DNA from: Burkholderiales bacterium
GTDB taxonomy: Bacteria; Pseudomonadota; Gammaproteobacteria; Burkholderiales; Burkholderiaceae_C
Direction: 5' to 3'
NCBI GenBank assembly: GCA_025350145.1
Contig: JANXYH010000104.1
Span: 1 to 64,000 of the forward strand
Length of the DNA stretch: 64,000 bases
Position numbers and translations under genes: made by a program. This document shows, one piece after another, positions 1 through 64,000 of the stretch. The notes under the pieces are model-generated. The model saw only the letters and a list, made by a program, of their open reading frames with translations, searched no databases and was not told where the DNA came from. How positions within the stretch are numbered: the first letter of the stretch is position 1; the number at the start of each line of letters is the position of its first letter.

Positions 1-311
1 CGCACCACCTGGGCCAGGATGCGGTCGGCCCGGCCGGGGTCGGGGCTGGCGCCGGCCTCGGTCAGCGGTTCGGCCAGGCCGGCCAACAGCACGTCCACGG
101 CCAGGAAGCTGCGGTTCATCGCCGCCTCTGCACCACTGACGAAGCGCTCCACCCTGGCCTGGGCGACCTGCACCGCTTCGCGCCGCAGCATCACCAGACC
201 GAACACAGAGGACACCAGCACGCAGGCCACCAACAGCGCCGCGCCCAGCCACAGCAGCGTCGCGGTGCGGCCCAGCCGCAGCAACTTGTGGGGTTGGCCG
301 GTGGCGGGCAA
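1..311 (-). CDS. Membrane-anchored sensor protein, N-terminal fragment (runs off the window edge)
   Basis: The ORF track does not list this because it is cut by the left edge. The minus strand from the end of the neighbouring DctP gene reads open to base 1. It shows one strong hydrophobic segment (ATLLWLGAALLVACVLVSS) followed by a polar region with heptad-like spacing (REAVQVAQARVERFVSGAE). That is the usual start of a membrane histidine kinase or diguanylate cyclase with a periplasmic sensing domain, but no catalytic domain is visible here. There is no ATG. TTG at 311 is my choice and TTG at 284 is an alternative. It follows the DctP stop by 14 bases, so the two are probably co-transcribed and may act together. 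Confidence 0.5.
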   Translation of the reverse strand, partial: MPATGQPHKLLRLGRTATLLWLGAALLVACVLVSSVFGLVMLRREAVQVAQARVERFVSGAEAAMNRSFLAVDVLLAGLAEPLTEAGASPDPGRADRILAQVV

Positions 312-325
312 GGTGCTGGAGCTGC

Positions 326-1474
326 TCAGCGCAGCGTGGCCGGGATGCCGACCACCGGCCCGATGGTGCGGTTCCAGATCTCGGCACACTGCGGCCCGCA
401 GCGCTGTATCCAGCGCGGCAGCACCGTGTTGGCCAGCAGATCGCGGCGCTTCTGCTCGTCGGCAGGGCTTGGCTTGACCTCGGTCATGCGGCCCTTGCGG
501 CCGGCCTGACATCCGGCGGCGCCGACATTGCAGGCAATGCCCTCACCGGTTTCGCGCTCGGACTCGGCCCAAATCGCTTGCTCGAGCTTGGGCAACTCGC
601 GCAGGAGCACGGCCCGCACATCGGCCGGCAGGCCGTTCCAGGCGGCGGCATTGGCGGCAAACAACTGCACCCCCCAGGTGATGGGCATGGCGTACAGGTG
701 CGTGGTCGCTTCGAACAGGCCGATGGTGTTGCCACTCATCGTGCCGGTGACGGCGCAATCGAGCTGGCCATTGCGCATCGCCGGCATCAGTTCGGCAAAG
801 GGCGTGGCCACCGGCGTAGCGCCCAGCGCCTCGACCCAGTCGGCCTGGGTCACGCCCGAGATGCGCACCCGACGCTTGGCCAGATCCGCCAGCGAGGCCA
901 GGGGCTTGGTGCAAAACGCCACCTGCGCCGGGTAGACATAGATGGCCAGCAGCTCGATCCCGGACTGCTTGCGCAGGCTCTCTTGCAACTGCGGCCGGAA
1001 CGCCGCCACCGTCTTGCGCAGCGTCGCCATGTCGGGGTTCAGCCCGGCCAGGTCGGGGGCGCCGATCAGCGGGTCCTGCGCCGCACTGAGGCTGACGATG
1101 GCCGTGCCGAATGGCACCACGCCAAGTTGCAGCAGCCGCAGCATGTCCTGGCCGCGGATGCCGGCGCGGTCGAAGGCGACGATCTCGGCGCTGACCTTGC
1201 CCCGCGTCAAGGTCGGCAAGGTTCGGGTCCAGAACGGCTCTTCGTGGCGGGTGAACTGGTTCACGCCGGCCAGGCCGCCGACGATGCGCAGCCGCAGTTC
1301 TGCGGTCGCTCCCGGGCTGGCGGCGGGCTGGGCCAGGCAGGCGGCGCCCAGCGCGCAGGCGGCCATGGCCGCTGCGGCGCGCCCCCAACCCAAGCCGCAG
1401 CGCGAGATGCCGCCTGCTCGTGGCGTGGGCGTTTGCCGATGGCGCAGGAATCGTGGCAACGGAAAATGTGTCAT
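326..1474 (-). CDS. TRAP-type (DctP-family) periplasmic substrate-binding protein
   Basis: The mature protein has the look of the TRAP transporter solute receptor family. It has a central segment (VRISGVTQADWVEALGATP) followed by an ELMPAMRNGQLDCAVTG-type stretch, where these receptors bind a carboxylate. The N-terminus is an Arg-rich region plus an Ala-rich hydrophobic signal peptide ending near LAQPAA. The ORF track starts at a TTG (1486). I prefer the ATG at 1474, four codons in, with a GGAG 13 bases upstream. No TRAP membrane subunits lie upstream. Instead the gene abuts a membrane sensor, so it may present a ligand to a sensor rather than to a transporter. The ligand is unknown. Confidence 0.75.
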   Translation of the reverse strand: MTHFPLPRFLRHRQTPTPRAGGISRCGLGWGRAAAAMAACALGAACLAQPAASPGATAELRLRIVGGLAGVNQFTRHEEPFWTRTLPTLTRGKVSAEIVAFDRAGIRGQDMLRLLQLGVVPFGTAIVSLSAAQDPLIGAPDLAGLNPDMATLRKTVAAFRPQLQESLRKQSGIELLAIYVYPAQVAFCTKPLASLADLAKRRVRISGVTQADWVEALGATPVATPFAELMPAMRNGQLDCAVTGTMSGNTIGLFEATTHLYAMPITWGVQLFAANAAAWNGLPADVRAVLLRELPKLEQAIWAESERETGEGIACNVGAAGCQAGRKGRMTEVKPSPADEQKRRDLLANTVLPRWIQRCGPQCAEIWNRTIGPVVGIPATLR

Positions 1475-1776
1475 ACGCAGGCGCAAACTCCAGTGCCGCG
1501 CTGCAACGGGCTATCCCAACAGCGCGCAGTAGCGGCAGATTGTGGCCCGGCCTCAGGCCTGCGGGTCGGCCGAGAAGCCCGGTCGCCGTCCGCCATTTCG
1601 GCCAGTGGACGCGCGGCCGGCAGCCAAGCCGGAACCTTGGCCTCGGCCCCGGCGACGCTGCGCCAGCCATGCCGGCAATTTGCGACTACGCTAGCGGCCG
1701 TTTGCAGGCATAGCCGCAGGCAGATGGTTCAATTCAGCCGGGCTGCGGCAGCGTCAATTCATTTTGGAGTACAGGC
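1475..1776. other. Divergent intergenic region, DctP / phosphofructokinase
   Basis: About 300 bases between divergent genes. The ORFs in the track here are frame shadows. A clear ribosome binding site (GGAG, 1766-1769) sits 7 bases before the phosphofructokinase ATG. I see no convincing -35/-10 pair on either strand and no strong inverted repeat. Confidence 0.5.
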
Positions 1777-3003
1777 ATGGTTCAAGCAAGGGTGTTGGTG
1801 GCCCAGGGTGGTGGACCCACCGCCGTCATCAACCAGTCGTTGGTCGGCGTGGTCCAGGCGGCGCGGCGCTGCCTCGGGGTGGAGCGGATCTACGGCGCGC
1901 GGCATGGCGTTCGCGGTGTGGTCAACGAGGATTTCGTCGACCTGGCGCGGCAGACCCAGGTCCAGCTTGAGCGCGTCGCGGCCACCCCCGGCGCGGCCCT
2001 GGGCAGCACCCGCGACAAGCCCGACGCCGCCTATTGCCAGCGCATGTTGCGGGTGCTGCAGGCCCATGCCATCAGCCACTTCTTCTACATCGGCGGCAAC
2101 GACTCCTCGGACACCGCGCGGATCGTCAGCGAACAGGCCAAAGCCGCCGGCTACCCGCTGGTGGCGGTGCACATCCCCAAGACCATAGACAACGACCTGG
2201 TCGGCAACGACCACACCCCAGGCTATGCCTCGGCGGCGCGCTTCGTGGTGCAGGCCTTTGCCGGCGCCAACCTCGACAACGCCGCCCTGCCCGGCGTCTA
2301 CCTGGGGGTGGTGATGGGCCGCCACGCCGGCTTCCTGACCGCCGCCGCCGCCCTCGCCCGGACCCGCCCCGACGACGGCCCGCACCTGGTCTACCTGCCC
2401 GAGCGGGTGTTCGAGATCGAGCGCTTCCTGGCCGATGTGCAGGCGGTGCAGCAACGCCTGGGCCGCTGCGTGGTCGCCGTCAGCGAGGGCATCCACGACG
2501 CCGCCGGCCAGCCGATCCTGGCGCAACTCGCGGCCGAGCTGGAGCGCGACGCCCATGGCAATGTCCAGCTCTCGGGCACCGGCGCCCTGGCCGACCTGCT
2601 GTGCGAGCAGATCAAGTCGGGCCTGGGCCTGAAGCGGGTGCGCGGCGACACCTTCGGCTATTTGCAGCGCAGCTTCCTGGGCTGCGTCAGCGAGGTTGAC
2701 CAGCAGGAGGCGCGCGAGGTCGGCGAGAAGGCGGTGCAGTTCGCGCTCGATGGCGACGAGCACGGCCAGCACGAGGGCTCGGTCGCGATCCAGCGGGTCG
2801 GCGACTACGCGGTCGACTACCGTTTGCTGCCGCTGGCGGCGGTGGCGGGCAAGACCCGGGTGATGGAAGACGGGCTGATCGCTGCCAGTGGCAACGATGT
2901 CAGCGAGGGCTTTGTGCGCTACCTGCGGCCCTTGCTCGGCAGCAGCCTGCCCCAGGCCCATGGGCTGCGCGACCACCCGGTCGCCAGGCTGCTGGGCGCC
3001 TGA
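1777..3003 (+). CDS. pfp: Pyrophosphate-dependent 6-phosphofructokinase
   Basis: Phosphofructokinase family (PF00365). It phosphorylates fructose 6-phosphate to the 1,6-bisphosphate, probably with PPi, reversibly, in the cytoplasm. The N-terminal GGGPTAVIN loop is at about residue 11, GGNDSSD at 106-112 and PKTIDND at 134-140. The lysine of PKTIDND is typical of PPi-using enzymes, where ATP enzymes have PGTIDND. The phosphoryl-donor loop reads GGND where ATP enzymes have GGDG and most PPi enzymes GGDD, so donor choice should be tested. MGRHAGFLT and the C-terminal VRGDTFGYLQRS region are conserved. Length (408) fits the bacterial PPi class. The start is fixed by GGAG 7 bases upstream. Confidence 0.9.
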   Translation: MVQARVLVAQGGGPTAVINQSLVGVVQAARRCLGVERIYGARHGVRGVVNEDFVDLARQTQVQLERVAATPGAALGSTRDKPDAAYCQRMLRVLQAHAISHFFYIGGNDSSDTARIVSEQAKAAGYPLVAVHIPKTIDNDLVGNDHTPGYASAARFVVQAFAGANLDNAALPGVYLGVVMGRHAGFLTAAAALARTRPDDGPHLVYLPERVFEIERFLADVQAVQQRLGRCVVAVSEGIHDAAGQPILAQLAAELERDAHGNVQLSGTGALADLLCEQIKSGLGLKRVRGDTFGYLQRSFLGCVSEVDQQEAREVGEKAVQFALDGDEHGQHEGSVAIQRVGDYAVDYRLLPLAAVAGKTRVMEDGLIAASGNDVSEGFVRYLRPLLGSSLPQAHGLRDHPVARLLGA

Positions 3004-3039
3004 GGTCGCGCGTGGGCGAACCAACCTGGAGCAAACACC

Positions 3040-4158
3040 ATGACCGTCAGCACCGAACCCGGCACCATGATCTTCGAGCAAATCGCCACCGGCGGCTGCC
3101 AGAGCTATCTGCTGGGCTGCGCCGATACCCGCCAGGCGGCGCTGATCGACCCCGAGGTCAGCCAGGTCGACCGCTACCTGGCGCTGGCCGCGCAGGACGG
3201 GTTGACGATCCGCTTCCTGATCGACAGCCACACCCATGCCGACCATTTCTCGGGCACCCAGGTGCTGGCCAAGCGTTTGCACGCCACCCGGGTGATGCAC
3301 CGCGCCGCACCCGCGCCGGGCCTGGACATGCGGGTCGATGACGGCGAATCGATCCTGCTGGGCAAGCTGCGGCTGCGGGTGCTGCACACCCCCGGCCATA
3401 CCGCCGATTCGATGTGTTTGCAGGTCGCCGACCGGGTCTTCACCGGTGACACCCTCCTGATCGGCGGCACCGGCCGCACCGATCTGCCCAGCGGCGACCC
3501 GGCCCAGCTCCACGCCAGCCTGTTCGGCAAACTGCTCAAGCAGGACCCGGCGCTGCTTGTCTATCCGGCACATGACTACAAGGGCCGCAGCCACTCGACC
3601 CTGGCCGACGAGATCGCCACCAACCCGCGCCTGCAGGTGCGGGCGCTGGAGGACTTCGTGGCGATGATGCGCAACCTCAACCTGTCGGCGCCAACCCACC
3701 TCACCGAGGCCCTGCGCACCAACATGAGCGGCGGCAAGACGGTGGCGCAGATGCTGGCCGAGGCCGAGTCGCAGGTGCCCTTCATGGCCATGACCGAGCT
3801 GCGCGACCGGCTTGCCAGCCTCAGCCCAAGCGGTACCGCTGGCACCGCTGGCAGCGCCGGCAGCGCCGACAACTGCGGCCGGCTGATCGTGCTCGACGTG
3901 CGCGAGCGCGACGCCTATGACGCCGGCCACATCCCCGGTGCGGTGCTGCTGCCACGCGGCCAACTGGAGCTGCGCGTCAACACCGTCCTGCCCGATCCGA
4001 CTGCGCGCATCGTCACCTGCTGCGATTTCGGCCGCATCTCGACCCTGGCCGCCGCCACCCTGCACGAGATGGGTTTTGCCCGGGCGGTGGCGCTGGACGG
4101 CGGGATGAAGGCCTGGGCCGCAGCCGGGCTGCCGCTGGAGCTGGCGGCGGTGGGCTGA
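3040..4158 (+). CDS. Persulfide dioxygenase (ETHE1-like) fused to a rhodanese domain
   Basis: Residues 1-250 are a metallo-beta-lactamase fold of the ETHE1 type. Iron ligands are visible in HTHADHFSG, in TPGHTADS and in TGDTLLIGGTGRTDL, with a late PAHDYKG histidine. ETHE1 proteins oxidise glutathione persulfide to sulfite. After a low-complexity linker (GTAGTAGSAGSAD) comes a C-terminal rhodanese domain (about 280-372) with DVRERDAYDAGHIPGA and an active-site loop CDFGRIS, so the catalytic cysteine is present. Such fusions couple persulfide oxidation to sulfur transfer between thiosulfate and glutathione. The gene starts 36 bases after pfp with GGAG upstream. Together with the sox genes at 13 kb it suggests active inorganic sulfur metabolism. 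Confidence 0.88.
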   Translation: MTVSTEPGTMIFEQIATGGCQSYLLGCADTRQAALIDPEVSQVDRYLALAAQDGLTIRFLIDSHTHADHFSGTQVLAKRLHATRVMHRAAPAPGLDMRVDDGESILLGKLRLRVLHTPGHTADSMCLQVADRVFTGDTLLIGGTGRTDLPSGDPAQLHASLFGKLLKQDPALLVYPAHDYKGRSHSTLADEIATNPRLQVRALEDFVAMMRNLNLSAPTHLTEALRTNMSGGKTVAQMLAEAESQVPFMAMTELRDRLASLSPSGTAGTAGSAGSADNCGRLIVLDVRERDAYDAGHIPGAVLLPRGQLELRVNTVLPDPTARIVTCCDFGRISTLAAATLHEMGFARAVALDGGMKAWAAAGLPLELAAVG

Positions 4159-4164
4159 AGCGGC

Positions 4165-4181
4165 CCTCCTTCGCAAGGAGG
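4165..4181 (+). terminator. Short hairpin after the dioxygenase-rhodanese gene
   Basis: CCTCCTT-CGC-AAGGAGG, a perfect 7-bp stem with a 3-base loop, begins 6 bases after the stop codon. There is no T-run, so it may be a weak or Rho-assisted terminator, or an RNA 3' end stabiliser. Confidence 0.35.
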
Positions 4182-4245
4182 ATGGCAGCGCCGGCCCTGG
4201 GTGCTAGGCTGAAGCCGGCACTCTGCCTCAAGGATTGGTGTTGCG

Positions 4246-4887
4246 ATGCGCGCGCTCTGGATAGAAGACCACCAACTGATCGGCGACTCGCTGGCGATCT
4301 TGCTGCAAGTGGTGATGCCCGAGGTTTCGCTCGACAAGGCACGTGACCTGGACAGCGCCCTCGGCCTGATCGCCACCTTCCGCTATGAACTGGTGTTGCT
4401 CGACTGGTGGCTGGGCCCGCATGACGGCCAGGCGACGATGCGCCGCCTGCGCGAGGCCGGCTGCAACACCCCGGTGATCGTGGTCTCGGGCGACGAGCGC
4501 GAGGCGGTGATGCGCCAGGCCATGGCGCTGGGGGCGGTGGGCTATGTGCCCAAGTCGGCCGACCCGGACACCCTGGTCGCGGCGATAGGCCAGGCCCTGC
4601 ACGGCATGGTCACGCCGCGGCTGGCCAGGCCCGAACCGGGCGCGACAGCCCCTGGCGGCCTGCCAGCGATCGACGTTGCGGCGCTCTTCCCCGAGCTGAC
4701 CTCGCGCCAATGCGAGGTCTTCCGGGCACTGATGCGTGGCCTGTCGGACAAGCAGATCGGCCGTGACCTGGCGATCTCCGACACCACCGTCAAGACCCAT
4801 GTGCGGGCGATCCTGCAGGCCGTGGGCGTCCACCGCCGCGGCGAGGCGGCCTTCGCGGCACGCCAGCGGGGCAGCGGTGGGTATTGA
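4246..4887 (+). CDS. LuxR/NarL-family two-component response regulator
   Basis: The receiver domain (about 1-120) has the acidic pair in WIEDHQ, the phosphoacceptor aspartate in LLDWWLGPHDG, a Ser in VVSGD and the lysine in YVPKSA. A linker leads to a C-terminal LuxR-type helix-turn-helix (ELTSRQCEVFRALMRGLSDKQIGRDLAISDTTVKTHV). It is a cytoplasmic DNA-binding regulator, probably activated by phosphorylation. The 3' end overlaps the next gene, a hybrid histidine kinase, by 11 bases, which argues that the two form one signalling pair. The target promoters and signal are not visible. Confidence 0.9.
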   Translation: MRALWIEDHQLIGDSLAILLQVVMPEVSLDKARDLDSALGLIATFRYELVLLDWWLGPHDGQATMRRLREAGCNTPVIVVSGDEREAVMRQAMALGAVGYVPKSADPDTLVAAIGQALHGMVTPRLARPEPGATAPGGLPAIDVAALFPELTSRQCEVFRALMRGLSDKQIGRDLAISDTTVKTHVRAILQAVGVHRRGEAAFAARQRGSGGY

Positions 4888-6715
4888 AGCGGACCCCGAG
4901 GCGGACCCCGAGGCGGCCACACCGGCGCGGCTCCAGGCGCTGGTCGAGGCACGCCAACTGCAATTGATCCTGAGCCAGTTGCGCCGGGTGGCGGTCACAC
5001 ATCTGCTGGTCGATGTCGTTGTTGCCTGGCTGGCCTGGCGCGCCGGCCTGGGTTGGCTGGCGGGGCTGTGGCTGTTGGTGATCGCCGCGATGGTGCTGGT
5101 CCGCGACCGTTATGTCCGCCGGCAGCAGGCCCAGACACTGCCCGATGTGCCAGCGGCGCTGGCGCATCTGCGCGCATGGCTGGTCTTGATCGGCTTGGCT
5201 CAGGTGGCGGTGATGGCCCTGGTGTTCTCGCGCCCGCCGGGCGACGCGCATTACCTGCTGACGATGGTGATGCTGGGCACGTCCGCCGGGGCGGTCATGG
5301 TGGTGGCCGGGCACACGCGCGGCTTCATGCCCTGGGCCGGGGTGTTCTTCGGGGGACTGGCGCTGTGTTGGCTGTCGCACCTGGATCTCGAAGGCCTGCT
5401 GGTGGCCTTGTTGATCCTGTCCCTGCTGTCCACCCTGGTCGCGGCGGTGCGCGACCAGGGCCGCACCCTGGCCAACCTGGTCAGCCTGTCGGAGGCGCTG
5501 CGCCTGGAGCGGGACAAGCAGTCGCGCTTGTCGGCCGAATTGGCCCAGGCACGTGACCGCGCCGAGCGCGCCAGCCAGGCCAAAACCCGCTTTTTTGCCT
5601 CGGCCAGCCACGATCTGCGCCAGCCGCTGACCGCGCTGTCGTTCAACGCCGCGACGCTGCGCCTGCTGGCGCAACGCCTGGCCGATGACGACCTGAGCCA
5701 GGTCAGCGACGGCATTCGGCGGGCCCTGGCGGAGAGCCAGGGCCTGCTCGACAGCGTGCTGGAGGTGTCCAAGCTTGACGCCGGAACGATCGAGGTTCAG
5801 CCCCAACCGGTGGAGCTGGTGGCACTGCTGGCCGAGCTGGCGCAGCCGCTGGTCGCCGCCGCAGCCGCGCGTGGCCTGACGCTGCGGGTGCAGGACGCGG
5901 CGGCCGCAGCGCTGTGGGCCAGCACCGACCCGGTGCTGCTGCGCCGCATCCTGCACAACCTGGTCGACAACGCGATCAAGTTCACCCGCAGCGGCGGGGT
6001 GAGCTTGGCGGTGCAGCCCGACGCCGGCCGGTGGCTGCGGATCAGCGTCAGCGATACCGGGCCGGGGATCGCGGCCGAATCGCAGGACAAGGTGTTCGAG
6101 GAGTTCTTCCAACTCGGCAACGCCGAGCGCAACCGCAGCCGCGGCCTGGGCCTGGGCCTGGCGATCGTGCGCCGGTTGGCGGCCCTGCTCGGCGCCGAGG
6201 TCGGCCTGGACAGCGTCCCTGGCCACGGTGCGACCTTCTGGCTGCGCCTGCCGCATGGCCAGAGCGACGCCGCCGGGCAGCCGGCCGAGCCCGCCGCTTC
6301 GGCCGGCGCCCACCCGGCGCTTGGCAGCGCGTCGCAGCAAACCCACAAGGTGCTGGTGATCGACGATGAACCGGCGATCCGCCAGGCTCTGGGCGGCTAT
6401 TTGCGCAGCCTGGGCTGGGAGGTGGTCAGCGCCGGCGATGCCGACGAGGCCATGGCTGCCTGGCGCGGCGGCTTTGCGCCGCAGGCCCTGCTGATCGACT
6501 TCAGGCTGCGCGAGGGCGCCAGCGGCCTGGACGCATTGGCCGCGCTGCGCGCCGCCGGCTGCACCGCACCGGCCTGGCTGATCACCGGCGACACCGAGCC
6601 CGGGCGCATCAGCCAGGCCCGCGCGGCGGGGCTGCCGGTGGTCTACAAGCCGGTGCAGGGCGAAGCGCTGGTGGCGCTGCTGCGGACGGTGCTGGAGCCG
6701 CCTGAACCGACTTGA
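4877..6715 (+). CDS. Membrane hybrid sensor histidine kinase with C-terminal receiver
   Basis: The ORF track begins this frame at 4736, inside the regulator gene. I place the start at GTG 4877 because the 4736-4876 stretch is Arg/Ser/Pro-rich shadow and the GTG gives the common overlapping stop/start. The N-terminal third holds several hydrophobic helices (for example MVLVRDRYV preceded by LAGLWLLVIAA). A HisKA segment follows with the phospho-histidine in ASASHDLRQPLTALSF, then a HATPase with HNLVDNAIKFT, SDTGPGIA and RGLGLGLAIV. A receiver (VLVIDDEPAIRQ, LLIDFRLREG) ends the protein. It is probably the cognate kinase of the upstream regulator. The stimulus is unknown and no extracytoplasmic domain of size is evident. 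Confidence 0.88.
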   Translation: MGIEADPEADPEAATPARLQALVEARQLQLILSQLRRVAVTHLLVDVVVAWLAWRAGLGWLAGLWLLVIAAMVLVRDRYVRRQQAQTLPDVPAALAHLRAWLVLIGLAQVAVMALVFSRPPGDAHYLLTMVMLGTSAGAVMVVAGHTRGFMPWAGVFFGGLALCWLSHLDLEGLLVALLILSLLSTLVAAVRDQGRTLANLVSLSEALRLERDKQSRLSAELAQARDRAERASQAKTRFFASASHDLRQPLTALSFNAATLRLLAQRLADDDLSQVSDGIRRALAESQGLLDSVLEVSKLDAGTIEVQPQPVELVALLAELAQPLVAAAAARGLTLRVQDAAAAALWASTDPVLLRRILHNLVDNAIKFTRSGGVSLAVQPDAGRWLRISVSDTGPGIAAESQDKVFEEFFQLGNAERNRSRGLGLGLAIVRRLAALLGAEVGLDSVPGHGATFWLRLPHGQSDAAGQPAEPAASAGAHPALGSASQQTHKVLVIDDEPAIRQALGGYLRSLGWEVVSAGDADEAMAAWRGGFAPQALLIDFRLREGASGLDALAALRAAGCTAPAWLITGDTEPGRISQARAAGLPVVYKPVQGEALVALLRTVLEPPEPT

Positions 6716-6736
6716 GCGCCGCGCTGGCGGTGCCGG

Positions 6737-8500
6737 TCAAAGCCGGAAGGTCCGGGGGCGGCGGCCGTTCTGGCCGTCGAACTCGACCTGCAGGTCCCAG
6801 GCACCGTCGCCCTGCCGCTGCGGGAACAGTGCAGCAAAGCCGTCGCCACAGTCGGGGAACCAACTGCTGAGCTGGCAGTTGAATTGCCGCCCGCTGTCCG
6901 GGTCGCTGAAGTCGAAGCTTTCTGAGCCGGCAAAGTCGTCGGCCAGGGCGTTGGCAAACGGGTAGGGCGCGTACAGCGCCGAGCTGTGGACCGAGTGCAG
7001 GGTGACCACCTTTTGCGGCTCCGACGGGCAGCTCAGACGGACGGTAGCGACGCAGGGGATGTGCTCGTCGCCCGAGAGGAACACGACCGGTGCGGCGGCG
7101 TCGTACACCCAGGCCAGCAGGGCGTGCAGCGAGGCCGGGTAGCCGAACCATTCGTCCAACTGCAGAGCCAGGCTGGGTTGGTCGGCCAGCCCCAGCCGGC
7201 GTGGCAGGACCATCGCGCCCGAGACCACGAAGGCCGGCGGGCTGTCGGCCCGGCGCCCGCCAATCCAGGCCTGCAAGGCGCCGCGCTGGGCCGGGCCGAT
7301 GATCTGGGCGTCGCGCCAGTTGCCGATGTCGCGCAGCCCGCGGTCGCTGCGGGTGTCGGCCAGGAAGAAGTCAAAGCCGCCCAGCCTGCGCTGCTCGAAC
7401 AGCGCGGCACCGGGCAGCGGCAGTGGCGGTGGTGACGATGGTGCAGGCCACATCCGGCGCTGGCGGCTCAGGTACCGGGCCTTGCCTTCGGCCAGCAGCG
7501 CCGCATTGGCGGCTTGCCCGGGTGCCGTCGCCGGCATCGGCTCCCAGTTGTCGACGGCCTCGTGGTCGTCCATCAGCGGCAACACCGGCCGGTTGGCGGT
7601 GTTCAGGCGGTTCATGCCGGGGTGCTCGGCCATGCGCGCATAGGCAAAGCTGAAGCGGTCGAGCAACTTGGCAGCGTCGAACAGGCCGGCGCTGGCGTCG
7701 ACGTAGACCTGGTCGCCGGCCAGCAGGGTGAAGGCCAGTTCGGGTTGGCTGCGCAGGCGCTGGGCCAGTCGCCACAGCGATTGCCCGGCCGGGCCCAGAT
7801 CGCTGGCGTCCAGGTCCCAGGGCTGGTTGCGCCCGGCGCCGTCGAGCATGCCCGCCGGGTACTGGCAACTGGCCAGGCAGAAGCCGGCGGCCCAGTCGGG
7901 TGCGGCGGCTGCCGCTGCCGTCGCCCGGGCCAGACTGGGCAAGGCCGGCGTGGCGGCCACCGGGCTGGGCACGGTGCCATGGCCCAGCGCGGCCAGCGGC
8001 AAACGCTGCAGGGCGCGCCGGACCTGGGCAAAGGCCACGCCGGGATCGGTGCAGGGGTCGCCAACGGGCACGTCGGCCGACGCCAGCCGCGCGCGGCCGG
8101 GGTTGAATTGCTCGACCCGGCGCAGCCCGAAATCGCCGTCGCCTATGCCCTCAATTTGGTCGAAGAACAGCAGCAGCATGGCGAACGGCGCTGCGCTTTG
8201 GGGCCAGGGCAGGTCGATCTCCACGGTCGGCGGAAAGTCCTGGCCCGGTGCCGGCAATGGCTCGGCCCGGGCGACCAGGTGGGCGGCGTTGGGCTGCGGG
8301 ATGGGCTGACCCTGCGGATCCGCCAGGCACCAGCGCTGGCCGGCCAGCGCCACCGGCACCAGGATCGCGCAGGGCGGCGCGCCGTTGGCGTCCTCGAACG
8401 CCACCACGCAGCGCAGGCGGCCGGCACTGACCTGGGTCGGCACCGCAAAGGACGTCGGTGGCAGGGCTTTGCGGCAGGGCATGCGCTTGTCCTCGGTCAT
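6737..8500 (-). CDS. PhoD-like phosphodiesterase/phosphatase family protein
   Basis: Metal-binding signatures of the PhoD-like metallophosphoesterase fold are spread over the C-terminal two-thirds: FCLASCQYP, LLAGDQVYVD, LPLMDDHEAVDNW, FFLADTRSDR and FLSGDEHIPC. The first 200 residues lack recognisable motifs and no signal peptide is seen (MTEDKRMPC start), so it may act in the cytoplasm, unlike exported PhoD. Its ATG overlaps the TGA of the upstream GMC-hydrolase gene (ATGA, 8497-8500), so translation is coupled and the pair probably share a pathway. The substrate cannot be inferred. It converges with the histidine kinase, 21 bases apart. Confidence 0.8.
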   Translation of the reverse strand: MTEDKRMPCRKALPPTSFAVPTQVSAGRLRCVVAFEDANGAPPCAILVPVALAGQRWCLADPQGQPIPQPNAAHLVARAEPLPAPGQDFPPTVEIDLPWPQSAAPFAMLLLFFDQIEGIGDGDFGLRRVEQFNPGRARLASADVPVGDPCTDPGVAFAQVRRALQRLPLAALGHGTVPSPVAATPALPSLARATAAAAAAPDWAAGFCLASCQYPAGMLDGAGRNQPWDLDASDLGPAGQSLWRLAQRLRSQPELAFTLLAGDQVYVDASAGLFDAAKLLDRFSFAYARMAEHPGMNRLNTANRPVLPLMDDHEAVDNWEPMPATAPGQAANAALLAEGKARYLSRQRRMWPAPSSPPPLPLPGAALFEQRRLGGFDFFLADTRSDRGLRDIGNWRDAQIIGPAQRGALQAWIGGRRADSPPAFVVSGAMVLPRRLGLADQPSLALQLDEWFGYPASLHALLAWVYDAAAPVVFLSGDEHIPCVATVRLSCPSEPQKVVTLHSVHSSALYAPYPFANALADDFAGSESFDFSDPDSGRQFNCQLSSWFPDCGDGFAALFPQRQGDGAWDLQVEFDGQNGRRPRTFRL

Positions 8501-11500
8501 TGCAGGAACTCGGCGATCAAGGCATAGGTCTGGTCGGCGCCTCGGCCGATCAGGCTGTCCTGGTGGCCGACCTGGGCCAGCCGCAGCGAGCGGCCCTTCA
8601 GGCCCGAGGCCTGCAGTCGATCAAAAAGCAGCCCCCGGGTGGCGTAGTCGACCAGGCCGTTTCGGTCGGCGTGCAGGCACAGCAGTTCGCAGCCTTTGAG
8701 CCGATCCAGATGGGCGGCGATGAAGCCGCCCCGGCCCTGGCGGTCAGTGACCAGCCCGGTGCGGGCGAAGGCGATCACCTGGGCGGTGGTGGACAGGTTG
8801 GATGGCCCGAAGAAATCGTCGATGGCGTTGAGCACCGGCTCGTCCATGTTGACCAGGTCGAAGGTGATGCCGTAGAGCGCGTCCATGCGGTGCCGGGCGG
8901 CGGTCCAGGTCGTTTTCTTCCACGGTGGCCAGAACGGGTTCTCGCGCCAGAAGTCGCGGCGCGGGTAGGGCACGACGCAGAGCAGGCGGTCAAGCATGTC
9001 GTCGGCCGGGCTGGGCCGGCGCGGCGAGAACTCGAAGCGGCCGAGCTTGAAATACTGGCGCAGCCAACTGACGACAAAGGCCCGGGCGGTGTTCGACGGC
9101 GCCATCCGCAGCACCGGCCCGACCTGCGACAGCACCAGGCGGCGGATGCGGCCAGGCAGTTTTGCGCGCAGCTCAGGGTAGAGGTCGAACGGCGGCGTGT
9201 CCGCCGGCAGCGTCTGCCCGCCCCAGTCGCCCAGCAGCCCCAGGCTGAGCATGGCCGCGCCCATGCAGTGGGCGACCAGGTCGAGCTGCTGCGCACCGGT
9301 CTTGGTCAGCACATGGTCGACCGCCAGCGGTATGTCCTGGCAGCCCATCTGCTCGAACGACCAGGGCCGCTGTGCGCCCGGCATGCCGGCACTGCTGCGC
9401 AGGTCCAGCACCCAGACGTCGCGGCCGAGGGCGCAGAGCGTGCCTGCCAGGCCGCCGCCGGGCAGCAGCGGGTGGGCAAAGGTGGTGCCGCTGGCGCTGT
9501 AGCCATGGACCATCAGCACCGGCGGCGCGGCGCTGACCCGGCCGTCGGCATCGGCCTGGGCCGGGTAGCGCGACAGCCGCAGCAGCGCGCCCTCGGCCAT
9601 CTGCAGTTCAACCACGGTCGGCGTGACGCTGCCGCGCGGCGTGGGCAGCACGCCCGGCAGGCGCCGGTTTTCGGCGTCGATGTGCGGCGACGGCGCGGCG
9701 GCACTGGCACTGGCACTGGCACGGTTCGGCCGGTCGGGCTGGCGCAGGGTCCAGGCATGCAGCGGCAGCAGCACCCGGCCCAGGTACAGGCCCAGGGTCG
9801 CCAGGTCGGCCAGCGCGGTCGGCTGGTCCTGCTGCGACGCCACCCGCAGCAGCGGGATGCCGACCCTGGCGAAATGCGCCAGGTCGACACTCAGTGGCCC
9901 GGTCAGGCGCAGGCCCGCAGCGCCGGAACTGTGGATCACCTTGGCGATGCTGAGCTGGTTGATCGGGCTGGCCGCCAGGTTGTAGGTCAGGGTCTTGACG
10001 GCGCGGATCTCGGCCCCTTGCCAGGCCTGGACGCGGCCGCTGCCCGGGCCCTGCAACAAACTGCCGGCGGTGGGTTGGCCGAGCTTGAACTGGTACGCGA
10101 TCAGGCGTTTGTCACCCGCCCAGGAGGCCAGGCGCAATCCGGCCAATAGCGCCCTCAGCAGGCCTGGGCCTGTCGATCTGGCCTGGACGGCGTCCAGCAG
10201 CCGGCCGACGAAGTCGCGCAGGCCTCGGTTGAGGATGTAGGCCACGACCGCGCGCAGGATCCGGCAGCCGACCCAGGAAGGCGCGTGGTGCAGCAGGTCC
10301 ATCTGCCCGGACAGCGGCGCCTCCAGCAGCAGGCGCCGTTCCTGCGGCGGGGCCGACGCTGGCCCCGCCGGGCCGGTCGATTCGTCGTCGGGCGCGGCAA
10401 CGGCCGGGGCGTACAAGCGCAGCCGGCTCTGCAGCGGGTTGAACGCGACCCGGCGCGATCCGTTCGGCGTGGTGAGTTCGGCCGTGGTCACCGGTTGCGA
10501 CCAGAGCTGCAATTCGATCTCGCAGCGTTGGCCATCGAAGTCGGCCTGGCCGCGCATCTGTTCGGCAAACTGCAGCAGCGTCGGTGCCGCCGGGCTGGGG
10601 TCCGGCAGGGTGCGAAAGGCGGGCCTGGGCTGAGGCGGCCTGGCCTCGCCAGCACCACGCATCAAGCCCCAGCCACCCTGGGCCGGCGGCGTGTCGCGCA
10701 GGTGCTGCAGCGCACGCTGGGCCAGCATGGCGATGGTCAACGAGGGGTTGATGCCCAGCGAGGTCGGCACCACCGAGCCGTCCAGCACCAGCAGGTCGGG
10801 GTACACGCTGTCACGGCCGGCGCCGTCAAAGACCTGGCCGAGGTGGTTGACCACGCCTTCTTCGACCGTGTCGGCCATCACGCAGCCGCCCAGCGGGTGG
10901 ACGGTGACCATGGCGCCACGGACCTGGCCGAGGATGCTCTCGAGCGCCTGCGGCAGCGGCTGCCAGGCCGGGTTGGCCAGGACGGTGGCCTGGGGGTGGC
11001 CGCGCTGCGCAAGCTGCTTCAGGCCTTGCTGGTAGGCGTCCAGTCGCGGCTCGCCCGGCAGGGTCGGCCATTCGACACCCAGGGTGCCGATTTCGGCGTC
11101 CGTGCCGGGCAGGCGCAGCCGGCCGTCGGCGCTGTCGCGGCCGATCAGCGCCACGGTCATGCTGGCCTCGATCTTGTGCGGGTCGATCGCCGCGTCATCG
11201 GCCTGGCCCGCGCCGCGCCAGGACCCGTCGAAGCGGGTCATGGCGTCCAGTCGCGTGCCCAGGCTGACGGTCTCCTCGAACAACCGGCGCAGCGGCCCAG
11301 GAACGCCCAGATCCTGGATCACCATCGCCGGCAGCGATGTGGCCAGGCCGGGGCCGCGCAGATCGACCATGCGGGTGATGGTCGGGCCGACCTGGCGCTG
11401 GTCGTAGGGCTGGGCCTCGTCGGCCACGGCCTTGGCAGGTGCCGCCATGCCGTAGACGGCGTAGATGTTGTCGCCGTTGGCCGAGAAGCGCTTGCCGATC

Positions 11501-12468
11501 CGCGCCGAGGTCTTGAGCCCGCCCTTGCTGGCGCGCAGCAGCAACTCGGTCGAGCCCATGGTGCCGGCGGCGACGATCAGCCTGGCGCTGCGGATCAGGT
11601 ACGCATCGCCCTGGCGCTGGGCCAGGTGCGGATGGGTGTGCAGCACCTCCAGGCACCAGCCGCCTTCAGGCAGCCTCTTGAAGCTGCGCACGGTGGCGCC
11701 AGTGGCGATGTGCAGGCAGCCGGCGGCGTGGCGCGCGCTGGCCCGGGCCAGCAGGGTCACGTCCAGCGACAGCTTGGCGCGAAAGTTGCACCCGGTGGCG
11801 CAGTCGCCGCAGTGGTTGCATGCCTCGATGCCGCGCGCGGCATCGGCGCGGTCGGCCACGATGATCTGCACGACGACCGGCGCCGTGCCGCCGCTCAGGC
11901 CCTGCATCGCCGCCGTGCGGGCGGGGATGTTGGGCGCGGCAACCGCCTCCAGCGCCCGCTGGGCCTGGGCAAGCTGCGCCGGCAGCGTGGCGTCATGGCG
12001 AATCGCCTCGGGCCAGGCCGGCTCCTGGAACACCGCCGCCAGGGGCGCAGCGGTGACGCCAGCGTTGATCAGCGAGCCCCCGCCCAGGCCGTTGCCCAGC
12101 AGCATGCCGACATCGGGGCCGATGCGCAGGTCGAACAGCCCGTCGGCCTGGCCACGCACCTTCGGGTCGCCGGCGGTGCTGTAGCGGACATGGCCGGCCA
12201 GGTCGGCCATGCGCGTCGGGAAGGCGCCGGGCAGGTACTCGCTGCCGCGCTCGAACAGGGCGATGCGCAGTGGCCGGCCATCGGCGGCGGTGCAGCCCGC
12301 GAGTTCATGCAGGGCCATCGCTCCGCCATAGCCGCTGCCGACGATGGCGATGTCGAAGTGGTGGCCGGCCGCGTCGGCAGGCAAGCTGCCCTGGGCCAGC
12401 GCATCGGCAAGCTCGGTCAGATCGCGTCCCAGCCACTGTGTGGCCCGTGCTTGTCGTTGGGTCGACAT
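8497..12468 (-). CDS. GMC oxidoreductase fused to an alpha/beta hydrolase
   Basis: This is a 1323-residue multidomain protein. Residues about 1-570 are a glucose-methanol-choline flavoprotein like long-chain alcohol/cholesterol oxidases: FAD loop IVGSGYGG, LLGNGLGGGSLINAG, and the C-terminal HPLGGC and SLGINPSLTIA. It carries a cysteine cluster CNHCGDCATGC near residue 216 that could hold an iron-sulfur centre. A middle region (about 600-900) is unassigned. Residues about 950-1323 form an alpha/beta hydrolase (VLMVHGYSASG) with the nucleophile elbow VAHCMGAA, so cysteine sits where serine is usual. A late GHQD may give the catalytic histidine. Such a protein could oxidise and hydrolyse lipid or sterol-like esters. 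It has no signal peptide and is coupled to the PhoD-like gene. Confidence 0.85.
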   Translation of the reverse strand: MSTQRQARATQWLGRDLTELADALAQGSLPADAAGHHFDIAIVGSGYGGAMALHELAGCTAADGRPLRIALFERGSEYLPGAFPTRMADLAGHVRYSTAGDPKVRGQADGLFDLRIGPDVGMLLGNGLGGGSLINAGVTAAPLAAVFQEPAWPEAIRHDATLPAQLAQAQRALEAVAAPNIPARTAAMQGLSGGTAPVVVQIIVADRADAARGIEACNHCGDCATGCNFRAKLSLDVTLLARASARHAAGCLHIATGATVRSFKRLPEGGWCLEVLHTHPHLAQRQGDAYLIRSARLIVAAGTMGSTELLLRASKGGLKTSARIGKRFSANGDNIYAVYGMAAPAKAVADEAQPYDQRQVGPTITRMVDLRGPGLATSLPAMVIQDLGVPGPLRRLFEETVSLGTRLDAMTRFDGSWRGAGQADDAAIDPHKIEASMTVALIGRDSADGRLRLPGTDAEIGTLGVEWPTLPGEPRLDAYQQGLKQLAQRGHPQATVLANPAWQPLPQALESILGQVRGAMVTVHPLGGCVMADTVEEGVVNHLGQVFDGAGRDSVYPDLLVLDGSVVPTSLGINPSLTIAMLAQRALQHLRDTPPAQGGWGLMRGAGEARPPQPRPAFRTLPDPSPAAPTLLQFAEQMRGQADFDGQRCEIELQLWSQPVTTAELTTPNGSRRVAFNPLQSRLRLYAPAVAAPDDESTGPAGPASAPPQERRLLLEAPLSGQMDLLHHAPSWVGCRILRAVVAYILNRGLRDFVGRLLDAVQARSTGPGLLRALLAGLRLASWAGDKRLIAYQFKLGQPTAGSLLQGPGSGRVQAWQGAEIRAVKTLTYNLAASPINQLSIAKVIHSSGAAGLRLTGPLSVDLAHFARVGIPLLRVASQQDQPTALADLATLGLYLGRVLLPLHAWTLRQPDRPNRASASASAAAPSPHIDAENRRLPGVLPTPRGSVTPTVVELQMAEGALLRLSRYPAQADADGRVSAAPPVLMVHGYSASGTTFAHPLLPGGGLAGTLCALGRDVWVLDLRSSAGMPGAQRPWSFEQMGCQDIPLAVDHVLTKTGAQQLDLVAHCMGAAMLSLGLLGDWGGQTLPADTPPFDLYPELRAKLPGRIRRLVLSQVGPVLRMAPSNTARAFVVSWLRQYFKLGRFEFSPRRPSPADDMLDRLLCVVPYPRRDFWRENPFWPPWKKTTWTAARHRMDALYGITFDLVNMDEPVLNAIDDFFGPSNLSTTAQVIAFARTGLVTDRQGRGGFIAAHLDRLKGCELLCLHADRNGLVDYATRGLLFDRLQASGLKGRSLRLAQVGHQDSLIGRGADQTYALIAEFLQ

Positions 12469-12533
12469 GCTGGCAGCCCTCCCTCAGGCGCTTGTTGCCA
12501 GGCAGTGAAGCACAGGCCGGCGACGCCGGCAAT

Positions 12534-12550
12534 CCTCATCTTGGATGAGG
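12534..12550 (-). terminator. Hairpin between the 44-residue ORF and the GMC gene
   Basis: CCTCATC-TTG-GATGAGG, a perfect 7-bp stem with a 3-base loop, lies downstream of the small membrane ORF and 66 bases upstream of the GMC start. It lacks a T-run. It could end the sox transcript or be an operator for the GMC gene. Confidence 0.35.
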
Positions 12551-12587
12551 TTGCGCGGGCGCATCGCTGGCGCCGGCCGGCGCCGCC

Positions 12588-12722
12588 TCAGGCCCGCGGC
12601 GCGAGGTCGCTGAGCAGGGCCAGCAGGGTGGCGCAGACCAGGGCAAACGTCACCACCGCGATCGCCAGCGCCAGCGGCAGACGTTCATTGACTGAACCGG
12701 ATTCCCGGTCATGGACTTTCAT
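12588..12722 (-). CDS. Small single-pass membrane protein, 44 residues, unknown function
   Basis: Too short for the ORF track. The reverse strand reads ATG to TGA for 44 codons with a strong ribosome binding site (GGGGAG, 6 bases, ATG). The protein has a charged N-terminus (MKVHDRESGSVNERLP) and one hydrophobic helix (LALAIAVVTFALVCATLLALL), then SDLAPRA. This charge pattern fits a small inner-membrane subunit or regulator. It lies 113 bases downstream of soxA on the same strand, so it may be the last gene of the sox transcript. I do not recognise a family. The good ribosome binding site and membrane-helix composition make it more than chance, but there is no homology evidence. Confidence 0.55.
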   Translation of the reverse strand: MKVHDRESGSVNERLPLALAIAVVTFALVCATLLALLSDLAPRA

Positions 12723-12835
12723 TTTTAACTCCCCTTGTGCGGCAAGTTTGCACCACCCGGCCGGGTTTGTGCATCGCCCGTATGGATGAGGCGCGCGGCT
12801 TGGGCGCGGCTGATCGGCGCCGGGCTGGCCTGGCC

Positions 12836-13603
12836 TCAGGGTCGAACCGCTGGCGTCTCCACCGCCATGCCGGCGTCGCGCTGCGCCAGCCAGGCTTCTA
12901 GCCTCAGCCAGGGCTCAGCGTCGGCCGCCCAGGGCTCGGCCCGCACCCCGACCACGCAGGCGCGCAGCCGGCGTTGCAGGCTGCCCAGGGCCTGCCATTC
13001 GAGCCGGTAGCTGGGGTAGCCGGTGGCGCGGCCCTGGGGGATGGTCGCGCCGGCCAACTTGGCGCCGGCATGCCGGTCATGGCAATGGCTGCAGGCCAGG
13101 TTGAGCTGGCCCAGGCGCTGCTGCCACAGCGCCTGGCCCTGCGCCCGCAGCGGCGCCAGGCGCGGATCGGCAGGCGGCGCCATCGGCAGGCCACGCGACT
13201 GCAGGCCGACAAACGCCAGCAGTGCGAGTTGCTCGGCATGGTCGGCGGGCAGCGGCAGGGCCTGCTGGTGGCGGACGCGGCAGGCGTTGACGCGCCCGGC
13301 CAGGTTCAGTGGCGCAGCGCTGGCCTCGTCCCAGGCCGGATAGCGGGCGGCCACGCCGGCCATGCTGCGGGCGGCGTCGCCATGGCAATCGGCGCAGCGC
13401 TTGCCGGTCTTGCCGGCGGCGGCCTGCCACAGCGCCGCACCATCTTGGACGAACAGAAAGGCCGGGTTCTGGCTGTCATGGCGTTGCAGCGCCTGCAAGG
13501 CCGGGCTCATGTCGTCCAGGCCCGAGCGGCGGGTGTCGCTGCCCTCAGCGGCGCTGGCGCTGCTGCCCAGGGCAAGCCACAGCAGCCAGACTGCCAACCT
13601 CAT
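12836..13603 (-). CDS. soxA: Sulfur oxidation c-type cytochrome SoxA
   Basis: SoxA with SoxX forms the periplasmic heterodimer that attaches thiosulfate to the SoxY cysteine oxidatively. Seen here are a signal peptide (MRLAVWLLWLALGSSASAAEG), a first heme site CADCH near residue 68, a second CSHCH near residue 170, and the hallmark C-terminal CVVGVRAEPW, whose cysteine is the modified heme ligand and active site. The track starts 18 codons earlier. I choose the ATG at 13603 because it overlaps the soxZ stop as ATGA and leads directly into the signal peptide. The usual downstream partner soxB is missing from this locus. Confidence 0.92.
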   Translation of the reverse strand: MRLAVWLLWLALGSSASAAEGSDTRRSGLDDMSPALQALQRHDSQNPAFLFVQDGAALWQAAAGKTGKRCADCHGDAARSMAGVAARYPAWDEASAAPLNLAGRVNACRVRHQQALPLPADHAEQLALLAFVGLQSRGLPMAPPADPRLAPLRAQGQALWQQRLGQLNLACSHCHDRHAGAKLAGATIPQGRATGYPSYRLEWQALGSLQRRLRACVVGVRAEPWAADAEPWLRLEAWLAQRDAGMAVETPAVRP

Positions 13604-13938
13604 GAGGTAACGAACGGCCGGGTTTCGCGGTGGCTGAAGCCGTTGTCGCCGGTCCATTCGAAGCGCAGCGTGCCGGGCTTGTCGCTACGCAGCCAGAACG
13701 CCACATAGGGGTTGGCCGAGATCGCCGGGTACAGGTCGGTGGCCAGCACCAGCCGCTCGTCCAGCCAGCATTCGAAGCGGGTGACGATGCTGCGCGGCAC
13801 GACATTGCCGTAGCCGTCGGGGCGCAGGCCGTTTTCCATCGCGTGGCCCAGCGTGACTCGGATCTCGACCGGCGCGCCGGGGCCGGCCGGCGTGCCGATG
13901 TGGATCAGGGTGCGGACTTTGGCGGGGCTGTCGGCCAT
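13600..13938 (-). CDS. soxZ: Thiosulfate oxidation carrier complex protein SoxZ
   Basis: This is the 112-residue subunit that partners SoxY as the sulfur-substrate carrier in the periplasm. It has the SoxZ pattern: RTLIHIGTP near the start, VEIRVTLGHAMENGLR, then an immunoglobulin-like beta sheet ending FSHRETRPFVTS. As is normal for SoxZ it has no signal peptide and is thought to be co-exported with SoxY. The ORF track merges it into a longer frame from 14337. The ATG at 13938, 8 bases after soxY, is the natural start. It is coupled to soxA by an ATGA overlap. Confidence 0.92.
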   Translation of the reverse strand: MADSPAKVRTLIHIGTPAGPGAPVEIRVTLGHAMENGLRPDGYGNVVPRSIVTRFECWLDERLVLATDLYPAISANPYVAFWLRSDKPGTLRFEWTGDNGFSHRETRPFVTS

Positions 13939-13946
13939 GCTGCTTG

Positions 13947-14417
13947 CTAGCCTTCGACGCAGGCGGCCAGGGTGACGATCACGTTGACGTAGCTGGCCCA
14001 CTGGCTGCCGTCGGACAGCCGCGCCAGCGCCACCAGTTGCTGCGATGTCGCCAGCCGAATCCGGGTCGATGCCTCGGCCCTGGCCGCAGCCGGGCCGAAG
14101 TAAAAGCGCACCACCTCGCGCTGCGGGTTGCGCTCGTTGTAGACGGCGATCTCCTGGACATGGTCGGTGGCGGTCATGGGGCTGTCGCAGCGCACCGTGA
14201 TCGGCACTGCGTTGCCGTTCTCGACCAGCGGCGCGATCTCGAGCTCGACCCGGCCCTCGTGCAGCGGCAAGTCGCCGGCCCATTGGCGGATGATGCCGGC
14301 GAAGGTGACGGTGGTGACGGCGCTGGCCGGCAGGCATTGCAGCGCCAGCGCGCCGCCGGCTGCCGCCATCAGCCTGCGCCTGGGCAAACCAAGGTGTACG
14401 GGAATGTCGGCGTTCAT
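13947..14417 (-). CDS. soxY: Thiosulfate oxidation carrier protein SoxY with an atypical C-terminus
   Basis: SoxY carries the sulfur substrate on a cysteine at the end of a flexible C-terminal arm, normally GGCGG-stop. The N-terminus has a twin-arginine signal (PRRRLMAAAGGALALQ), and the body matches SoxY (GDLPLHEGRVELEIAPLVENG; YNERNPQREVVRFYFGP). The last residues read VTLAACVEG-stop, so the cysteine is kept but the flanking glycines are gone and three residues, not two, follow it. A frameshift is unlikely because the frame ends in a clean TAG just before soxZ. It lies 7 bases after soxX. It may be a functional variant or a specialised carrier. Confidence 0.88.
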   Translation of the reverse strand: MNADIPVHLGLPRRRLMAAAGGALALQCLPASAVTTVTFAGIIRQWAGDLPLHEGRVELEIAPLVENGNAVPITVRCDSPMTATDHVQEIAVYNERNPQREVVRFYFGPAAARAEASTRIRLATSQQLVALARLSDGSQWASYVNVIVTLAACVEG

Positions 14418-14424
14418 CTGGCCC

Positions 14425-14805
14425 TCACTTCAGGCTGACCAGGTAGGCCACCACGTCGTCGATCTGGTGGGGCGTCAGCAGCGGCTTGCCGCGCAGCGCC
14501 GGGGCGACCTGGTTGAAGCCCTGGCTGCGGCCATAGCTGGGCATGACGGTGTCGGGGTTGAAGCGCTCCGGGTTGAGCAGGCGCTGGCGCAGCGCCTGGG
14601 CGCTGTGGCGGCTGCCGGCACCCGCCAGCGGCGGCGCCAGCGTGCCCTGCAGGCCGTCGGGCTGGCCGGGGATCGGGTGGCAGAGCAGGCACAGGCCTTG
14701 GCTGCGGCTGCTGACGATGCGCTCGCCGGCCCGGGCGTCGCCGGCTGCCGCCCAGCCCGGCAGGCAAAGGCTGGCCAGCAGCGCCGCGAGCCAGACCCGG
14801 TTCAC
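14425..14805 (-). CDS. soxX: Sulfur oxidation c-type cytochrome SoxX
   Basis: A 126-residue monoheme cytochrome that pairs with SoxA. It has a signal peptide (VNRVWLAALLASLCLPGWAAAG), heme site CLLCH near residue 38, and the SoxX pattern NPDTVMPSYG supplying a methionine ligand, then GKPLLTPHQIDDVVAYLVSL. The track shows only a long frame from 15672. The true start is the GTG at 14805, which overlaps the TGA of the molybdenum hydroxylase gene (GTGA). That overlap places soxX in the same transcript and couples its translation to the oxidoreductase. Confidence 0.9.
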   Translation of the reverse strand: MNRVWLAALLASLCLPGWAAAGDARAGERIVSSRSQGLCLLCHPIPGQPDGLQGTLAPPLAGAGSRHSAQALRQRLLNPERFNPDTVMPSYGRSQGFNQVAPALRGKPLLTPHQIDDVVAYLVSLK

Positions 14806-17063
14806 GCCCGTTTCAGGCTGTGCTGTGACAGCGGCAGCTCGCGGATGCGTTTGCCGGTGGCGGCAAAGATCGCGTTCAGCACCGCCGGCGCGGCCACCGC
14901 GATGGTCGGCTCGCCGACCCCGCCCCAGAACCCGCCCGAGGGCATGACCGCGGCCTCGACCTTGGGCATCTGCGCCATCAGCAAGGCCGGGTAGGTGTGG
15001 AAGTTGGTTTGCTCGAAGCGCCCGTCCTTCAGGGTGCAGGCCTCGAACAGCGCGCCCGACAGGCCGTAGGCGAAGCTGCCCTCGACCTGGGCGGCGATCT
15101 GCTGCGGGTTGACGGCGTGGCCCGAGTCGGTGGCGGCGACGATGCGGTGCACCCGCAAGTCGCCCGCCGGGCTGACCGAGACCTCGGCGCAGGCCGCGAC
15201 GAAGCTGCCAAAGCCGTGGATCGCGGCCAGGCCGCGGTGCACCGCCAGGCCATCGACCGGCTTGGCCGGCGTGCCCCAGCCGGCGTCGGCGGCGACCCGG
15301 TTGAGCACCGCCAGGTGTTTGGGCGCGCCACCCAGCATGGCGCGGCGAAAGGCCAGCGGATCTTGCCCGGCGGCGTGGGCCAGTTCGTCGATGAAGCACT
15401 CGACGTAGATCGCGTTGTGGTTGAGGTTGACGCCGCGCCAGAAGCCCGGCCGCACCGGCGGGTTGCGCATCGCATGGTCGATCAGCAGGTGCGGCACGCT
15501 GTAGCCAAAGGCGCCCTCGGGCCCGCCCGCGTTCAGGCCCTGGAAAGTGACCGGATCCTTGCCGTTTTGCAGCGCCGCCGGCAGCAGCCCGGCCAGGATC
15601 GACTGGCCCGAGATGCGCATGTGCAGTGCCTGCAGCTTGCCCTGGGCGTCCAGCCCGGCGCGCAGTTTGCATTGCGTGATCGGGTGGTAGAAGCCGTGCT
15701 GCATGTCCTCTTCACGGCTCCAGATCAGCTTGACCGGGATGCCGGGCAGCTCGCGGGCGATGGCCACCGCCTGGGTCACGTAGTCGGCGCTGCCGCGCCG
15801 GCCGAAACCGCCGCCGAGGTGGATCTTGTAAACCTCGCACTGCGCCGCCGGCAGGCCCGAGGCGGCGGTGGCGGCGGCAAACGCCGCCTCGCCGTTCTGC
15901 GTCGGGCACCAGACCTCGCAGCGCGCCGGCTTGTCGCCCGCCGCCGGGGTGAAGCGCGCGGTGGCGTTCATCACCTCCATGGTGGCGTGGTTCTGGTAGG
16001 GGTAGCTGTAGACCGCCTCGACCAGCTTGGCCGCACCGGCCAGGCCGGCCTTGGCGTCACCGGCGGAATTGCCGACGTAGGCCTCGGGCGCGTCCAGCCC
16101 GGACTTGAGCATGACCGCGATGTCGGCGCTGGAGAGCTTGGCGTTGGGCCCCTCGTTCCATTGCACCGGCAGCGCATCGATCGCCTTCTTCGCCCGGTAC
16201 CAGGTGTCGGCGACCACCGCCACCGCCGTGTCGCTGACCCGCAGCACCTTTTTGACGCCGGGCATGGCCATCACCGCGCCAGCCTCGAACGAGACCAGCG
16301 TGCCGCCGACCACCGGGCAATCGCGGATCGCGGCGTTGAGCAGGCCGGGCAGTTTCAGGTCCATGCCGTAGACCTGGCTGCCGTCGGTCTTGGCCACCGT
16401 GTCCAGCCGCTTGACCGGCTTGCCGGCGATCTTCCAGTCCTTGGGGTCTTTGAGCTTGATGTCGGTCGGCGGCGTGCGCTTGGCGGCGGCGGCGGCCATC
16501 TGGCCGTAGCTGGCGCGCTTGCCCGAGGCATGGCTGATGACGCCGGCCTCGACCTTGCATTCGGCCGGGCTGACGCCCCAGCTCTCGGCGGCGGCCTGCA
16601 CCAGCATGGTCTTGGCAGCGGCGCCGCCCTTGCGCACGTAGTCGTTGGACTCGCGGATGCCGCGGCTGCCGCCGGTCGAGAAATTGCCCCAGACCCGGTT
16701 GCGTGCGAGGTTCTGTCCCGGCGTCGGGTATTCGGTGGTGACGCGCGACCAGTCGCAGTCCAGCTCCTCGGCCACCAACTGCGCCAGGCCGGTCAGCGTG
16801 CCCTGGCCCATCTCGCTGCGCGCGATGCGGATCACCACCGTGTCGTCGGGGTGGATCATGACCCAGGCATTGACCTCGGGCTGGCTGCCCTGGGCCAGCG
16901 CCGGGGAGACAGCGGCGGGGATATGGAATCCCAGCACCAGGCCGCCGGCCGAGGCCGAGGCGCTGGCCAGAAAGTGCCGCCGCGAGGGCGAACCTGGGAC
17001 GGTGGCGGCGGTGGCGGTGGCGGTGGCGGCGGTGGTGGCGGTGGCGGTGGTGGCGGTGCGCAT
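14802..17063 (-). CDS. Molybdopterin-binding large subunit, isoquinoline 1-oxidoreductase type
   Basis: Large subunit of a xanthine-oxidase-family molybdenum hydroxylase that would oxidise an aldehyde or N-heterocycle with water. It has a Thr/Ala repeat leader, a twin-arginine signal (SRRHFLASASASAGG) for folded export, the Mo-cofactor region GGFGRRGSADYVTQ, and the C-terminal GGVGEPT with the catalytic glutamate. The length of 753 fits IorB proteins, which lack a separate FAD subunit. The start at 17063 has AAGGAG five bases upstream; earlier sequence in the ORF track is frame shadow over the small subunit. IorB-type enzymes usually pass electrons to a cytochrome c. Here the next gene is soxX. 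The substrate is unknown. Confidence 0.88.
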   Translation of the reverse strand: MRTATTATATTAATATATAATVPGSPSRRHFLASASASAGGLVLGFHIPAAVSPALAQGSQPEVNAWVMIHPDDTVVIRIARSEMGQGTLTGLAQLVAEELDCDWSRVTTEYPTPGQNLARNRVWGNFSTGGSRGIRESNDYVRKGGAAAKTMLVQAAAESWGVSPAECKVEAGVISHASGKRASYGQMAAAAAKRTPPTDIKLKDPKDWKIAGKPVKRLDTVAKTDGSQVYGMDLKLPGLLNAAIRDCPVVGGTLVSFEAGAVMAMPGVKKVLRVSDTAVAVVADTWYRAKKAIDALPVQWNEGPNAKLSSADIAVMLKSGLDAPEAYVGNSAGDAKAGLAGAAKLVEAVYSYPYQNHATMEVMNATARFTPAAGDKPARCEVWCPTQNGEAAFAAATAASGLPAAQCEVYKIHLGGGFGRRGSADYVTQAVAIARELPGIPVKLIWSREEDMQHGFYHPITQCKLRAGLDAQGKLQALHMRISGQSILAGLLPAALQNGKDPVTFQGLNAGGPEGAFGYSVPHLLIDHAMRNPPVRPGFWRGVNLNHNAIYVECFIDELAHAAGQDPLAFRRAMLGGAPKHLAVLNRVAADAGWGTPAKPVDGLAVHRGLAAIHGFGSFVAACAEVSVSPAGDLRVHRIVAATDSGHAVNPQQIAAQVEGSFAYGLSGALFEACTLKDGRFEQTNFHTYPALLMAQMPKVEAAVMPSGGFWGGVGEPTIAVAAPAVLNAIFAATGKRIRELPLSQHSLKRA
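17001..17058. repeat. GGTGGC-type microsatellite inside the signal peptide of the molybdenum hydroxylase
   Basis: About 58 bases of GGTGGC/GGC repeats on the plus strand encode the Thr/Ala run (TATTATATTAATAT) just after the start codon. Units are 3 and 6 bases, so length changes keep the frame. Confidence 0.75.
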
Positions 17064-17086
17064 GGCAGCTCCTTGGCGAACGGCGC

Positions 17087-17584
17087 TCAGGCCTGGCCGG
17101 CGGGTGGCATGCCGTGCTCGTTGGCGGCATTGCGCTGGCCGGTGGCGGCCAGGTGGATCGCCGCGCGAACCCGGTTGTAGGTGCCGCAGCGGCAGATGTT
17201 GGTGATGCTGTCGTTGATGTCGGCGTCGCTGGGCCGGGGCTTGTTCTTCAGCAGCGCGGCGGCGGCCATCAACATGCCCGACTGACAGAAACCACACTGC
17301 GGCACGTCGAGCTCGGTCCAGGCCTTTTGCAGCGGGTGGCTGGCGTCGGGCGCCAGGCCCTCTATCGTCACCACCTTGTCGCTGCTGTCCAGGCTGGACA
17401 CCGGCCGCACGCAGGAGCGGGTGGCCACACCGTTGATGTGCACGGTGCAGGCGCCGCATTGGGCGATGCCGCAGCCGTACTTGGTGCCGGTCAGGCCGAG
17501 TTGCTCGCGCAACACCCACAGCAGCGGGGTTTCGGGCTCGGCGTCATGGGTGCGGACGCTGCCGTTGACGTTCAGGGTGGCCAT
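17087..17584 (-). CDS. (2Fe-2S)-binding small subunit, isoquinoline 1-oxidoreductase type
   Basis: Partner of the next gene. A plant-type ferredoxin cluster ([21 protein letters not shown]) comes first, then the second cluster CGFCQSGM and [13 protein letters not shown] of the helical domain, as in all small subunits of the xanthine oxidase family. It relays electrons from the Mo site. The protein has no signal of its own and is expected to be exported with the Tat-targeted large subunit. I choose the ATG at 17584 ([14 protein letters not shown]) with GGAGAG upstream, not the earlier start in the track. The gap to the large subunit is 23 bases. It is probably first in an operon of six or seven genes. 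Confidence 0.9.
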
Positions 17585-17705
17585 GGGAATGCTCTCTCCA
17601 GCGGGTGAATGGTGGCGGCGCGCAGGCGCACAACAGCGGCCCATCATGCCGCTGGCGCGGCCGCAGCGGCATCGGGGTTGACGAGCAGCGCGGCGCGGAC
17701 AGCGC

Positions 17706-18467
17706 TCAGTTGCCGGCCGGCGGGATCAGCGCGATCGCCGCCAGCATCGCCCCGGCCGGGTCGACGAACATGGTCGAGCGGCCGACGCCGGGGATGTCCA
17801 TGGGCGGCATGCAGACGGTTGCGCCCAGCGCACTGGCGCGGGCTGCGGTGGCGTCGGCATCAGCAACGCTGACGTACGGCACCCAAAGGATCGCCAGCTC
17901 GGGCCCCGGCCGGCGCATCACCCCGGCGCGCGGCAGCCCGCCGGTCTTGAGCACCCAGTAGGTGCCGATAGGCCCCATGTCCATCGCGTCGTGGCTGTAG
18001 CCGATCAGGCGTTCGTAGAAGCCGACCACCGCCGCCGGGTCATCGACATACAGCTCGTTCCAGCAGAAACGGCCATGGACGATCTCCTGGCTGTCGGCCG
18101 GGTCGCCGTCGTTGCTCTTCCACAGCGACAGCCTGGCGCTACCCGGATCCTGGATCAGCGCGGCGCGGCCGACCGGGCCGAAATCGGTCGGCGGCATCAG
18201 CACGCCCGCTCCAGCGGCGCTGGCGGCGGCGCAACTGGCATCGACATCGGCCACCGACAGGTACGAGCGCCAGCTTGCCTGGCCGGGCTCGGCCGCGCCG
18301 TAGCCGCCAATGCCTTCGCCCTTGTTCTGGATCATGGCGTAGCGCATCTCGCCCATGGTGATGGGGGCGGTGGCCCAGCCAAACAGTTGCTCGTAGAAGC
18401 GGCTGGCGCTGTCCTGGTCGCTGGAATGGTGTTCAAACCAGACGAACTTGCCGGGCAAATGGCTCAT
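17706..18467 (-). CDS. VOC-family (glyoxalase/bleomycin resistance fold) protein, two-domain
   Basis: Two tandem vicinal-oxygen-chelate modules: [25 protein letters not shown] starts the first and [24 protein letters not shown] the second, each ending in a GR-type metal-site strand ([38 protein letters not shown]). It resembles the actinobacterial Cfp30-like family, whose substrates are mostly unknown. The ATG at 18467 (MSHLPGKF) follows CGGAG, and the 18 earlier residues in the track are Pro-rich shadow. It is 121 bases upstream of the molybdenum hydroxylase on the same strand, so a link is possible but unproven. Confidence 0.8.
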
Positions 18468-18686
18468 GGGGAACTCCGATTGGGGCTGCGGGTTGGGGGC
18501 GACAGGGTCCGCGGGCGGCAAGCCGGGCGACAGGCATCACGCGGGCGCGGCCGACGGTCAAGCCAGGCCAAAAGCATGGCAGCATCGCGGCCCGGGGCGG
18601 CGCACGGAGTCCACACCCGCGCTTGACGCACTTGATTTTTTGCCTTTCGCCCCCACTTTCAGACCCTGGTTTGAGGAGACAACCCT

Positions 18687-19688
18687 GTGAAGACTTTTCT
18701 GACTGCTTTGGCCATTGCCCTGGCTGGCGCGACCCTGGCCGTGGTACCGGATTTCGCTGATGCCAAACGCCTGGGCGGCGGCAAACCCGCCGGCATGCAG
18801 CGCGCCGCACCGCCGGCCACGCCGGCTGCGCCAGCCGCTCCGGCCAAGGCACCGACCCAGAACGCCGCCCCGACGCCGCCGCCGCCGACCCCAGCCGCGC
18901 CGCCCAAGCGCTCGTGGATGGGGCCGCTGGCCGGACTGGCCGCCGGCATCGGCTTGGCTGCGCTGTTCAGCCACTTCGGCATGGGTGAAGGGTTCTCCAA
19001 CGTCATCATGATGGTGCTGCTGGCGCTGGTGGCGGTGGTCGTGGTGCGCTGGCTGGTCGGGCGCTGGCGCGGCGCCGGTTCAGGTCCGCAGTTGGCCATG
19101 GCCGGCGCCGGCACGGGCCCAGCCAATTGGGCGCCGCAGGCGCAGATGCCCCAGCCTGAGCACCGGCCGATTGAGCGCCAGGTGCTGGGCACGAACGGTA
19201 CGAACGGCACGGGTGGCGCGGGCGCCAACGGCGACGGTGGCAACCCGCCGGTGGCCGAATCCTCGTTCGCCGCGCCGCCGCAGGCCGCCGCCTCAACCCA
19301 GATCCCCGGCGGAATGGCCAGCGAGGATTTCGAGCGCCTGGCCAAGCTGGTGTTCATCCGCATGCAGGCGGCCAACGACGCCGCCAACCTCGATGACCTG
19401 CGCAAGTTCACCACGCCGGAGCTGTTCGCCTCGCTGCGGCTGGACTTGCAGCAGCGCGGTCCGGCGCCACAGCAGACCGACGTGGTGCAGGTCGAGGCCA
19501 AGGTCGCCGAGGTCGCCGAGGTGGTCGAAAACGGGGTCATGCAATCTATCGTCACGGTCCGCTTCAGCGGCCTGATCCGCGAGCAGCCGGGCGCGGCGGC
19601 CGAGCCCTTCAACGAGCTCTGGCACCTGGTCCGCCCGGCCGCTGGCGACGCCGATTGGGCGATTGCCGGCATCACCCCGGCGCAATGA
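18687..19688 (+). CDS. Tim44-like domain membrane protein
   Basis: It begins with GTG after a good GAGGAG site. An N-terminal signal-like helix is followed by an Ala/Pro-rich linker, then a hydrophobic hairpin (PLAGLAAGIGLAALF and VIMMVLLALVAVVVVRWLVG). A Gly/Asn-rich linker (GTNGTNGTGGAGANG) leads to a C-terminal Tim44/MBA1-like domain (about 215-333) with AKLVFIRMQAANDAANLDDLRKFTTPELF. Bacterial members are membrane proteins of uncertain role and common in betaproteobacteria. It overlaps the next gene by an ATGA, so the two are co-translated. Confidence 0.8.
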   Translation: MKTFLTALAIALAGATLAVVPDFADAKRLGGGKPAGMQRAAPPATPAAPAAPAKAPTQNAAPTPPPPTPAAPPKRSWMGPLAGLAAGIGLAALFSHFGMGEGFSNVIMMVLLALVAVVVVRWLVGRWRGAGSGPQLAMAGAGTGPANWAPQAQMPQPEHRPIERQVLGTNGTNGTGGAGANGDGGNPPVAESSFAAPPQAAASTQIPGGMASEDFERLAKLVFIRMQAANDAANLDDLRKFTTPELFASLRLDLQQRGPAPQQTDVVQVEAKVAEVAEVVENGVMQSIVTVRFSGLIREQPGAAAEPFNELWHLVRPAAGDADWAIAGITPAQ

Positions 19689-20947
19689 TGCGGCTGGACC
19701 TGGCGGCGGCCTTGGCCTTGGCCCTGGCCGGGCTGACGCCGGCAGGCCAGGCCCAACCCGCCGCAGCTGCCAGCGCCGCCTCGGCACCGGCCAACACCGT
19801 GCGCCAGGAGTACGGCAAGCCGCTGCAGGCCGCCCAGGAACTGCTGCGCGCCGGTGCGGCCAAGGAGGCCTTGCTCAAGATCGACGAGGCCGAGGCATTG
19901 CCGTCGCCGACGCCCTTCGAGGCGCTGATGGTGCAGCGCATCAAGGCTGCAGCGGCTTTTGGCGCAGGCGACATCCCCGGCGCTGTACGCGCTTTCGAAC
20001 TTGCCCTGGCCTCGCCGCTGCTGGCCGGCGCCGAGCGCCGTGCGGTGCAGGAGTCGACCATCAGGCTGGCGGTCCAGGTCAAGGATCTGCCGCGCGCCCT
20101 GCGCTGGTTCAAGCCGTACTTCGACGACGGCGGCAGCGACTCCGAACTGCGCAGCCTCTATCCCCAGGTGCTGGGTGTCAGCGGCGACCACGCGGCGGCA
20201 GTGCGCGAAAGCCAAGCCCTGGTCAAGGCCAACGACGCCGCCGGCAAGCCGACCAGCGAATCGCTGCTGCGCACCCTCGGCGCCAGCGCCAATGAGCTCG
20301 GCGACAAGCCGACCTACCAGGCGGCGCTGGAGCGGCTGGTGGTGGTCGCCCCAAGCAGCGACTACTGGGCCGACCTGATCAGCCGGGTCAACGCCCGCGA
20401 CGGCTTTGCCGACGAGCGGTTGCGGCTGGACGTCTACCGCCTGATGCAGGCCGTGGGCATGGTGCTGGAGGGCAGCGAGAGCGTCGACATGGCCGAGCGT
20501 GCCCTCGCCGCCGGCCAGCCGATCGAGGCCAAGCGGGCGCTGGAGCAAGCCGCCGGCCCGCTGGCCAAGCTCAAGGACCAGGCCGGACTGCAGAAGTTGA
20601 TTGCCCAGGTCGGCAAGGCCGCCGCGCAGGACAGCGCCACCCTGGCCGAGAGCGAGCGTTCGGCGCTGGCCGCCAGCGAGGGCAACGCGCTGGTGGCGCT
20701 GGGCCTGGCGCATTGGTCGACGGGCGCGGCCGACAAGGCCGCCGCACTGATGGCCCAGGGTCTGGCCAAGGGCGGCATCCGCCGGCCCGACGAAGCCAAT
20801 TTGCGCCTGGGCATGGTGCTGGCTGGGATCAACGGCCGCGGTGACGCGGCACGCAGCGCGTTTGCCGCCGTCGGCGGCGGCGACGGCGCGGCCGATCTGG
20901 CGCGGCTGTGGACGCTGCACCTGCGCCGCAGCCCGGCCGGCAAGTAG
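19685..20947 (+). CDS. Exported TPR-like helical-repeat protein
   Basis: It has a signal peptide (MMRLDLAAALALALAGLTPAGQAQPA) and then about 390 residues of Ala/Leu-rich helix pairs with tetratricopeptide spacing (LQAAQELLRAGAAKEALLKIDEAEAL; GDIPGAVRAFELALASPLLAGAE). No catalytic motif is visible. TPR proteins of this kind act as scaffolds in the envelope. The start is ATG 19685, overlapping the Tim44-like stop; the 19655 start in the track is a read-through. Coupling implies that the two proteins form a complex at the membrane. Confidence 0.7.
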   Translation: MMRLDLAAALALALAGLTPAGQAQPAAAASAASAPANTVRQEYGKPLQAAQELLRAGAAKEALLKIDEAEALPSPTPFEALMVQRIKAAAAFGAGDIPGAVRAFELALASPLLAGAERRAVQESTIRLAVQVKDLPRALRWFKPYFDDGGSDSELRSLYPQVLGVSGDHAAAVRESQALVKANDAAGKPTSESLLRTLGASANELGDKPTYQAALERLVVVAPSSDYWADLISRVNARDGFADERLRLDVYRLMQAVGMVLEGSESVDMAERALAAGQPIEAKRALEQAAGPLAKLKDQAGLQKLIAQVGKAAAQDSATLAESERSALAASEGNALVALGLAHWSTGAADKAAALMAQGLAKGGIRRPDEANLRLGMVLAGINGRGDAARSAFAAVGGGDGAADLARLWTLHLRRSPAGK

Positions 20948-20955
20948 CCAAAGCC

Positions 20956-21678
20956 TCAGCCACCTGCCACTGGCGCGGCCACCAGGGTGACCGGCGCGGC
21001 CAGCTCCGGCCCTTGGTTGCTCGCCCGGCCGACCGCCTTGGCCACCGGCCAGGCCTGCAGTTCTGCCTCGGCCACGCCCGCCAGCAGCGGCGTCAAGACT
21101 TCCGGGTCGTGGTTGTCACGTGCCAGCCAGGCCGCGATCTGCTCAGGCGCCAGCATCACCGGCATGCGGTCATGGATGGGCGCCAGCGATTGCGGCGCTG
21201 CCATGGTGACGATGCAACAGGTCAACAGCCAGGGTGAGTCTTCGGCCGAACCCGGCGCCCGCCAGGCCTCGAACAGCCCGGCCATGGCGAAGCAGGGCGC
21301 CTGCCTGGGGCTGATGTACCAGGGCTGCTTGGCCGGCTTGCCGTCAGCGCCGGTGCCGGCCTGCCACTCGTAATAGCCGCTGGCCGGCAGGATGCAGCGG
21401 CGCCGACGCAGCGCCTGGCGAAACGAGGGTTTATCGGCCAGGCCTTCACTGCGGGCGTTGTTCAACTTCGCGCCTATGCCCGGATCCTTGGCCCAGTGCG
21501 GCACCAGGCCCCAGCGCAGGTTCTCGGCCACGCGCTCGCCGGCCTTGGTCTCGAACACCACCGGCACCGACGCCGTCGGTGCGATGTTCCAGCGCCGCTC
21601 GAACGGCTGGATCCGGCTCAGGCTGAAGCCCGCGACCAGGGTCTGCGGGTCATAGGCCACCACGTAACGGCCACACAT
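20956..21678 (-). CDS. SRAP (HMCES/YedK) abasic-site shield protein
   Basis: SOS-response-associated peptidase family. The catalytic Cys2 follows the initiator methionine (MCGRYV), which fixes the start at 21678. The conserved WNIAPT, PHWAKD, NARSE, SGYYEW and IHDRMPV motifs are all present, with the glutamate and histidine used in thiazolidine crosslink formation. The protein caps abasic sites in single-stranded DNA. Length 240 is normal. It converges with the TPR gene, 8 bases apart. No LexA box was seen upstream. Confidence 0.92.
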   Translation of the reverse strand: MCGRYVVAYDPQTLVAGFSLSRIQPFERRWNIAPTASVPVVFETKAGERVAENLRWGLVPHWAKDPGIGAKLNNARSEGLADKPSFRQALRRRRCILPASGYYEWQAGTGADGKPAKQPWYISPRQAPCFAMAGLFEAWRAPGSAEDSPWLLTCCIVTMAAPQSLAPIHDRMPVMLAPEQIAAWLARDNHDPEVLTPLLAGVAEAELQAWPVAKAVGRASNQGPELAAPVTLVAAPVAGG

Positions 21679-21824
21679 CGGCGGGATGCTCCTCGGGGAT
21701 GTCGGGTGACTGTATGCCCATCCATCACCCCGCCGGGTGCCCCCGCCAAAGCCACCGCCGTGGCGATGGCCAGGGCCGCCCGGTCTGGCGACGATGGCGG
21801 CCATACACCCCCCGGAGAAATGCC

Positions 21825-22031
21825 ATGCCCTGGTTCTCGCCCAGCCCGCGCCCCAGCCAAATCCGCCCGCATCGGCCTGCGCCAGGTCTGCCTGGCAAGG
21901 TGATTGACGCCGCCAGCGGCTGTGGCTGGTTTGATTCCAGTTGGGAGCTTGCCCAGGGCCTGCGAATCCAGGAGCACACCGGCTTCGAGCGCCTGCCGCC
22001 CGAGGTGCCGCTCGAATGGCTGTTGCAATGA
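21825..22031 (+). CDS. Small hypothetical protein, 68 residues
   Basis: Starts at ATG 21825 behind CGGAGA. The sequence is MPWFSPSPRPSQIRP followed by KVIDAASGCGWFDSSWELAQGLRIQEHTGFERLPPEVPLEWLL. It is a compact acidic/aromatic protein without signal or membrane helix. I do not recognise a named family, but composition (Trp, Phe, Glu) is unlike random high-G+C shadow, and the ribosome binding site is good. It converges with the DUF3299 gene. Confidence 0.6.
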   Translation: MPWFSPSPRPSQIRPHRPAPGLPGKVIDAASGCGWFDSSWELAQGLRIQEHTGFERLPPEVPLEWLLQ

Positions 22032-22045
22032 GCCCTGCGGTGGGC

Positions 22046-22645
22046 TTACTTCAGCGTCGGCTTGTAGGCCTCGACCAGCACCGCGTCGAGCCGGTAGCCG
22101 CTGGCGCCCATCGGCGAATCGCTGCGGTTGACGCGCAGCGTGCCGCTGACCCAGACCGTGTCCATGCTGTGAAAGCCCGCCGCCGGCTTGGCCGGAACGA
22201 CCAGGACGATCTGGTTCGAGGGCGGCGGCGGGGTGTGGATGCAGGCGCCGAAGTAGGGCACCAGCAGGAACTCCTTCAGCCCGGCCTTGACCTCGTCCAG
22301 CGGCACGATGTAGCCCGGCAGCTTGATCCGGTTGCCGTCCAGCGCAGCCTCGGTCGGCGCCTTGTCCCAGGACTCGCGCAGCGTCTGCATCATCGCCATG
22401 GCCTTGGGGTCGCCGTCCATCAGGTTGGCCGGGTTCAGCCCCTGCTCCTTCAGGCCCTGCATCGGGTCCCAGCCCTTGGGCACCAGCGCTTCCCAGCGCA
22501 ACTCGGCATAGGCGCCGGCTGCGGCCGGCTTGGGCAGGGGCTGGGCGCGCAGGGCAACAGGCCAGGCCGCGACGGCGGCAAGGCCGCGCAGCAGCAGGCG
22601 GCGACGGGCCGCAATGGCAGGGGCGGGTGGCTCGGCAAATGGCAT
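22046..22645 (-). CDS. Exported DUF3299 protein
   Basis: A 199-residue protein with an Arg-rich signal (ARRRLLLRGLAAVAAWPVALRAQ), possibly Tat type. The body matches DUF3299: LRWEALVPKGWDP, IKLPGYIVPLDEVK, FLLVPYFGACIHTPPPPSNQIV, and a C-terminal DSPMGASGYRLDA. Members are usually encoded beside an FtsX-type ABC permease and its ATPase, as here (14-base gap), and have been linked to envelope lipoprotein or metal handling. The function is not established. The ATG at 22645 is chosen; the longer frame in the track overlaps the permease. Confidence 0.8.
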   Translation of the reverse strand: MPFAEPPAPAIAARRRLLLRGLAAVAAWPVALRAQPLPKPAAAGAYAELRWEALVPKGWDPMQGLKEQGLNPANLMDGDPKAMAMMQTLRESWDKAPTEAALDGNRIKLPGYIVPLDEVKAGLKEFLLVPYFGACIHTPPPPSNQIVLVVPAKPAAGFHSMDTVWVSGTLRVNRSDSPMGASGYRLDAVLVEAYKPTLK

Positions 22646-22659
22646 GGTTGATTCCGGTT

Positions 22660-23919
22660 TCAGGTGCGCGGCGTGAGGCCGTCGGCCAGCGCCAGCCGGT
22701 AGGCACGCCAGCCCGGCAGCAGGCTGGCCAGCAGGCCGGCGACCAGCACGGCGGCCAGCCAGCGCCATTCTGCGTCGCCGGGCCAATCGCCTCGCAGTTG
22801 GATGCCCCAGCGCGCCTGCACCCAGGGCCCGGCCAGGGCAACGACCAGGCCACAGGCCAGGCAGCCAATGGCCACGCCGGCCAGGGTGAGCAGCGCGCCC
22901 TCGGCGCTCAGCAGCAGCAGCACCTGGCGCGGCCCGGCGCCGAGCGCGCGCAGGATCGCCAGCTCGCGGCGGCGCTCGTTCAGCCCGGCCAGGATCACCG
23001 CCACCAGGCCCATCAGGCTGACCACCCCGACCAGCGCGCTGATCGCCTGCAGGGCACGCTCGGCGGCGCCGACGATGCGCCACAACTCGTCCAGCACCAC
23101 CCCGGGCAGGATGGCCTGCAGCGGCTCGGGGGCGAAGGCGGCGACATCGCGCTGCAGCGCAAACACGGCGGCACGGTTCTTCAGCCCGATCAGCGCGGCG
23201 TCGATGCGCCGCGGCGTGTCGGCGTCGGGGCCATTGCCTCCCGAGCCGCGCACATGCGCGCCGCTGAGCCAGTCGCGGTGGACCGCCTGCAGCGCCAGCA
23301 GCCCGACATGGACCGTGCGGTCGACCGGCGTGGCAGTGGGCGCGAGGATGCCGACGACGCGAAACGGCTGCTCGTCGTGGTCGTTGTCCTGCAATGCGCC
23401 GTCGCCATGGCTGAGCACGATCGCCTGGCCCAGCGCATAGCCCAGCGTGCGCGCCACGTCGGCACCCAGCACCGCCTCGCGGTCGGCAGCCAGGCCGCTG
23501 AAGGCGCGGCCGCTGGCCATGACCAGGGGCTGGCCGTCGCCGTAGCGAAAGCGCGCAAAGTACGCGCCGCTGGTGCCAACCACGGCCTGGCCGCGGTGGC
23601 TGTCGCCGAGCGCCAGCGGAACCATCCAGGCCACGGCGCGGTGCTCGGCAATGGCCTGGGCGCTGGCATAGCCGATGGTGTTGCTGCCGCTGCCGATGTG
23701 GAACACCGCCGACAGCAGCAATTGCAGCGGCCCGCCGCGCGCGCCAATCACCAGGTCGGTGCCCGAAACGGCCTGCGAAAAGCTGTCGCGCAGGTCGCGC
23801 TGGACGCGCGCGATGCCCAGCAGCAGCAAGGTCGACAGGGCGATCGACGCGACCACCATGGCGAGCACGAAGCGCCGGTTCCAGGCGCTTTGTGCGGCTA
23901 ATCTGAGCAAGTGGGTCAT
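22660..23919 (-). CDS. FtsX/MacB-type ABC transporter permease
   Basis: One N-terminal helix (FVLAMVVASIALSTLLLLGI), a large periplasmic domain, then three C-terminal helices around ALQAISALVGVVSLMGLVAVI, with ERRRELAILRALGAGPRQVL, the coupling region typical of FtsX-like permeases. Length 419 matches LolCE/MacB relatives that use mechanotransmission rather than classic import. The start is at MTHLLRL (23919). Its ATPase is the minus-strand gene at 24305, separated by a plus-strand DUF427 gene. The DUF3299 gene follows. Confidence 0.85.
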   Translation of the reverse strand: MTHLLRLAAQSAWNRRFVLAMVVASIALSTLLLLGIARVQRDLRDSFSQAVSGTDLVIGARGGPLQLLLSAVFHIGSGSNTIGYASAQAIAEHRAVAWMVPLALGDSHRGQAVVGTSGAYFARFRYGDGQPLVMASGRAFSGLAADREAVLGADVARTLGYALGQAIVLSHGDGALQDNDHDEQPFRVVGILAPTATPVDRTVHVGLLALQAVHRDWLSGAHVRGSGGNGPDADTPRRIDAALIGLKNRAAVFALQRDVAAFAPEPLQAILPGVVLDELWRIVGAAERALQAISALVGVVSLMGLVAVILAGLNERRRELAILRALGAGPRQVLLLLSAEGALLTLAGVAIGCLACGLVVALAGPWVQARWGIQLRGDWPGDAEWRWLAAVLVAGLLASLLPGWRAYRLALADGLTPRT

Positions 23920-24011
23920 GGCGGCGGGCAGCTTAGCAGCGCCGCCTTGCAGCACCGGCCGTGGCGGCTAGGATCGCGGCTTTGCGCCAGAGTGCGCGGG
24001 AGCCAAGCGGC

Positions 24012-24293
24012 ATGAAAGCGATCTGGAACGGCGTGGTGATCGCCGAGAGCAACGACACCGTGGTGGTCGAGGGCAACCACTACTTCCCCGAGAGCACGCT
24101 GGACAAGCGCTACACCGCCTTCAGCAACCACCGCACGAGCTGCCACTGGAAGGGCCAGGCGCACTACCACTCGCTGCTGGTCAAGGGCGAGATGAACCCC
24201 GACGCGGTCTGGTACTACCCCGAGCCCAGCGAGGCCGCAGCCAACATCAAAGGCCGGGTGGCGTTCTGGAAGGGCGTGCAGGTGCTCGACTGA
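24012..24293 (+). CDS. DUF427 domain protein
   Basis: A 93-residue single-domain protein with the DUF427 pattern: MKAIWNGVVIAES, VEGNHYFPESTL, HRTSCHWKGQAHYHSL and WYYPEPSEAAANIKGRVAFWKGV. It is cytoplasmic and of unknown biochemical role. The ATG at 24012 follows GGGAG. It sits on the plus strand between two halves of a minus-strand ABC transporter, with only 11 bases to the ATPase stop. Confidence 0.88.
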   Translation: MKAIWNGVVIAESNDTVVVEGNHYFPESTLDKRYTAFSNHRTSCHWKGQAHYHSLLVKGEMNPDAVWYYPEPSEAAANIKGRVAFWKGVQVLD

Positions 24294-24304
24294 AGCGCCC
24301 ACGC

Positions 24305-25003
24305 TCAGGCCGCAACGGTGGCGCGGTTGATGCTGGGCAGATCCAGCACCCGCGCAAAGCGTGTGGCCAGGCGGCTGTCGTGGCTGACGAACAGCAGCGC
24401 GCTGCCGACCCTGGCGCATTCGCCCTGCAGCAGGTCCATGAACGATTCGCGCAAGGGCTCGTCGAGCGCCGAACTGGGCTCGTCGGCGATCACCACCGCC
24501 GGTGCGCCGACCAGCGCCCGCGCCGCCGCGACGCGCTGCTGCTGGCCGACCGAGAGCTCGGCCGCAGGCCGCCGCCAGCAACTGCGCGGCAGTCCGGCAC
24601 GCGCCAGCAGTGACTCGGCCGCGTCCGGCCCGGCGCGTGCCGCGCGCTGGGCCGAAAGGCGGCACGGCAGGCGCACGTTGTCCAGCACCGAGAGGTAGGG
24701 CAGCAGGTTGAACTGCTGGAAGATGTAGCCCAGGTGGGCGGCGCGCCAGCGGTCACGCGCCCCGGCCGCCAGCGCGGCCCAGTCCTGGCCCAGCAAGGCG
24801 GCACTGCCGGCGCGGGCCGGCAGCACCCCGGCGGCCAGCGACAGCAAGGTGCTTTTGCCGCAGCCGCTGGGGCCGCGCAGGAACAGGCTCTCACCCGGCG
24901 CCAACACCAGCTCGGCATCCAGCGCCAGGCAATCGTCGGCCGCGCCGGGCCAGGCGAAGCACAGCTTGGAGAGCGACAGGGCGCGCGGTGCGGCGGGTGT
25001 CAT
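24305..25003 (-). CDS. LolD/MacB-type ABC transporter ATPase
   Basis: A 232-residue ATPase with Walker A GPSGCGKST, Q-loop FQQFNLLPYLSVLDNV, signature LSVGQQQRVAAARAL, Walker B VVIADEPSSALDE and H-loop FVSHDS. It matches ATPases that pair with FtsX-like permeases (22660-23919). The signature reads LSVGQ in place of LSGGQ, which occurs in this group. The start is ATG 25003. Co-transcription with the permease must cross an opposite-strand gene. Confidence 0.88.
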   Translation of the reverse strand: MTPAAPRALSLSKLCFAWPGAADDCLALDAELVLAPGESLFLRGPSGCGKSTLLSLAAGVLPARAGSAALLGQDWAALAAGARDRWRAAHLGYIFQQFNLLPYLSVLDNVRLPCRLSAQRAARAGPDAAESLLARAGLPRSCWRRPAAELSVGQQQRVAAARALVGAPAVVIADEPSSALDEPLRESFMDLLQGECARVGSALLFVSHDSRLATRFARVLDLPSINRATVAA

Positions 25004-25140
25004 GGCGCGGGCCAGGATAGCAGCGCGTCAAGGCTTCACCAGCCGGCAGCATGCCGGCCATATCGCTTCACGCGGGTGTGCTCCAATCCCCGGCGGCGCG
25101 GGGGTACCGGCGCCTCTCACATCAGCCTTGTATGACTTTG

Positions 25141-25155
25141 GGTGCCGACGGCACC
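25141..25155 (+). promoter_or_regulatory. Palindrome upstream of the DUF4397 gene
   Basis: GGTGCCG-A-CGGCACC, a perfect 7-bp inverted repeat, lies between a TATGAC (-10 like, 25131-25136) and the GGAG ribosome binding site. It is a candidate operator or 5' leader hairpin. No clear -35 element was found. Confidence 0.3.
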
Positions 25156-25173
25156 AATTGCGGAGATTGACTC

Positions 25174-26505
25174 ATGCGTTTTTGGTCGGGATTGGCCGTG
25201 ATGGCCTGGTCGGTGTCGATGCTGGCGGGCTGCGGCGGCGGCAGCGGCGGCAGCAAGACGGCGCAACTGCGGTTGCTCAATGCCAGCGTGGGCTACCCTT
25301 CGCTGGACATGTCGGTCAACGCGGTGGTGCAGAACGCCGCCGTGGCCTATGGCGCTGTCGGCAGCTATGCAGGCGTCACCACCGATGCCTTCACCAACGC
25401 GGTGGCGGTCGCCGGTTCGACCAACGCGCTGACCTCGGCCAGCCGCTCGTTGACCAAAGACACCAACTACACCCTGGTGGCCTACGGTTGGCAAGGCGCG
25501 CTCAAGACCGCGCTGATCCAGGAAAACGTCGCTGCGGCGGCGGCCAATCAGGCCAGTCTGCAGGTCTTGAACCTGGCGGTGGATGCGGGCAGCGTTGATG
25601 TCTACCTGACCGGCAGCACCGACGCGCTGACCGCCGCCTCGCCGGTGGCCACCAGCGTCCCTGCCGGCGGCGGCAGCGTCTACAACGCCGTCGGCGTGGG
25701 CACCTTTCGCCTGCGCGTGACGGGTGCCGGCGACAAGAACGACCTGCGCCTGGATGTGCCCGGATTCACCCTCAGCAGTACCCAGGTGGCGGTGCTGCTG
25801 CTGACGCCGGGCGTGGCCTCGGGCACGGCGGTGGCCACAGGCGGGGTCTTGGTCAGCGGCATCGGCCTGCTCCAGGCCGGCGCCAGCACGGCGTTTGCCA
25901 ACACCTCGTCGCGGGTCAGGCTGGTGGCGGGATTGACCGGCTCGGCGACGGTCGGCGCGACGCTCGGCGGCACCGATCTGCTCAGCGGGATCGGGTCGGT
26001 GGTGTCGCCGGCCGCCTTCAACGGCTATGTCCAGCTTCCGGCCTCGGCCAGCGCGGCGCTGACGCTGACTGTCAACGGCACGCCGCTGACGATGGTCGGC
26101 CAGTCGCTGGCTGCCGGCGCCGACTACAGCCTGCTGGTCTGGGGCACCTCGGCCAGCCCCAAGCTGTCGCTGATCGCTGATGACAACCGCCTGCCGACCG
26201 CCTCTGGGGTGTCCAAGATGCGCCTGGTCAACGCGATGTCGGGTGCGCCTCTGGGTCAGCTCAGCCTGATCGGCGATCAGGGCGTGCTGGCCGCCACGGT
26301 GGCGCAGGGCACGGCGTCGGCGTACTTCCCCAACCTGATCGCCAGCGGCACGCCGACGGCGAACTTCCAGGTCTACTCGTCGTCGACGCTGATGGAGAAC
26401 CTGAGCCTCAAGACCGTGCTGCCCAAAGGGGTCTACACCTTCTACATGTTTGGCGATACCGCCGACTCGACCACCTGGTTCCCCTTGATCCACCCCGACC
26501 GCTAA
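25174..26505 (+). CDS. DUF4397 lipoprotein
   Basis: Lipoprotein signal with lipobox (SVSMLAGC) and a Gly/Ser tether. It has two DUF4397 beta-sandwich repeats: first AQLRLLNASVGYPSLDMSVNAV, second SKMRLVNAMSGAPLGQLSLIG. Between them is a second, degenerate set (SRVRLVAGLTG). The whole of the exported part is Ser/Thr/Val-rich, like surface beta proteins. The GGAG at -10 supports the ATG. It is probably an outer-membrane-anchored protein of unknown role and is transcribed alone, ending in a strong terminator. Confidence 0.82.
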   Translation: MRFWSGLAVMAWSVSMLAGCGGGSGGSKTAQLRLLNASVGYPSLDMSVNAVVQNAAVAYGAVGSYAGVTTDAFTNAVAVAGSTNALTSASRSLTKDTNYTLVAYGWQGALKTALIQENVAAAAANQASLQVLNLAVDAGSVDVYLTGSTDALTAASPVATSVPAGGGSVYNAVGVGTFRLRVTGAGDKNDLRLDVPGFTLSSTQVAVLLLTPGVASGTAVATGGVLVSGIGLLQAGASTAFANTSSRVRLVAGLTGSATVGATLGGTDLLSGIGSVVSPAAFNGYVQLPASASAALTLTVNGTPLTMVGQSLAAGADYSLLVWGTSASPKLSLIADDNRLPTASGVSKMRLVNAMSGAPLGQLSLIGDQGVLAATVAQGTASAYFPNLIASGTPTANFQVYSSSTLMENLSLKTVLPKGVYTFYMFGDTADSTTWFPLIHPDR

Positions 26506-26523
26506 AGGCGCGTTGAGCAGGTA

Positions 26524-26552
26524 AAAAAAAGGGGCCCGCGAGGCCCCTTTTT
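26524..26552 (+). terminator. Rho-independent terminator, bidirectional
   Basis: AAAAAGGGGCC-CGCGA-GGCCCCTTTTT is a long perfect stem with A-run and T-run flanks, so it works on both strands. It separates the DUF4397 gene (19 bases upstream) from the convergent pirin gene. Confidence 0.92.
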
Positions 26553-26583
26553 GCTGGCCGCTGTGGCCGCACCGGCGGCAGCT

Positions 26584-27453
26584 TCAGGCCAGGCGCCCGG
26601 CCTGAAAGTCCTCCACCGCCTGAATCAGTTGCTCGCGCGTGTTCATCACGAACGGGCCATGCTGGGCGATGGGCTCGTGCAGTGGCGCACCGGCAATCAA
26701 CAGGGCGCGCGAGGCCTGGTCGCCGGCCCGCAGCACCACCCCGTCGCTGGCCGGCGAGTTGGCCAGGATCGCCATCCGCTGGCGCGGCACGGCGGTGCCG
26801 GCGATGTCCAGCTCGCCACGGTAGACGTAGACAAAGGCGTTGTGTCCGGCCGGCAGGGGTTGGCCGAATTCGGCGCCTGCGGCCAGGTGCAGATCGAGGT
26901 ACAGCGGCGCGGTGCGCGGGCGCTGGATCGCACCTTCGGTGCCCTGCGCGCTGCCGGCGATGACACGCACGGTCACGCCTGCGGCCTGCACCTCGGGCAC
27001 CTGCGCGCTGGGGATGTCGCGGTACCAGGGCGGGATCATCTTGTCGGCGCTGTGCAGGTTCAGCCAGAGCTGGAAGCCCTCCATCACGCCCTCTTCCTGT
27101 TCGGGCAGCTCGCTGTGGATGACGCCACGTCCAGCGGTCATCCACTGCACCCCGCCGTTGCTCAGCAGGCCAGAATTGCCGGCCGAATCGTGGTGCCGCA
27201 TGCGCCCGGCGATCATGTAGGTGACGGTCTCGAAGCCGCGGTGCGGATGGTTAGGAAAGCCACCGATGTAGTCACCCGGGTTGTCCGAGCCAAAGGCGTC
27301 GAGCATCAAGAAGGGGTCAAGCCGGCGTTGCAGGTTCTGCGTCAGCACGCGGGTGAGCTTGACGCCGTCGCCATCGCTGGTGGCCTGGCCGACGATCAGG
27401 CGTTCGACCTGGCGCGGCGCGAGGATGGGGTGGGGGGCAGTGGTTATCGTCAT
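26584..27453 (-). CDS. Pirin-family protein
   Basis: A bicupin. The N-terminal metal site appears as NHPHRGFETVTYMIAGRMRHHDSAG with a later GRGVIHSE, and the C-terminal cupin has the YVYRGELDIAG turn. Pirins are cytoplasmic iron proteins and some have quercetinase activity. 289 residues is standard. I place the start at the ATG 27453 (MTITTAPHP); the earlier part of the ORF track entry overlaps the divergent thioesterase in another frame. Confidence 0.9.
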   Translation of the reverse strand: MTITTAPHPILAPRQVERLIVGQATSDGDGVKLTRVLTQNLQRRLDPFLMLDAFGSDNPGDYIGGFPNHPHRGFETVTYMIAGRMRHHDSAGNSGLLSNGGVQWMTAGRGVIHSELPEQEEGVMEGFQLWLNLHSADKMIPPWYRDIPSAQVPEVQAAGVTVRVIAGSAQGTEGAIQRPRTAPLYLDLHLAAGAEFGQPLPAGHNAFVYVYRGELDIAGTAVPRQRMAILANSPASDGVVLRAGDQASRALLIAGAPLHEPIAQHGPFVMNTREQLIQAVEDFQAGRLA

Positions 27454-27616
27454 CGGCAGATGTTGGCACAGCGGCGTCGGCGCAGGCCAAAGCCCTTTTT
27501 GAACTTGATCTTCAACCCGGCGCGCCCGCCGTGCGGCATTTGCCAGCGCTGGGGCCCATGACCATGACCCATGCCCCTGGCTTAGCCGACTCAGATGTCC
27601 GCCTAAACTCCCGGCC

Positions 27617-28039
27617 ATGCCCATCTGGAAAAGCCCCGTCTCGATCGAGATCCTGACCCAAAGCCACCTCGACACCGCCGTGCAAAGGCTGGGCATCGAG
27701 TTCCTTGAAGTCGGTGACGACTTCATCCGTGGTCGTGTGCCGGTCGACACCCGCACCCGCCAACCCCATGGCCTGCTGCACGGCGGCGTGTCGGTGGTGC
27801 TGGCAGAGACGCTGGGTTCCTGCGGCGCCGCCTATTCGGCCGAGCCCGGCACCCGGGTGGTCGGGCTGGACATCAACGCCAACCACCTGCGGGGCCCGAC
27901 TTCGGGCTGGGTCATCGGGGAGGCCAGGCCGGTGCACATCGGCCGGGCGACCCAGGTCTGGCAGATCGACATGCGCGACGACCAAGGCCGCCTGACTTGC
28001 GTGTCGCGGATCACGATGGCGGTGCTGGCGCAGCGCTGA
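27617..28039 (+). CDS. Hotdog-fold thioesterase, PaaI/YdiI family
   Basis: A 140-residue single hotdog domain. QPHGLLHGGVSVVLAETLGS holds the catalytic glutamate/aspartate region, and VGLDINANHLRG is the strand typical of 1,4-dihydroxy-2-naphthoyl-CoA or phenylacetyl-CoA type thioesterases. The true acyl-CoA substrate is not determined. It is divergent from pirin and convergent with the adenosyltransferase (10 bases). Confidence 0.88.
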   Translation: MPIWKSPVSIEILTQSHLDTAVQRLGIEFLEVGDDFIRGRVPVDTRTRQPHGLLHGGVSVVLAETLGSCGAAYSAEPGTRVVGLDINANHLRGPTSGWVIGEARPVHIGRATQVWQIDMRDDQGRLTCVSRITMAVLAQR

Positions 28040-28049
28040 GGCTACGCCC

Positions 28050-28631
28050 TCAGTCCGCAGCCTGCGCGGCCGCCAGCCGGGTGCTGTGCCAATACACATC
28101 GTCGCCACCCAGGCCGTCAAGGTTGGCGCGGTTGAGCACCCGCGCCAGCACGAACAGCAGGTCGGACAGGCGGTTGAGGAACTGGCGCGGGGCGTCGTTG
28201 ACGGCCTGCGCCGCCGCCAAGGCCACCAGCGCGCGCTCGGCCCGCCGCGCCACGCTGCGGCTGACATGGGCCAGCGCAGCGCTGCGGGTGCCGGCGGGCA
28301 GGATGAATTCGGCCAGCCGGGGCAGTTGGGCGTTGTGTTCGGCCAGCGCCTGATCCAGCGCCAGCACGGCCTCGGGCTTGAGCAGGCGGTAGCCCGGAAT
28401 CGACAACTCGCCGCCGAGGTTGAACAGCTCATGCTGGACCGTCACCAGCAGGCTGCGCACGGCCTCGGGCAGCGGCTCGGCCAGCAGCACGCCCAGCGTC
28501 GAGTTCAGCTCGTCGACCTCGCCCATGGCCTGCACCCGCAGGTGGTCCTTGGCTACCCGGCTGCCGTCGCCCAGGCCGGTCGTGCCGTCGTCGCCGGTAC
28601 GGGTAGCGATCTGGGTCAGGCGGTTGGACAT
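28050..28631 (-). CDS. Cob(I)alamin adenosyltransferase, PduO type
   Basis: Transfers the adenosyl group of ATP to cob(I)alamin, making coenzyme B12. The ATP loop TRTGDDGTTGLGDGSRVAKD is at the N-terminus, and the helical bundle carries SRSVARRAERALVAL and FLNRLSDLLFVLARVLN, the signature of this family. The enzyme is a cytoplasmic trimer. The length of 193 is normal. No other cobalamin genes are near, so it probably serves a B12-dependent enzyme elsewhere. Confidence 0.92.
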   Translation of the reverse strand: MSNRLTQIATRTGDDGTTGLGDGSRVAKDHLRVQAMGEVDELNSTLGVLLAEPLPEAVRSLLVTVQHELFNLGGELSIPGYRLLKPEAVLALDQALAEHNAQLPRLAEFILPAGTRSAALAHVSRSVARRAERALVALAAAQAVNDAPRQFLNRLSDLLFVLARVLNRANLDGLGGDDVYWHSTRLAAAQAAD

Positions 28632-28717
28632 GGCGGCGCGGCGGTTGGGTCAAAGAAGGCGCGATCATGCCAGCCGGGGCTTCTAAAATTGGCGCCTCAA
28701 TGGCCGGAGAGATGCCC

Positions 28718-30139
28718 ATGAACGCGCCCCTGAACCACGCCCTGCTGCCCCTGTTTGAACCGCGCCCGATGCCGGCGCAGATGCTGTCGGCCCTGCGCGA
28801 GCGCTTTGGCCCGCGCTGCTCCACCGTGGCGTCGGTGCGCGACCAACATGGGCGCGATGAATCGCCGTTCGAGGTGCCGCCGCCCGAAGCGGTGGTGTTT
28901 GTCGAATCCACCGCCGAGGTGGCGGCGGTAGTCGCGCTGGCGGCGCAGCACAAGGTGCCGGTGATCCCCTTCGGCGTCGGCTCCTCGCTGGAAGGCCACC
29001 TGCTGGCGGTGCAGGGCGGCGTCAGCATCGACACCTCGGGCATGAACCGCATCCTGCAGCTCAACGCCGAAGACCTGACCGTCACCGTCCAGCCCGGCGT
29101 GACGCGGATGCAGCTCAACGAGGAAATCCGCCACAGCGGCCTGTTCTTTCCGATCGACCCGGGTGCCAACGCCTCGCTCGGCGGCATGACCGCCACCCGC
29201 GCCTCGGGCACCAACGCCGTGCGCTACGGCACCATGCGCGAATTGGTGCTGGCGCTGGAAGTGGTCACCGCCCAGGGCGAGGTCATCCGCACCGGAACCC
29301 GGGCGAAAAAGAGCAGTGCCGGCTACGACCTGACCCGGCTGATGGTGGGCAGCGAGGGCACGCTCGGCGTGGTCACTGAAATCACCTTGAAGCTGTTCCC
29401 GCAGCCCGAATCGGCGTCGGCTGCGGTCGTCCACTTCCCCAGCGTCGATGCCGCCGTCAAGGTGGCGATCCAGACCATCCAGATGGGTGTGCCGATTGCC
29501 CGCTGCGAATTGCTCGACAGCAACGCGGTGCGCTTCGTCAACCGCCACGACAAGCTCCAGTTGCGCGAGTCACCGATGCTGCTGATGGAGTTCCACGGCA
29601 GCCCGGCCGGCGTGGCCGAGCAGGCGCAGACGGTGCAAGACATCGCCGCCGAGCACGGCGGTGAAGGTTTCGAGTGGGCGACCACGCCCGAGGACCGCAG
29701 CCGGCTCTGGGCTGCCCGCCACCGCGCCTATTTCGCCGGCATGTCGGCCAACCCCGGCTGCCGCACCGTTACCACCGACGCCTGTGTGCCGATCTCACGC
29801 CTGGCCGAATGCATTGCTCAGGCGGTGGACCAGGCCGACGCCAGCGGCCTGCCCTACTACATCGTCGGCCATGTCGGCGACGGCAACTTCCACGTCGCCT
29901 ACCTGGTGGACCCGCTGCAACCGGCGCAGCGCGAGCGGGCCGAGGCGCTCAACGACGCGCTGGTCCACCACGCCATCTCGCTGCAAGGCACCTGCACCGG
30001 CGAGCACGGCATCGGCCTGCACAAGCAGGGTTTTCTGATCGACGAGACCGGTCAGGCGGCGGTTGAGATGATGCGCACGATCAAGCGTGCGCTTGATCCG
30101 CACAACATCCTCAACCCGGGCAAGATCTTCGCGCTCTGA
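28718..30139 (+). CDS. FAD-linked 2-hydroxyacid oxidase, GlcD/DLD type
   Basis: Its FAD-binding PCMH domain has VIPFGVGSSLEGH, NAEDLTVTVQPGVTRMQLN, FPIDPGANASLGGMTATRASGTNAVRYGTM and GYDLTRLMVGSEGTLGVVTE. The C-terminal FAD-oxidase cap ends in GHVGDGNFHV and GTCTGEHGIGLHK. It oxidises a D-2-hydroxyacid such as D-lactate or glycolate. I choose the ATG at 28718 (MNAPLNH) with GGAGAG 6 bases upstream. The track start at 28667 is too far up. No glcEF partner genes are present, so it may be a stand-alone D-lactate dehydrogenase. A TAAAAT (28684) may be its -10 box. Confidence 0.88.
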   Translation: MNAPLNHALLPLFEPRPMPAQMLSALRERFGPRCSTVASVRDQHGRDESPFEVPPPEAVVFVESTAEVAAVVALAAQHKVPVIPFGVGSSLEGHLLAVQGGVSIDTSGMNRILQLNAEDLTVTVQPGVTRMQLNEEIRHSGLFFPIDPGANASLGGMTATRASGTNAVRYGTMRELVLALEVVTAQGEVIRTGTRAKKSSAGYDLTRLMVGSEGTLGVVTEITLKLFPQPESASAAVVHFPSVDAAVKVAIQTIQMGVPIARCELLDSNAVRFVNRHDKLQLRESPMLLMEFHGSPAGVAEQAQTVQDIAAEHGGEGFEWATTPEDRSRLWAARHRAYFAGMSANPGCRTVTTDACVPISRLAECIAQAVDQADASGLPYYIVGHVGDGNFHVAYLVDPLQPAQRERAEALNDALVHHAISLQGTCTGEHGIGLHKQGFLIDETGQAAVEMMRTIKRALDPHNILNPGKIFAL

Positions 30140-30158
30140 CCTGAACCTTCGCGCGCTG

Positions 30159-30180
30159 CGCCCGCCTCAATTGGCGGGCG
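30159..30180 (-). terminator. Hairpin at the convergent ends of the GlcD-type and spoVR genes
   Basis: CGCCCGCC-TCAATT-GGCGGGCG forms an 8-bp stem across the spoVR stop codon and 20 bases after the oxidase stop. There is no T-run. It may work as a bidirectional 3' end. Confidence 0.35.
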
Positions 30181-31789
30181 GCGGCGCCACAGTCCAGCGC
30201 TTGGTCACGTCGCCCTTGGCATTGGCGCTTTCCAGGTGCACGCCGAAGCCCCACAGCCGGGCGACATGCCGGAGCACCTCTTGGGCGCTGTCGTCCAAAG
30301 GCCGGTCGTTGTGCTGGAAGTGGCGCAGCGTCAGCGAACGGTCGCCGCGCAGGTTGACGTTCCAGACTTGGATATTGGGCTCGCGCGAGCCCAAATCGTA
30401 TTGCCGGGACAGGGCTTCACGGACCCGCCGGTAGCCCGCGTCGTCGTGGATCGCCGCGACTTCCAGCTCCGATTTCTTCTCGTCATCGCAGATCGCAAAC
30501 AAGCGGAAGTCACGCATCAGCTTGGGGCTGAGAAACTGGCCGACGAAACTCTCGTCCTTGTAGTTGCGCATCGCCGCGTCGAGGGTCGGCAGCCAATCTG
30601 CGCCGGCAATATCGGGAAACCAACTGCGGTCCTCATCGGTCGGCGCTTCGCAGATCCGCTTCAAATCGGTGTACATCGCAAAACCCAGCGCATAGGGGTT
30701 CAGGCCTGAATAACCGCGCTCGCCCACCCGCGGCTGGTAGACGACATTGGTGTGCGCCTTCAGCCACTCGATCATGACCCCTTCGGTCAAATGCCCATCG
30801 TCGTACATTTGGTTGAGCAAACGGTGGTGCCAGAACGTCGCCCAACCCTCGTTCATGACCTGGGTCTGGCGCTGTGGGTAAAAATACTGGGCGACCTTGC
30901 GGACGATCCGCACGATTTCGCGCTGCCACGACTCCAGCAACGGCGCGTTCTTCTCTACGAAATACAGCAGGTTTTCTTCGGGCTCGACCGGAAAGCGTTT
31001 TGCGGTGGCCGGTTCATCGACCTTTTCGGCACGTTTGGGGAGCGTCCGCCAGAGGTCATTGACCTGCTGCTGGGCATAGGCCTCGCGGTCGCGCGCTTCG
31101 CTCAGTTCCTGCGCCAGGCTTTTGCGGCTGGGCCGCCGGTAGCGGTCCACGCCATGGTTGGCGAGCGCATGACAGGAATCGATGAACAATTCCACCGCGG
31201 CCAGCCCGTGGCGCTCTTCGCACTCCGCCACATAATGTTTGGCGTAGACCAGATAGTCGATGATCGAGGCCGCATCGGTCCACATCCGGAACAGATAATT
31301 GCCCTTGAAGAAACTGTTGTGGCCATAGGCCGCGTGGGCGATCACCAGCGCCTGCATCGCGGTGGTGTTTTCTTCCATCAGATAGCTGATGCAGGGGTTG
31401 GAATTGATGACAATCTCATAGGCCAGCCCCATCGCCCCCCGCCGATAGTTCTTCTCGGTCGCGATAAATTCTTTTCCGTAACTCCAGTGGCGGTAATTGA
31501 CAGGCATGCCGACGCTTGAATAAGCATCCATCATCTGTTCGGCCGTGATGATTTCCAACTGGTTCGGATAAGTGTCCAGCCCAAACCGTTCAGCGGTGCG
31601 CCGGATCACCTCGTGGTAGCGTTCGATGAGTTCGAACGTCCAATCACTCAGGCCGGGCAGGGTCTGCGCCGGGCGCCCGGTCTGAGGCAGCGGGCGGCGC
31701 AATCGGGCCTGGCCGACGCGGCGGTCGCCTTCGCTCGGAATCCGTTCTGGCCGGTGCGAGCGCCGGCGCTCGGCAAAGGTGGTGGTCAT
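30167..31789 (-). CDS. spoVR: SpoVR-family protein
   Basis: Matches the SpoVR/YcgB family: LPGLSDWTFELIERYHEVIRR, YPNQLEIITAEQMMDAYSSVGMP, an NYRRGAMGLAYEIVINSNPC stretch, HAAYGHNSFFKGNYLF, and WLKAHTNVVYQP. Its role in non-sporulating bacteria is unclear, but it is almost always encoded with yeaG and yeaH and is linked to stationary-phase and nitrogen-starvation responses. The ATG overlaps the yeaH stop as ATGA. The first 40 residues are Arg-rich and unlike E. coli YcgB. G+C is lower than in flanking genes. Confidence 0.92.
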   Translation of the reverse strand: MTTTFAERRRSHRPERIPSEGDRRVGQARLRRPLPQTGRPAQTLPGLSDWTFELIERYHEVIRRTAERFGLDTYPNQLEIITAEQMMDAYSSVGMPVNYRHWSYGKEFIATEKNYRRGAMGLAYEIVINSNPCISYLMEENTTAMQALVIAHAAYGHNSFFKGNYLFRMWTDAASIIDYLVYAKHYVAECEERHGLAAVELFIDSCHALANHGVDRYRRPSRKSLAQELSEARDREAYAQQQVNDLWRTLPKRAEKVDEPATAKRFPVEPEENLLYFVEKNAPLLESWQREIVRIVRKVAQYFYPQRQTQVMNEGWATFWHHRLLNQMYDDGHLTEGVMIEWLKAHTNVVYQPRVGERGYSGLNPYALGFAMYTDLKRICEAPTDEDRSWFPDIAGADWLPTLDAAMRNYKDESFVGQFLSPKLMRDFRLFAICDDEKKSELEVAAIHDDAGYRRVREALSRQYDLGSREPNIQVWNVNLRGDRSLTLRHFQHNDRPLDDSAQEVLRHVARLWGFGVHLESANAKGDVTKRWTVAPPPAN

Positions 31790-33069
31790 GCGCTCGCCCC
31801 CTCCTTTTTGAACAGGTCGCGAAACACGGGGTAAATCTGATCGGCGCTGACCGCCTTGCGCAAGGCGAAGTGCTTGTGCGATTCGCTGAGTTGCGCATAC
31901 TCGGTCCAGAGATTTTGCTCTTCTGCCGCGACCTGGACATAGGCGAAATAGCGGACCATTGGCAAAATCTTGTCGGCCAGCAATTCACGGCAGCGGCCAG
32001 AGTCATGGTGCCAATTGTCGCCATCACTCGCCTGGGCCGCGTAGATATTCCAGTCGGCCGGGTTGTAACGGGCGCGGATGATCTGCTCCATCAGCACCAG
32101 CGCCGAGGAGACTACCGTGCCGCCGGTCTCACGGGCATGGAAAAAATTCTGCTCATCGACCTCTTGCGCCTGGGTGTGGTGGCGAATGAAGACGATGTCG
32201 ATTTTTTCATAGTGCCGGGTCAAGAACAGATAAAGCAGGATGAAGAACCGCTTCGACAATTCTTTGCGCGCTTCGTCCATCGAGCCTGAAATATCCATCA
32301 GGCAAAACATCACGGCGCGGCTCGTCGGCACCGGCACACGGACCCGCGCTCGGTAACGCAGGTCAATCGGGTCGAGAAATGGGATGCGCTTGATCCGGGC
32401 GCGCAGCAATATGATATTGGCTTCGACCCCACGCATTTCTTGCTGCGCGGTCGCGTCGCCATGGCGGGCCGCTTGCTGCAGTCGCAGCAGCAGTTCCTCG
32501 GCCTCACGCAATTCACGTCGCGGCGCCGCGCCCAGGGCGATCCGGCGACCGATCGCGCCGCGCATCGAGCGCACCACATGCAGGTTGTTCGGGGTGCCGT
32601 CGCTCGAATACCCTGCGCGGTGGGTTTTCCATTCCGGGGTTTCGGCGAGGTTGTTCCGGATCAGGTTCGGCAAGGCCAGATCTTCGAAAAAGATCTGCAT
32701 GAACTCTTCCTTCGACAGGCTGAAGCTGAAGTCGTCCTCGCCCTCACCCGAGTCGGTCGCCTGGCCCTTGCCCACGCCGCCTGCCGCGCCACCTTGGGGG
32801 CGCTTGATGCGGTCGCCCCGCACATAATCCTGGTTGCCCGGATGGACAATCTCGCGGACACCGCCTTGGGTATGGTGGAAGACCGGCTCGGAGAGGTCCT
32901 TCTTGGGGATGTGAATCTCTTCGCCGCGCGCCAGATCCTTGATCGAGCGACCGTCCACCGCGCGCCTGACGGCGTCGCGGATCTGGGTCTTGTAGCGCCG
33001 CACGAAGCGCTCGCGGTTGCCGATCGACTTGTTTTTGCCGGCCAGCCGTCGGTCGATGATTTGCTGCAT
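31786..33069 (-). CDS. yeaH: YeaH/YhbH family protein (DUF444), VWA-like
   Basis: 427 residues, matching the E. coli YeaH length when started at ATG 33069 (MQQIIDRRLAGKNKSIGNRERFVRRYK). A Gly-rich linker region (RPQGGAAGGVGKGQ) follows, then a von Willebrand A-like domain with the metal-site motif FCLMDISGSMDEARKELSKR, and IDIVFIRHHTQAQEVDE with GGTVVSSAL. It is the middle gene of the yeaG-yeaH-spoVR unit. In enterobacteria yeaGH is sigma-S dependent and needed for sustained nitrogen starvation survival. It lies 37 bases downstream of yeaG. Confidence 0.93.
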   Translation of the reverse strand: MQQIIDRRLAGKNKSIGNRERFVRRYKTQIRDAVRRAVDGRSIKDLARGEEIHIPKKDLSEPVFHHTQGGVREIVHPGNQDYVRGDRIKRPQGGAAGGVGKGQATDSGEGEDDFSFSLSKEEFMQIFFEDLALPNLIRNNLAETPEWKTHRAGYSSDGTPNNLHVVRSMRGAIGRRIALGAAPRRELREAEELLLRLQQAARHGDATAQQEMRGVEANIILLRARIKRIPFLDPIDLRYRARVRVPVPTSRAVMFCLMDISGSMDEARKELSKRFFILLYLFLTRHYEKIDIVFIRHHTQAQEVDEQNFFHARETGGTVVSSALVLMEQIIRARYNPADWNIYAAQASDGDNWHHDSGRCRELLADKILPMVRYFAYVQVAAEEQNLWTEYAQLSESHKHFALRKAVSADQIYPVFRDLFKKEGASA

Positions 33070-33106
33070 CACTTGGCCATCCCAATTGTGCAAAGCGGCC
33101 GTTGGC

Positions 33107-35029
33107 TCAACTGCTCTTGCGCACCCGCAGATACCATTCGCAAAGCAACCTGACTTGTTTTCCGGTGTAGCCCTTGGCGACCATCCGGGCAACGAAATCC
33201 TCGTGCTTCTTGGCTTCGTCGATGCTCGCCTTGGCGTTGAAACTGATCACCGGCAGCAACTCTTCGGTGTTCGAGAACATTTTTTTCTCGATCACCGACC
33301 GCAGCTTCTCGTAGCTGGTCCAGACGGGGTTGTGGCCTTGGTTGTTGGCGCGCGCCCGCAGCACGAAATTAACGATCTCGTTGCGGAAATCCTTGGGATT
33401 GGCAATGCCCGCCGGTTTTTCAATCTTCTCGAGTTCGCCGTTGAGCGAGACCCGGTCGAACACCTCGCCGGTGTCGGTGTCACGGTATTCCTGATCCTGG
33501 ATCCAGTAGTCTGCGTAGGTGACATAGCGGTCAAAGATGTTCTGGCCGTATTCGCTGTAGCTTTCCAGATAAGCGGTCTGGATTTCCTTGCCGATGAATT
33601 CGGCATACTTCGGCGCGAGCTGCTCTTTGATGAAACCGGTGTATTTTGTTTCGAGCTCCGGTGCGAACTGTTCGCGCTCAATCTGCTGCTCCAGCACGTA
33701 CATCAAGTGAACCGGATTGGCAGCGACTTCGGTTGAATCAAAATTGAAGACCTTGGAGATGATCTTGTAGGCGAAGCGGGTGCTGACGCCGGCCATGCCT
33801 TCGTCCACGCCGGCGTAATCGCGGTATTCTTGATAGCTCTTTGCGCGCGGGTCGGTGTCTTTCAGGTTGTCGCCATCGTAGACCTGCATCTTGGAGTAAA
33901 GCGAGGAATTCTCAGGTTCCTTCAGCCGAGTCAGGATGGCAAACTGGCTCATCATCTTCAAGGTGCCCGGCGCGCATTTGGCAGCGGCCAGCGAGGAACC
34001 CTTGATCAGTTTCTCGTAGATCTTGACCTCTTCGCTCACCCGCAGGCAATACGGAACCTTGACGATGTAGATCCGGTCAAGAAAAGCCTCGTTGTTCTTG
34101 TTGTTGCGGAAGGCCTTCCATTCACTCTCGTTGCTGTGCGCCAGGACGACGCCGTCAAAGGGTATCGCGCCGAAGCCCTCGGTGCCTTTGAAGTTGCCTT
34201 CCTGGGTCGCGGTCAGGAGTGGGTGCAGCACCTTGATCGGCGCCTTGAACATTTCGACGAATTCGAGCAAACCCTGGTTGGCAAGGCACAGGCCGCCGGA
34301 GAAACTGTAGGCGTCGGGATCATCCTGGGCAAATGCTTCGAGCTTGCGGATATCGACCTTGCCGACCAGCGAGCTGATGTCCTGGTTGTTTTCGTCGCCG
34401 GGTTCGGTCTTGGCGATACCGATTTGGCGCAGGACGCTCGGAAAGCGTTTCACGACCTTGAATTTACGGATGTCGCCACCGAATTCTTCGAGGCGCTTGA
34501 CGGCCCAGGGGCTGAGCACCCGGTTGAGGTAGCGGCGGGGAATACCATATTCGGATTCGAGGATCGGCCCGTCTTCGGCGGTGTCGAACAGCCCCAGCGG
34601 CGATTCGTTGACCGGCGAGCCGGCGATGGCGTAAAAGGGAACGTCCTGCATCAGGGCCTTGAGGCGCTCGGCGATGGAGCTCTTGCCGCCGCCGACCGGC
34701 CCCAGCAGATAGAGGATCTGCTTTTTCTCCTCCAGACCCTGGGCGGCGTGGCGGAAATAGGACACAACTTGTTCGATCGCGTCCTCCATGCCGTAGAACT
34801 CGGCAAAGGCGGGGTAGCGCCGGATCAGTTTGTTGGCAAATATCCGCGAGAGCCGCGGATCGTTGCGGGTGTCGACCATCTGCGGCTCACCGATGGCCTT
34901 GAGCATGCGCTCGGCGGCGGTGGCGTAGGCGATCGGATTGCGCTTGCATTCGGCCAGATAGTCGATAAGCGAAATCTCTTCTTCGCGGGTGCGCTCGTAG
35001 CGCTTGGCGAAATTGCTGAGCACGTCCAT
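33107..35029 (-). CDS. yeaG: PrkA/YeaG serine protein kinase
   Basis: 640 residues from ATG 35029 (MDVLSNFAKRYERTREEEISL), with GGAG 8 bases upstream. The N-terminal AAA domain has Walker A GPVGGGKSS, and the central region has PSVLRQIGIAKTEPGDENNQDISSLVG and the conserved VVLAHSNESEW. The C-terminal PrkA domain shows KIISKVFNF and a long helical end (YTGKQVRLLCEWYLRVRKSS). PrkA phosphorylates proteins on serine and has also been described as a protease. First gene of a three-gene operon with yeaH and spoVR. The DNA here is visibly less G+C-rich, at 53% in the line at 33601. Confidence 0.94.
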   Translation of the reverse strand: MDVLSNFAKRYERTREEEISLIDYLAECKRNPIAYATAAERMLKAIGEPQMVDTRNDPRLSRIFANKLIRRYPAFAEFYGMEDAIEQVVSYFRHAAQGLEEKKQILYLLGPVGGGKSSIAERLKALMQDVPFYAIAGSPVNESPLGLFDTAEDGPILESEYGIPRRYLNRVLSPWAVKRLEEFGGDIRKFKVVKRFPSVLRQIGIAKTEPGDENNQDISSLVGKVDIRKLEAFAQDDPDAYSFSGGLCLANQGLLEFVEMFKAPIKVLHPLLTATQEGNFKGTEGFGAIPFDGVVLAHSNESEWKAFRNNKNNEAFLDRIYIVKVPYCLRVSEEVKIYEKLIKGSSLAAAKCAPGTLKMMSQFAILTRLKEPENSSLYSKMQVYDGDNLKDTDPRAKSYQEYRDYAGVDEGMAGVSTRFAYKIISKVFNFDSTEVAANPVHLMYVLEQQIEREQFAPELETKYTGFIKEQLAPKYAEFIGKEIQTAYLESYSEYGQNIFDRYVTYADYWIQDQEYRDTDTGEVFDRVSLNGELEKIEKPAGIANPKDFRNEIVNFVLRARANNQGHNPVWTSYEKLRSVIEKKMFSNTEELLPVISFNAKASIDEAKKHEDFVARMVAKGYTGKQVRLLCEWYLRVRKSS

Positions 35030-35465
35030 GGTGAATCTCCTGGGCAGACGCTGGCGTTGAGTTGGGGGGTATCCCCAGTCGCGGCCGGACGAAGTTCTGA
35101 TCGCGCTCCGGGCCATCGCGGGCGATGGCCTTGGGCGTGATCGGAGCTCTCCGCTCAGGCCGCTATCGCGGCGACCTGGGATGACTGCAATTTCGGCGAT
35201 TTCACGGTCGGACAGTCTGCCGATCATTCGGCCAATGCCGGTTCAGTTCGGCGGATGCCGGGCCTGACACGTACCGGCGGGCCTGGGTTGCCCGGCAGCG
35301 GGCGGCAGCGCCCGTCCATCCTTGTCTACACGCTTGGAGTACGGGTCTGGATGACAGGTTCGGGCGGCAGGCGCGCAATCCTGCACGGGCGCAGGCGCTG
35401 GACAGCGGTGCCGTTGTGCGGCCGTGAGGCCGTGCGGCTGTGCAGGGCCAGCGCGCTGCCGCGCC
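35030..35465. other. Intergenic region upstream of yeaG
   Basis: 436 bases with no credible gene. The track ORFs here are Arg/Pro/Gly-rich shadows, some overlapping the M14 peptidase. It contains the long palindrome annotated separately and a GGGG-TATC-CCC hairpin near 35070. It should hold the promoter of the yeaG operon. I could not find a clear sigma-70 or sigma-54 match. Confidence 0.5.
35111..35130. promoter_or_regulatory. 20-base perfect palindrome in the yeaG leader
   Basis: GGCCATCGCGGGCGATGGCC has 9-bp arms and a 2-base centre, flanked by partly matching outer arms (GATCGCGC / GGGCGTGATC). It lies about 80 bases upstream of the yeaG ATG. It may be a protein operator or an RNA hairpin in the leader. 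Confidence 0.45.
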
Positions 35466-37187
35466 TCAGTCCAGCGTCACCTCGGTGTGCAGCTTGCCGG
35501 CTCGGTCGGCCTGTGCGGTCAGGGCCAGGCGCGTGCCGTGGGGTGCGTTGACGACCCACTCGGCCACCGCCCGGTCGCCGGTGACCTGCCGATCAGGCAA
35601 AAACGCCTGCAGCGAGCTCTTCGGCGCATGGCCGTCCAGTACCGGGGCGACGATGCGGGTCAATCCGGTCGCCAGGGTCACGCCGGGCGGCAGGTGGATC
35701 TCGAACACGACCCCGCGGGCGACCTTGCGTTCGATCGCCCGCTTGGTCACGGCTGAGGAGAGGTAGCCGGAGTTGGCCACCGCCAGGCGGATGCGCCAGG
35801 CCTGCGGGCCGATCGCCCGGACCTCGGCGCGCAGCAGCTCCAGCTTGGGCAGCGACAGGCCGAGCAGGTCCAGCCACGCCGGGAACTTGGCGATTTCACG
35901 CTCGCGCAGGTGCGGCGGCGGGTTGCGCCAGTAGTTCAGCCGGTCCCAGCCACCGAGCTCGACCATGCCGAGTTGCGGATGGCGGAACGGGTACCAATCG
36001 ACATGGGCCTTGCCACCGCACTGGTTGTCGCTCCAGGCCAGCAGCTTCAGGTCGTCGGCCGCAGGATGGTCGCGGTACCAATGGATGTAGTCGTAATCGG
36101 TGATGCCGGCCTCGCGGTTGGGCGCCCACAACTCGACCGTCCAGAACAGCGCGCCGAGGTGGTCGTAGAACCAGTCCTGGGTGCCGGTGATGATTTCCTT
36201 GGGGTGGTACTTGAAGTCGTGGAAGGTGCTGATCGCCGGGTAGCCGCTGAGCTTCTCGCCGAGTGCCGACAGCCGCTTGACCAGCCACAGGTCCTCGGCC
36301 GTCATCTGCTCGTCGGCGACCGTGCCCATGGGCCGCAGGATCACCCCGGAGTGGGTGTGAAAGCTCACCGCCACGCCAATGTTGGGGTGCTTGACGACGA
36401 AGTCGACCATCGCCCGCACCTCGGGCTCGCTGGTCGGGTAGGGGCCGGCGCCGACCTGCTCGAACTCCTGGCGCCATTGCACCGGAAAGTTGCGGTTCAG
36501 GTCCAAGCCTTCGCGGTTGGGGTTGACCTTGACCTGCAGGCCGTCGAACGCGGTGAGCGTGCCCTCGGGCATCAAACGCCAGTAGCTGCCGCCAAAGTCG
36601 CCGGGCTCGCGCGGGATCATCAGCCGGGCTTGCTCGGGGTGGGCCTTCCAGCCGCCGTGGGGGTCGGGCAGGCGCATGTACAAGACCCGGCCATCGCCAT
36701 CGACGTCCTCCACCGTGAGGCCCTCGACCGGCTCTTCATCGAACGGGTAGGGTCGGGTCGAGGAACGGATGTAGCGCGGCTTGTCGGCCAGTGCCAACTC
36801 GGCGCCGTCGGGATTCAGCCGTGGGCAGAGGTAGACGACGCGGCTGTCGAGCAACTGGGTCACGCCCGGGTCGCTGCCATGGCCGTTGAGCAGGTGCTGC
36901 AGCCAGTACAGGCAGGCGCTGCAGGCGGTGAGCTCGCCGGCGTGGATGTTGCCGTCGACCCAGATCGCCGGCTTGTCGGTATCCGCGCCGGTGGCGGCGT
37001 TGGTCACGGTCGCCAGCCAAATGTCGCGGCCTTCAAAGCTCTTGCCCAGGCTGCTGATGCTGAGCAGACCGGGGCGGGCGGCGGCACAGGCCTGCAGGTA
37101 CTGGGTCAGCTCGGCATGGCGGACGAAGCTGTCAAATTGCAGGCTGGGCAGAGGGGCGGGCGCGGGCATGGCGGACATGGCGGGCAT
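35466..37187 (-). CDS. M14-family zinc carboxypeptidase
   Basis: Zinc site seen as DGNIHAGE (His and Glu) and, about 190 residues later, SFHTHSG (His). The catalytic glutamate is in FWTVELWAPNRE. PRLNPDGAEL and LDLNRNFPVQW are typical of M14. An Ig-like C-terminal domain (about 460-573) follows the peptidase domain. No signal peptide is obvious, since the N-terminus is MPAMSAMPAPAPLPS with repeated Met/Pro/Ala codons, so any of the first three ATGs could start. It cleaves C-terminal residues of peptides, with unknown specificity. It stands alone. Confidence 0.88.
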   Translation of the reverse strand: MPAMSAMPAPAPLPSLQFDSFVRHAELTQYLQACAAARPGLLSISSLGKSFEGRDIWLATVTNAATGADTDKPAIWVDGNIHAGELTACSACLYWLQHLLNGHGSDPGVTQLLDSRVVYLCPRLNPDGAELALADKPRYIRSSTRPYPFDEEPVEGLTVEDVDGDGRVLYMRLPDPHGGWKAHPEQARLMIPREPGDFGGSYWRLMPEGTLTAFDGLQVKVNPNREGLDLNRNFPVQWRQEFEQVGAGPYPTSEPEVRAMVDFVVKHPNIGVAVSFHTHSGVILRPMGTVADEQMTAEDLWLVKRLSALGEKLSGYPAISTFHDFKYHPKEIITGTQDWFYDHLGALFWTVELWAPNREAGITDYDYIHWYRDHPAADDLKLLAWSDNQCGGKAHVDWYPFRHPQLGMVELGGWDRLNYWRNPPPHLREREIAKFPAWLDLLGLSLPKLELLRAEVRAIGPQAWRIRLAVANSGYLSSAVTKRAIERKVARGVVFEIHLPPGVTLATGLTRIVAPVLDGHAPKSSLQAFLPDRQVTGDRAVAEWVVNAPHGTRLALTAQADRAGKLHTEVTLD

Positions 37188-37287
37188 GGCGGGCGACTAG
37201 GGATGCGGGTTGGCGGGTGCGCGGATGGGCGCGACACAGTGTCGCAGACCCAAAATCTGCGGTTTGCCGGGCGGCCGAGCCGCGCGC

Positions 37288-37866
37288 TCAGGCGGATTGG
37301 CGCCGCACCGCCCAGCCGACCACGGCCAGGCCGGCCAGCCACATCAAGTAGCTCTGCGGCTCGGGCACGGCGCTGACCAAGGAGACGTTGCCGAGGTAGT
37401 AGTTGCCGGCAGGGGCGACGAAATCAATCGCAAGCGTTGTGGTGGCGGCGCTGGCGCCGGTCAGCACCGACACATGGCGCCAGTCGCCGATCTCGGTCGC
37501 GGCCGAGTGAAAAAGCGTTGCGCCACCAAAGCGCACGCTGATCGCGCTGTCACTGGAAAAGGTGACGAGGGAGCGCAGGTCAAAGCTGAGCTGGTAGGTG
37601 CCGAGCTCGGGCGTCGCAATCAGTTGGGTCAAGGTCAGGGTCTGGGCCGGGCCCGCTGCCAGGCAGCTCGAACCCGGACAGGCGACGCCATAGTCGTCGC
37701 TGCCACTGAAGCTGTAAACGAACGCGCTGTCAGTGGGATCCAAGTACAGCGGATTCCAGCTCGACAGGCCGGCGCCGAAACTGCCGTCAACGACCCGATT
37801 GCCGCCCGCATGCGCGGCACCGGCCAGGGCGATGGCGACAGCGATGGCGGCAAGGCGTGGGCGCAT
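37288..37866 (-). CDS. PEP-CTERM sorting domain protein
   Basis: Has a signal peptide (MRPRLAAIAVAIALAGAAHAG), a beta-sandwich body with a Cys pair (CPGSSC), and the C-terminal sorting signal VPEP-QSYLMWLAGLAVVGW-RR. PEP-CTERM proteins are anchored by an exosortase during exopolysaccharide export. No exosortase gene is in the window. It lies just downstream of the VanZ/polymerase-like gene on the same strand (167 bases). Confidence 0.9.
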   Translation of the reverse strand: MRPRLAAIAVAIALAGAAHAGGNRVVDGSFGAGLSSWNPLYLDPTDSAFVYSFSGSDDYGVACPGSSCLAAGPAQTLTLTQLIATPELGTYQLSFDLRSLVTFSSDSAISVRFGGATLFHSAATEIGDWRHVSVLTGASAATTTLAIDFVAPAGNYYLGNVSLVSAVPEPQSYLMWLAGLAVVGWAVRRQSA

Positions 37867-38033
37867 GGTGGGCGACCGGGTTAACGGCTCAGTTCAGCAG
37901 CCTGCCAGCGACCTGCGGCGTAAACAGTCGATGCACACACAGACGGCACGACCAAGCCGCTTCGTCTGTTGCAAGGTCGCGACCTGCAGGCTCTGCAGCG
38001 ACGCACTCTGCACGCACTGCAACAACTTTCATA

Positions 38034-41000
38034 CTACACCGGGTACAGCAGGGGCCGCCGCCGTGATTTCTGAACCCCCCCGTTTCGGCTGCCCGGACCG
38101 GCCTCGGCGCGCAATTCATCGTCCTGCCGGTCCTGGCCGGCCGCCGCCAGCCACAGCAGCATGGCCAGCAGCCAGAGCAACCTGGGCGTGTCGGTGAGGG
38201 TGTTGAGCAGCGCGCAGCCCAGGAACGCCAGCAGGGCGCCCGCCATGCCTGCGGCATGGCCATCGCCCCGGCGCGCCCTCGTGACCGCGCCGTGCAGTGC
38301 CGCGATGAACATCGCCGACCAGGCCAAGACCCCCAACCAGCCCTGCTCCAGCAGCACCGTCAGCGGCCAGTTGTGGATGTGCCAGGGCGGGTCGATGTCG
38401 GTGCTGAAGTACCAATGGTCAAAGCCCTGGGCAAAGTCGCCGTTGCGCAGCAGCGGCTGACCGTCGGCGTCCTGCAAGCGGACCTGGCTAACCTCGATGG
38501 CGCCCGCGCCGTCGGCGTGGAACAGCGCCAACTTGACCGGCCTGGGGGCCGGCGGCACGACCCAGTCCTGGGTGTCCAGTCGCCAATGCTGCTTGCGCCA
38601 ATGGGCCGCCGCAGGTGCCGAGCTGGCCGAGCTGGCCGGGGCGCCTGATCTGCCATCCGGCAGGGGCGTGACGGTGGCGCACTGGGCCGAGCTCAGCATC
38701 CATTTCTCGCACAGCGCCACGCCCAGCCGGGCCCCCGGCGGGCTGCGCAGCTCCAGGCTCAGTTGCAGCGGCTGGCCGGGGCGAACGTCGACCAATTGCT
38801 CGATGTACACCGCCGTGCCGGCACCCAGGCGCAGCCAGGTCGGCGGTGCTGGCGCGGCCACGCCGAGGTCCTGGACCCGGCTGAACATGCCGGCATGCTC
38901 GGTCTCGGCGCTTTGCCAGTAGTGCAGCGTCGGGTAGCGGCCGAGACCGGCACCGACCACGCTGGTCCAGACCGAGGGGTCGCCACGGATCGCCATCGCG
39001 TCATGCCAATGCGCCTGGCGCACCTCCAGGTCCTGGCCGGAGCGGCCCAGGCGCTGCTGCGCAAAGCTGCCCCAGAGCACCGGGGCGGCGCTGGCGGCCA
39101 TCAGCAGCAGCCCCAGCGACCATGCCAGCGCCGACCGCTGCGGCCGCTGGCCCAGCGCATGCAGACCCAGCACGGTCAAGCTGGCCAGCGCCAGCGCCGC
39201 ATAGCCGCCGCGCGAATAGGTCACGGCGACGGCGTAACTGGCCAAGGCCAGCAGCGCCATCAGCCCCAGCCTTGGCCAGAGCCTGCGGGCCTGCAGCAGG
39301 GCGGCCAGGGCCACCCCGGCGGCCATCGCGAGGAAGCACTCGATCGTCGCCCCGCCGGTGTGCATCGCCGAAAACGGGCCCGTGACCCGGTAGTCGGCGG
39401 CAAAGTCGAGCAGGCCCGCAAATGCCCAGCGCTCCCACACCACCACCGCCAGGGCCAGGGCCAGCCCCAGGCACAGGCCGGCGCCCAGCAGGCGCTGCTG
39501 CCGCCCAGCGGATTCGGGCAGGCGCCGCATCGTCAGGATCAAGGCGCCTGCCCAGAGCGCGCCCTTGGCGATGCGCAGGGCGTTGTAGGGCTGGTGCAGG
39601 CTGAGCTGACTGTCGGCATCGGGCCAGGGCCAGGGCATGCCGCCGATCGCCAGACTCAGGCCCAGGCTGAGCCACCACAGGGCCAGCACCAGCTTCAGTG
39701 CCAGCGACAGCGGCGCCGCTGCCGACCGGGGCTGGCCGGCGGTGCGCAGCCAGACAATGGCCAGCACCGCCAGTTGCAGCAGGTCGAATTCATCCCACAG
39801 CAGGCGACCGCTCAGGGGCGCCCAGTCCAGCACCGGCATGGCCGCAGGCAGCAACAGCAGCACCCACGCTGGCCGCCAGGCCACGGCCAGGGCGGCGGCG
39901 GCGATCAGCCCGGTCAGGGCCAGCGGCCAGGCTGGAAACGTCCAGGCCTGGACCAGTGCCGCGACCACCAGCAGCGCCGCCACCGCCGGGATGGCCCGCA
40001 ACCCGGTGTTCGCCATCGCCGCAGGCGGCGCTGGCCGGGCTGGCGTTGCCACGGCTGCCTGCGCGGGCGGCGACAGGCTCGGCGGGGTCTGGCTGCCGCG
40101 CAGCAACACCTGGCGAACCACGGCGCAGCTGGCCAGCGCGATCAGCAAATTGCTGGGGTCCGGGTGCAGGCCGTCGAACCACAGTTTTCCGCACTCGGTG
40201 AGCAGCGCCAGGGCCGCGACCCAGGCCAGATCGACACGCAGCGGGCGACGCAGCACGAAGCCCAGTACCGCCAGCGGCGCATACATCAGCGCCACGCTGC
40301 CGAGGCTGAACAAGGCCTGGGCTTCGGTTGTGAAGTAGTGGTAGTAGAAGGGCATCAGCCGCAGCGCTGCCCATTGCTTGGCCACTTCGGGCGCGCTGCG
40401 CAGGCCATGGCTGAGCCAGCCGCTGGCCGCCAGCAGCAGCAGCGAATAGGCCAGCCACAGCGCCGCCGCCCACAGCGGCTGGCGCAACAGACGCCGCTGC
40501 ACGGTGGCGGCGAAAGCCAGGCCGTGGCCGGCACACCAGGCCCCCAGGGCCACGCCCAGGCCGCGGCTGAGCAGCGACGCGCCTTGGCTGACGCCCGAGG
40601 CGATCGCCAATTGCCCGCCCTCGATCACCAGGCCCAGCAGCAGGCCGCAGGCAAAGGCGCGCAGGCTGAGCGGGCCGGGCGGGCCGGGCGGGAGACCTGT
40701 GGTCGACCGGGCCAGGCCCGACCCGGCGCCCTGGGGCCAGGCCAGCAGCAAGCCGAAGGGCAGGCTGAGCACGGCCTCGACGACCAGCAGCAGCAGCCCG
40801 ATCCAGCCGCGCTCGCGGCTTGCCGGCGCCAGCCACCAGCCGCACAGTTCAGAGGCCAGCTTGGCCTGCCATTCGCCGGCATTGAGCAGCAGGTCGTAGG
40901 GAAAGAAGCTCAGCCCCAGGTAGGCCAGGGCGTAGGCCACCAGAGCGCGGTAGGCCAGCACCGGCCCGCCCATCTGCCAGCCCTGCTCAAGCCGGCGCAG

Positions 41001-41423
41001 CAATGGCAGTGCCGGCGGCACGGCCAGGGCACCCAGCAGGCTGCCTATGGCTTCGGCGATCAGGTCGTTCTGCGAGACCGTGCGGCCGGGAAAGAACTCC
41101 TGCGCAAACTCCACCGCCGTGGCCAGGAACAGGCCGAAGCCGATGGCCAGCAGCACCGCCAGGGCTTGCCTTCGATCACCCCAGCGCGACAGCAGCAGGT
41201 GCGCGGTCAGCCCGCCCACCGGCAGGTAGAGCACGCCGTTGGCAACCCAGTCGGCGCGCGACTCAATCCCCAGCTGCAGGTAGGGCAGGTGGGCAAACCG
41301 CTGCAACGCCTGTGCCAAGGGCAGCGGCACGAACTCGAACGGCAGCAGGCTGCCGTAGACCACGAACACCACCCAGCCCAGCCACCACAGTGGCTGCACG
41401 CTGGCTGTGGTCGGTCGGCTCAA
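38034..41423 (-). CDS. VanZ-domain and O-antigen-ligase-like polytopic membrane fusion protein
   Basis: A large polytopic protein. The N-terminal VanZ-like part (about 10-130) has LGWVVFVVYGSLLPFEF and the loop TAVEFAQEFFPGRTVSQNDLIAEAIGSLLGA. A second VanZ-like stretch follows (FACGLLLGLVIEGGQLAIASGVSQGASLLSRGLGVALGAW). The C-terminal half resembles Wzy/O-antigen ligase with an SRGGY loop (AVTYSRGGYAAL) and an inserted beta-rich periplasmic domain before the last helices (NWPLTVLLEQGWLGVLAW). The start is a TTG (41423), with GTG 41399 as an alternative. It probably polymerises or links envelope glycans. The PEP-CTERM neighbour supports a surface role. Confidence 0.75.
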   Translation of the reverse strand: MSRPTTASVQPLWWLGWVVFVVYGSLLPFEFVPLPLAQALQRFAHLPYLQLGIESRADWVANGVLYLPVGGLTAHLLLSRWGDRRQALAVLLAIGFGLFLATAVEFAQEFFPGRTVSQNDLIAEAIGSLLGALAVPPALPLLRRLEQGWQMGGPVLAYRALVAYALAYLGLSFFPYDLLLNAGEWQAKLASELCGWWLAPASRERGWIGLLLLVVEAVLSLPFGLLLAWPQGAGSGLARSTTGLPPGPPGPLSLRAFACGLLLGLVIEGGQLAIASGVSQGASLLSRGLGVALGAWCAGHGLAFAATVQRRLLRQPLWAAALWLAYSLLLLAASGWLSHGLRSAPEVAKQWAALRLMPFYYHYFTTEAQALFSLGSVALMYAPLAVLGFVLRRPLRVDLAWVAALALLTECGKLWFDGLHPDPSNLLIALASCAVVRQVLLRGSQTPPSLSPPAQAAVATPARPAPPAAMANTGLRAIPAVAALLVVAALVQAWTFPAWPLALTGLIAAAALAVAWRPAWVLLLLPAAMPVLDWAPLSGRLLWDEFDLLQLAVLAIVWLRTAGQPRSAAAPLSLALKLVLALWWLSLGLSLAIGGMPWPWPDADSQLSLHQPYNALRIAKGALWAGALILTMRRLPESAGRQQRLLGAGLCLGLALALAVVVWERWAFAGLLDFAADYRVTGPFSAMHTGGATIECFLAMAAGVALAALLQARRLWPRLGLMALLALASYAVAVTYSRGGYAALALASLTVLGLHALGQRPQRSALAWSLGLLLMAASAAPVLWGSFAQQRLGRSGQDLEVRQAHWHDAMAIRGDPSVWTSVVGAGLGRYPTLHYWQSAETEHAGMFSRVQDLGVAAPAPPTWLRLGAGTAVYIEQLVDVRPGQPLQLSLELRSPPGARLGVALCEKWMLSSAQCATVTPLPDGRSGAPASSASSAPAAAHWRKQHWRLDTQDWVVPPAPRPVKLALFHADGAGAIEVSQVRLQDADGQPLLRNGDFAQGFDHWYFSTDIDPPWHIHNWPLTVLLEQGWLGVLAWSAMFIAALHGAVTRARRGDGHAAGMAGALLAFLGCALLNTLTDTPRLLWLLAMLLWLAAAGQDRQDDELRAEAGPGSRNGGVQKSRRRPLLYPV

Positions 41424-41458
41424 ACCACCGTGGAGTTCAGCCGCTCAGGCCGGCGGGA

Positions 41459-41851
41459 TCAGGGGCAGGAGGTCTGACCGGCCTTGAGCGTCGCGCCGCT
41501 GACGACATTGCTGCCCTGGCAGAAGTTGTAGGTGTTGCTGGCGGCGACCTTGCAGAGGAACCAGGTGTAGGTGCCGCCGCTGCCGTAGTTGTAGGTCACT
41601 GCCGTGTTGCTGCTGCTCCAAGTCCCCACGGTCTCGGGCGTGCCGCCCTTGTAGTCGACCAGCGTACCGTCGGCTTGATGGAACTCGGACCACTTGTCGG
41701 CGCCGCGCCCGGCGCACGCGGTCTTGCCCGACAGGGTCAGGCCAGGCTTGGACACCTGCACACCGCCGCAGGCGCAGGACGCAAATCCTTGGGCCATGGC
41801 GGCCTGGCCCCAGACCAGGGCGGCGGCGCCCATCCAGATCGCTGCATTCAT
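41459..41851 (-). CDS. Small cysteine-rich secreted protein, unknown function
   Basis: 130 residues with a signal peptide (MNAAIWMGAAALVWGQAAMAQG). The mature part holds paired cysteines (CACGG, TACAG, FLCKV, NFCQG, TSCP) and short Trp/Tyr strands (GTWSSSNTAVTYNYGSGGTYTWFLC). It is likely a disulfide-bonded beta protein outside the inner membrane. I do not recognise the family. GAGGAC before the ATG supports the start. Two inverted repeats lie upstream. It is 35 bases from the polymerase gene, so they may share a transcript. Confidence 0.7.
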   Translation of the reverse strand: MNAAIWMGAAALVWGQAAMAQGFASCACGGVQVSKPGLTLSGKTACAGRGADKWSEFHQADGTLVDYKGGTPETVGTWSSSNTAVTYNYGSGGTYTWFLCKVAASNTYNFCQGSNVVSGATLKAGQTSCP

Positions 41852-41873
41852 GGCTTGTCCTCGGGTTGAAGCT

Positions 41874-41888
41874 GCGTCGATTCGACGC
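41874..41888 (-). promoter_or_regulatory. Palindrome near the start of the cysteine-rich protein gene
   Basis: GCGTCGA-T-TCGACGC, perfect 7-bp arms, 23 bases upstream of the ATG. It may be an operator or leader hairpin. Confidence 0.35.
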
Positions 41889-41902
41889 TAAGGGGCAGAT
41901 TG

Positions 41903-41918
41903 TTGACCAACTAGTCAA
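41903..41918 (-). promoter_or_regulatory. TTGAC inverted repeat upstream of the cysteine-rich protein gene
   Basis: TTGACCAACTAGTCAA, 5-bp arms with a 6-base centre. On the minus strand it supplies TTGACT, which could be a -35 hexamer overlapped by an operator. No good -10 was identified. Confidence 0.35.
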
Positions 41919-41976
41919 TCCCCGGAACCGGCACCGCCCGATTCGGGGGGGTGGCGGGGCAAGGGCGGCGGCGGCC

Positions 41977-43218
41977 TCAGCGGTACGGCAGCACCAGCCG
42001 CAGCACGCCGCGCAGCGACACCAGGTTGCCGGGGTTGCCGGTCTCCTCCAGCACGCCGGCCATGCGCCGCAGGATGCCGGCGCTGCGCTGCGCCCGCCAG
42101 ACCAGCAGGTCGATCATCCAGGGGTGCTGGTTGATGCGGTTGGCGCGGGCATACAGGTCAAAGCGCGGTTTGAGCGCCAGCACCGAGGCGGCATAGCCGG
42201 CGCAACACGCCTCGTCGGTGGCTGCGCTGGCCAGCAGGGCTTGCGCCGCCAGGATACCGGTCTCCATCGCCTTGCCTATGCCCTCGCCGGTGAAGGCGTA
42301 GGTGCTGCCGGCGGCTTCGCCCGTGACCAGCAGCCCGGCGCGGCCTAGCCTGGCGCCGTCCAGCCCGCAGCGCAGGGGCGCGCCCTTGAGCGGACCCAGC
42401 CACTGTCCCTGGGCGAGCAAATCGCGGGCATGCGGGTGCACCTGGGTGAAGCTCTCCAGCAGGTGCCGCAGGTTGGTGTCCTGGCCCGGGTCGCGGCCTT
42501 GAACGGTGTCGCCTTGACGCGCGTTTTGCCCGATCGCCAGGCCAACGCCGATGTTGAACACGCCGTCGCGGCAGGGAAAGATCCAGCCGTAGCCGCGCCC
42601 CAGCCGCTTGTGCCAGACCACCTCCAGCGCCTTGATCTTGCCGACCAGGCCCGGCGCATGGACATAGCCGCGGGCGGCCATGCCGCTGGCGCTTTGGCGC
42701 TGGCACATGCCGGTGGCGATCAGTGCCGACGGCAACGCGCCGGTGGCCAGCACCACCCAACGGGCCTGGATGTCGTGGCTGCCGCTGGCCGACTTCAGGC
42801 GCGCACCGACCACCCGGCCGGCGCCGTCTTCGATCACCGACTCCAGCCGCAGCGGCGCCAAAAAGCGGGCGCCGGCGCGCTCGGCGGCGCGCTTGAGGAT
42901 GTCGTCAAGCTGCTTGCGCGGCAGCACCGCCAACTGCCCGGGCACGTCGACCCGGCCACCGCGCGGCGCGACACAGCCGACCGTGGCCACCACCTCGGCC
43001 TGGGCCATCACCTCGGCATGCACGCCCAGGCGCTGCAGCGCGTGGTGGGCGTCGGGGATCAGTCCGTCGCCGCAAATCTTGTCGCGCGGAAAGGCCTGCG
43101 CATCGACCAGCACCACGTCCACGCCCTGGTGCGCCAGCCACTGGGCGCAGGCACTGCCGGCCGGACCGGCGCCCACGACCAGTACCTCACAGCGGGCGGG
43201 CAGGGCAGTCTCGGGCAT
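41977..43218 (-). CDS. Geranylgeranyl-reductase-family FAD-dependent oxidoreductase
   Basis: 413 residues from ATG 43218. Dinucleotide-binding VLVVGAGPAGSACAQWLA at the N-terminus, then FPRDKICGDGL, the motif of the GGR family that reduces isoprenoid or aromatic double bonds, and GRGYGWIFPCRDGVFNIGVGLA. GLLVTGEAAGSTYAFTGEGIGKAMETG is the second FAD site. The track adds 61 N-terminal residues that are probably non-coding. The exact substrate is unknown. It is divergent from the VOC gene with about 200 bases between. Confidence 0.85.
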   Translation of the reverse strand: MPETALPARCEVLVVGAGPAGSACAQWLAHQGVDVVLVDAQAFPRDKICGDGLIPDAHHALQRLGVHAEVMAQAEVVATVGCVAPRGGRVDVPGQLAVLPRKQLDDILKRAAERAGARFLAPLRLESVIEDGAGRVVGARLKSASGSHDIQARWVVLATGALPSALIATGMCQRQSASGMAARGYVHAPGLVGKIKALEVVWHKRLGRGYGWIFPCRDGVFNIGVGLAIGQNARQGDTVQGRDPGQDTNLRHLLESFTQVHPHARDLLAQGQWLGPLKGAPLRCGLDGARLGRAGLLVTGEAAGSTYAFTGEGIGKAMETGILAAQALLASAATDEACCAGYAASVLALKPRFDLYARANRINQHPWMIDLLVWRAQRSAGILRRMAGVLEETGNPGNLVSLRGVLRLVLPYR

Positions 43219-43415
43219 GGGCGCAGGCAATCCGGGGTGGACAAGGGGGCGGGATTGTAGGCAGCGACGCAGGCGGCATAAGATGAAAACCCCAGCCCGC
43301 TGGGGTGCACCGGGCGGTCCCTCTGGCCGCCACTTGTGGCCAGTTACCCAGCCCCATCCGGCACCAAACCGGGCTTGCCCCGCAGCCGCCAACCCGCTCA
43401 AGAAAGTCCGCCGCC

Positions 43416-43796
43416 ATGATCGACGCCATGAACCACTTCACCATCGTCGCCGAGGACCGCGACGCCACCCTGGGCTACTACTGCGGGCTGCTCGGCCTGC
43501 GCGAGGGCTACCGCCCCGACCTGGGCTTTCCCGGCGCTTGGCTTTACCCGCAGGGCAGCGAGCAGGCGGTGCTGCACATCATCTTCGGCCGGCCGTTGCC
43601 GGCCAGCCGCACCGGCGTGATCGACCACCTGGCGTTCACCGCCAAGGGCCTGCCCGATGTCAAGGCCAGGTTCGACGCCGCCGGCCTGGACTACAACCTC
43701 GGCCAGCAGATTGGCTCGGGCACCTGGCAGTTGTTCAGCGTCGACCCCAATGGCGCCAAGGTCGAGCTGGATTTCTCGGCGGCCGAGCGTCTGTGA
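43416..43796 (+). CDS. VOC-family protein, glyoxalase-like
   Basis: A 126-residue single module with MNHFTIVAEDRDATLGYYCGLLGLREGYRP, then LHIIFGRPLP and TGVIDHLAFTAKGL, and C-terminal WQLFSVDPNGAKVELDF with the metal-binding glutamate. It is the short single-domain form, which functions as a dimer. The ATG at 43416 is used. The acyl-CoA ligase follows after 11 bases, so the pair probably share a pathway, for example aromatic or lactone breakdown. That is inference. Confidence 0.82.
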   Translation: MIDAMNHFTIVAEDRDATLGYYCGLLGLREGYRPDLGFPGAWLYPQGSEQAVLHIIFGRPLPASRTGVIDHLAFTAKGLPDVKARFDAAGLDYNLGQQIGSGTWQLFSVDPNGAKVELDFSAAERL

Positions 43797-43807
43797 GCGG
43801 TGCGGAC

Positions 43808-45401
43808 ATGACTTCAACTTCACTGCCCGCAAGCGGCCTGAGCCTGGCCGAGCCCGGTGCCGGCGTGCCGGCTTTTCGCACCCAATCCGAGATGCTGGCC
43901 GAGCACGCGGCGCGGCAGCCCGGCCGTGTCGCGGTCCAGGTCGGCGATGAGCGGCTCGACTACCAAGGCCTGAACGCCCTGGCCGACCGGGTCGCTGCCG
44001 CGCTGCAACGCGACGGGCTCAAGCCGACCGAGAGCTTGGCGGTGTGCGCCGGCTCGTCGATTGCCTACCTGGGCGTATTTCTCGGCGGCCTGCGCGCCGG
44101 GGTGGCGGTGGCGCCACTGGCGCCGAGTTCGACGCCGGCGCAACTGGCCGACATGGTCAGCGATGCCGGCGCGCAGCACTTCTTCATCGACAGCGCCGTG
44201 GCCCAGGCGCTGGCCGCGGGCGGGGTGTCGCTGCCGGCGCAACTGCGCTGCATCGCCCTGGACGAGGTCGCCGCGGGCGCCATGCCGCTGTCGGCCTGGC
44301 TGGCGCCGGCCCAGACCCGGCCTGCGCCGGTCGAGATCGACCCGGAATGGCCGTTCAACATCATCTATTCCAGCGGCACCACCGGCACGCCCAAGGGCAT
44401 CGTGCAGTCGCATGCGATGCGTTGGGGCCATGTCGCGCGGGCGGCCACGTTCGGCTACGACAGCGCCTGCAGCACCCTGATCGCCACCCCGCTGTACTCC
44501 AACACCTCGCTGGTGGCGGTGTTCCCGACCTTGGCCGGCGGCGGCCGGCTGGTGTTGATGGCCAAGTTCGACGTCGCCGCCTACCTGGCCATCGCCGAAC
44601 GCGAGCGCATCAGCCACACCATGCTGGTGCCGGTGCAGTACCAGCGGCTGATGGCCCATCCCGAGTTCGACCGCTTCGACCTCTCGGCCTTTCGCTTCAA
44701 GCTCTGCACCAGCGCGCCCTTCCAGGCTGCGCTCAAGGCCGACATCGTGGCGCGCTGGCCGGGGGCGCTGCTGGAGTTCTACGGCATGACCGAGGGTGGC
44801 GGCACCTGCATCCTGGCCGCGCATGAGTTTGCCGACAAATTGCACACCGTCGGCCGGCCCGCCGAGGGCCACGACATCCGTTTGATCGACGAGGCTGGCC
44901 AGGAGGTGGCGCCCGGTGTCGCGGGCGAGGTGGTGGGCCGCTCGGGCGCGATGATGAACGGCTACCACCGCCAGCCCGAGAAGACCGCCGAGTCGGCGTG
45001 GTACGACGCACTCGGCCAGCGCTTCCAGCGCACCGGCGACATGGGGGTGTTCGACGCCGACGGCTTCCTGACCCTGATGGACCGCAAGAAGGACATGATC
45101 ATCAGCGGCGGCTTCAACATCTACCCCAGCGACCTGGAGGCGGTGCTGTGCCAGCACCCCGCCGTGGCCGAGGCAGCCGTGGTCGGCGTGCCCTCGGCCA
45201 CCTGGGGCGAGACGCCGGTGGCCTACGTGGTCCTGCGCGCGGATGCGCTGGATTCGGCCGCCAGCATCCGCGAGTCGGTCAATGCCGGTCTGGGCAAGAC
45301 CCAGCGCCTGGCCGACCTGCAACTGATAGACGCCCTGCCGCGCAGCGCCATCGGCAAGGTGCTCAAGCGCGACCTGCGCGAGCGCCATGCGGCCAGGCGC
45401 G

Positions 45402-45409
<8 letters not shown>
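43808..45409 (+). CDS. Class I adenylate-forming acyl-CoA ligase (AMP-binding)
   Basis: Converts a carboxylic acid with ATP and CoA into an acyl-CoA. The P-loop is IIYSSGTTGTPKG and the A5 motif is EFYGMTEGG. TGDMGVFDADGFLTLMDRKKDMIISGGFNIYPSDLEAVL forms the hinge, and the catalytic lysine is in SAIGKVLKRDL. The start is ATG 43808; the track's 909-residue frame adds 376 residues of shadow over the flavoprotein and VOC gene. 533 residues is normal. The acid is unknown. Its 3' end overlaps the histidine kinase gene. Confidence 0.9.
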
Positions 45410-47378
<1,969 letters not shown>

Positions 47379-47459
47379 CCGTCAACCGCGGGTTACGCAC
47401 CGTCAAGTGGCCAGCACGCCTGCGCACGCCCACCCGTGCCGCCGCCGCAGCCGGCGCAT

Positions 47460-48143
47460 TCAGTGCGGGTCCGCGAACCCCAGAAACACCGCCGCCTCGT
47501 CGACCGACTTGCGCTGCGAGACCACCGCATTGGCCGGAAAACCGTCGTCCGGCCAGCCCATCGCCACGCAGGTCTGGATCACCTGGTCGTCGGGGATGCC
47601 GGCCTCAGTGCGGACCACCGGCGACTGCATGATCCCCTGGCTGTTGATGACGCAGCCCAGGCCGCGCGACCAGGCGGCGTTGACCAGGCAGTTGACGACG
47701 CCGCCGCAGTCGAACGGGGCGATGTCGCTGCCGTGCAGCACCCGGTCGTAGGTGACGACGATGGACAGCGGCGCGTCGAACTGGCGAAAGCCGCGCATCA
47801 CCCAGTCCTGGCGCGCAGCCGCGTCATGGCGGGCGATGCCCATCGCCGCAAACAACTGCTTGGCGATGCCGATCTGGCGCTCGCGGTGCGGGCCCTCGTA
47901 ACCCGGCCCCATGCGGAATTCGCGCGAGTGCGGCACACCGGCCAGGTTGCGCTCGACATTGCCCTGGCGGATGCGGTCGAGCACTGCGCCGGTGACGACA
48001 TAGAAGTTCCAGGGCTGGGTGTTGAGCGAGGTCGGGGCGCGCAGCGCCAGGGCCAGAACTTCGCGCACCAGGGCCTGCGGCACGGGCTTGTCAAGGTAGC
48101 CGCGGATGCTGCGGCGCTGGCGAATGACTTGGTCAAATTCCAC
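47460..48143 (-). CDS. Nitroreductase-family FMN oxidoreductase
   Basis: 227 residues starting at GTG 48143. FMN contacts: FDQVIRQRRSIRGYLDKPV (Arg-Arg-Ser), LRAPTSLNTQPWNFYVV, and a C-terminal GWPDD region with the QRKSVDEAAVFLGF end. Family members reduce nitro groups, quinones or enones with NAD(P)H. Its physiological role is not evident. It is divergent from the catabolic operon. Confidence 0.88.
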   Translation of the reverse strand: MEFDQVIRQRRSIRGYLDKPVPQALVREVLALALRAPTSLNTQPWNFYVVTGAVLDRIRQGNVERNLAGVPHSREFRMGPGYEGPHRERQIGIAKQLFAAMGIARHDAAARQDWVMRGFRQFDAPLSIVVTYDRVLHGSDIAPFDCGGVVNCLVNAAWSRGLGCVINSQGIMQSPVVRTEAGIPDDQVIQTCVAMGWPDDGFPANAVVSQRKSVDEAAVFLGFADPH

Positions 48144-48456
48144 GGGCTTGGACCTGTTCGGTGGGTGGGTAGACAGAGGCGGGCGGCAGCGCCAGCGGTT
48201 TAAGCCCGGCGCCTGGCTCGCCCGGATTGTCGGACCCGGCCCCAGCGCATTGACAATTCCTGGACCGCATGAAGACCCAGCGCCAACCCCAGGACCGGCC
48301 GGCCAGCGCCCGCGCCACGCGCCGCGAATGGATCGCCCTGGCGGTGCTGATCTCGTGGCGCGGCCGCTGCGCCGGCCGGCCGGCCGTTGGTGGCAGGTGA
48401 GCGGTTGGGCTCGATCAGGTCAGGGTTAGCCCTGGGCGGAGTCGGCCGCCAGGGAC
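48144..48456. other. Intergenic region between the nitroreductase and the catabolic operon
   Basis: About 310 bases ahead of the operon promoter. It contains one possible gene remnant (separate entry) and is otherwise without features I can support. Confidence 0.4.
48269..48400 (+). pseudogene. Possible truncated MFS transporter start
   Basis: A 43-residue frame, MKTQRQPQDRPASARATRREWIALAVLIS, then Arg/Gly-rich sequence to a stop. RREW-IALAVL is the way many DHA2-type MFS drug exporters begin, but the first helix breaks off after LIS. It reads like the leftover 5' end of a deleted exporter gene. Only a short match supports this. Confidence 0.3.
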
Positions 48457-48486
48457 TTGCGAGGCCTGCCGGTCCTTGCCTATGAT
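48457..48486 (+). promoter_or_regulatory. Sigma-70 type promoter of the 12-gene operon
   Basis: TTGCGA (48457) and TATGAT (48481) separated by 18 bases, with a transcription start expected near 48493, 72 bases before the first ATG. The spacing and hexamers are reasonable for a regulated promoter. Confidence 0.6.
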
Positions 48487-48501
48487 GCCCGCTTGAACTG
48501 G

Positions 48502-48519
48502 ATGAGACAGGCGTCTCAT
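48502..48519 (+). promoter_or_regulatory. Probable repressor operator
   Basis: ATGAGACAGGCGTCTCAT has perfect 7-bp arms with a 4-base centre, placed at about +10 to +27 from the expected transcription start. That is a classic position for a repressor. The regulator is not in the window. Confidence 0.6.
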
Positions 48520-48564
48520 TCGTGTCGCAAACAACCCACCTGTCGCCAGCCAATTTCGCATCCC

Positions 48565-49359
48565 ATGGGTTTGCACCTGATCGACCGCGTGGCGGTGGAG
48601 GATGAGGGCCAGGGCGACGCTGTACTCTGCCTGCATGGCCTGGGTGGCAGTGGCAACAGCTTCACGCCCTTGCAGCCGGCGCTGGCGCGGCAGCGGGTGC
48701 TGCGGATCGATCTGCCCGGCAGTGCGCGCTCGCAGCGGGTCGAGGGCGGGCTGAGCATCGCGCAGATGGTGGTGGCGGTGCAAACCGTGTGCGCCAGGCT
48801 GGGGGTGCAGCGGGCGCATGTGCTGGCGCATTCGATGGGCTGCATCGTCGCCCAGCACCTGGCGCTGGCGGCGCCGACCCTGGTCCGCAGCCTGGCGCTG
48901 TTCGGCCCGCTGCTGGCCCTGGGCGAGGGCGCCCGCGCGGCCATCCGAGCGCGCGGCGTGAAGGCCCGCAGCGAGGGCGCCCGTGGCATGCACGAGATCG
49001 CGCTGGCGCTGCTGGACAGCGCGCTGTCGGCCCACACCCGGCAGCACAACCCGTTGGCGCTGGCCCTGGTGCGCGAGAGCCTGATGCGCCAGGACGGGGT
49101 CCACTACGCCCGCAGTTGCGACGCGCTGGCCGATGCCGAGCCGGCAGCGGTTGAGCGCATCGTCGCCCCGGTGCTGCTGGTCACGGGCGACGAGGACGGC
49201 GTGGCGCCACCCCAGGCGGTGCGCAGCCTGGCTGAGAAGCTGCACCACGCGGCCAGCGTGCGGGTGGTGGTGCTGGCGCGCTGCGGCCACTGGGCGCCGG
49301 TCGAGCGGGCCGAGGATTGCCAGCGCGAACTCGGCAACTTCCTGGCTGGCCAGCGCTGA
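48565..49359 (+). CDS. Alpha/beta hydrolase, first gene of the catabolic operon
   Basis: 264 residues from ATG 48565 (MGLHLIDRVAVEDEGQG). Oxyanion region LCLHGLGGSGNSF, nucleophile elbow LAHSMGC, acidic residue VTGDEDGVAPP, and histidine LARCGHWAPVE. It resembles enol-lactone hydrolases and related C-C or ester hydrolases. The track start at 48457 would overlap the promoter and lacks a coding look. Leader: palindrome, then about 45 bases. It probably cleaves an ester or lactone intermediate. Confidence 0.87.
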   Translation: MGLHLIDRVAVEDEGQGDAVLCLHGLGGSGNSFTPLQPALARQRVLRIDLPGSARSQRVEGGLSIAQMVVAVQTVCARLGVQRAHVLAHSMGCIVAQHLALAAPTLVRSLALFGPLLALGEGARAAIRARGVKARSEGARGMHEIALALLDSALSAHTRQHNPLALALVRESLMRQDGVHYARSCDALADAEPAAVERIVAPVLLVTGDEDGVAPPQAVRSLAEKLHHAASVRVVVLARCGHWAPVERAEDCQRELGNFLAGQR

Positions 49360-49404
49360 GCCAGCCCGGCCAGCCACCCCGTCAGCATCCACCAAGGCAG
49401 CGCG

Positions 49405-50694
49405 ATGGCAGACGTCCACTTCAGCAACGTGCGCATCTTCGACGGCGGCGGCGAGGCGCCGTTCAGCGGCGATGTCCTGGTCCAGGGCAATCTGATCACG
49501 CGGGTGGTCAAGACCGGCCACGGCCAGCGCCTGCCGGCGGTGATGGGGGCGCAGTTGATCGACGGCGCGGGCGCCTTCCTGATGCCCGGCATGGTCGAGG
49601 CCCACACCCATTTTTCATGGAACGACCAGCCCAGTCTGGATGCGATCCAGCGCATGCCGCCCGAGGAACACATCCTGTGGTGCGCCGAGGTGGCCGAGCG
49701 CTATCTCGACATGGGCTGGACCAGTTGCGTCGGCGCGGCTGCCGCCAAGCCGCGGCTGGACGTGGTGATCCGCAACGCGATCAACGACGGCACGATTCGC
49801 GGCCCGCGCTTCCTCGCTGCCGGCCAGGAAATCACCGTTCCCGGTGGGCTGGGTGACACCACCCAGCCGCACCTGCCGCAGCCCGAATTTGCCTTCGGCG
49901 CGGTGGTCAGCGGCAACGACGAGATGCGCCGTGCGGTGCGGATGATGGCCAAGTACGGCGTCGACACGGTCAAGATCAACCTCTCTGGCGAGTCGATCAC
50001 GGGCATGCCCAGCGAGATGAGCCAGTTCACGGTCGACGAGATCAGCACCTGCGTTCAGGAGGCCCACGCCTGGGGCAAGCGGGTGGCGGCGCATGCGCGC
50101 TCATGCTGGGCGGTCAAGCAGTGCGTGAGCCAGGGCATCGAGGTCATCTACCACGCCAGCTACACCGACACCGAGGCGCTGGACATGCTCGAGGCCAACA
50201 AGCTCAGGCACTTTGTCGCCCCTGGCCTGGCCTGGCTGATCAACACCTGCCACCATGCCAGCCAGTGGGGGTTGACGCCCGAGGTCACGCGCAAGATGGG
50301 CTACCACGCCGAGCTGGACGCGGCATTGCAGAGCATGCAAGCGATGCGCCGGCGCGGCATCCGCATCCTGCCCGGCGGCGACTACGGCTTTGCCTGGACA
50401 CCGCACGGCAGCAACGCCAAGGACCTGGAGTACTTCGTCAAGCAGGTCGGCATGAGCAGCATGGAAGCGCTGCTCTCGGCCACCGCCTGGGGCGCGCCGA
50501 TGATGAAGCTGGGCAAGCAACTGGGCTACATCCGCGAGGGCTGCCTGGCCGACATCCTGCTGGTCGACGGTGATCCGCTGGCCGACGTCCGCGTCTTGCA
50601 GGACAAGTCTCGCATCCTGGCGGTGATGAAGGACGGCGAATTCCACCGCGCGCCGCCGCTGCGGGTGGCGCGCAGCACGCGCTGGGCGGCGTGA
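49405..50694 (+). CDS. Amidohydrolase-superfamily protein, copy A
   Basis: A metal-dependent amidohydrolase (imidazolonepropionase/prolidase-like group): composite beta sandwich (FSNVRIFDGGGEAPFSGDVLVQG), metal motif VEAHTHFSWND, later HARSCW and IEVIYHASYTD, PGGDYGFAWTPHG with an aspartate/histidine, and the closing LVDGDPLADVRVLQD strand. It hydrolyses an amide, cyclic amide or peptide bond. It has no signal peptide. AAGG before the ATG. It is closely similar to the next gene. Confidence 0.88.
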   Translation: MADVHFSNVRIFDGGGEAPFSGDVLVQGNLITRVVKTGHGQRLPAVMGAQLIDGAGAFLMPGMVEAHTHFSWNDQPSLDAIQRMPPEEHILWCAEVAERYLDMGWTSCVGAAAAKPRLDVVIRNAINDGTIRGPRFLAAGQEITVPGGLGDTTQPHLPQPEFAFGAVVSGNDEMRRAVRMMAKYGVDTVKINLSGESITGMPSEMSQFTVDEISTCVQEAHAWGKRVAAHARSCWAVKQCVSQGIEVIYHASYTDTEALDMLEANKLRHFVAPGLAWLINTCHHASQWGLTPEVTRKMGYHAELDAALQSMQAMRRRGIRILPGGDYGFAWTPHGSNAKDLEYFVKQVGMSSMEALLSATAWGAPMMKLGKQLGYIREGCLADILLVDGDPLADVRVLQDKSRILAVMKDGEFHRAPPLRVARSTRWAA

Positions 50695-50718
50695 TCGCCC
50701 TGGCCTGAGGAGAACGCG

Positions 50719-52074
50719 ATGAGCGACACCCTGTTCACCAATGTGCGCATCCTCGACGGCAGCGGCGAGCCGCCCTACAGCGGCAGCGTCTTGGTCAGTG
50801 GCCAGCGCATCCGCCAGGTCGGACGCAGCGCGGCCGCCATCTCGACATCGTTCGCGGCCACGCCGGCCAGCGTGATCGACGGCGCCGGCGCCACCCTGAT
50901 GCCGGGCATGTGCGAGGCCCACACCCATTTTTCCTGGAACGACGCGCCCACCCTGGCGGCGATCCAGGCGATGCCGCTGGAAGAGCATGTGCTGTGGTGC
51001 GCAAAGGTTGCCAAGCGCTATCTGGAGGCCGGCTGGACGAGTTGCGTAGGCGCGGCCTGCGCCAAGCCGCGGCTGGACGTGGTGATCCGCAATGCCATCA
51101 ACGCCGGCCAGATTGCCGGCCCGCGCTACCTCGCGGCGAGCCAGGAAATCACGGTCGCTGGCGCACTCGGCGACGAGACCCTGCCGCATTTGCCGTTTCC
51201 CGAGTTCAGTTTCGGCGTCAACGTCAGCGGCGCCGAGGAGATGCGCAAGGCGGTGCGCATGTTCCTCAAGTACGGCGTCGATTCGATCAAGCTCAACCTC
51301 TCGGGCGACAACTTCACCCCGCAGTCGCCGGCGCAGACCAATTGGATGACCGATGCCGAGGTCGCGGCGGCGATGGACGAGGTGCGCATGCGCGGCAAGC
51401 GCGGCACGGCGCATGCGCGCTCGGCCGCGAGCGTCAAGCAGGCGCTGCGCCATGGCATCGACGTGATCTACCACGCCAGTTTCAGCGACACCGAGACCCT
51501 GGACATGCTCGAGGCCGCGCGCGACCGGGTCTTCGTCGCGCCGGGCATCGCCATCATCTACGCCATGCTCAACGAGGCCGAGGCCTGGGGCATCAGCCGC
51601 GCCAACGCCACCGACATGGGCTACCAGGTCGAGTGGGAGGCGGCGCTGGATTCGCTGCGGGCGATGCACAAGCGCGGGGTCCGCGTCCTGCCCGGCGGCG
51701 ACTACGGCTTTGCCTTCACGCCGCATTGCAACAACGCCCGCGACCTCGAGTTCTTCGTCAAATACCTGGGCTTCACGCCGATGGAGGCGATCCGCAGCGC
51801 CACCCTGTATGGCGGCCAGATCATGATGCGGGCCAGCGATTTGGGCCTGATCCGCGCCGGCTACCTGGCCGACCTGATGCTGGTCGATGGCGATCCGCTG
51901 GCCAACCTCCACATCCTGCGCGAGCCCAAGCGCATCCTGGCGGTGATGAAGGACGGCGTCTTTGCCAAGGCGCCCAACCACGCCGCTGCCGGCGTCCCGG
52001 GTGGCGTCTACGCCGGCGTCTATGGCGGCCAGGTCGTGCCGACGGCGGCCAACGCCTGGGGCCGGGCCGCATGA
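50719..52074 (+). CDS. Amidohydrolase-superfamily protein, copy B
   Basis: Paralogue of copy A with the same order of motifs: CEAHTHFSWND, WTSCVGAACAKPRLDVVIRNAIN, IDVIYHASFSD, PGGDYGFAFTPH and LVDGDPLANLHIL. It differs in loops (for example WEAALDSLRAMHKRGV and a Gly/Val-rich tail GVPGGVYAGVYGGQ), suggesting a different substrate or a heteromer. TGAGGAG before the ATG. The stop overlaps the LivH start (ATGA). Confidence 0.88.
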   Translation: MSDTLFTNVRILDGSGEPPYSGSVLVSGQRIRQVGRSAAAISTSFAATPASVIDGAGATLMPGMCEAHTHFSWNDAPTLAAIQAMPLEEHVLWCAKVAKRYLEAGWTSCVGAACAKPRLDVVIRNAINAGQIAGPRYLAASQEITVAGALGDETLPHLPFPEFSFGVNVSGAEEMRKAVRMFLKYGVDSIKLNLSGDNFTPQSPAQTNWMTDAEVAAAMDEVRMRGKRGTAHARSAASVKQALRHGIDVIYHASFSDTETLDMLEAARDRVFVAPGIAIIYAMLNEAEAWGISRANATDMGYQVEWEAALDSLRAMHKRGVRVLPGGDYGFAFTPHCNNARDLEFFVKYLGFTPMEAIRSATLYGGQIMMRASDLGLIRAGYLADLMLVDGDPLANLHILREPKRILAVMKDGVFAKAPNHAAAGVPGGVYAGVYGGQVVPTAANAWGRAA

Positions 52075-53021
52075 CGCGCCAGCGGCGCCGGCTGTGGTTG
52101 GCCTTGGCCTTGATCGGCCTGCCGCTGGCCGCGCTGTCGCTGTGGGCGCTGGTCGACAACCCCAGGCTGTATGTCACCACGCTGCTCAACGGGCTGACCC
52201 TGGCGTCGCTGTATTTCATCGTCGCCTCGGGCTTCACCCTGGTGTTCGGGCTGATGCGCAACCTCAACCTGGCCCATGGCTCGCTCTACCTGCTGGGCGC
52301 CTATGTCGGCTGGATGGTCGGCGAGCACACCGGCTCCTGGCTGTTGGCGGTGGCGGCTGGATTCGTCTCGGCCGCCCTGGTCGGGCTGGCGCTGCAGTTG
52401 CTGGTGTTTCGCCAGATGCAGGGCCAGGATCTGCGCCAGACCCTGGTCACGATCGGCATCTCGATCGTGCTCGCCGACCTGATGCTGTGGATCTGGGGAG
52501 CCGAGATTTACACCTTCGATCCGCCACCCTGGATCTACGGTTCAACCACCCTGCCGCTGGTCGAGAAATTTCCCACCTACCGGCTGGCCGTGCTGCTGGG
52601 CGCGGTCGGCATCGGCCTGGCGCTGTGGAGCTTTCTCAACCGCACCCGGGTCGGCATGATGATCCGCGCCGGGGTCGACGACCGGGCGATGCTGGCCGCG
52701 GCCGGTGTCAATGTGCAGTTGGTATTTGCCCTGACCTTTGCGATTGGCGCCGGCCTGGCTGGGCTGGCCGGTGTGGTCGGCGGCTCGGCGCTGAGCGTCT
52801 CGCCGGGCGAGGACACGCGCTACCTGCTCGCCAGCCTGGTGGTGGTGATCGTCGGCGGTATGGGCAGCGTGGTCGGGGCCGCGATCGGCGCGCTGCTGAT
52901 CGGCCTGGCCGAGCAGTTCGGCCTGGCCTATGCGCCGACCTACAGCGTGGTCTTCACCTTCGTCATCATGGTGTTGACGCTGGCCTTCAAGCCGCGCGGC
53001 ATCCTGGGGCAGGCGGCATGA
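52071..53021 (+). CDS. livH: Branched-chain-type ABC permease, LivH
   Basis: A 316-residue polytopic inner-membrane permease, with typical LivH features: GLTLASLYFIVASGFTLVFGLMRNLNLAHGSLYLLGAYVG near the N-terminus and ILASLVVVIVGGMGSVVGAAIGALLIG-type coupling loop toward the C-terminus. It forms a heterodimer with LivM. It starts by ATGA overlap with copy B, so import and hydrolysis are expressed together. Confidence 0.93.
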   Translation: MTRQRRRLWLALALIGLPLAALSLWALVDNPRLYVTTLLNGLTLASLYFIVASGFTLVFGLMRNLNLAHGSLYLLGAYVGWMVGEHTGSWLLAVAAGFVSAALVGLALQLLVFRQMQGQDLRQTLVTIGISIVLADLMLWIWGAEIYTFDPPPWIYGSTTLPLVEKFPTYRLAVLLGAVGIGLALWSFLNRTRVGMMIRAGVDDRAMLAAAGVNVQLVFALTFAIGAGLAGLAGVVGGSALSVSPGEDTRYLLASLVVVIVGGMGSVVGAAIGALLIGLAEQFGLAYAPTYSVVFTFVIMVLTLAFKPRGILGQAA

Positions 53022-53052
53022 GCGCAGCCGGGACCGTGGCGGGGCCGCGCTC

Positions 53053-54147
53053 ATGAGCGCAGCCCAGTGGCGCCGCGCCATGAACAACCCGGCCGCCACC
53101 TCGGCGCGGCCAGCCCTGGCGCCTGCCGTCACGGCGGCGGCGGGCGGCGGGTCGGTCTGGCGCGGGCTGGGCGTGCGCCACTGGGTGGTGCTGGCCGCCG
53201 TGCTGCTGTACCCGGCCGTGGCCACGCCGTTCTTCACCTACCAGATCGGCGCGCAGTCGCTGGCGCTGGGCTTGATCGCCCTGTCGCTGACCTTTTTAGG
53301 TGGCTATGGCGGCATGGTCAGCCTGGCGCAGATGAGCGTGGCCGGAGTGGCGGGCTACATGGTCGCAATCTTCGGCAGCAGCAGTGCGACGGCGATCAGC
53401 CTGGGTTGGCCGTGGTGGCTGGGGGTGCTGCTGGCGCTGCTGATTGCGGTCGTCTTCGCCAGCGCGGTGGGCTGGCTGTCGGTGCGCACCGAGGGCATCT
53501 ACACGATCATGATCACGCTGGCCATTGGCGTCGCGTTTTTCTACCTGGCGCAGCAGAACTATGGCCTGTTCAACGGTTTCCAGGGCTTTGGCAAGGTCAA
53601 CGCGCCCAGCGTTGGCGAACTTGACCTGAGCCAGCCGCTGCCCTTCTACTACCTCGCATTGGCCTGTGCGCTGGCCGGCTATGGCCTGGTCAGCTACATC
53701 GTGCGCGCGCCCTTTGGCCTGGCCCTGCAGGGCGTGCGTGACAACCCGCGGCGGATGAACGCGCTGGGCTACCACGTCACCGCCCACCGGGTGGCGGCCT
53801 ACGCCCTGGCAGGGCTGCTGGCCGCGGTCGGCGGGGTGCTGCTGGTTTGGTACAACGGCCGGATCTCGCCCGGCACGGTCGGCACCGGGGCGATGCTCAA
53901 CATCCTCATCATCGCGGTGCTGGGCGGCATCAAGCACCCCTTGGGCGCCTTTGTCGGCGCCATCGTCTTCGTGCTGCTGCAGAACTTTGCCATCGATCTT
54001 TTCGACCGCGAGCGCTTCAACCTGGTCGTCGGCGGGGTGTTCCTCGCCGTGCTGCTGTTTTCCCCCGACGGCCTGCTGGGCTTGTGGACGAGCGCCCGCG
54101 CCCGGCTGCAGGCAGGGCGGCGCCTTGCTTCCCACCCAACGCCTTGA
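53053..54147 (+). CDS. livM: Branched-chain-type ABC permease, LivM
   Basis: 364 residues with an Ala-rich N-terminal extension, about eight hydrophobic helices, and LTFLGGYGGMVSLAQMSVAGVAGYM plus the coupling motif GVRDNPRRMNALGYH and IAVLGGIKHPLGAFVGAIVF typical of LivM. There are two possible starts: 53053 (MSAAQWRR) and 53080 (MNNPAAT). A 12-base direct repeat precedes it (see findings). Confidence 0.92.
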   Translation: MSAAQWRRAMNNPAATSARPALAPAVTAAAGGGSVWRGLGVRHWVVLAAVLLYPAVATPFFTYQIGAQSLALGLIALSLTFLGGYGGMVSLAQMSVAGVAGYMVAIFGSSSATAISLGWPWWLGVLLALLIAVVFASAVGWLSVRTEGIYTIMITLAIGVAFFYLAQQNYGLFNGFQGFGKVNAPSVGELDLSQPLPFYYLALACALAGYGLVSYIVRAPFGLALQGVRDNPRRMNALGYHVTAHRVAAYALAGLLAAVGGVLLVWYNGRISPGTVGTGAMLNILIIAVLGGIKHPLGAFVGAIVFVLLQNFAIDLFDRERFNLVVGGVFLAVLLFSPDGLLGLWTSARARLQAGRRLASHPTP

Positions 54148-54165
54148 ATGGCACACAGGAGACTT

Positions 54166-55422
54166 ATGACTGCGCACAAACACGTCTGGATCCGCAGCGC
54201 CTTGAGCGCGGCTGCCGCGACCGCCCTGATGGCGGGCTCGGCCTGGGCCCAGGACAGCCTCAAGATCGGCCTGCTCGCCACGCTGGAGGGGCCGTTCGCC
54301 GCGCCCGGCCAGGACAGCATGCGGGGCGCCGATCTGGCGCTCAAGCACCACAACGGCATGGCCGGCGGCAAGAAGATCGAGTTCGTCAAGGTTTCGTCCG
54401 ATGCCACCCCGGACAAGGCCGTCAGCGCCACCCGCAAGGCGGTCGAGCAGGACAAGGTGCAGATCATGATCGGCCCACTCTCCGGCGATGAAGGCATCGC
54501 GGTCAAGAACTACGCCAAGACCCAGCCCGGCATCACCTTCGTCAATGGCTCCTCGGGCGCACAGGCCACCACGCTGAGCGACCCGGCGCCCAACTTCTTC
54601 CGCTTCAACTCCGAGGGCGCGCAGTGGATGGTCGGCCTGGGCGAGCACGCACTGGGCAAGGGCTACAAGAAGATGTTCCTGATCGCCGAGGACTACGGCT
54701 TCCCGTATTCGCAGGTGCAGGGCTTCATGGCCAGTTACTGCGCCAAGGGCGGCAAGGTGGTCGACAAGGCCTGGGTACCGCTGGGCACCAAGGACTACGC
54801 CTCCGTGATCGCCAAGATCCCGAAGGACATCGACGCCCTGCTGGTGGTGCTGGGCGGCTCCGACGCGGTCAACTTCTTGTCCCAGTACGAGCAGGCCGGC
54901 GGCGCCAAGCCGATGGTCGGTGGCTCGATCACGGTCGACCAGACGGTGCTGAACTACAAGGGCAAACGGCGCGAGTCGCTGCTCGGCACCGCCGCCGCCG
55001 GGCCGATGGCGGATTCGATCGACACCCCCGAGTGGAAGAAGTTCGTCGCCGACTACAAGGCCACGTTCAAGGACGGTTTCCCCAGCCCGTCGCTGTTCGC
55101 CTACCTGTACTACATCAACACCAAGGCCGCGCTGGACGGGCTCGACGCCGTCAAGGGCGACCTGAGCAACGGCCAGAAGGCCTACCGCGAGGCGCTGCAG
55201 AAGACCAGCTTCGCCGGCCCCGCCGGCCCGGTCAAGATCGATGCCAATCGCAACGGCGTGGGCACCACCTACATCACCGAGGTGGCCAAGGCGGCCGACG
55301 GTTCGTACTACAACAAGGTGGTCAAGGCGGTGCCCGGGATCACCCAGACCCTGGGCCTGTCCAAGGCCGAGTTCGACAAGATGGGCCTGGGCTCGCGCGA
55401 TGTGCCCGACTGCCGCAAGTGA
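54166..55422 (+). CDS. Periplasmic substrate-binding protein of the Liv-type importer
   Basis: Type I periplasmic binding protein with a signal peptide (SALSAAAATALMAGSAWAQDS). The N-lobe starts KIGLLATLEGPFAAPGQDSMRGADLALKHHNG, and the hinge carries IMIGPLSGDEGIAVKNY. FVNGSSGAQATTL lies at the ligand region. AGGAGA before ATG 54166 fixes the start. The body resembles amide/aromatic-acid receptors more than leucine receptors, but the ligand is not determinable by eye. Confidence 0.9.
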   Translation: MTAHKHVWIRSALSAAAATALMAGSAWAQDSLKIGLLATLEGPFAAPGQDSMRGADLALKHHNGMAGGKKIEFVKVSSDATPDKAVSATRKAVEQDKVQIMIGPLSGDEGIAVKNYAKTQPGITFVNGSSGAQATTLSDPAPNFFRFNSEGAQWMVGLGEHALGKGYKKMFLIAEDYGFPYSQVQGFMASYCAKGGKVVDKAWVPLGTKDYASVIAKIPKDIDALLVVLGGSDAVNFLSQYEQAGGAKPMVGGSITVDQTVLNYKGKRRESLLGTAAAGPMADSIDTPEWKKFVADYKATFKDGFPSPSLFAYLYYINTKAALDGLDAVKGDLSNGQKAYREALQKTSFAGPAGPVKIDANRNGVGTTYITEVAKAADGSYYNKVVKAVPGITQTLGLSKAEFDKMGLGSRDVPDCRK

Positions 55423-55458
55423 GCGCCCGCTGCGCCGCCTGAGGCCGGCCGACTGACG

Positions 55459-56265
55459 ATGGCCTCGATCAGCGGAATGCGCAGCGCGGCCGCCGGGCGT
55501 CGCCCTGACAGCCTGTTGGTGTCGGGCGACGCGCTGGTGCTGGAGGGCGTGACCCGTTTGTTCGGCGCGCTCAAGGCGATCGACAGTGTCTCGCTGACGG
55601 TGGCCGCCGGCGAGCGTCGGGCGGTGCTGGGCGCCAACGGCGCCGGCAAGACCACGCTGTTCAACGCCATCAGCGGCGACTTTCTGCCCAGCGCCGGGCG
55701 GGTAACCTTCTTCGGCGAGGACATCACCGACCTGCCGCCGCATGAGCGCATCCGCCGTGGCCTGCGCCGCACCTACCAGTCCTCGCTGTTGCTGCGCGAG
55801 CTGAGCGTGCGGCAGAACCTGTTCATTGCCGCGCGCGGGGTGGTCAGCGGCCGCTTCAGCTTCATCCGCCCCGGCGCCGAGCATGCCTCCAGGCGCAGCA
55901 CCGAGGACTTGCTCGAACGGGTCCGGCTGAGCCACCTGGCCGAGCACAGCGTGGCCTCGCTGTCGCACGGCCAGCAGCGCCAACTGGAGATCGGCATGGC
56001 GCTGGCCGGCGCGCCGCGGCTGATCCTGTTCGACGAGCCGGCCGCCGGCCTGTCGCCGGCCGAGCGGCGCGAACTGGTCGCGCTGCTGGGCGCGTTTCCG
56101 CCGCACATGGGCTTCATCATCATCGAGCATGACCTCGACATCGCCCTGCGCGTGGCCGAGCGCGTGACGGTGATGCACAACGGCCAGGTGCTGCGCCACG
56201 GCAGCCCCGACGAGATCCAGAACGACGCCCAGGTGCAGGCCATCTACATGGGGGGCAAGCACTGA
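55459..56265 (+). CDS. livG: Branched-chain-type ABC ATPase, LivG
   Basis: 268 residues. Walker A LGANGAGKTTLFNAISG, signature LSHGQQRQLEIGMALA, Walker B LILFDEPAAGLSP, H-loop IIIEHDLDIAL. The signature histidine in place of Gly (LSHGQ) is common in LivG. The first 28 residues are a poorly conserved leader. The stop overlaps the start of the next ATPase gene by one base (TGATG). Confidence 0.92.
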   Translation: MASISGMRSAAAGRRPDSLLVSGDALVLEGVTRLFGALKAIDSVSLTVAAGERRAVLGANGAGKTTLFNAISGDFLPSAGRVTFFGEDITDLPPHERIRRGLRRTYQSSLLLRELSVRQNLFIAARGVVSGRFSFIRPGAEHASRRSTEDLLERVRLSHLAEHSVASLSHGQQRQLEIGMALAGAPRLILFDEPAAGLSPAERRELVALLGAFPPHMGFIIIEHDLDIALRVAERVTVMHNGQVLRHGSPDEIQNDAQVQAIYMGGKH

Positions 56266-58589
56266 TGGCCTGGTTCAGGGCCGACGCCCGAACGCCCCCA
56301 GCCCTGCCCCCAGCCCTGCCCCCGTCCATGCCGCCATCGGCCCCGGCCTGGGGCCAGCCGCTGGCGGCTGCGGCCACGCCGGTGCTGGTGGTCGATGCGC
56401 TGGACGTGTACTACGGCCGTGCCCATGCGCTGCAGGGCGTGAGCCTGACGCTGGAGCGCGGCGTGTTGGGCATCGTCGGGCGCAACGGCATGGGCAAGTC
56501 GACGCTGTGCAACGCCTTGACCGGCCTGGTGCCGGCGCGCGGCAGCGTGCGCCTGCACGGCCAAGAGCTGCTGGGCCTGGCCCCGCACCAGATCACCCGG
56601 CGTGGCATCGCCTATGTGCCGCAGGGCCGGCGGGTCTGGGCGTCGTTGACGGTCGACGAAACCTTGCGCCTGGTGGCCCGCCAGCGGCGCGAGGTCGACC
56701 GCGTCTACGCCATGTTCCCGCGCCTGGCCGAGCGCCGCAGCCATGGCGGCGCCCAGCTCAGCGGCGGCGAGCAGCAGATGCTGGCGATTGGCCGGGCGCT
56801 GCTGCTGGAGCCGCGTCTGCTGGTCATGGACGAGCCCACCGAAGGCCTGGCGCCGGTCATCGTCCTGCAGTTGTCGCAGGCCCTGCGCGAGCTCTCGACG
56901 CAGATCGCCGTGCTGCTGATCGAGCAGAACCTGGGCGTGGCGCTGGCCGTGGCCGACCGGGTGGCGGTGATGGTCAACGGCCGCATCGCCAACGACATGC
57001 CCGCCGCCACCTTGGCCGCCGACCGCAGCCTGCAAGAGCGGCTGCTGGGCGTGCGCGCCGCCGCCGAAGATGACGACGACGATGGCGCCGCGCCGACCCC
57101 GCCAGCGGCTTCCGCGCCCATGCCGCAGCAGGTGCTGACGGTGCAGCGCGCCCATGGTGGCGGCGTCGGCGCGTCGGCGCTGGCGGCCGACGTCGCCGCC
57201 CGCCCTGGGGCGATCAACCGCTGGAGCGTGGCCAGCGGCCCGGCGCCGCTGGCGGCTGCCGCCACGCCCGCCACGCCCGCTGCTGGCACGGTCAGGCCGG
57301 CGGCCGAGTCGGCCCGGGTGCTGAGCTTTCCGGTCGCCGCCAGCGGCAGCCGCGCGGCCTATGTCGTCGGCACCTTCGACACCAAGGCGCGCGAGTTGCT
57401 CTACCTGCGCCAGTGCCTGGAGAAACTCGGCCTGCGCGTCGTCAGCATCGACCTGTCGACCTCGGGCAAGCCGTCCAGCGCCAGCGTCCACCCGCGCGAG
57501 GTGGCGCGGCAGCACCCGCAGGGCGAGGCGGTGGTGTTCAGCGGCGACCGTGGCAGCGCCATCAGCGCGATGGCACTGGCGTTCGAGCGCTACCTGCTGA
57601 CCCGGCACGATGTCGGCGGCATCATCTCGGCCGGCGGCTCGGGCGGCACCACCTTGGCCAGCGCCGGCATGCGGGCCTTGCCGATCGGCTGCCCCAAGGT
57701 GATGGTCTCGACCATGGCCAGCGGCGATACCCGGCCTTACGTCGGCAGCAGCGACATCTGCATGCTCTACCCGGTCACGGATGTGCAGGGCATACACCGC
57801 ATCAGCGCCCAGGTGCTGGGCAACGCCGCCCACGCCCTGGCCGGCATGATGGCCCACCCGGTGGCCGTGCCCGAGCGCAGCAAGCCGGCCCTGGGGCTGA
57901 CGATGTTCGGCGTCACCACGCCCTGCGTGCAGGCGCTGGCGCAGCGGCTGGAGCCGAGCTACGACTGCTTGATCTTCCATGCCACCGGGGTCGGCGGCCA
58001 GTCGCTGGAAAAGCTCGTCGACTCGGGCCTGCTCGAAGGTGTGATCGACGTCAGCACGACCGAGGTGGCCGACGAGATCGGCGGCGGCGTGTTCTCCGCC
58101 GGCCCAACCCGGATGGATGTCTACGCCCGCCATGCCCTGCCCTATGTGGGCTCCTGTGGCGCCCTCGACATGGTCAACTTCGGTGCCTGGGACAGCGTGC
58201 CCGAGCGCTTCAAGCGGCGCGTGCTCTACCGCCACAACCCCAACGTCACGCTGATGCGGACCACGCCCGACGAATGCCGGGCGATTGCTGAATTCATCGC
58301 CGCCAAACTCAACGCCTTCGCCGGCCCGCTGCGCTTCCTGATCCCCGAGGGCGGCGTGTCGGCGATCGACATGCCCGGCCAGCCGTTCCACGACCCGGCC
58401 GCCAACCGGGTGCTGTTCGACACCCTGGCGCAGCGGTTCCGCCCTGGGCCGCAGCGCCGCCTGATCCGGCTGCCTCTGCACATCAACGACCCCGCCTTCG
58501 CCGACGCGCTGGTCGCGGCCTGGCACGAGATCGCCCCCGCAACCAACCCGCACAGCCATGCCGCGCATCGCCAGACACGCCTTGCTTGA
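56265..58589 (+). CDS. LivF-type ABC ATPase fused to a Tm-1-like (UPF0261) domain
   Basis: 774 residues. After a Pro-rich leader ([12 protein letters not shown]), a LivF ATPase covers about 40-270: Walker [13 protein letters not shown], signature [15 protein letters not shown], Walker [15 protein letters not shown]-loop [10 protein letters not shown]. An acidic and Ala/Pro-rich linker with [15 protein letters not shown] follows (about 270-355). The second half is a Tm-1-like ATP-binding domain: [90 protein letters not shown] and [19 protein letters not shown]. Plant Tm-1 blocks tobamovirus replication; bacterial role unknown. The fusion ties it physically to the importer. Confidence 0.9.
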
Positions 58590-59388
58590 GCGCTTTCGCG
58601 CCAAGATTGCCGCCGGCCGGCCGCTGATCGGCGGCGGCGCCGGCACCGGGCTCTCGGCCAAATGCGAGGAGGCCGGCGGCATCGACCTGATCGTGATCTA
58701 CAACTCCGGCCGCTACCGCATGGCCGGGCGTGGTTCGCTGGCCGGGCTGCTGGCCTACGGCAACGCCAACGAGATCGTCTGCGAGATGGCCCACGAGGTG
58801 CTGCCGGTGGTCCGCCACACGCCGGTCCTGGCCGGTGTCAACGGCACCGATCCGTTCATGCTGCCTGAGCCCTTCCTGCAGCGCCTGATCGGGCTGGGCT
58901 TCTCGGGCATCCAGAACTTTCCCACTGTCGGCCTGATCGATGGCAACTTCCGCGCCAACCTCGAAGAGACCGGCATGTCCTATGCCCTCGAGGTCGAGTT
59001 GATCGCCCGCGCCCATGCCCTGGACCTGTTGACCACGCCCTACGTCTTCAGCGCCGCCGAGGCGCAGGCGATGGCCCGGGCCGGCGCCGACATCGTCGTC
59101 TGCCATATGGGCCTGACCACGGGCGGTGCGATTGGCGCCGAGACGGCGATGCCATTGGCCGACTGTGTCGAGCCGATCAATGCCTGGGGGGCGGCGGCCA
59201 AGGCCATCCATCCAGAGGTGATCGTGCTCTGCCATGGCGGGCCGATCGCCACCCCTGCCGACGCCGCCTACATCCTGCGGCACTGCCCCGGCTGCCACGG
59301 TTTCTACGGTGCCAGCTCGATGGAGCGCCTGCCAACCGAGCTGGCGCTGACCGAGACCACCCGCCAGTTCTGCCAAATCTCGCGATAA
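58558..59388 (+). CDS. PEP-hydrolase-family TIM-barrel protein, partner of the Tm-1 domain
   Basis: 276 residues of the phosphoenolpyruvate-hydrolase-like family (PF09370). It begins [54 protein letters not shown] and has [27 protein letters not shown] and [12 protein letters not shown]. In plants this barrel is the second half of the Tm-1 polypeptide. Here it is a separate gene overlapping the Tm-1 coding end by 32 bases in another frame. Activity is uncharacterised. Expected to form a complex with the upstream protein. Confidence 0.88.
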
Positions 59389-59400
59389 GGAATCCCCACC

Positions 59401-61125
59401 ATGAACGGCGCCCAGTTCGGCAGCTTTCTCCTCGGTCTGATCGTCGTCGCCATCGTCGTGGCGATCATGGTCTGGCTGCTGCACTGGCTGTACCTGCGCA
59501 GCTCCAAGGAACGCGCCTTCGTGCGCACCGGATTGGGCGGGCAGCGGGTGGTGCTCGATGGCGGCGCCTTCGTCCTGCCCATCGTCCACGACGTGATCCC
59601 GGTCAACATGAACACCCTGCGGCTGGAGGTCAGCCGCGGCCGCGACAAGGCGCTGATCACCAAGGACCGGATGCGCGTCGACGTGATCGCCGAGTTCTAT
59701 GTTCGCGTCGCCGCCCAGCCCGAGGCCGTCGCCGCCGCCGCCCAGACCCTGGGCCAGCGCACCATGGCGCCGGAGCAACTCAAGGAATTGATCGAGGGCA
59801 AGTTTGTCGACGCCTTGCGCACCGCTGCCGCCGAGATGACGATGGAGGAGCTGCACGAGAAGCGCGGCGTGTATGTCCGCCGGGTGCGCGACGCGGTGGC
59901 CGAGGACCTGACCAAGAACGGGCTGGAGCTCGAGTCCGCCTCGCTGACCCAACTCGACCAAACCGGGATGGAGTTCTTCAACCCCAGCAACGCTTTTGAC
60001 GCCGAGGGCATGACCCGGCTGACCGAGCAGATCGAGCACCGCAAGAAGCAGCGCAACGATGTCGAGCAGGACACCCTGATCGCGATCCGCAACAAGAACC
60101 TGGAGACCGAGAAGTTCTCGCTCGAAATCGACCGCGAAAGCGAATACGCCCGTCTGGCGCAGCAGCGCGAGGTCGAAGTCGCCCGCGCCCGCCAGCGGGC
60201 CGACCTGGCGACCGAGCGCGCCCAGCGCGAGCAAGAGAGCGAGGGCGCCCAGATCGCCGCCAAGCAGGCGACCGAGTCGGCCCGCATCCGCGCCGAGCAA
60301 AGCACCGAGCAAGAGCGCATCAACAAGGAGCGCGCCATCCAGGGCAGCGAGATCGCCCGCCGCCAGGCGATGGAGCTGGCCGAGCAGCAACGGGCGATTG
60401 CGGTGGCCAACGAGAGCAAGGTGCAGAGCCAGGCCCAGGCCGCGGCCGACGAGGCCCGCGCCGAGGCGGTGGCGGCCGAGGAGCGGGTGTTCACCGCCCG
60501 CGAGGTCGAGGTCGCCGAGCGCCGCAAGGCGATCGACCTGATCGCCGCGCGGCAGACCGCCGAGCGCGCCGCGCTGACCCTGACGACAGCGGCGGCGGCC
60601 GAGAAAGAAGCCAGCGCCGACCGGGGCCAGGCCGTCCGCGCCGACGCCCAGGCGGCGGCCGACGCCGACCGCATCAGCTCGATGGCGCTGCGGGTGCGGG
60701 CCGAGATCGAGGCCGAGGCCGCGCGCTGGATGCACGAGGCGCAGAACATCCTCTCGCCCGAGGCCCGCGCCTCGGCCCTGCGGCTGCGCCTGGTGGACAA
60801 GGCCGAGGCCATCATCCGCGAGTCGGTGCGCCCGCTGGAGCGGATCGAGGGCATCAAGATCATGCATGTCGACGGTCTGGGCGGCGGCAGTTACGGCGGC
60901 AGTTACGGCGGCGGCGATGGCGGTGGCGGGAGCAACTTCGCCGACGGGGTGGTCAACTCGGCGCTGCGCTTTCGCGCCCAGGCGCCGCTGGTGGACCAGT
61001 TGCTGCGCGAGATCGGGCTGGACGGCAGCGACATCCAGCGCCTGGCCGCTGGCGTCGGCGGCGCTCAGATTGCAGCGGCCGTGGCCCTGCCACCGGCCGC
61101 GCCGCAGGCGCGAGCCCAGCCATGA
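59401..61125 (+). CDS. Flotillin/SPFH-family membrane scaffold protein
   Basis: 574 residues. One N-terminal membrane helix (LLGLIVVAIVVAIMVWLLHWLYL), then an SPFH/band-7 domain (about 40-230; GGQRVVLDGGAFVLPIVHDVIPVNMNTLRLEV), then a long Ala/Glu/Arg coiled coil (about 240-480). A Gly-rich hinge (GGGSYGGSYGGGDGGGGS) precedes a short C-terminal domain. Resembles YqiK-type flotillins, which organise membrane microdomains. AAGGA before the ATG; 12 bases after the previous gene. Unusual company for an importer/catabolic operon. Confidence 0.88.
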   Translation: MNGAQFGSFLLGLIVVAIVVAIMVWLLHWLYLRSSKERAFVRTGLGGQRVVLDGGAFVLPIVHDVIPVNMNTLRLEVSRGRDKALITKDRMRVDVIAEFYVRVAAQPEAVAAAAQTLGQRTMAPEQLKELIEGKFVDALRTAAAEMTMEELHEKRGVYVRRVRDAVAEDLTKNGLELESASLTQLDQTGMEFFNPSNAFDAEGMTRLTEQIEHRKKQRNDVEQDTLIAIRNKNLETEKFSLEIDRESEYARLAQQREVEVARARQRADLATERAQREQESEGAQIAAKQATESARIRAEQSTEQERINKERAIQGSEIARRQAMELAEQQRAIAVANESKVQSQAQAAADEARAEAVAAEERVFTAREVEVAERRKAIDLIAARQTAERAALTLTTAAAAEKEASADRGQAVRADAQAAADADRISSMALRVRAEIEAEAARWMHEAQNILSPEARASALRLRLVDKAEAIIRESVRPLERIEGIKIMHVDGLGGGSYGGSYGGGDGGGGSNFADGVVNSALRFRAQAPLVDQLLREIGLDGSDIQRLAAGVGGAQIAAAVALPPAAPQARAQP

Positions 61126-61565
61126 TCCGCGTCTACACCTCCAGCGTGATCGATGCCGGCGCCGACTCGGTCTGGGCCAGGGTGCGCGACTTCAATGCCT
61201 TGCCGCAATGGCACCCGGGCATCGCCGACAGCCGGATCGAGAACAGCCAGGCCAGCGACCGCATCGGCTGCGTGCGCCACTTCCACACCCGCGACGGCGG
61301 CATGATTCGCGAACGCCTGCTGGCGCTGTCGGACTACGACTTCAGTTGCAGCTACGAAATCATCGAGAGCGGCATGGGCGTGGACAACTACGTCGCCACC
61401 CTCAAGCTGATGCCGGTGACCGACGGCAACCGCTGCTTCGCCGAATGGAGCGCCGAGTTCGACTGCGACCCGGCACGCGAGCGCGAGCTCGGCACGCTGA
61501 TCGGCGAGGGTGTGTTCCAGACCGGCTTCGAGGCGCTCAAACGCCACTTCTCGACGCGCCGCTGA
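61122..61565 (+). CDS. SRPBCC (START/Bet v1-fold) protein
   Basis: 147 residues, the polyketide-cyclase/dehydrase-like group: YTSSVIDAGADSVWARVRDFNALPQWHPGI, GCVRHFHTRDGGMIRERLLAL and a closing FQTGFEALKRHF helix. The fold has a large hydrophobic pocket for aromatic or lipid ligands. It overlaps the flotillin gene (ATGA) and resembles the N-terminal half of the next protein, so the two look like a tandem duplication. Confidence 0.85.
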   Translation: MIRVYTSSVIDAGADSVWARVRDFNALPQWHPGIADSRIENSQASDRIGCVRHFHTRDGGMIRERLLALSDYDFSCSYEIIESGMGVDNYVATLKLMPVTDGNRCFAEWSAEFDCDPARERELGTLIGEGVFQTGFEALKRHFSTRR

Positions 61566-61578
61566 GGGCGCTGCGGCG

Positions 61579-63057
61579 ATGCTGCAAAAAATCATCCGCA
61601 GCGCGGTGATCGACGCGCCCATCGCCCGGGTCTGGTCGGTGCTGCGCGATTTCAACAGCCACGACCAGTGGCACGACGCGGTCGCCCACAGCCGGATCGA
61701 GGCCGGCCTGCGCAGCGACCAGGTCGGCTGCATCCGCAGCTTCGCGCTCAAGGATGGCCACCGCATCCGCGAGCAACTGCTGAACCTGGACGACCGCCAG
61801 TACAAGAGCAGCTACTGCATCGTCGAAGCCAGCCTGCCGCTGCAGCGCTATGTGGCCACGATCACCCTCAAGCCGGTGACCGACGGTGAGCGCACCTTCT
61901 GGCATTGGGAGTCCAGCTTTGCCACCCCACCGGGGCGCGAGCGCGAGCTGCGCCTGGCGGTTGCCGAGGGCGTCTACGAGGCCGGCTTTGCCTGCCTGCG
62001 GCGCTACCTGGCGCGTGGCGCTGACCTGCACTCGCCCGGCCCCAGCGCCATTGGCAGCGCCAGCCTGCCGGCGGCCCTGCCGCTGCCGAACCGGCAAATC
62101 GTGCTGCGCGGCCATGGTGCGGCCGATGAACTGGTCGCGGCTGCCGGCCAGGCCGCCGCGCCGGGCCCTGGCCAGGTGCGCATCCAGCAGCGCGCCATCG
62201 GCGTCAACTTCTTCGACATCTACCTGCGCCGGGGCGCGATGCCGGCGCTGCTGGCGCCTGGCGGCACGCCCGGGATGGAGGCCGCAGGCACGGTCCTCGA
62301 TGTTGGCCCTGACGTGGCCGGCCTGCTGCCCGGCGACCGGGTGGCCTACATCGGCCCGCTGCCCGGGGCCTACTGCAGCCTGCGCACGGTGCCGGCCGAC
62401 TGGGTGCTGCGCTTGCCGGCGGCGGTCGACGACGAGACCGCCGCCGCGCTGCTGCTCAAGGGCCTGACGGCCGACCTGTTGCTGCGCGATCTGGGTCGGG
62501 TCGGGCCCGGCACGCGGTTGCTGGTGCATGCCGCTGCCGGTGGTGTCGGCCAACTCGTCTGCGCCTGGGCGCGGCACCTGGGCGCGGTGGTGATGGGCAC
62601 GGTCTCCAGCCAGGAGAAGGCGCGGATCGCCCGCGCCCAGGGCTGCGCCCATGTCATCGTCACAGCCGATCACCGCTTCGCCGACGCGGTGCAGCGCCAC
62701 TGCGGCGGCGCCGACCTGGTGATCGATGGTCTGGGCGCCGTGGCTGCCGAAGAAAACTTGGCCGCACTGGCCCGCTGCGGCCACTGGATCAGCCTGGGCC
62801 AGGCCAGCGGCAGCCCGCCAGACCTGGCGCTGGACCGGCTGACCGCCAAGTCACTGAGCTTCTCGCGTCCGGTGGTGTTCGACTACGTCGCCAATCCGGC
62901 CGCGTTGGCCGCGCGCGCCCAGCGTCTGTGGGATGCGCTGGCCGACGGCACTCTGCCGCCGCCGGTGATCGAGCGCCATCCGCTGGCCGCCGCTGCGCGC
63001 GCGCACCAGCGCCTGGAATCGCGCCAGACCGTCGGCCCGCTGTTGCTGCTGGCCTGA
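61579..63057 (+). CDS. SRPBCC domain fused to a quinone oxidoreductase-like MDR enzyme
   Basis: 492 residues from ATG 61579. Residues 1-150 are a second SRPBCC domain (SAVIDAPIARVWSVLRDFNSHDQWHDAV). Residues about 165-492 are a zinc-free medium-chain dehydrogenase/reductase of the NADPH:quinone reductase type: GQVRIQQRAIGVNFFDIYLRRG, GGTPGMEAAGTVLDVGPDVAGLLPGDRVAY, the nucleotide loop VHAAAGGVGQLVCAWARHLGAVVMGTVSS. No zinc-binding cysteine cluster. It could bind a hydrophobic substrate in the SRPBCC pocket and reduce an enone or quinone. Last gene of the operon. Confidence 0.88.
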   Translation: MLQKIIRSAVIDAPIARVWSVLRDFNSHDQWHDAVAHSRIEAGLRSDQVGCIRSFALKDGHRIREQLLNLDDRQYKSSYCIVEASLPLQRYVATITLKPVTDGERTFWHWESSFATPPGRERELRLAVAEGVYEAGFACLRRYLARGADLHSPGPSAIGSASLPAALPLPNRQIVLRGHGAADELVAAAGQAAAPGPGQVRIQQRAIGVNFFDIYLRRGAMPALLAPGGTPGMEAAGTVLDVGPDVAGLLPGDRVAYIGPLPGAYCSLRTVPADWVLRLPAAVDDETAAALLLKGLTADLLLRDLGRVGPGTRLLVHAAAGGVGQLVCAWARHLGAVVMGTVSSQEKARIARAQGCAHVIVTADHRFADAVQRHCGGADLVIDGLGAVAAEENLAALARCGHWISLGQASGSPPDLALDRLTAKSLSFSRPVVFDYVANPAALAARAQRLWDALADGTLPPPVIERHPLAAAARAHQRLESRQTVGPLLLLA

Positions 63058-63131
63058 TCCGGGCTCAGACTGGCGTGCCCAGCCAGCAGAGCAGCGCCCA
63101 GCGGAAGGCGACGGGCCGGTCGACCATCGCT

Positions 63132-63168
63132 CGGTGCCCGGCACGCAGGCCCAGCACCGCATTTTTTT
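63132..63168 (+). terminator. Candidate Rho-independent terminator of the 12-gene operon
   Basis: CGGTGC and GCACCG arms with an inner GTGC-CCG-GCAC hairpin, followed by CA and seven T. It lies 75 bases after the last stop. Confidence 0.45.
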
Positions 63169-63306
63169 CGCTGTTGCGCTGATGCCAGCCGGCCTACCCA
63201 CTGCCGACCCACTGGCGCTGTGCGCTCAGCGCCATTCAGACGGCCTGGCCTTGGTGCCCGACGATCAGTCTTGCGCTGCTTTGGCGCTCGACACCCAACC
63301 CGGCCA

Positions 63307-63377
63307 TCAGCGCTGACCCGCGCCCAGCCTGCGGCGCTCCGGAGAACGGGTCAGCGCAGACCGGGTCAGCGCTGACC
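63307..63377. repeat. GGTCAGCGCTGACC palindrome cluster
   Basis: TCAGCGCTGACC at 63307, then CGGGTCAGCGC at 63347 and again at 63362 with a 15-base period. The last copy forms the full 14-base palindrome GGTCAGCGCTGACC, next to the stop of the PEP-CTERM gene. Confidence 0.5.
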
Positions 63378-63378
63378 T

Positions 63379-63948
63379 TTACTGCCGCCGCCGGCGCGCT
63401 GCTGCCAGGCCAAGGAGGCTGAGTCCGATAAGGGCCGGCATTGCCGGCTCGGGCACATCCGACTGAATCTGGATGGTGATGTTGTCCGGCAAGGAGAGCA
63501 GGCCATTGACGTTTTGCAGCGTTCCGTCCTCGAAGATGCCCTTGCAAACGGCGCAGTGGCCGAGGGCTTCAGGATCGGAGCCGAAGTCGACGGTCAGGTC
63601 AGCGATGCGTCCGCTCACGGTCCAGGTCACATGCATGACGTCGCTGTAGCAATCGGTTTGGGTCACCGAGCAACCAACGCCCGGCTCGACCAGACCGGCC
63701 CAGGAGTCACCGCTACCGTCTGCCGAATTCGTGATGAACTGGCCGTGAACGCGAACGTCGTCCTCGCCGCCGAAGATGGACATGTGCGTCGTCGTCACGC
63801 CGAATTCGAAATCGGCCGCATCGACTGTGATTGAGTCGGCCAGATCGTTGAAGTTGAGATTCGCGCTCTGCGCTGGCATTGCCGCAGCGGCGAACAGGCC
63901 GGCGACCAGCGCGGTCTTGGCGAACAAACGGGACATCTTGCGTTGCAT
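63379..63948 (-). CDS. PEP-CTERM sorting domain protein
   Basis: 189 residues from ATG 63948 with GGAG 6 bases upstream. Signal peptide (RLFAKTALVAGLFAAAAMPAQSA), an acidic beta-rich body with cysteines (GCSVTQTDCYS; GHCAVCKG), and the sorting tail VPEPAMPALIGLSLLGLAAARRRRQ. It would be processed by an exosortase and released to the surface or matrix. Unrelated in body sequence to the other PEP-CTERM protein at 37 kb. Confidence 0.9.
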   Translation of the reverse strand: MQRKMSRLFAKTALVAGLFAAAAMPAQSANLNFNDLADSITVDAADFEFGVTTTHMSIFGGEDDVRVHGQFITNSADGSGDSWAGLVEPGVGCSVTQTDCYSDVMHVTWTVSGRIADLTVDFGSDPEALGHCAVCKGIFEDGTLQNVNGLLSLPDNITIQIQSDVPEPAMPALIGLSLLGLAAARRRRQ

Positions 63949-64000
63949 GGAATTCTCCAAACGGTAGTTTCGACTCGTGCGGCACTTACCTCGAACGCGT

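Follow-up and report, generated by a model that had tools for sequence, protein, structure and literature searches.

A GMC oxidoreductase–cysteine hydrolase fusion gene with a PhoD-like partner in a Burkholderiales genome and its putative role in lipid processing

We analyzed a stretch of 64,000 nucleotides from a Burkholderiales bacterium (contig JANXYH010000104.1 of assembly GCA_025350145.1), hereafter the window. A single open reading frame with an ATG start (8497–12468, minus strand) encoded a protein of 1323 amino acids consisting of a GMC flavoprotein domain, a middle domain, and an alpha/beta hydrolase domain with a cysteine in the nucleophile elbow. A fusion of a GMC oxidoreductase with a hydrolase had been predicted here from the sequence alone; it was present as described, and both the Pfam GMC models and a profile of the hydrolase family agreed with it. 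The middle domain, an asparagine at the acid position of the hydrolase, and a kinase–regulator pair, all described below, had no place in that prediction. No signal peptide was evident by eye at the N-terminus of the protein. The stop codon of the fusion gene overlapped the start of the next gene by 4 bp (ATGA). This gene encoded a PhoD-like phosphodiesterase/phosphatase of 587 amino acids (6737–8500, minus strand), which scored 49.4 bits with the Pfam PhoD model (cut-off 27). A LuxR-type response regulator (4246–4887, plus strand; Pfam Response_reg and GerE) and a hybrid histidine kinase of the HisKA–HATPase–receiver type (4736–6715, plus strand; assigned by Pfam, with a mechanically placed start) were encoded by genes convergent with the PhoD gene (4246–6715).

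On the other side, the soxA, soxY, and soxZ genes and a cytochrome c gene (12836–15672, minus strand) were located upstream of the fusion gene after a gap of about 370 bases, with no sign of a shared unit. A molybdenum hydroxylase pair, with MoCoBD and [2Fe-2S] subunits, was encoded at 14802–17647 (minus strand), and a short tandem repeat of the GGCGGT type was found at 17000–17058, close to where the large subunit begins.

Homologues of the fusion protein were sought in 399 sampled genomes belonging to the same order, in a plasmid collection, and in samples of the class and the phylum. Full-length homologues included those of Variovorax (L007, 49%) and Ensifer. The alignment comprised 33 full fusions from alpha-, beta-, and gammaproteobacteria, Leptospira, and Bacteroidota. 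The elbow cysteine and each of the four cysteines of a motif in the GMC domain were conserved in all 33, so these features of the fusion are not due to chance. Public records gave such proteins no names other than “alpha/beta fold hydrolase” and “GMC oxidoreductase”. A partial literature search revealed no characterized GMC–hydrolase fusion, no cholesterol-oxidase-like GMC protein with an Fe-S cluster, and no kinase-linked one. Every module belongs to a known superfamily; the fusion is thus uncharacterized in the literature searched and is not a new category.

The association with PhoD, which the original prediction had described as coupling, extended to gene fusion, which links the two proteins functionally. 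Of the 33 relatives, 11 (L047, L049, L050, L054, L057, L058, L110, L113, L114, Ensifer L038, and L046) carried the PhoD-like unit as an in-frame continuation of the hydrolase, giving open frames of 1855–2249 amino acids, with about 1909 for the Ensifer fusion; in L113, a frame break was located inside the PhoD part. PhoD was encoded by an adjacent gene at six loci (the window, L007, L059, L117, L107, and L055), and other metallophosphoesterases adjoined the fusion genes of L041, L045, and L051. The PhoD active-site motifs were retained in 12–13 of 13 sequences. In a maximum-likelihood tree, rooted at the midpoint only, the proteins of the window, Variovorax L007, and L117—all with a separate PhoD gene—were nested in a clade of PhoD fusions; this nine-row clade was supported at 100/100. 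This position suggests that the gene pair of the window arose by the splitting of an ancestral fusion.

Homologues of the window kinase adjoined 11 other long-form loci (L007, L047, L048, L049, L050, L054, L057, L058, L059, L110, and L114), including L048, in which the PhoD end lies off the contig; they were also found beside L111, L112, and L056. Homologues of the LuxR-type regulator were located beside most of the kinase-linked fusions, and the pair was a neighbor of the majority of PhoD-linked relatives. In four genomes with 80–120 kinase candidates each (G210, G342, G055, and G118), the adjacent kinase was the best match of the genome to the window kinase; the loci were sampled, and further paralogues exist in this kinase family. 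No adjacent kinase was seen at L117, at L113 (where the gene is at the contig end), or in Ensifer. In Ensifer L038, the place of the kinase upstream of the triple fusion was occupied by a divergent gene for a 1300-amino-acid adenylate/guanylate cyclase protein (2612–6622). Short forms from several phyla had neither PhoD nor kinase genes visible, so these partners are not obligatory parts of the system. One short-form fusion adjoined a gene for a RoxA-like cytochrome c protein (L052, 3567–5723, minus strand), a possible electron acceptor or lipid oxygenase.

The middle domain (residues 594–954; 9607–10689, minus strand) matched no Pfam family. A model of this domain from a compact relative (pLDDT 81) had a barrel-like order of beta strands and a C-terminal helix; on this basis, we describe the domain as beta-barrel-like and leave it unclassified. 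The model had no PDB match below 1e-3, and the matches obtained were weak ones to catalase and lipocalin-like proteins (E > 0.06). At two loci (L122, 3922–9268, and L123, 8841–14111), the cysteine hydrolase and the GMC protein were encoded unfused by neighboring genes together with a third protein, a patatin-like phospholipase that has the middle domain as its C-terminal portion. The three parts thus occur together whether fused or unfused, and in the latter case with a phospholipase, which ties the set to lipids; no other observation argues as strongly that the substrate is a lipid.

The hydrolase domain occupied residues 955–1323 (8500–9606, minus strand). Abhydrolase_1 scored 18.9 bits with the window protein alone, below the Pfam cut-off of 25.8, and the domain was assigned by profile and Foldseek searches. 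A profile of 22 hydrolase domains matched human gastric lipase (E 1.5e-20), dog gastric lipase (9e-20), and lysosomal acid lipase/cholesteryl ester hydrolase (1.9e-15). The same acid lipases were the first Foldseek matches of an AlphaFold model of residues 594–1323 (pLDDT 78), with an E-value of 1.2e-12 against 1k8q; the rows used for structure prediction excluded plasmid-record sequences. These profile and model matches identify the hydrolase as a relative of acid lipases in which the catalytic serine is replaced by cysteine and the aspartate by asparagine. The elbow reads AHC1068MG (gcc cac TGC atg ggc on the minus strand), and the TGC codon of Cys1068 was located at 9265–9267. The cysteine elbow had thus been read correctly, and cysteine, never serine, was found at this position in all 33 fusions. 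Judged by the alignment, the double Ser-to-Cys and Asp-to-Asn switch is fixed in the fusion clade and is no local mutation. Stand-alone relatives of the hydrolase also kept the cysteine, as HCQG (for example, L073 and L094) or HCVG, with L070 as the sole exception; more remote relatives had either serine (GHSLGG, AHSWGG) or a PHA-synthase-like sequence with cysteine.

Cysteine instead of serine favors thioester chemistry or acyl transfer. The domain might even be mainly an acyltransferase, PHA-synthase-like or forming wax or steryl esters, in a protein that builds a modified lipid instead of degrading one. Among alpha/beta hydrolases, PHA synthases typically have a cysteine as the nucleophile, the family profile matched PHA synthase (4.9e-6), and phaC/phaE and CoA-transferase genes neighbor the Rhizobium locus L043. 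We nevertheless regard this reading as unlikely: acid lipases scored far better with the same profile, and partners such as PhoD and patatin point to the breakdown of lipids. PHA synthases and dienelactone hydrolases, named for comparison in the original prediction, are more distant from this domain than acid lipases are. Among PhaC family models, only TIGR01836 gave matches (best 4e-5, in three of six members), with none listed for the window protein; no dienelactone hydrolase match was among those listed in the Pfam scans.

The GMC domain (residues ~36–592; 10693–12363, minus strand) exceeded the Pfam cut-offs for both GMC_oxred_N (33.1 bits, cut-off 23) and GMC_oxred_C (39.2 bits, cut-off 24.6). 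Cholesterol oxidases were the best solved relatives of its profile in the PDB (E 2.4e-47), and the domain is cholesterol-oxidase-like rather than a member of the NCBIfam cholesterol oxidase equivalog NF058674, with which it scored 113.3 bits against a cut-off of 850. The catalytic histidine (H524 of HPLGGC, 10897–10899, minus strand) and asparagine (N574 of NP..TI, 10747–10749, minus strand) were present in all 33 homologues.

The sequence C217NHCGDCATGC227 (11788–11820, minus strand), already noted as a cluster motif in the original prediction, comprises C217-x2-C220-x2-C223-x3-C227 and is a candidate [4Fe-4S] site. Its family-wide form, CxxCGxCxxGC, has ferredoxin-type ligand spacing. The motif was also found in stand-alone GMC proteins of the same order; it therefore marks a broad subfamily and is independent of the fusion. 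Another GMC enzyme, a glucose dehydrogenase, has in one subunit a 3Fe-4S cluster bound by Cys212, 218, and 222, similarly positioned along the polypeptide (PMC6719666), which makes a role of the four cysteines in electron transfer reasonable. Alternatively, they might bind zinc or be structural, with the GMC domain an ordinary oxygen-using oxidase. The nearest solved relative, cholesterol oxidase, does lack a cluster, and the top PDB matches of the motif profile, ferredoxins and FeFe-hydrogenases, were not significant for a segment of this short length (E 0.03–0.6, best 0.027). However, the spacing is exactly CxxCGxCxxxC and one family member was matched by Fer4 models, which, together with the cluster of the glucose dehydrogenase, makes this alternative improbable and an Fe-S cluster the preferred assignment.

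The catalytic residues of the hydrolase other than the nucleophile were also located. His1302 (8563–8565) and Asp1304 (8557–8559) of the GHxD motif, both on the minus strand, were conserved in 33 of 33 fusions. Asn1270 (8659–8661, minus strand), at the position of the catalytic aspartate of acid lipases, was asparagine in 32 of 33. This residue might reduce or change the hydrolase activity. By analogy, it could also recall the Cys-His-Asn arrangement functional in papain-like enzymes, with Asp1304 as an alternative helper. The gene of the exceptional stand-alone relative L070 (L121, 8306–9475) encoded AHGVGA, with glycine in place of the nucleophile and the other motifs kept, and its product is possibly a pseudoenzyme. 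That the hydrolase domain of the fusion serves to bind lipids, with slow catalysis or none, as the asparagine and this relative might imply, is highly improbable given the invariant cysteine and histidine of the fusions, the cysteine of the other stand-alone relatives, the invariant aspartate that could assist, and the papain-like precedent.

We propose that the fusion and its partners act as a cytoplasmic multi-activity enzyme of lipid processing, a proposal to which we give even chances. The GMC domain would oxidize a bulky alcohol of lipid type, either sterol-like or with a long chain, by means of FAD and the His524/Asn574 pair. A [4Fe-4S]-type cluster at C217–C227 would receive the electrons of FAD and hand them on to a cellular acceptor, so that the GMC domain would be a dehydrogenase. 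Cys1068 and His1302 would form a thioester acyl-enzyme from a lipid ester or thioester, resolved by hydrolysis or acyl transfer, and the PhoD partner would hydrolyze a phosphodiester bond in this lipid. The barrel-like middle domain probably holds the lipid between the sites. Expression or activity may be coupled to the neighboring hybrid histidine kinase and LuxR-type regulator.

A more far-reaching version, which we put forward only tentatively, is that these proteins form an uncharacterized class of bacterial multienzymes acting on lipids, in which a single polypeptide of up to 2249 amino acids unites a phosphodiesterase with a Cys-His-Asn domain of the acid-lipase type that forms an acyl-enzyme and with a lipid-alcohol dehydrogenase wired by Fe-S, under its own sensor kinase, and that it channels the cleavage, deacylation, and oxidation of a complex lipid, with electrons delivered to respiration and not to oxygen. 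If true, this would mean a natural Ser-to-Cys and Asp-to-Asn switch in the acid-lipase family, to which human cholesteryl ester hydrolase belongs, and a flavin domain of the cholesterol-oxidase type whose wiring relies on a ferredoxin motif and not on oxygen. Substrate and regulation can both be tested directly by way of the PhoD fusions and the kinase linkage.

Class I cholesterol oxidases (PDB 1b4v, 1coy) share with the fusion the GMC fold, the FAD-binding GSGYGG motif, the His/Asn pair, and the C-terminal GMC signature; unlike the fusion, they have neither the four-cysteine motif nor fused middle and hydrolase domains. The alpha subunit of the FAD glucose dehydrogenase of Burkholderia cepacia is, as proposed for the fusion, a GMC dehydrogenase whose Fe-S cluster lies in a mid-chain loop (PMC6719666). 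Its 3Fe-4S ligands are accompanied by Cys213 in a disulfide, and this Cys212/213/218/222 pattern is absent from the fusion, which has CxxCGxCxxxC; moreover, the glucose dehydrogenase is periplasmic and has hitchhiker and cytochrome subunits (PMC6719666), whereas no such subunits are encoded next to the fusion.

Gastric and lysosomal acid lipases (PDB 1hlg, 1k8q, 6v7n) have the same alpha/beta hydrolase core and the HxD motif at the catalytic histidine near the C-terminal end, but use serine as the nucleophile and aspartate as the acid in place of the cysteine and asparagine of the fusion. The PHA synthase PhaC (PDB 9knj, 5hz2) also has a cysteine in the nucleophile elbow, in a lipase-like box; it differs in its acidic aspartate, in not being fused to a GMC domain, and in a much weaker sequence match. 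With PhoD (PF09423), the partner protein shares the SC, GDQxY, DDHE, DTRSxR, and SGDxH motifs; unlike PhoD, it has no evident signal peptide and, in relatives of the window, is fused to the GMC–hydrolase protein.

Follow-up and report, generated by a model that had tools for sequence, protein, structure and literature searches.

The window, a stretch of 64,000 nucleotides from a genome of the order Burkholderiales, carries six tightly packed genes on its minus strand in the order iorA-iorB-soxX-soxY-soxZ-soxA. The first gene (17087-17584) encodes an iorA-like [2Fe-2S] subunit of an XDH-family molybdenum hydroxylase with the Pfam domains Fer2 and Fer2_2, and the second (14802-17063) an iorB-like molybdopterin subunit with the Pfam domain MoCoBD and the Tat motif SRRHFL. 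The soxX gene (14425-14805), coding for a monohaem cytochrome c, scored 70.9 bits against TIGR04485 (cut-off 61). It is followed by the soxY-like carrier gene (13947-14417) and by a divergent soxZ (13600-13938), which matched Pfam SoxZ with 74 bits but remained with 62.8 bits below the cut-off of TIGR04490 (76). The last gene (12836-13603) encodes a dihaem SoxA cytochrome and reached 189.6 bits against TIGR04484 (cut-off 110). Two start/stop overlaps are present, as the GTG start of soxX overlaps the iorB stop and the soxA start overlaps the soxZ stop, and soxZ starts at 13938, 8 bases past the stop of the soxY-like gene. Ahead of the IorB Tat motif, a low-complexity Thr-Ala repeat (17000-17063, minus strand) was observed, possibly reflecting uncertainty in the assembly or in the start site.

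The carrier shows a SoxY fold, a Tat-type signal (RRR) and a carrier cysteine, Cys153. Reading the minus strand between 13947 and 13970 yielded TLAACVEG followed by a TAG stop codon (13947-13949), with the cysteine codon at 13959-13961; an arm LAACVEG (13950-13970) thus takes the place of GGCGG. The original prediction that the reading frame ends in AACVEG with the cysteine retained was clearly confirmed. Its two further statements on the tail held in part: an acidic residue does follow the cysteine, but the glutamate is located at position +2 with valine directly after the cysteine, and the GGCGG motif is absent although one terminal glycine remains.

Profile searches with hmmscan assigned the carrier to the NCBIfam family TIGR04487, "SoxY-related AACIE arm protein" (SoxY_para_1), with 183.5 bits over its full length compared to a cut-off of 172. 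LAACVEG agrees with the C-terminal AAC-[IVL]-E arm of this family, and RefSeq and GenBank records name homologues in the same operon accordingly. Except for valine instead of isoleucine after the cysteine, no difference to the family was found, and the sequence marks the carrier as a typical representative of a curated, uncharacterised family; no function was found for TIGR04487, the family model naming the arm only. With the canonical SoxY of SoxXABYZ systems (TIGR04488; PDB 2oxg, 4uwq) the carrier shares the fold, the C-terminal carrier cysteine, the Tat signal and the partners SoxZ and SoxXA, but it scored only 76.2 bits (cut-off 125), lacks the GGCGG arm and a SoxB encoded at the locus, and is accompanied by IorAB. 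The fused SoxYZ-like carrier associated with quinoprotein dehydrogenases (TIGR04557; P. putida PP_2677) likewise stands beside a periplasmic dehydrogenase (PMC12997753). It differs, however, as soxY and soxZ are separate genes in the window, the neighbouring enzyme is a molybdenum instead of a PQQ enzyme, and the score was 49.8 bits, below the cut-off of 140.

To place the arm in a wider context, 80 related loci were collected by scanning genome contigs, with one of the two search patterns containing the arm itself; as a recheck for this bias, a full-length model was applied to 200 genomes of the same order (Burkholderiales-type) and 399 of the same phylum, and 76 flanking regions were examined. 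The six genes occur in the order found in the window and on one strand in every one of the 80 loci not cut by a contig end; iorA itself was detected in 69 of the 80, most of the others being cut by contig ends. Conservation of the operon extends over Alpha- and Betaproteobacteria and a few other groups. Apart from a flavocytochrome c sulfide dehydrogenase (FCSD; Pfam FCSD domains, PDB 5n1t with 2e-149), encoded within or adjoining the operon in 29 of the 80 loci, no neighbour is widely conserved. In alphaproteobacteria the FCSD gene is found between iorB and soxX, and in Massilia and Noviherbaspirillum it follows soxA; a RefSeq plasmid carries the same operon together with FCSD, and the genome studied here encodes its FCSD on a contig other than that of the operon. 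The frequency of this neighbour ties the operon to sulfane sulfur.

All 80 tails share the acidic arm. In the alignment, LAAC or LSAC precedes [IVLT]-E, with alanine at -1 and glutamate at +2 in 80/80 and alanine at -2 in 79/80. The underlying codons vary synonymously (four for alanine, GAA and GAG for glutamate, five for leucine), and all three stop codons are used. Constant residues in spite of changing codons argue for purifying selection on the arm. Two loci with a full operon (L162 and L163) carry AAC[LV]IG, indicating that the acidic residue is usual but not essential. An AlphaFold model based on 41 homologues predicted a confident SoxY fold (pLDDT 87) with residues 139-149 as the last strand, whereas the chain from residue 150 on, including LAACVEG, was modelled as an unstructured tail of low confidence; the model thereby suggests that an arm is still present. 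Foldseek returned the SoxYZ structure 2oxg as the best PDB match, and identity to the Paracoccus SoxYZ structures was approximately 37% over the SoxY chain. The carrier arm is changed and not lost: instead of the loss of the carrier tail that had been assumed, a conserved alternative arm was found, already named by the NCBI curators. A degenerate SoxY, or an indel or sequencing error that destroyed GGCGG, is ruled out for practical purposes, since one and the same arm is present in 80 independent loci under purifying selection and in a family already named by curators; nothing was found in favour of such an event beyond the remark from which the analysis started.

The two cytochromes encoded by the operon have the sequence features of a SoxXA. 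Both SoxA and SoxX scored above the respective cut-offs, CxxCH occurs twice in SoxA (79/79 loci) and is present in SoxX in 78/79, and the catalytic cysteine ligand of SoxA is retained: the invariant Cys216 aligns with the catalytic cysteine region of SoxA 1h31, and R212 and R214 are invariant as well. Retention of SoxXA implies that the arm must still enter SoxXA. The Fer2 and MoCoBD domains and the invariant Mo-site residue Glu713 characterise IorAB as an XDH-family molybdenum hydroxylase. Compared to curated NCBIfam equivalogs (xanthine dehydrogenase, CODH, 4-hydroxybenzoyl-CoA reductase and others), none of the cut-offs was passed, the best score being 154.7 with a cut-off of 780; the closest solved relative of IorB is the large subunit of an aldehyde dehydrogenase, 8gy3 (8gy3_C, 2e-81).

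In a phylogenetic tree, the SoxYZ-linked IorBs formed a clade with a support of 100, to which 15 stand-alone paralogues did not belong. Exceptions were the SoxYZ-linked IorB of L146, which was placed among the stand-alone proteins, and two IorBs in the Sox clade with no SoxYZ nearby, one from L222 and one from contig C64 of the own genome (L226, 9163-11349), the latter with 56% identity to the IorB of the window. The residues peculiar to this clade include a tryptophan five residues before Glu713 (W708), present in 117/117, whereas 14 of the 15 stand-alone proteins have proline. At a further locus (L227, 8226-12075), iorAB genes of the same clade are followed by two genes for YeeE/YedE-like sulfur transporters, one with a weak TsuA match (27.8 bits). 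Two candidate roles of IorB residues were rejected. Pairing of the acidic tail with one arginine or lysine specific to SoxXA-linked IorB found no compelling partner; K287 and K440 are among the residues that differ between the types, and K440 is arginine in the other type. A persulfide relay over IorB cysteines would not be general, because C404 occurs in the SoxXA-linked type only, with valine in its place in the iorAB-soxYZ type.

The absence of soxB had been predicted as well, and this proved true for the locus but not for the genome. None of the 80 related loci contains soxB, and the window operon does not encode a thiosulfate-oxidising Sox system in the sense of soxB together with SoxXA and SoxYZ. 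Contig C23 of the same genome, however, carries soxB (835 bits) with its own soxX, soxA and soxZ, by which a genome-wide loss of soxB is ruled out, and a SoxY with GGCGG is encoded on contig C47. Two carrier systems thus share one periplasm. The canonical soxY stands alone, adjoining gatB (L003, 9636-10106), and soxZ-A-X-B are located on another contig (L006, 8984-12717). Most of the sampled genomes with a strict AACxE arm, including the own genome, contain soxB elsewhere; the baseline in the order sample was 97 of 200 genomes. No soxB above the cut-off was detected in five genomes with verified SACLD-type operons, representing two genera (G005, G012, G060, G140 and G181), and in one with an LAACLEE arm and partly examined flanks (G169), all drafts of 96-99% completeness, which could hide a soxB.

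The relation between tail class and partner genes was tallied for 156 loci. Carriers with GGCGG arms (25 loci) are accompanied by soxB in 22/25 and by iorB in 0/25. For [ASL]C-x-[E/D] arms (107 loci), iorB was found in 102, both soxX and soxA in 103 and soxB within the locus in none. Ten loci with xxCG arms adjoining iorAB contain neither soxXA nor soxB, and GGCAG- or SGCGM-type arms occur with FCSD alone. The latter include S. meliloti pSymA (L235, 5851-8292), L143, L145 and L181-L192, in which soxYZ and FCSD are present and SoxXA and SoxB are not nearby. Four-gene operons iorA-iorB-soxY-soxZ without SoxXA were found in L119-L128 and L153, with arms of the type xxCG or GGCNP, and the existence of these cytochrome-free relatives argues for IorAB and SoxYZ as the core pair. 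Their carriers represent a second, apparently unnamed carrier type. In one of these loci (L124, 344-4909), genes resembling AioA of arsenite oxidase as well as ArsR and ArsC were noticed by eye directly upstream of the operon.

Fisher tests of tail class against partners gave extreme values, but they ignore ancestry. In a SoxY tree calculated with the tail columns left out, the carriers linked to iorAB were all placed on one side, at a support of 94 (not starred), with a single change of the acidic arm. As the arm arose about once, the link between tail and partners reflects shared ancestry and not repeated co-evolution, for which the tree holds too few independent changes. The expectation that a changed tail brings changed partners therefore stands only in part: tail class follows iorB versus soxB, but SoxXA is kept with its catalytic cysteine, so that one canonical docking partner is the same. 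"Changed tail, changed partners" is a description of clades and is not proven by repeated evolution.

Based on these sequence comparisons, we suggest, with a probability of about one half, that the carrier is a dedicated SoxY paralogue in which the arm was altered from GGCGG to AAC[IVL]E and which may act in a periplasmic module of IorAB and SoxXYZA, its Cys153 being loaded by SoxXA and serving IorAB separately from thiosulfate Sox. SoxXA would oxidatively link a reduced sulfur compound to Cys153, as in canonical Sox, and the loaded arm would dock with the Tat-exported molybdenum hydroxylase IorAB rather than with SoxB or SoxCD. IorAB would then oxidise the tethered cargo, with the cytochromes carrying the electrons away, and the two alanines and the acidic residues might set the docking specificity, thereby separating the two carrier pools of one periplasm. 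This proposal is based on the scores above the TIGR04487 cut-off and below those for true SoxY and SoxZ, the fixed six-gene order, the soxB-free loci, the invariant arm, the active sites of SoxXA and IorB with their residues intact, the clade of SoxYZ-linked IorBs, the cytochrome-free relatives, the frequent FCSD and the coexistence with canonical SoxY and SoxB in one genome. Arguing against it are the arms of L162 and L163 without glutamate, the approximately single evolutionary event behind the link between tail and partners, and the C64 IorB without SoxYZ. To our knowledge, no XDH-family enzyme uses a sulfur substrate that is tethered to a protein or purely inorganic, which also counts against it, as does the finding that free aldehydes or aldoses are the substrates of the IorAB-like enzymes known so far (PMC6365646). 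For the SoxYZ-like carrier beside PQQ dehydrogenases, the passages of PMC12997753 examined give no settled role. In a broader form, which we put forward tentatively, a widespread periplasmic system would contain a molybdenum hydroxylase acting on, or being re-sulfurated by, cargo of the SoxYZ arm loaded by SoxXA. The arms would separate the pools, with GGCGG directed to SoxB, AACxE to IorAB and SoxXA, xxCG to IorAB alone and GGCAG to FCSD alone.

The main rival to a substrate-carrying arm is repair of the molybdenum site by sulfur delivery. XDH-family enzymes need a terminal sulfido ligand on molybdenum, and SoxYZ might obtain sulfane sulfur via SoxXA or FCSD and pass it on to the Mo=S site in the exported IorAB, where the cofactor would otherwise be irreparable, so that the arm would be a sulfur donor instead of a substrate carrier. 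The constancy of iorAB and soxYZ with variable SoxXA and FCSD is what would be expected if the latter were mere sulfur loaders. However, sulfuration of molybdenum normally takes place in the cytoplasm and precedes Tat export. In the ped cluster, SoxYZ-like carriers also stand beside PQQ alcohol dehydrogenases (PMC12997753), in agreement with such a maturation function. Stand-alone periplasmic IorAB enzymes function without SoxYZ nearby (PMC6365646), and we consider this explanation rather unlikely.

Still less probable is that IorAB oxidises an ordinary aldehyde-like substrate with SoxXA as cytochrome electron acceptor, SoxYZ being accessory or merely trapped in the operon. The relationship to the aldehyde dehydrogenase 8gy3 would agree with this, and an IorAB-like periplasmic deoxyribose dehydrogenase of the same subunit composition, likewise an XDH-family molybdenum enzyme with a Tat signal, has a cytochrome c that matters for the same growth phenotype (PMC6365646). 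The window operon differs from that system in containing SoxYZ and SoxXA where the latter has a dedicated cytochrome, and its IorB belongs to the clade apart from stand-alone IorBs, with W708 and not proline before the Mo-site glutamate. Against this explanation, SoxYZ is present in every locus with an invariant cysteine arm, relatives retain SoxYZ and lack SoxXA and not the other way round, and SoxA has kept its catalytic cysteine. About as improbable, and by our judgement the least probable of these three, is that the operon represents a specialised branch in the oxidation of inorganic thiosulfate or sulfide, with IorAB in place of SoxCD and a SoxB encoded elsewhere that would release the sulfate. 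The association with SoxXA and FCSD and the presence of soxB in the own and most sampled strict-AACxE genomes are in accordance with it, but the five SACLD-type genomes and G169 yielded no soxB above the cut-off at 96-99% completeness, and the glycines found together with SoxB throughout the sample are missing from the arm.

The name of the carrier family is already known, and the operon appears to be functionally undescribed: no paper on the operon or its function was found by gene and family names in the open-access literature. The operon falls outside the textbook Sox pathway, and if the carrier indeed serves IorAB, counting SoxAXYZ genes as thiosulfate oxidation over-calls that trait. The tail classes provide a one-line sequence rule to guess which enzyme a SoxYZ serves; they also offer a case in which partner specificity, encoded in approximately five residues, can be tested.

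Further genes in the surroundings of the operon were noted. Downstream of soxA, a protein of 1323 residues (8497-12468, minus strand) combines a cholesterol-oxidase-like GMC domain with a long C-terminal part containing a hydrolase-like motif, the latter recognised by eye. A trio of genes for an ABC ATPase, a permease and a small secreted protein (22046-25003, minus strand) is also located near the iorAB-soxYZ operon of L124 (13282-15967). At approximately 9 kb from the operon, a second sulfur-related gene (3040-4158, plus strand) encodes a fusion of a metallo-beta-lactamase fold and a rhodanese domain, resembling persulfide dioxygenase-rhodanese fusions.
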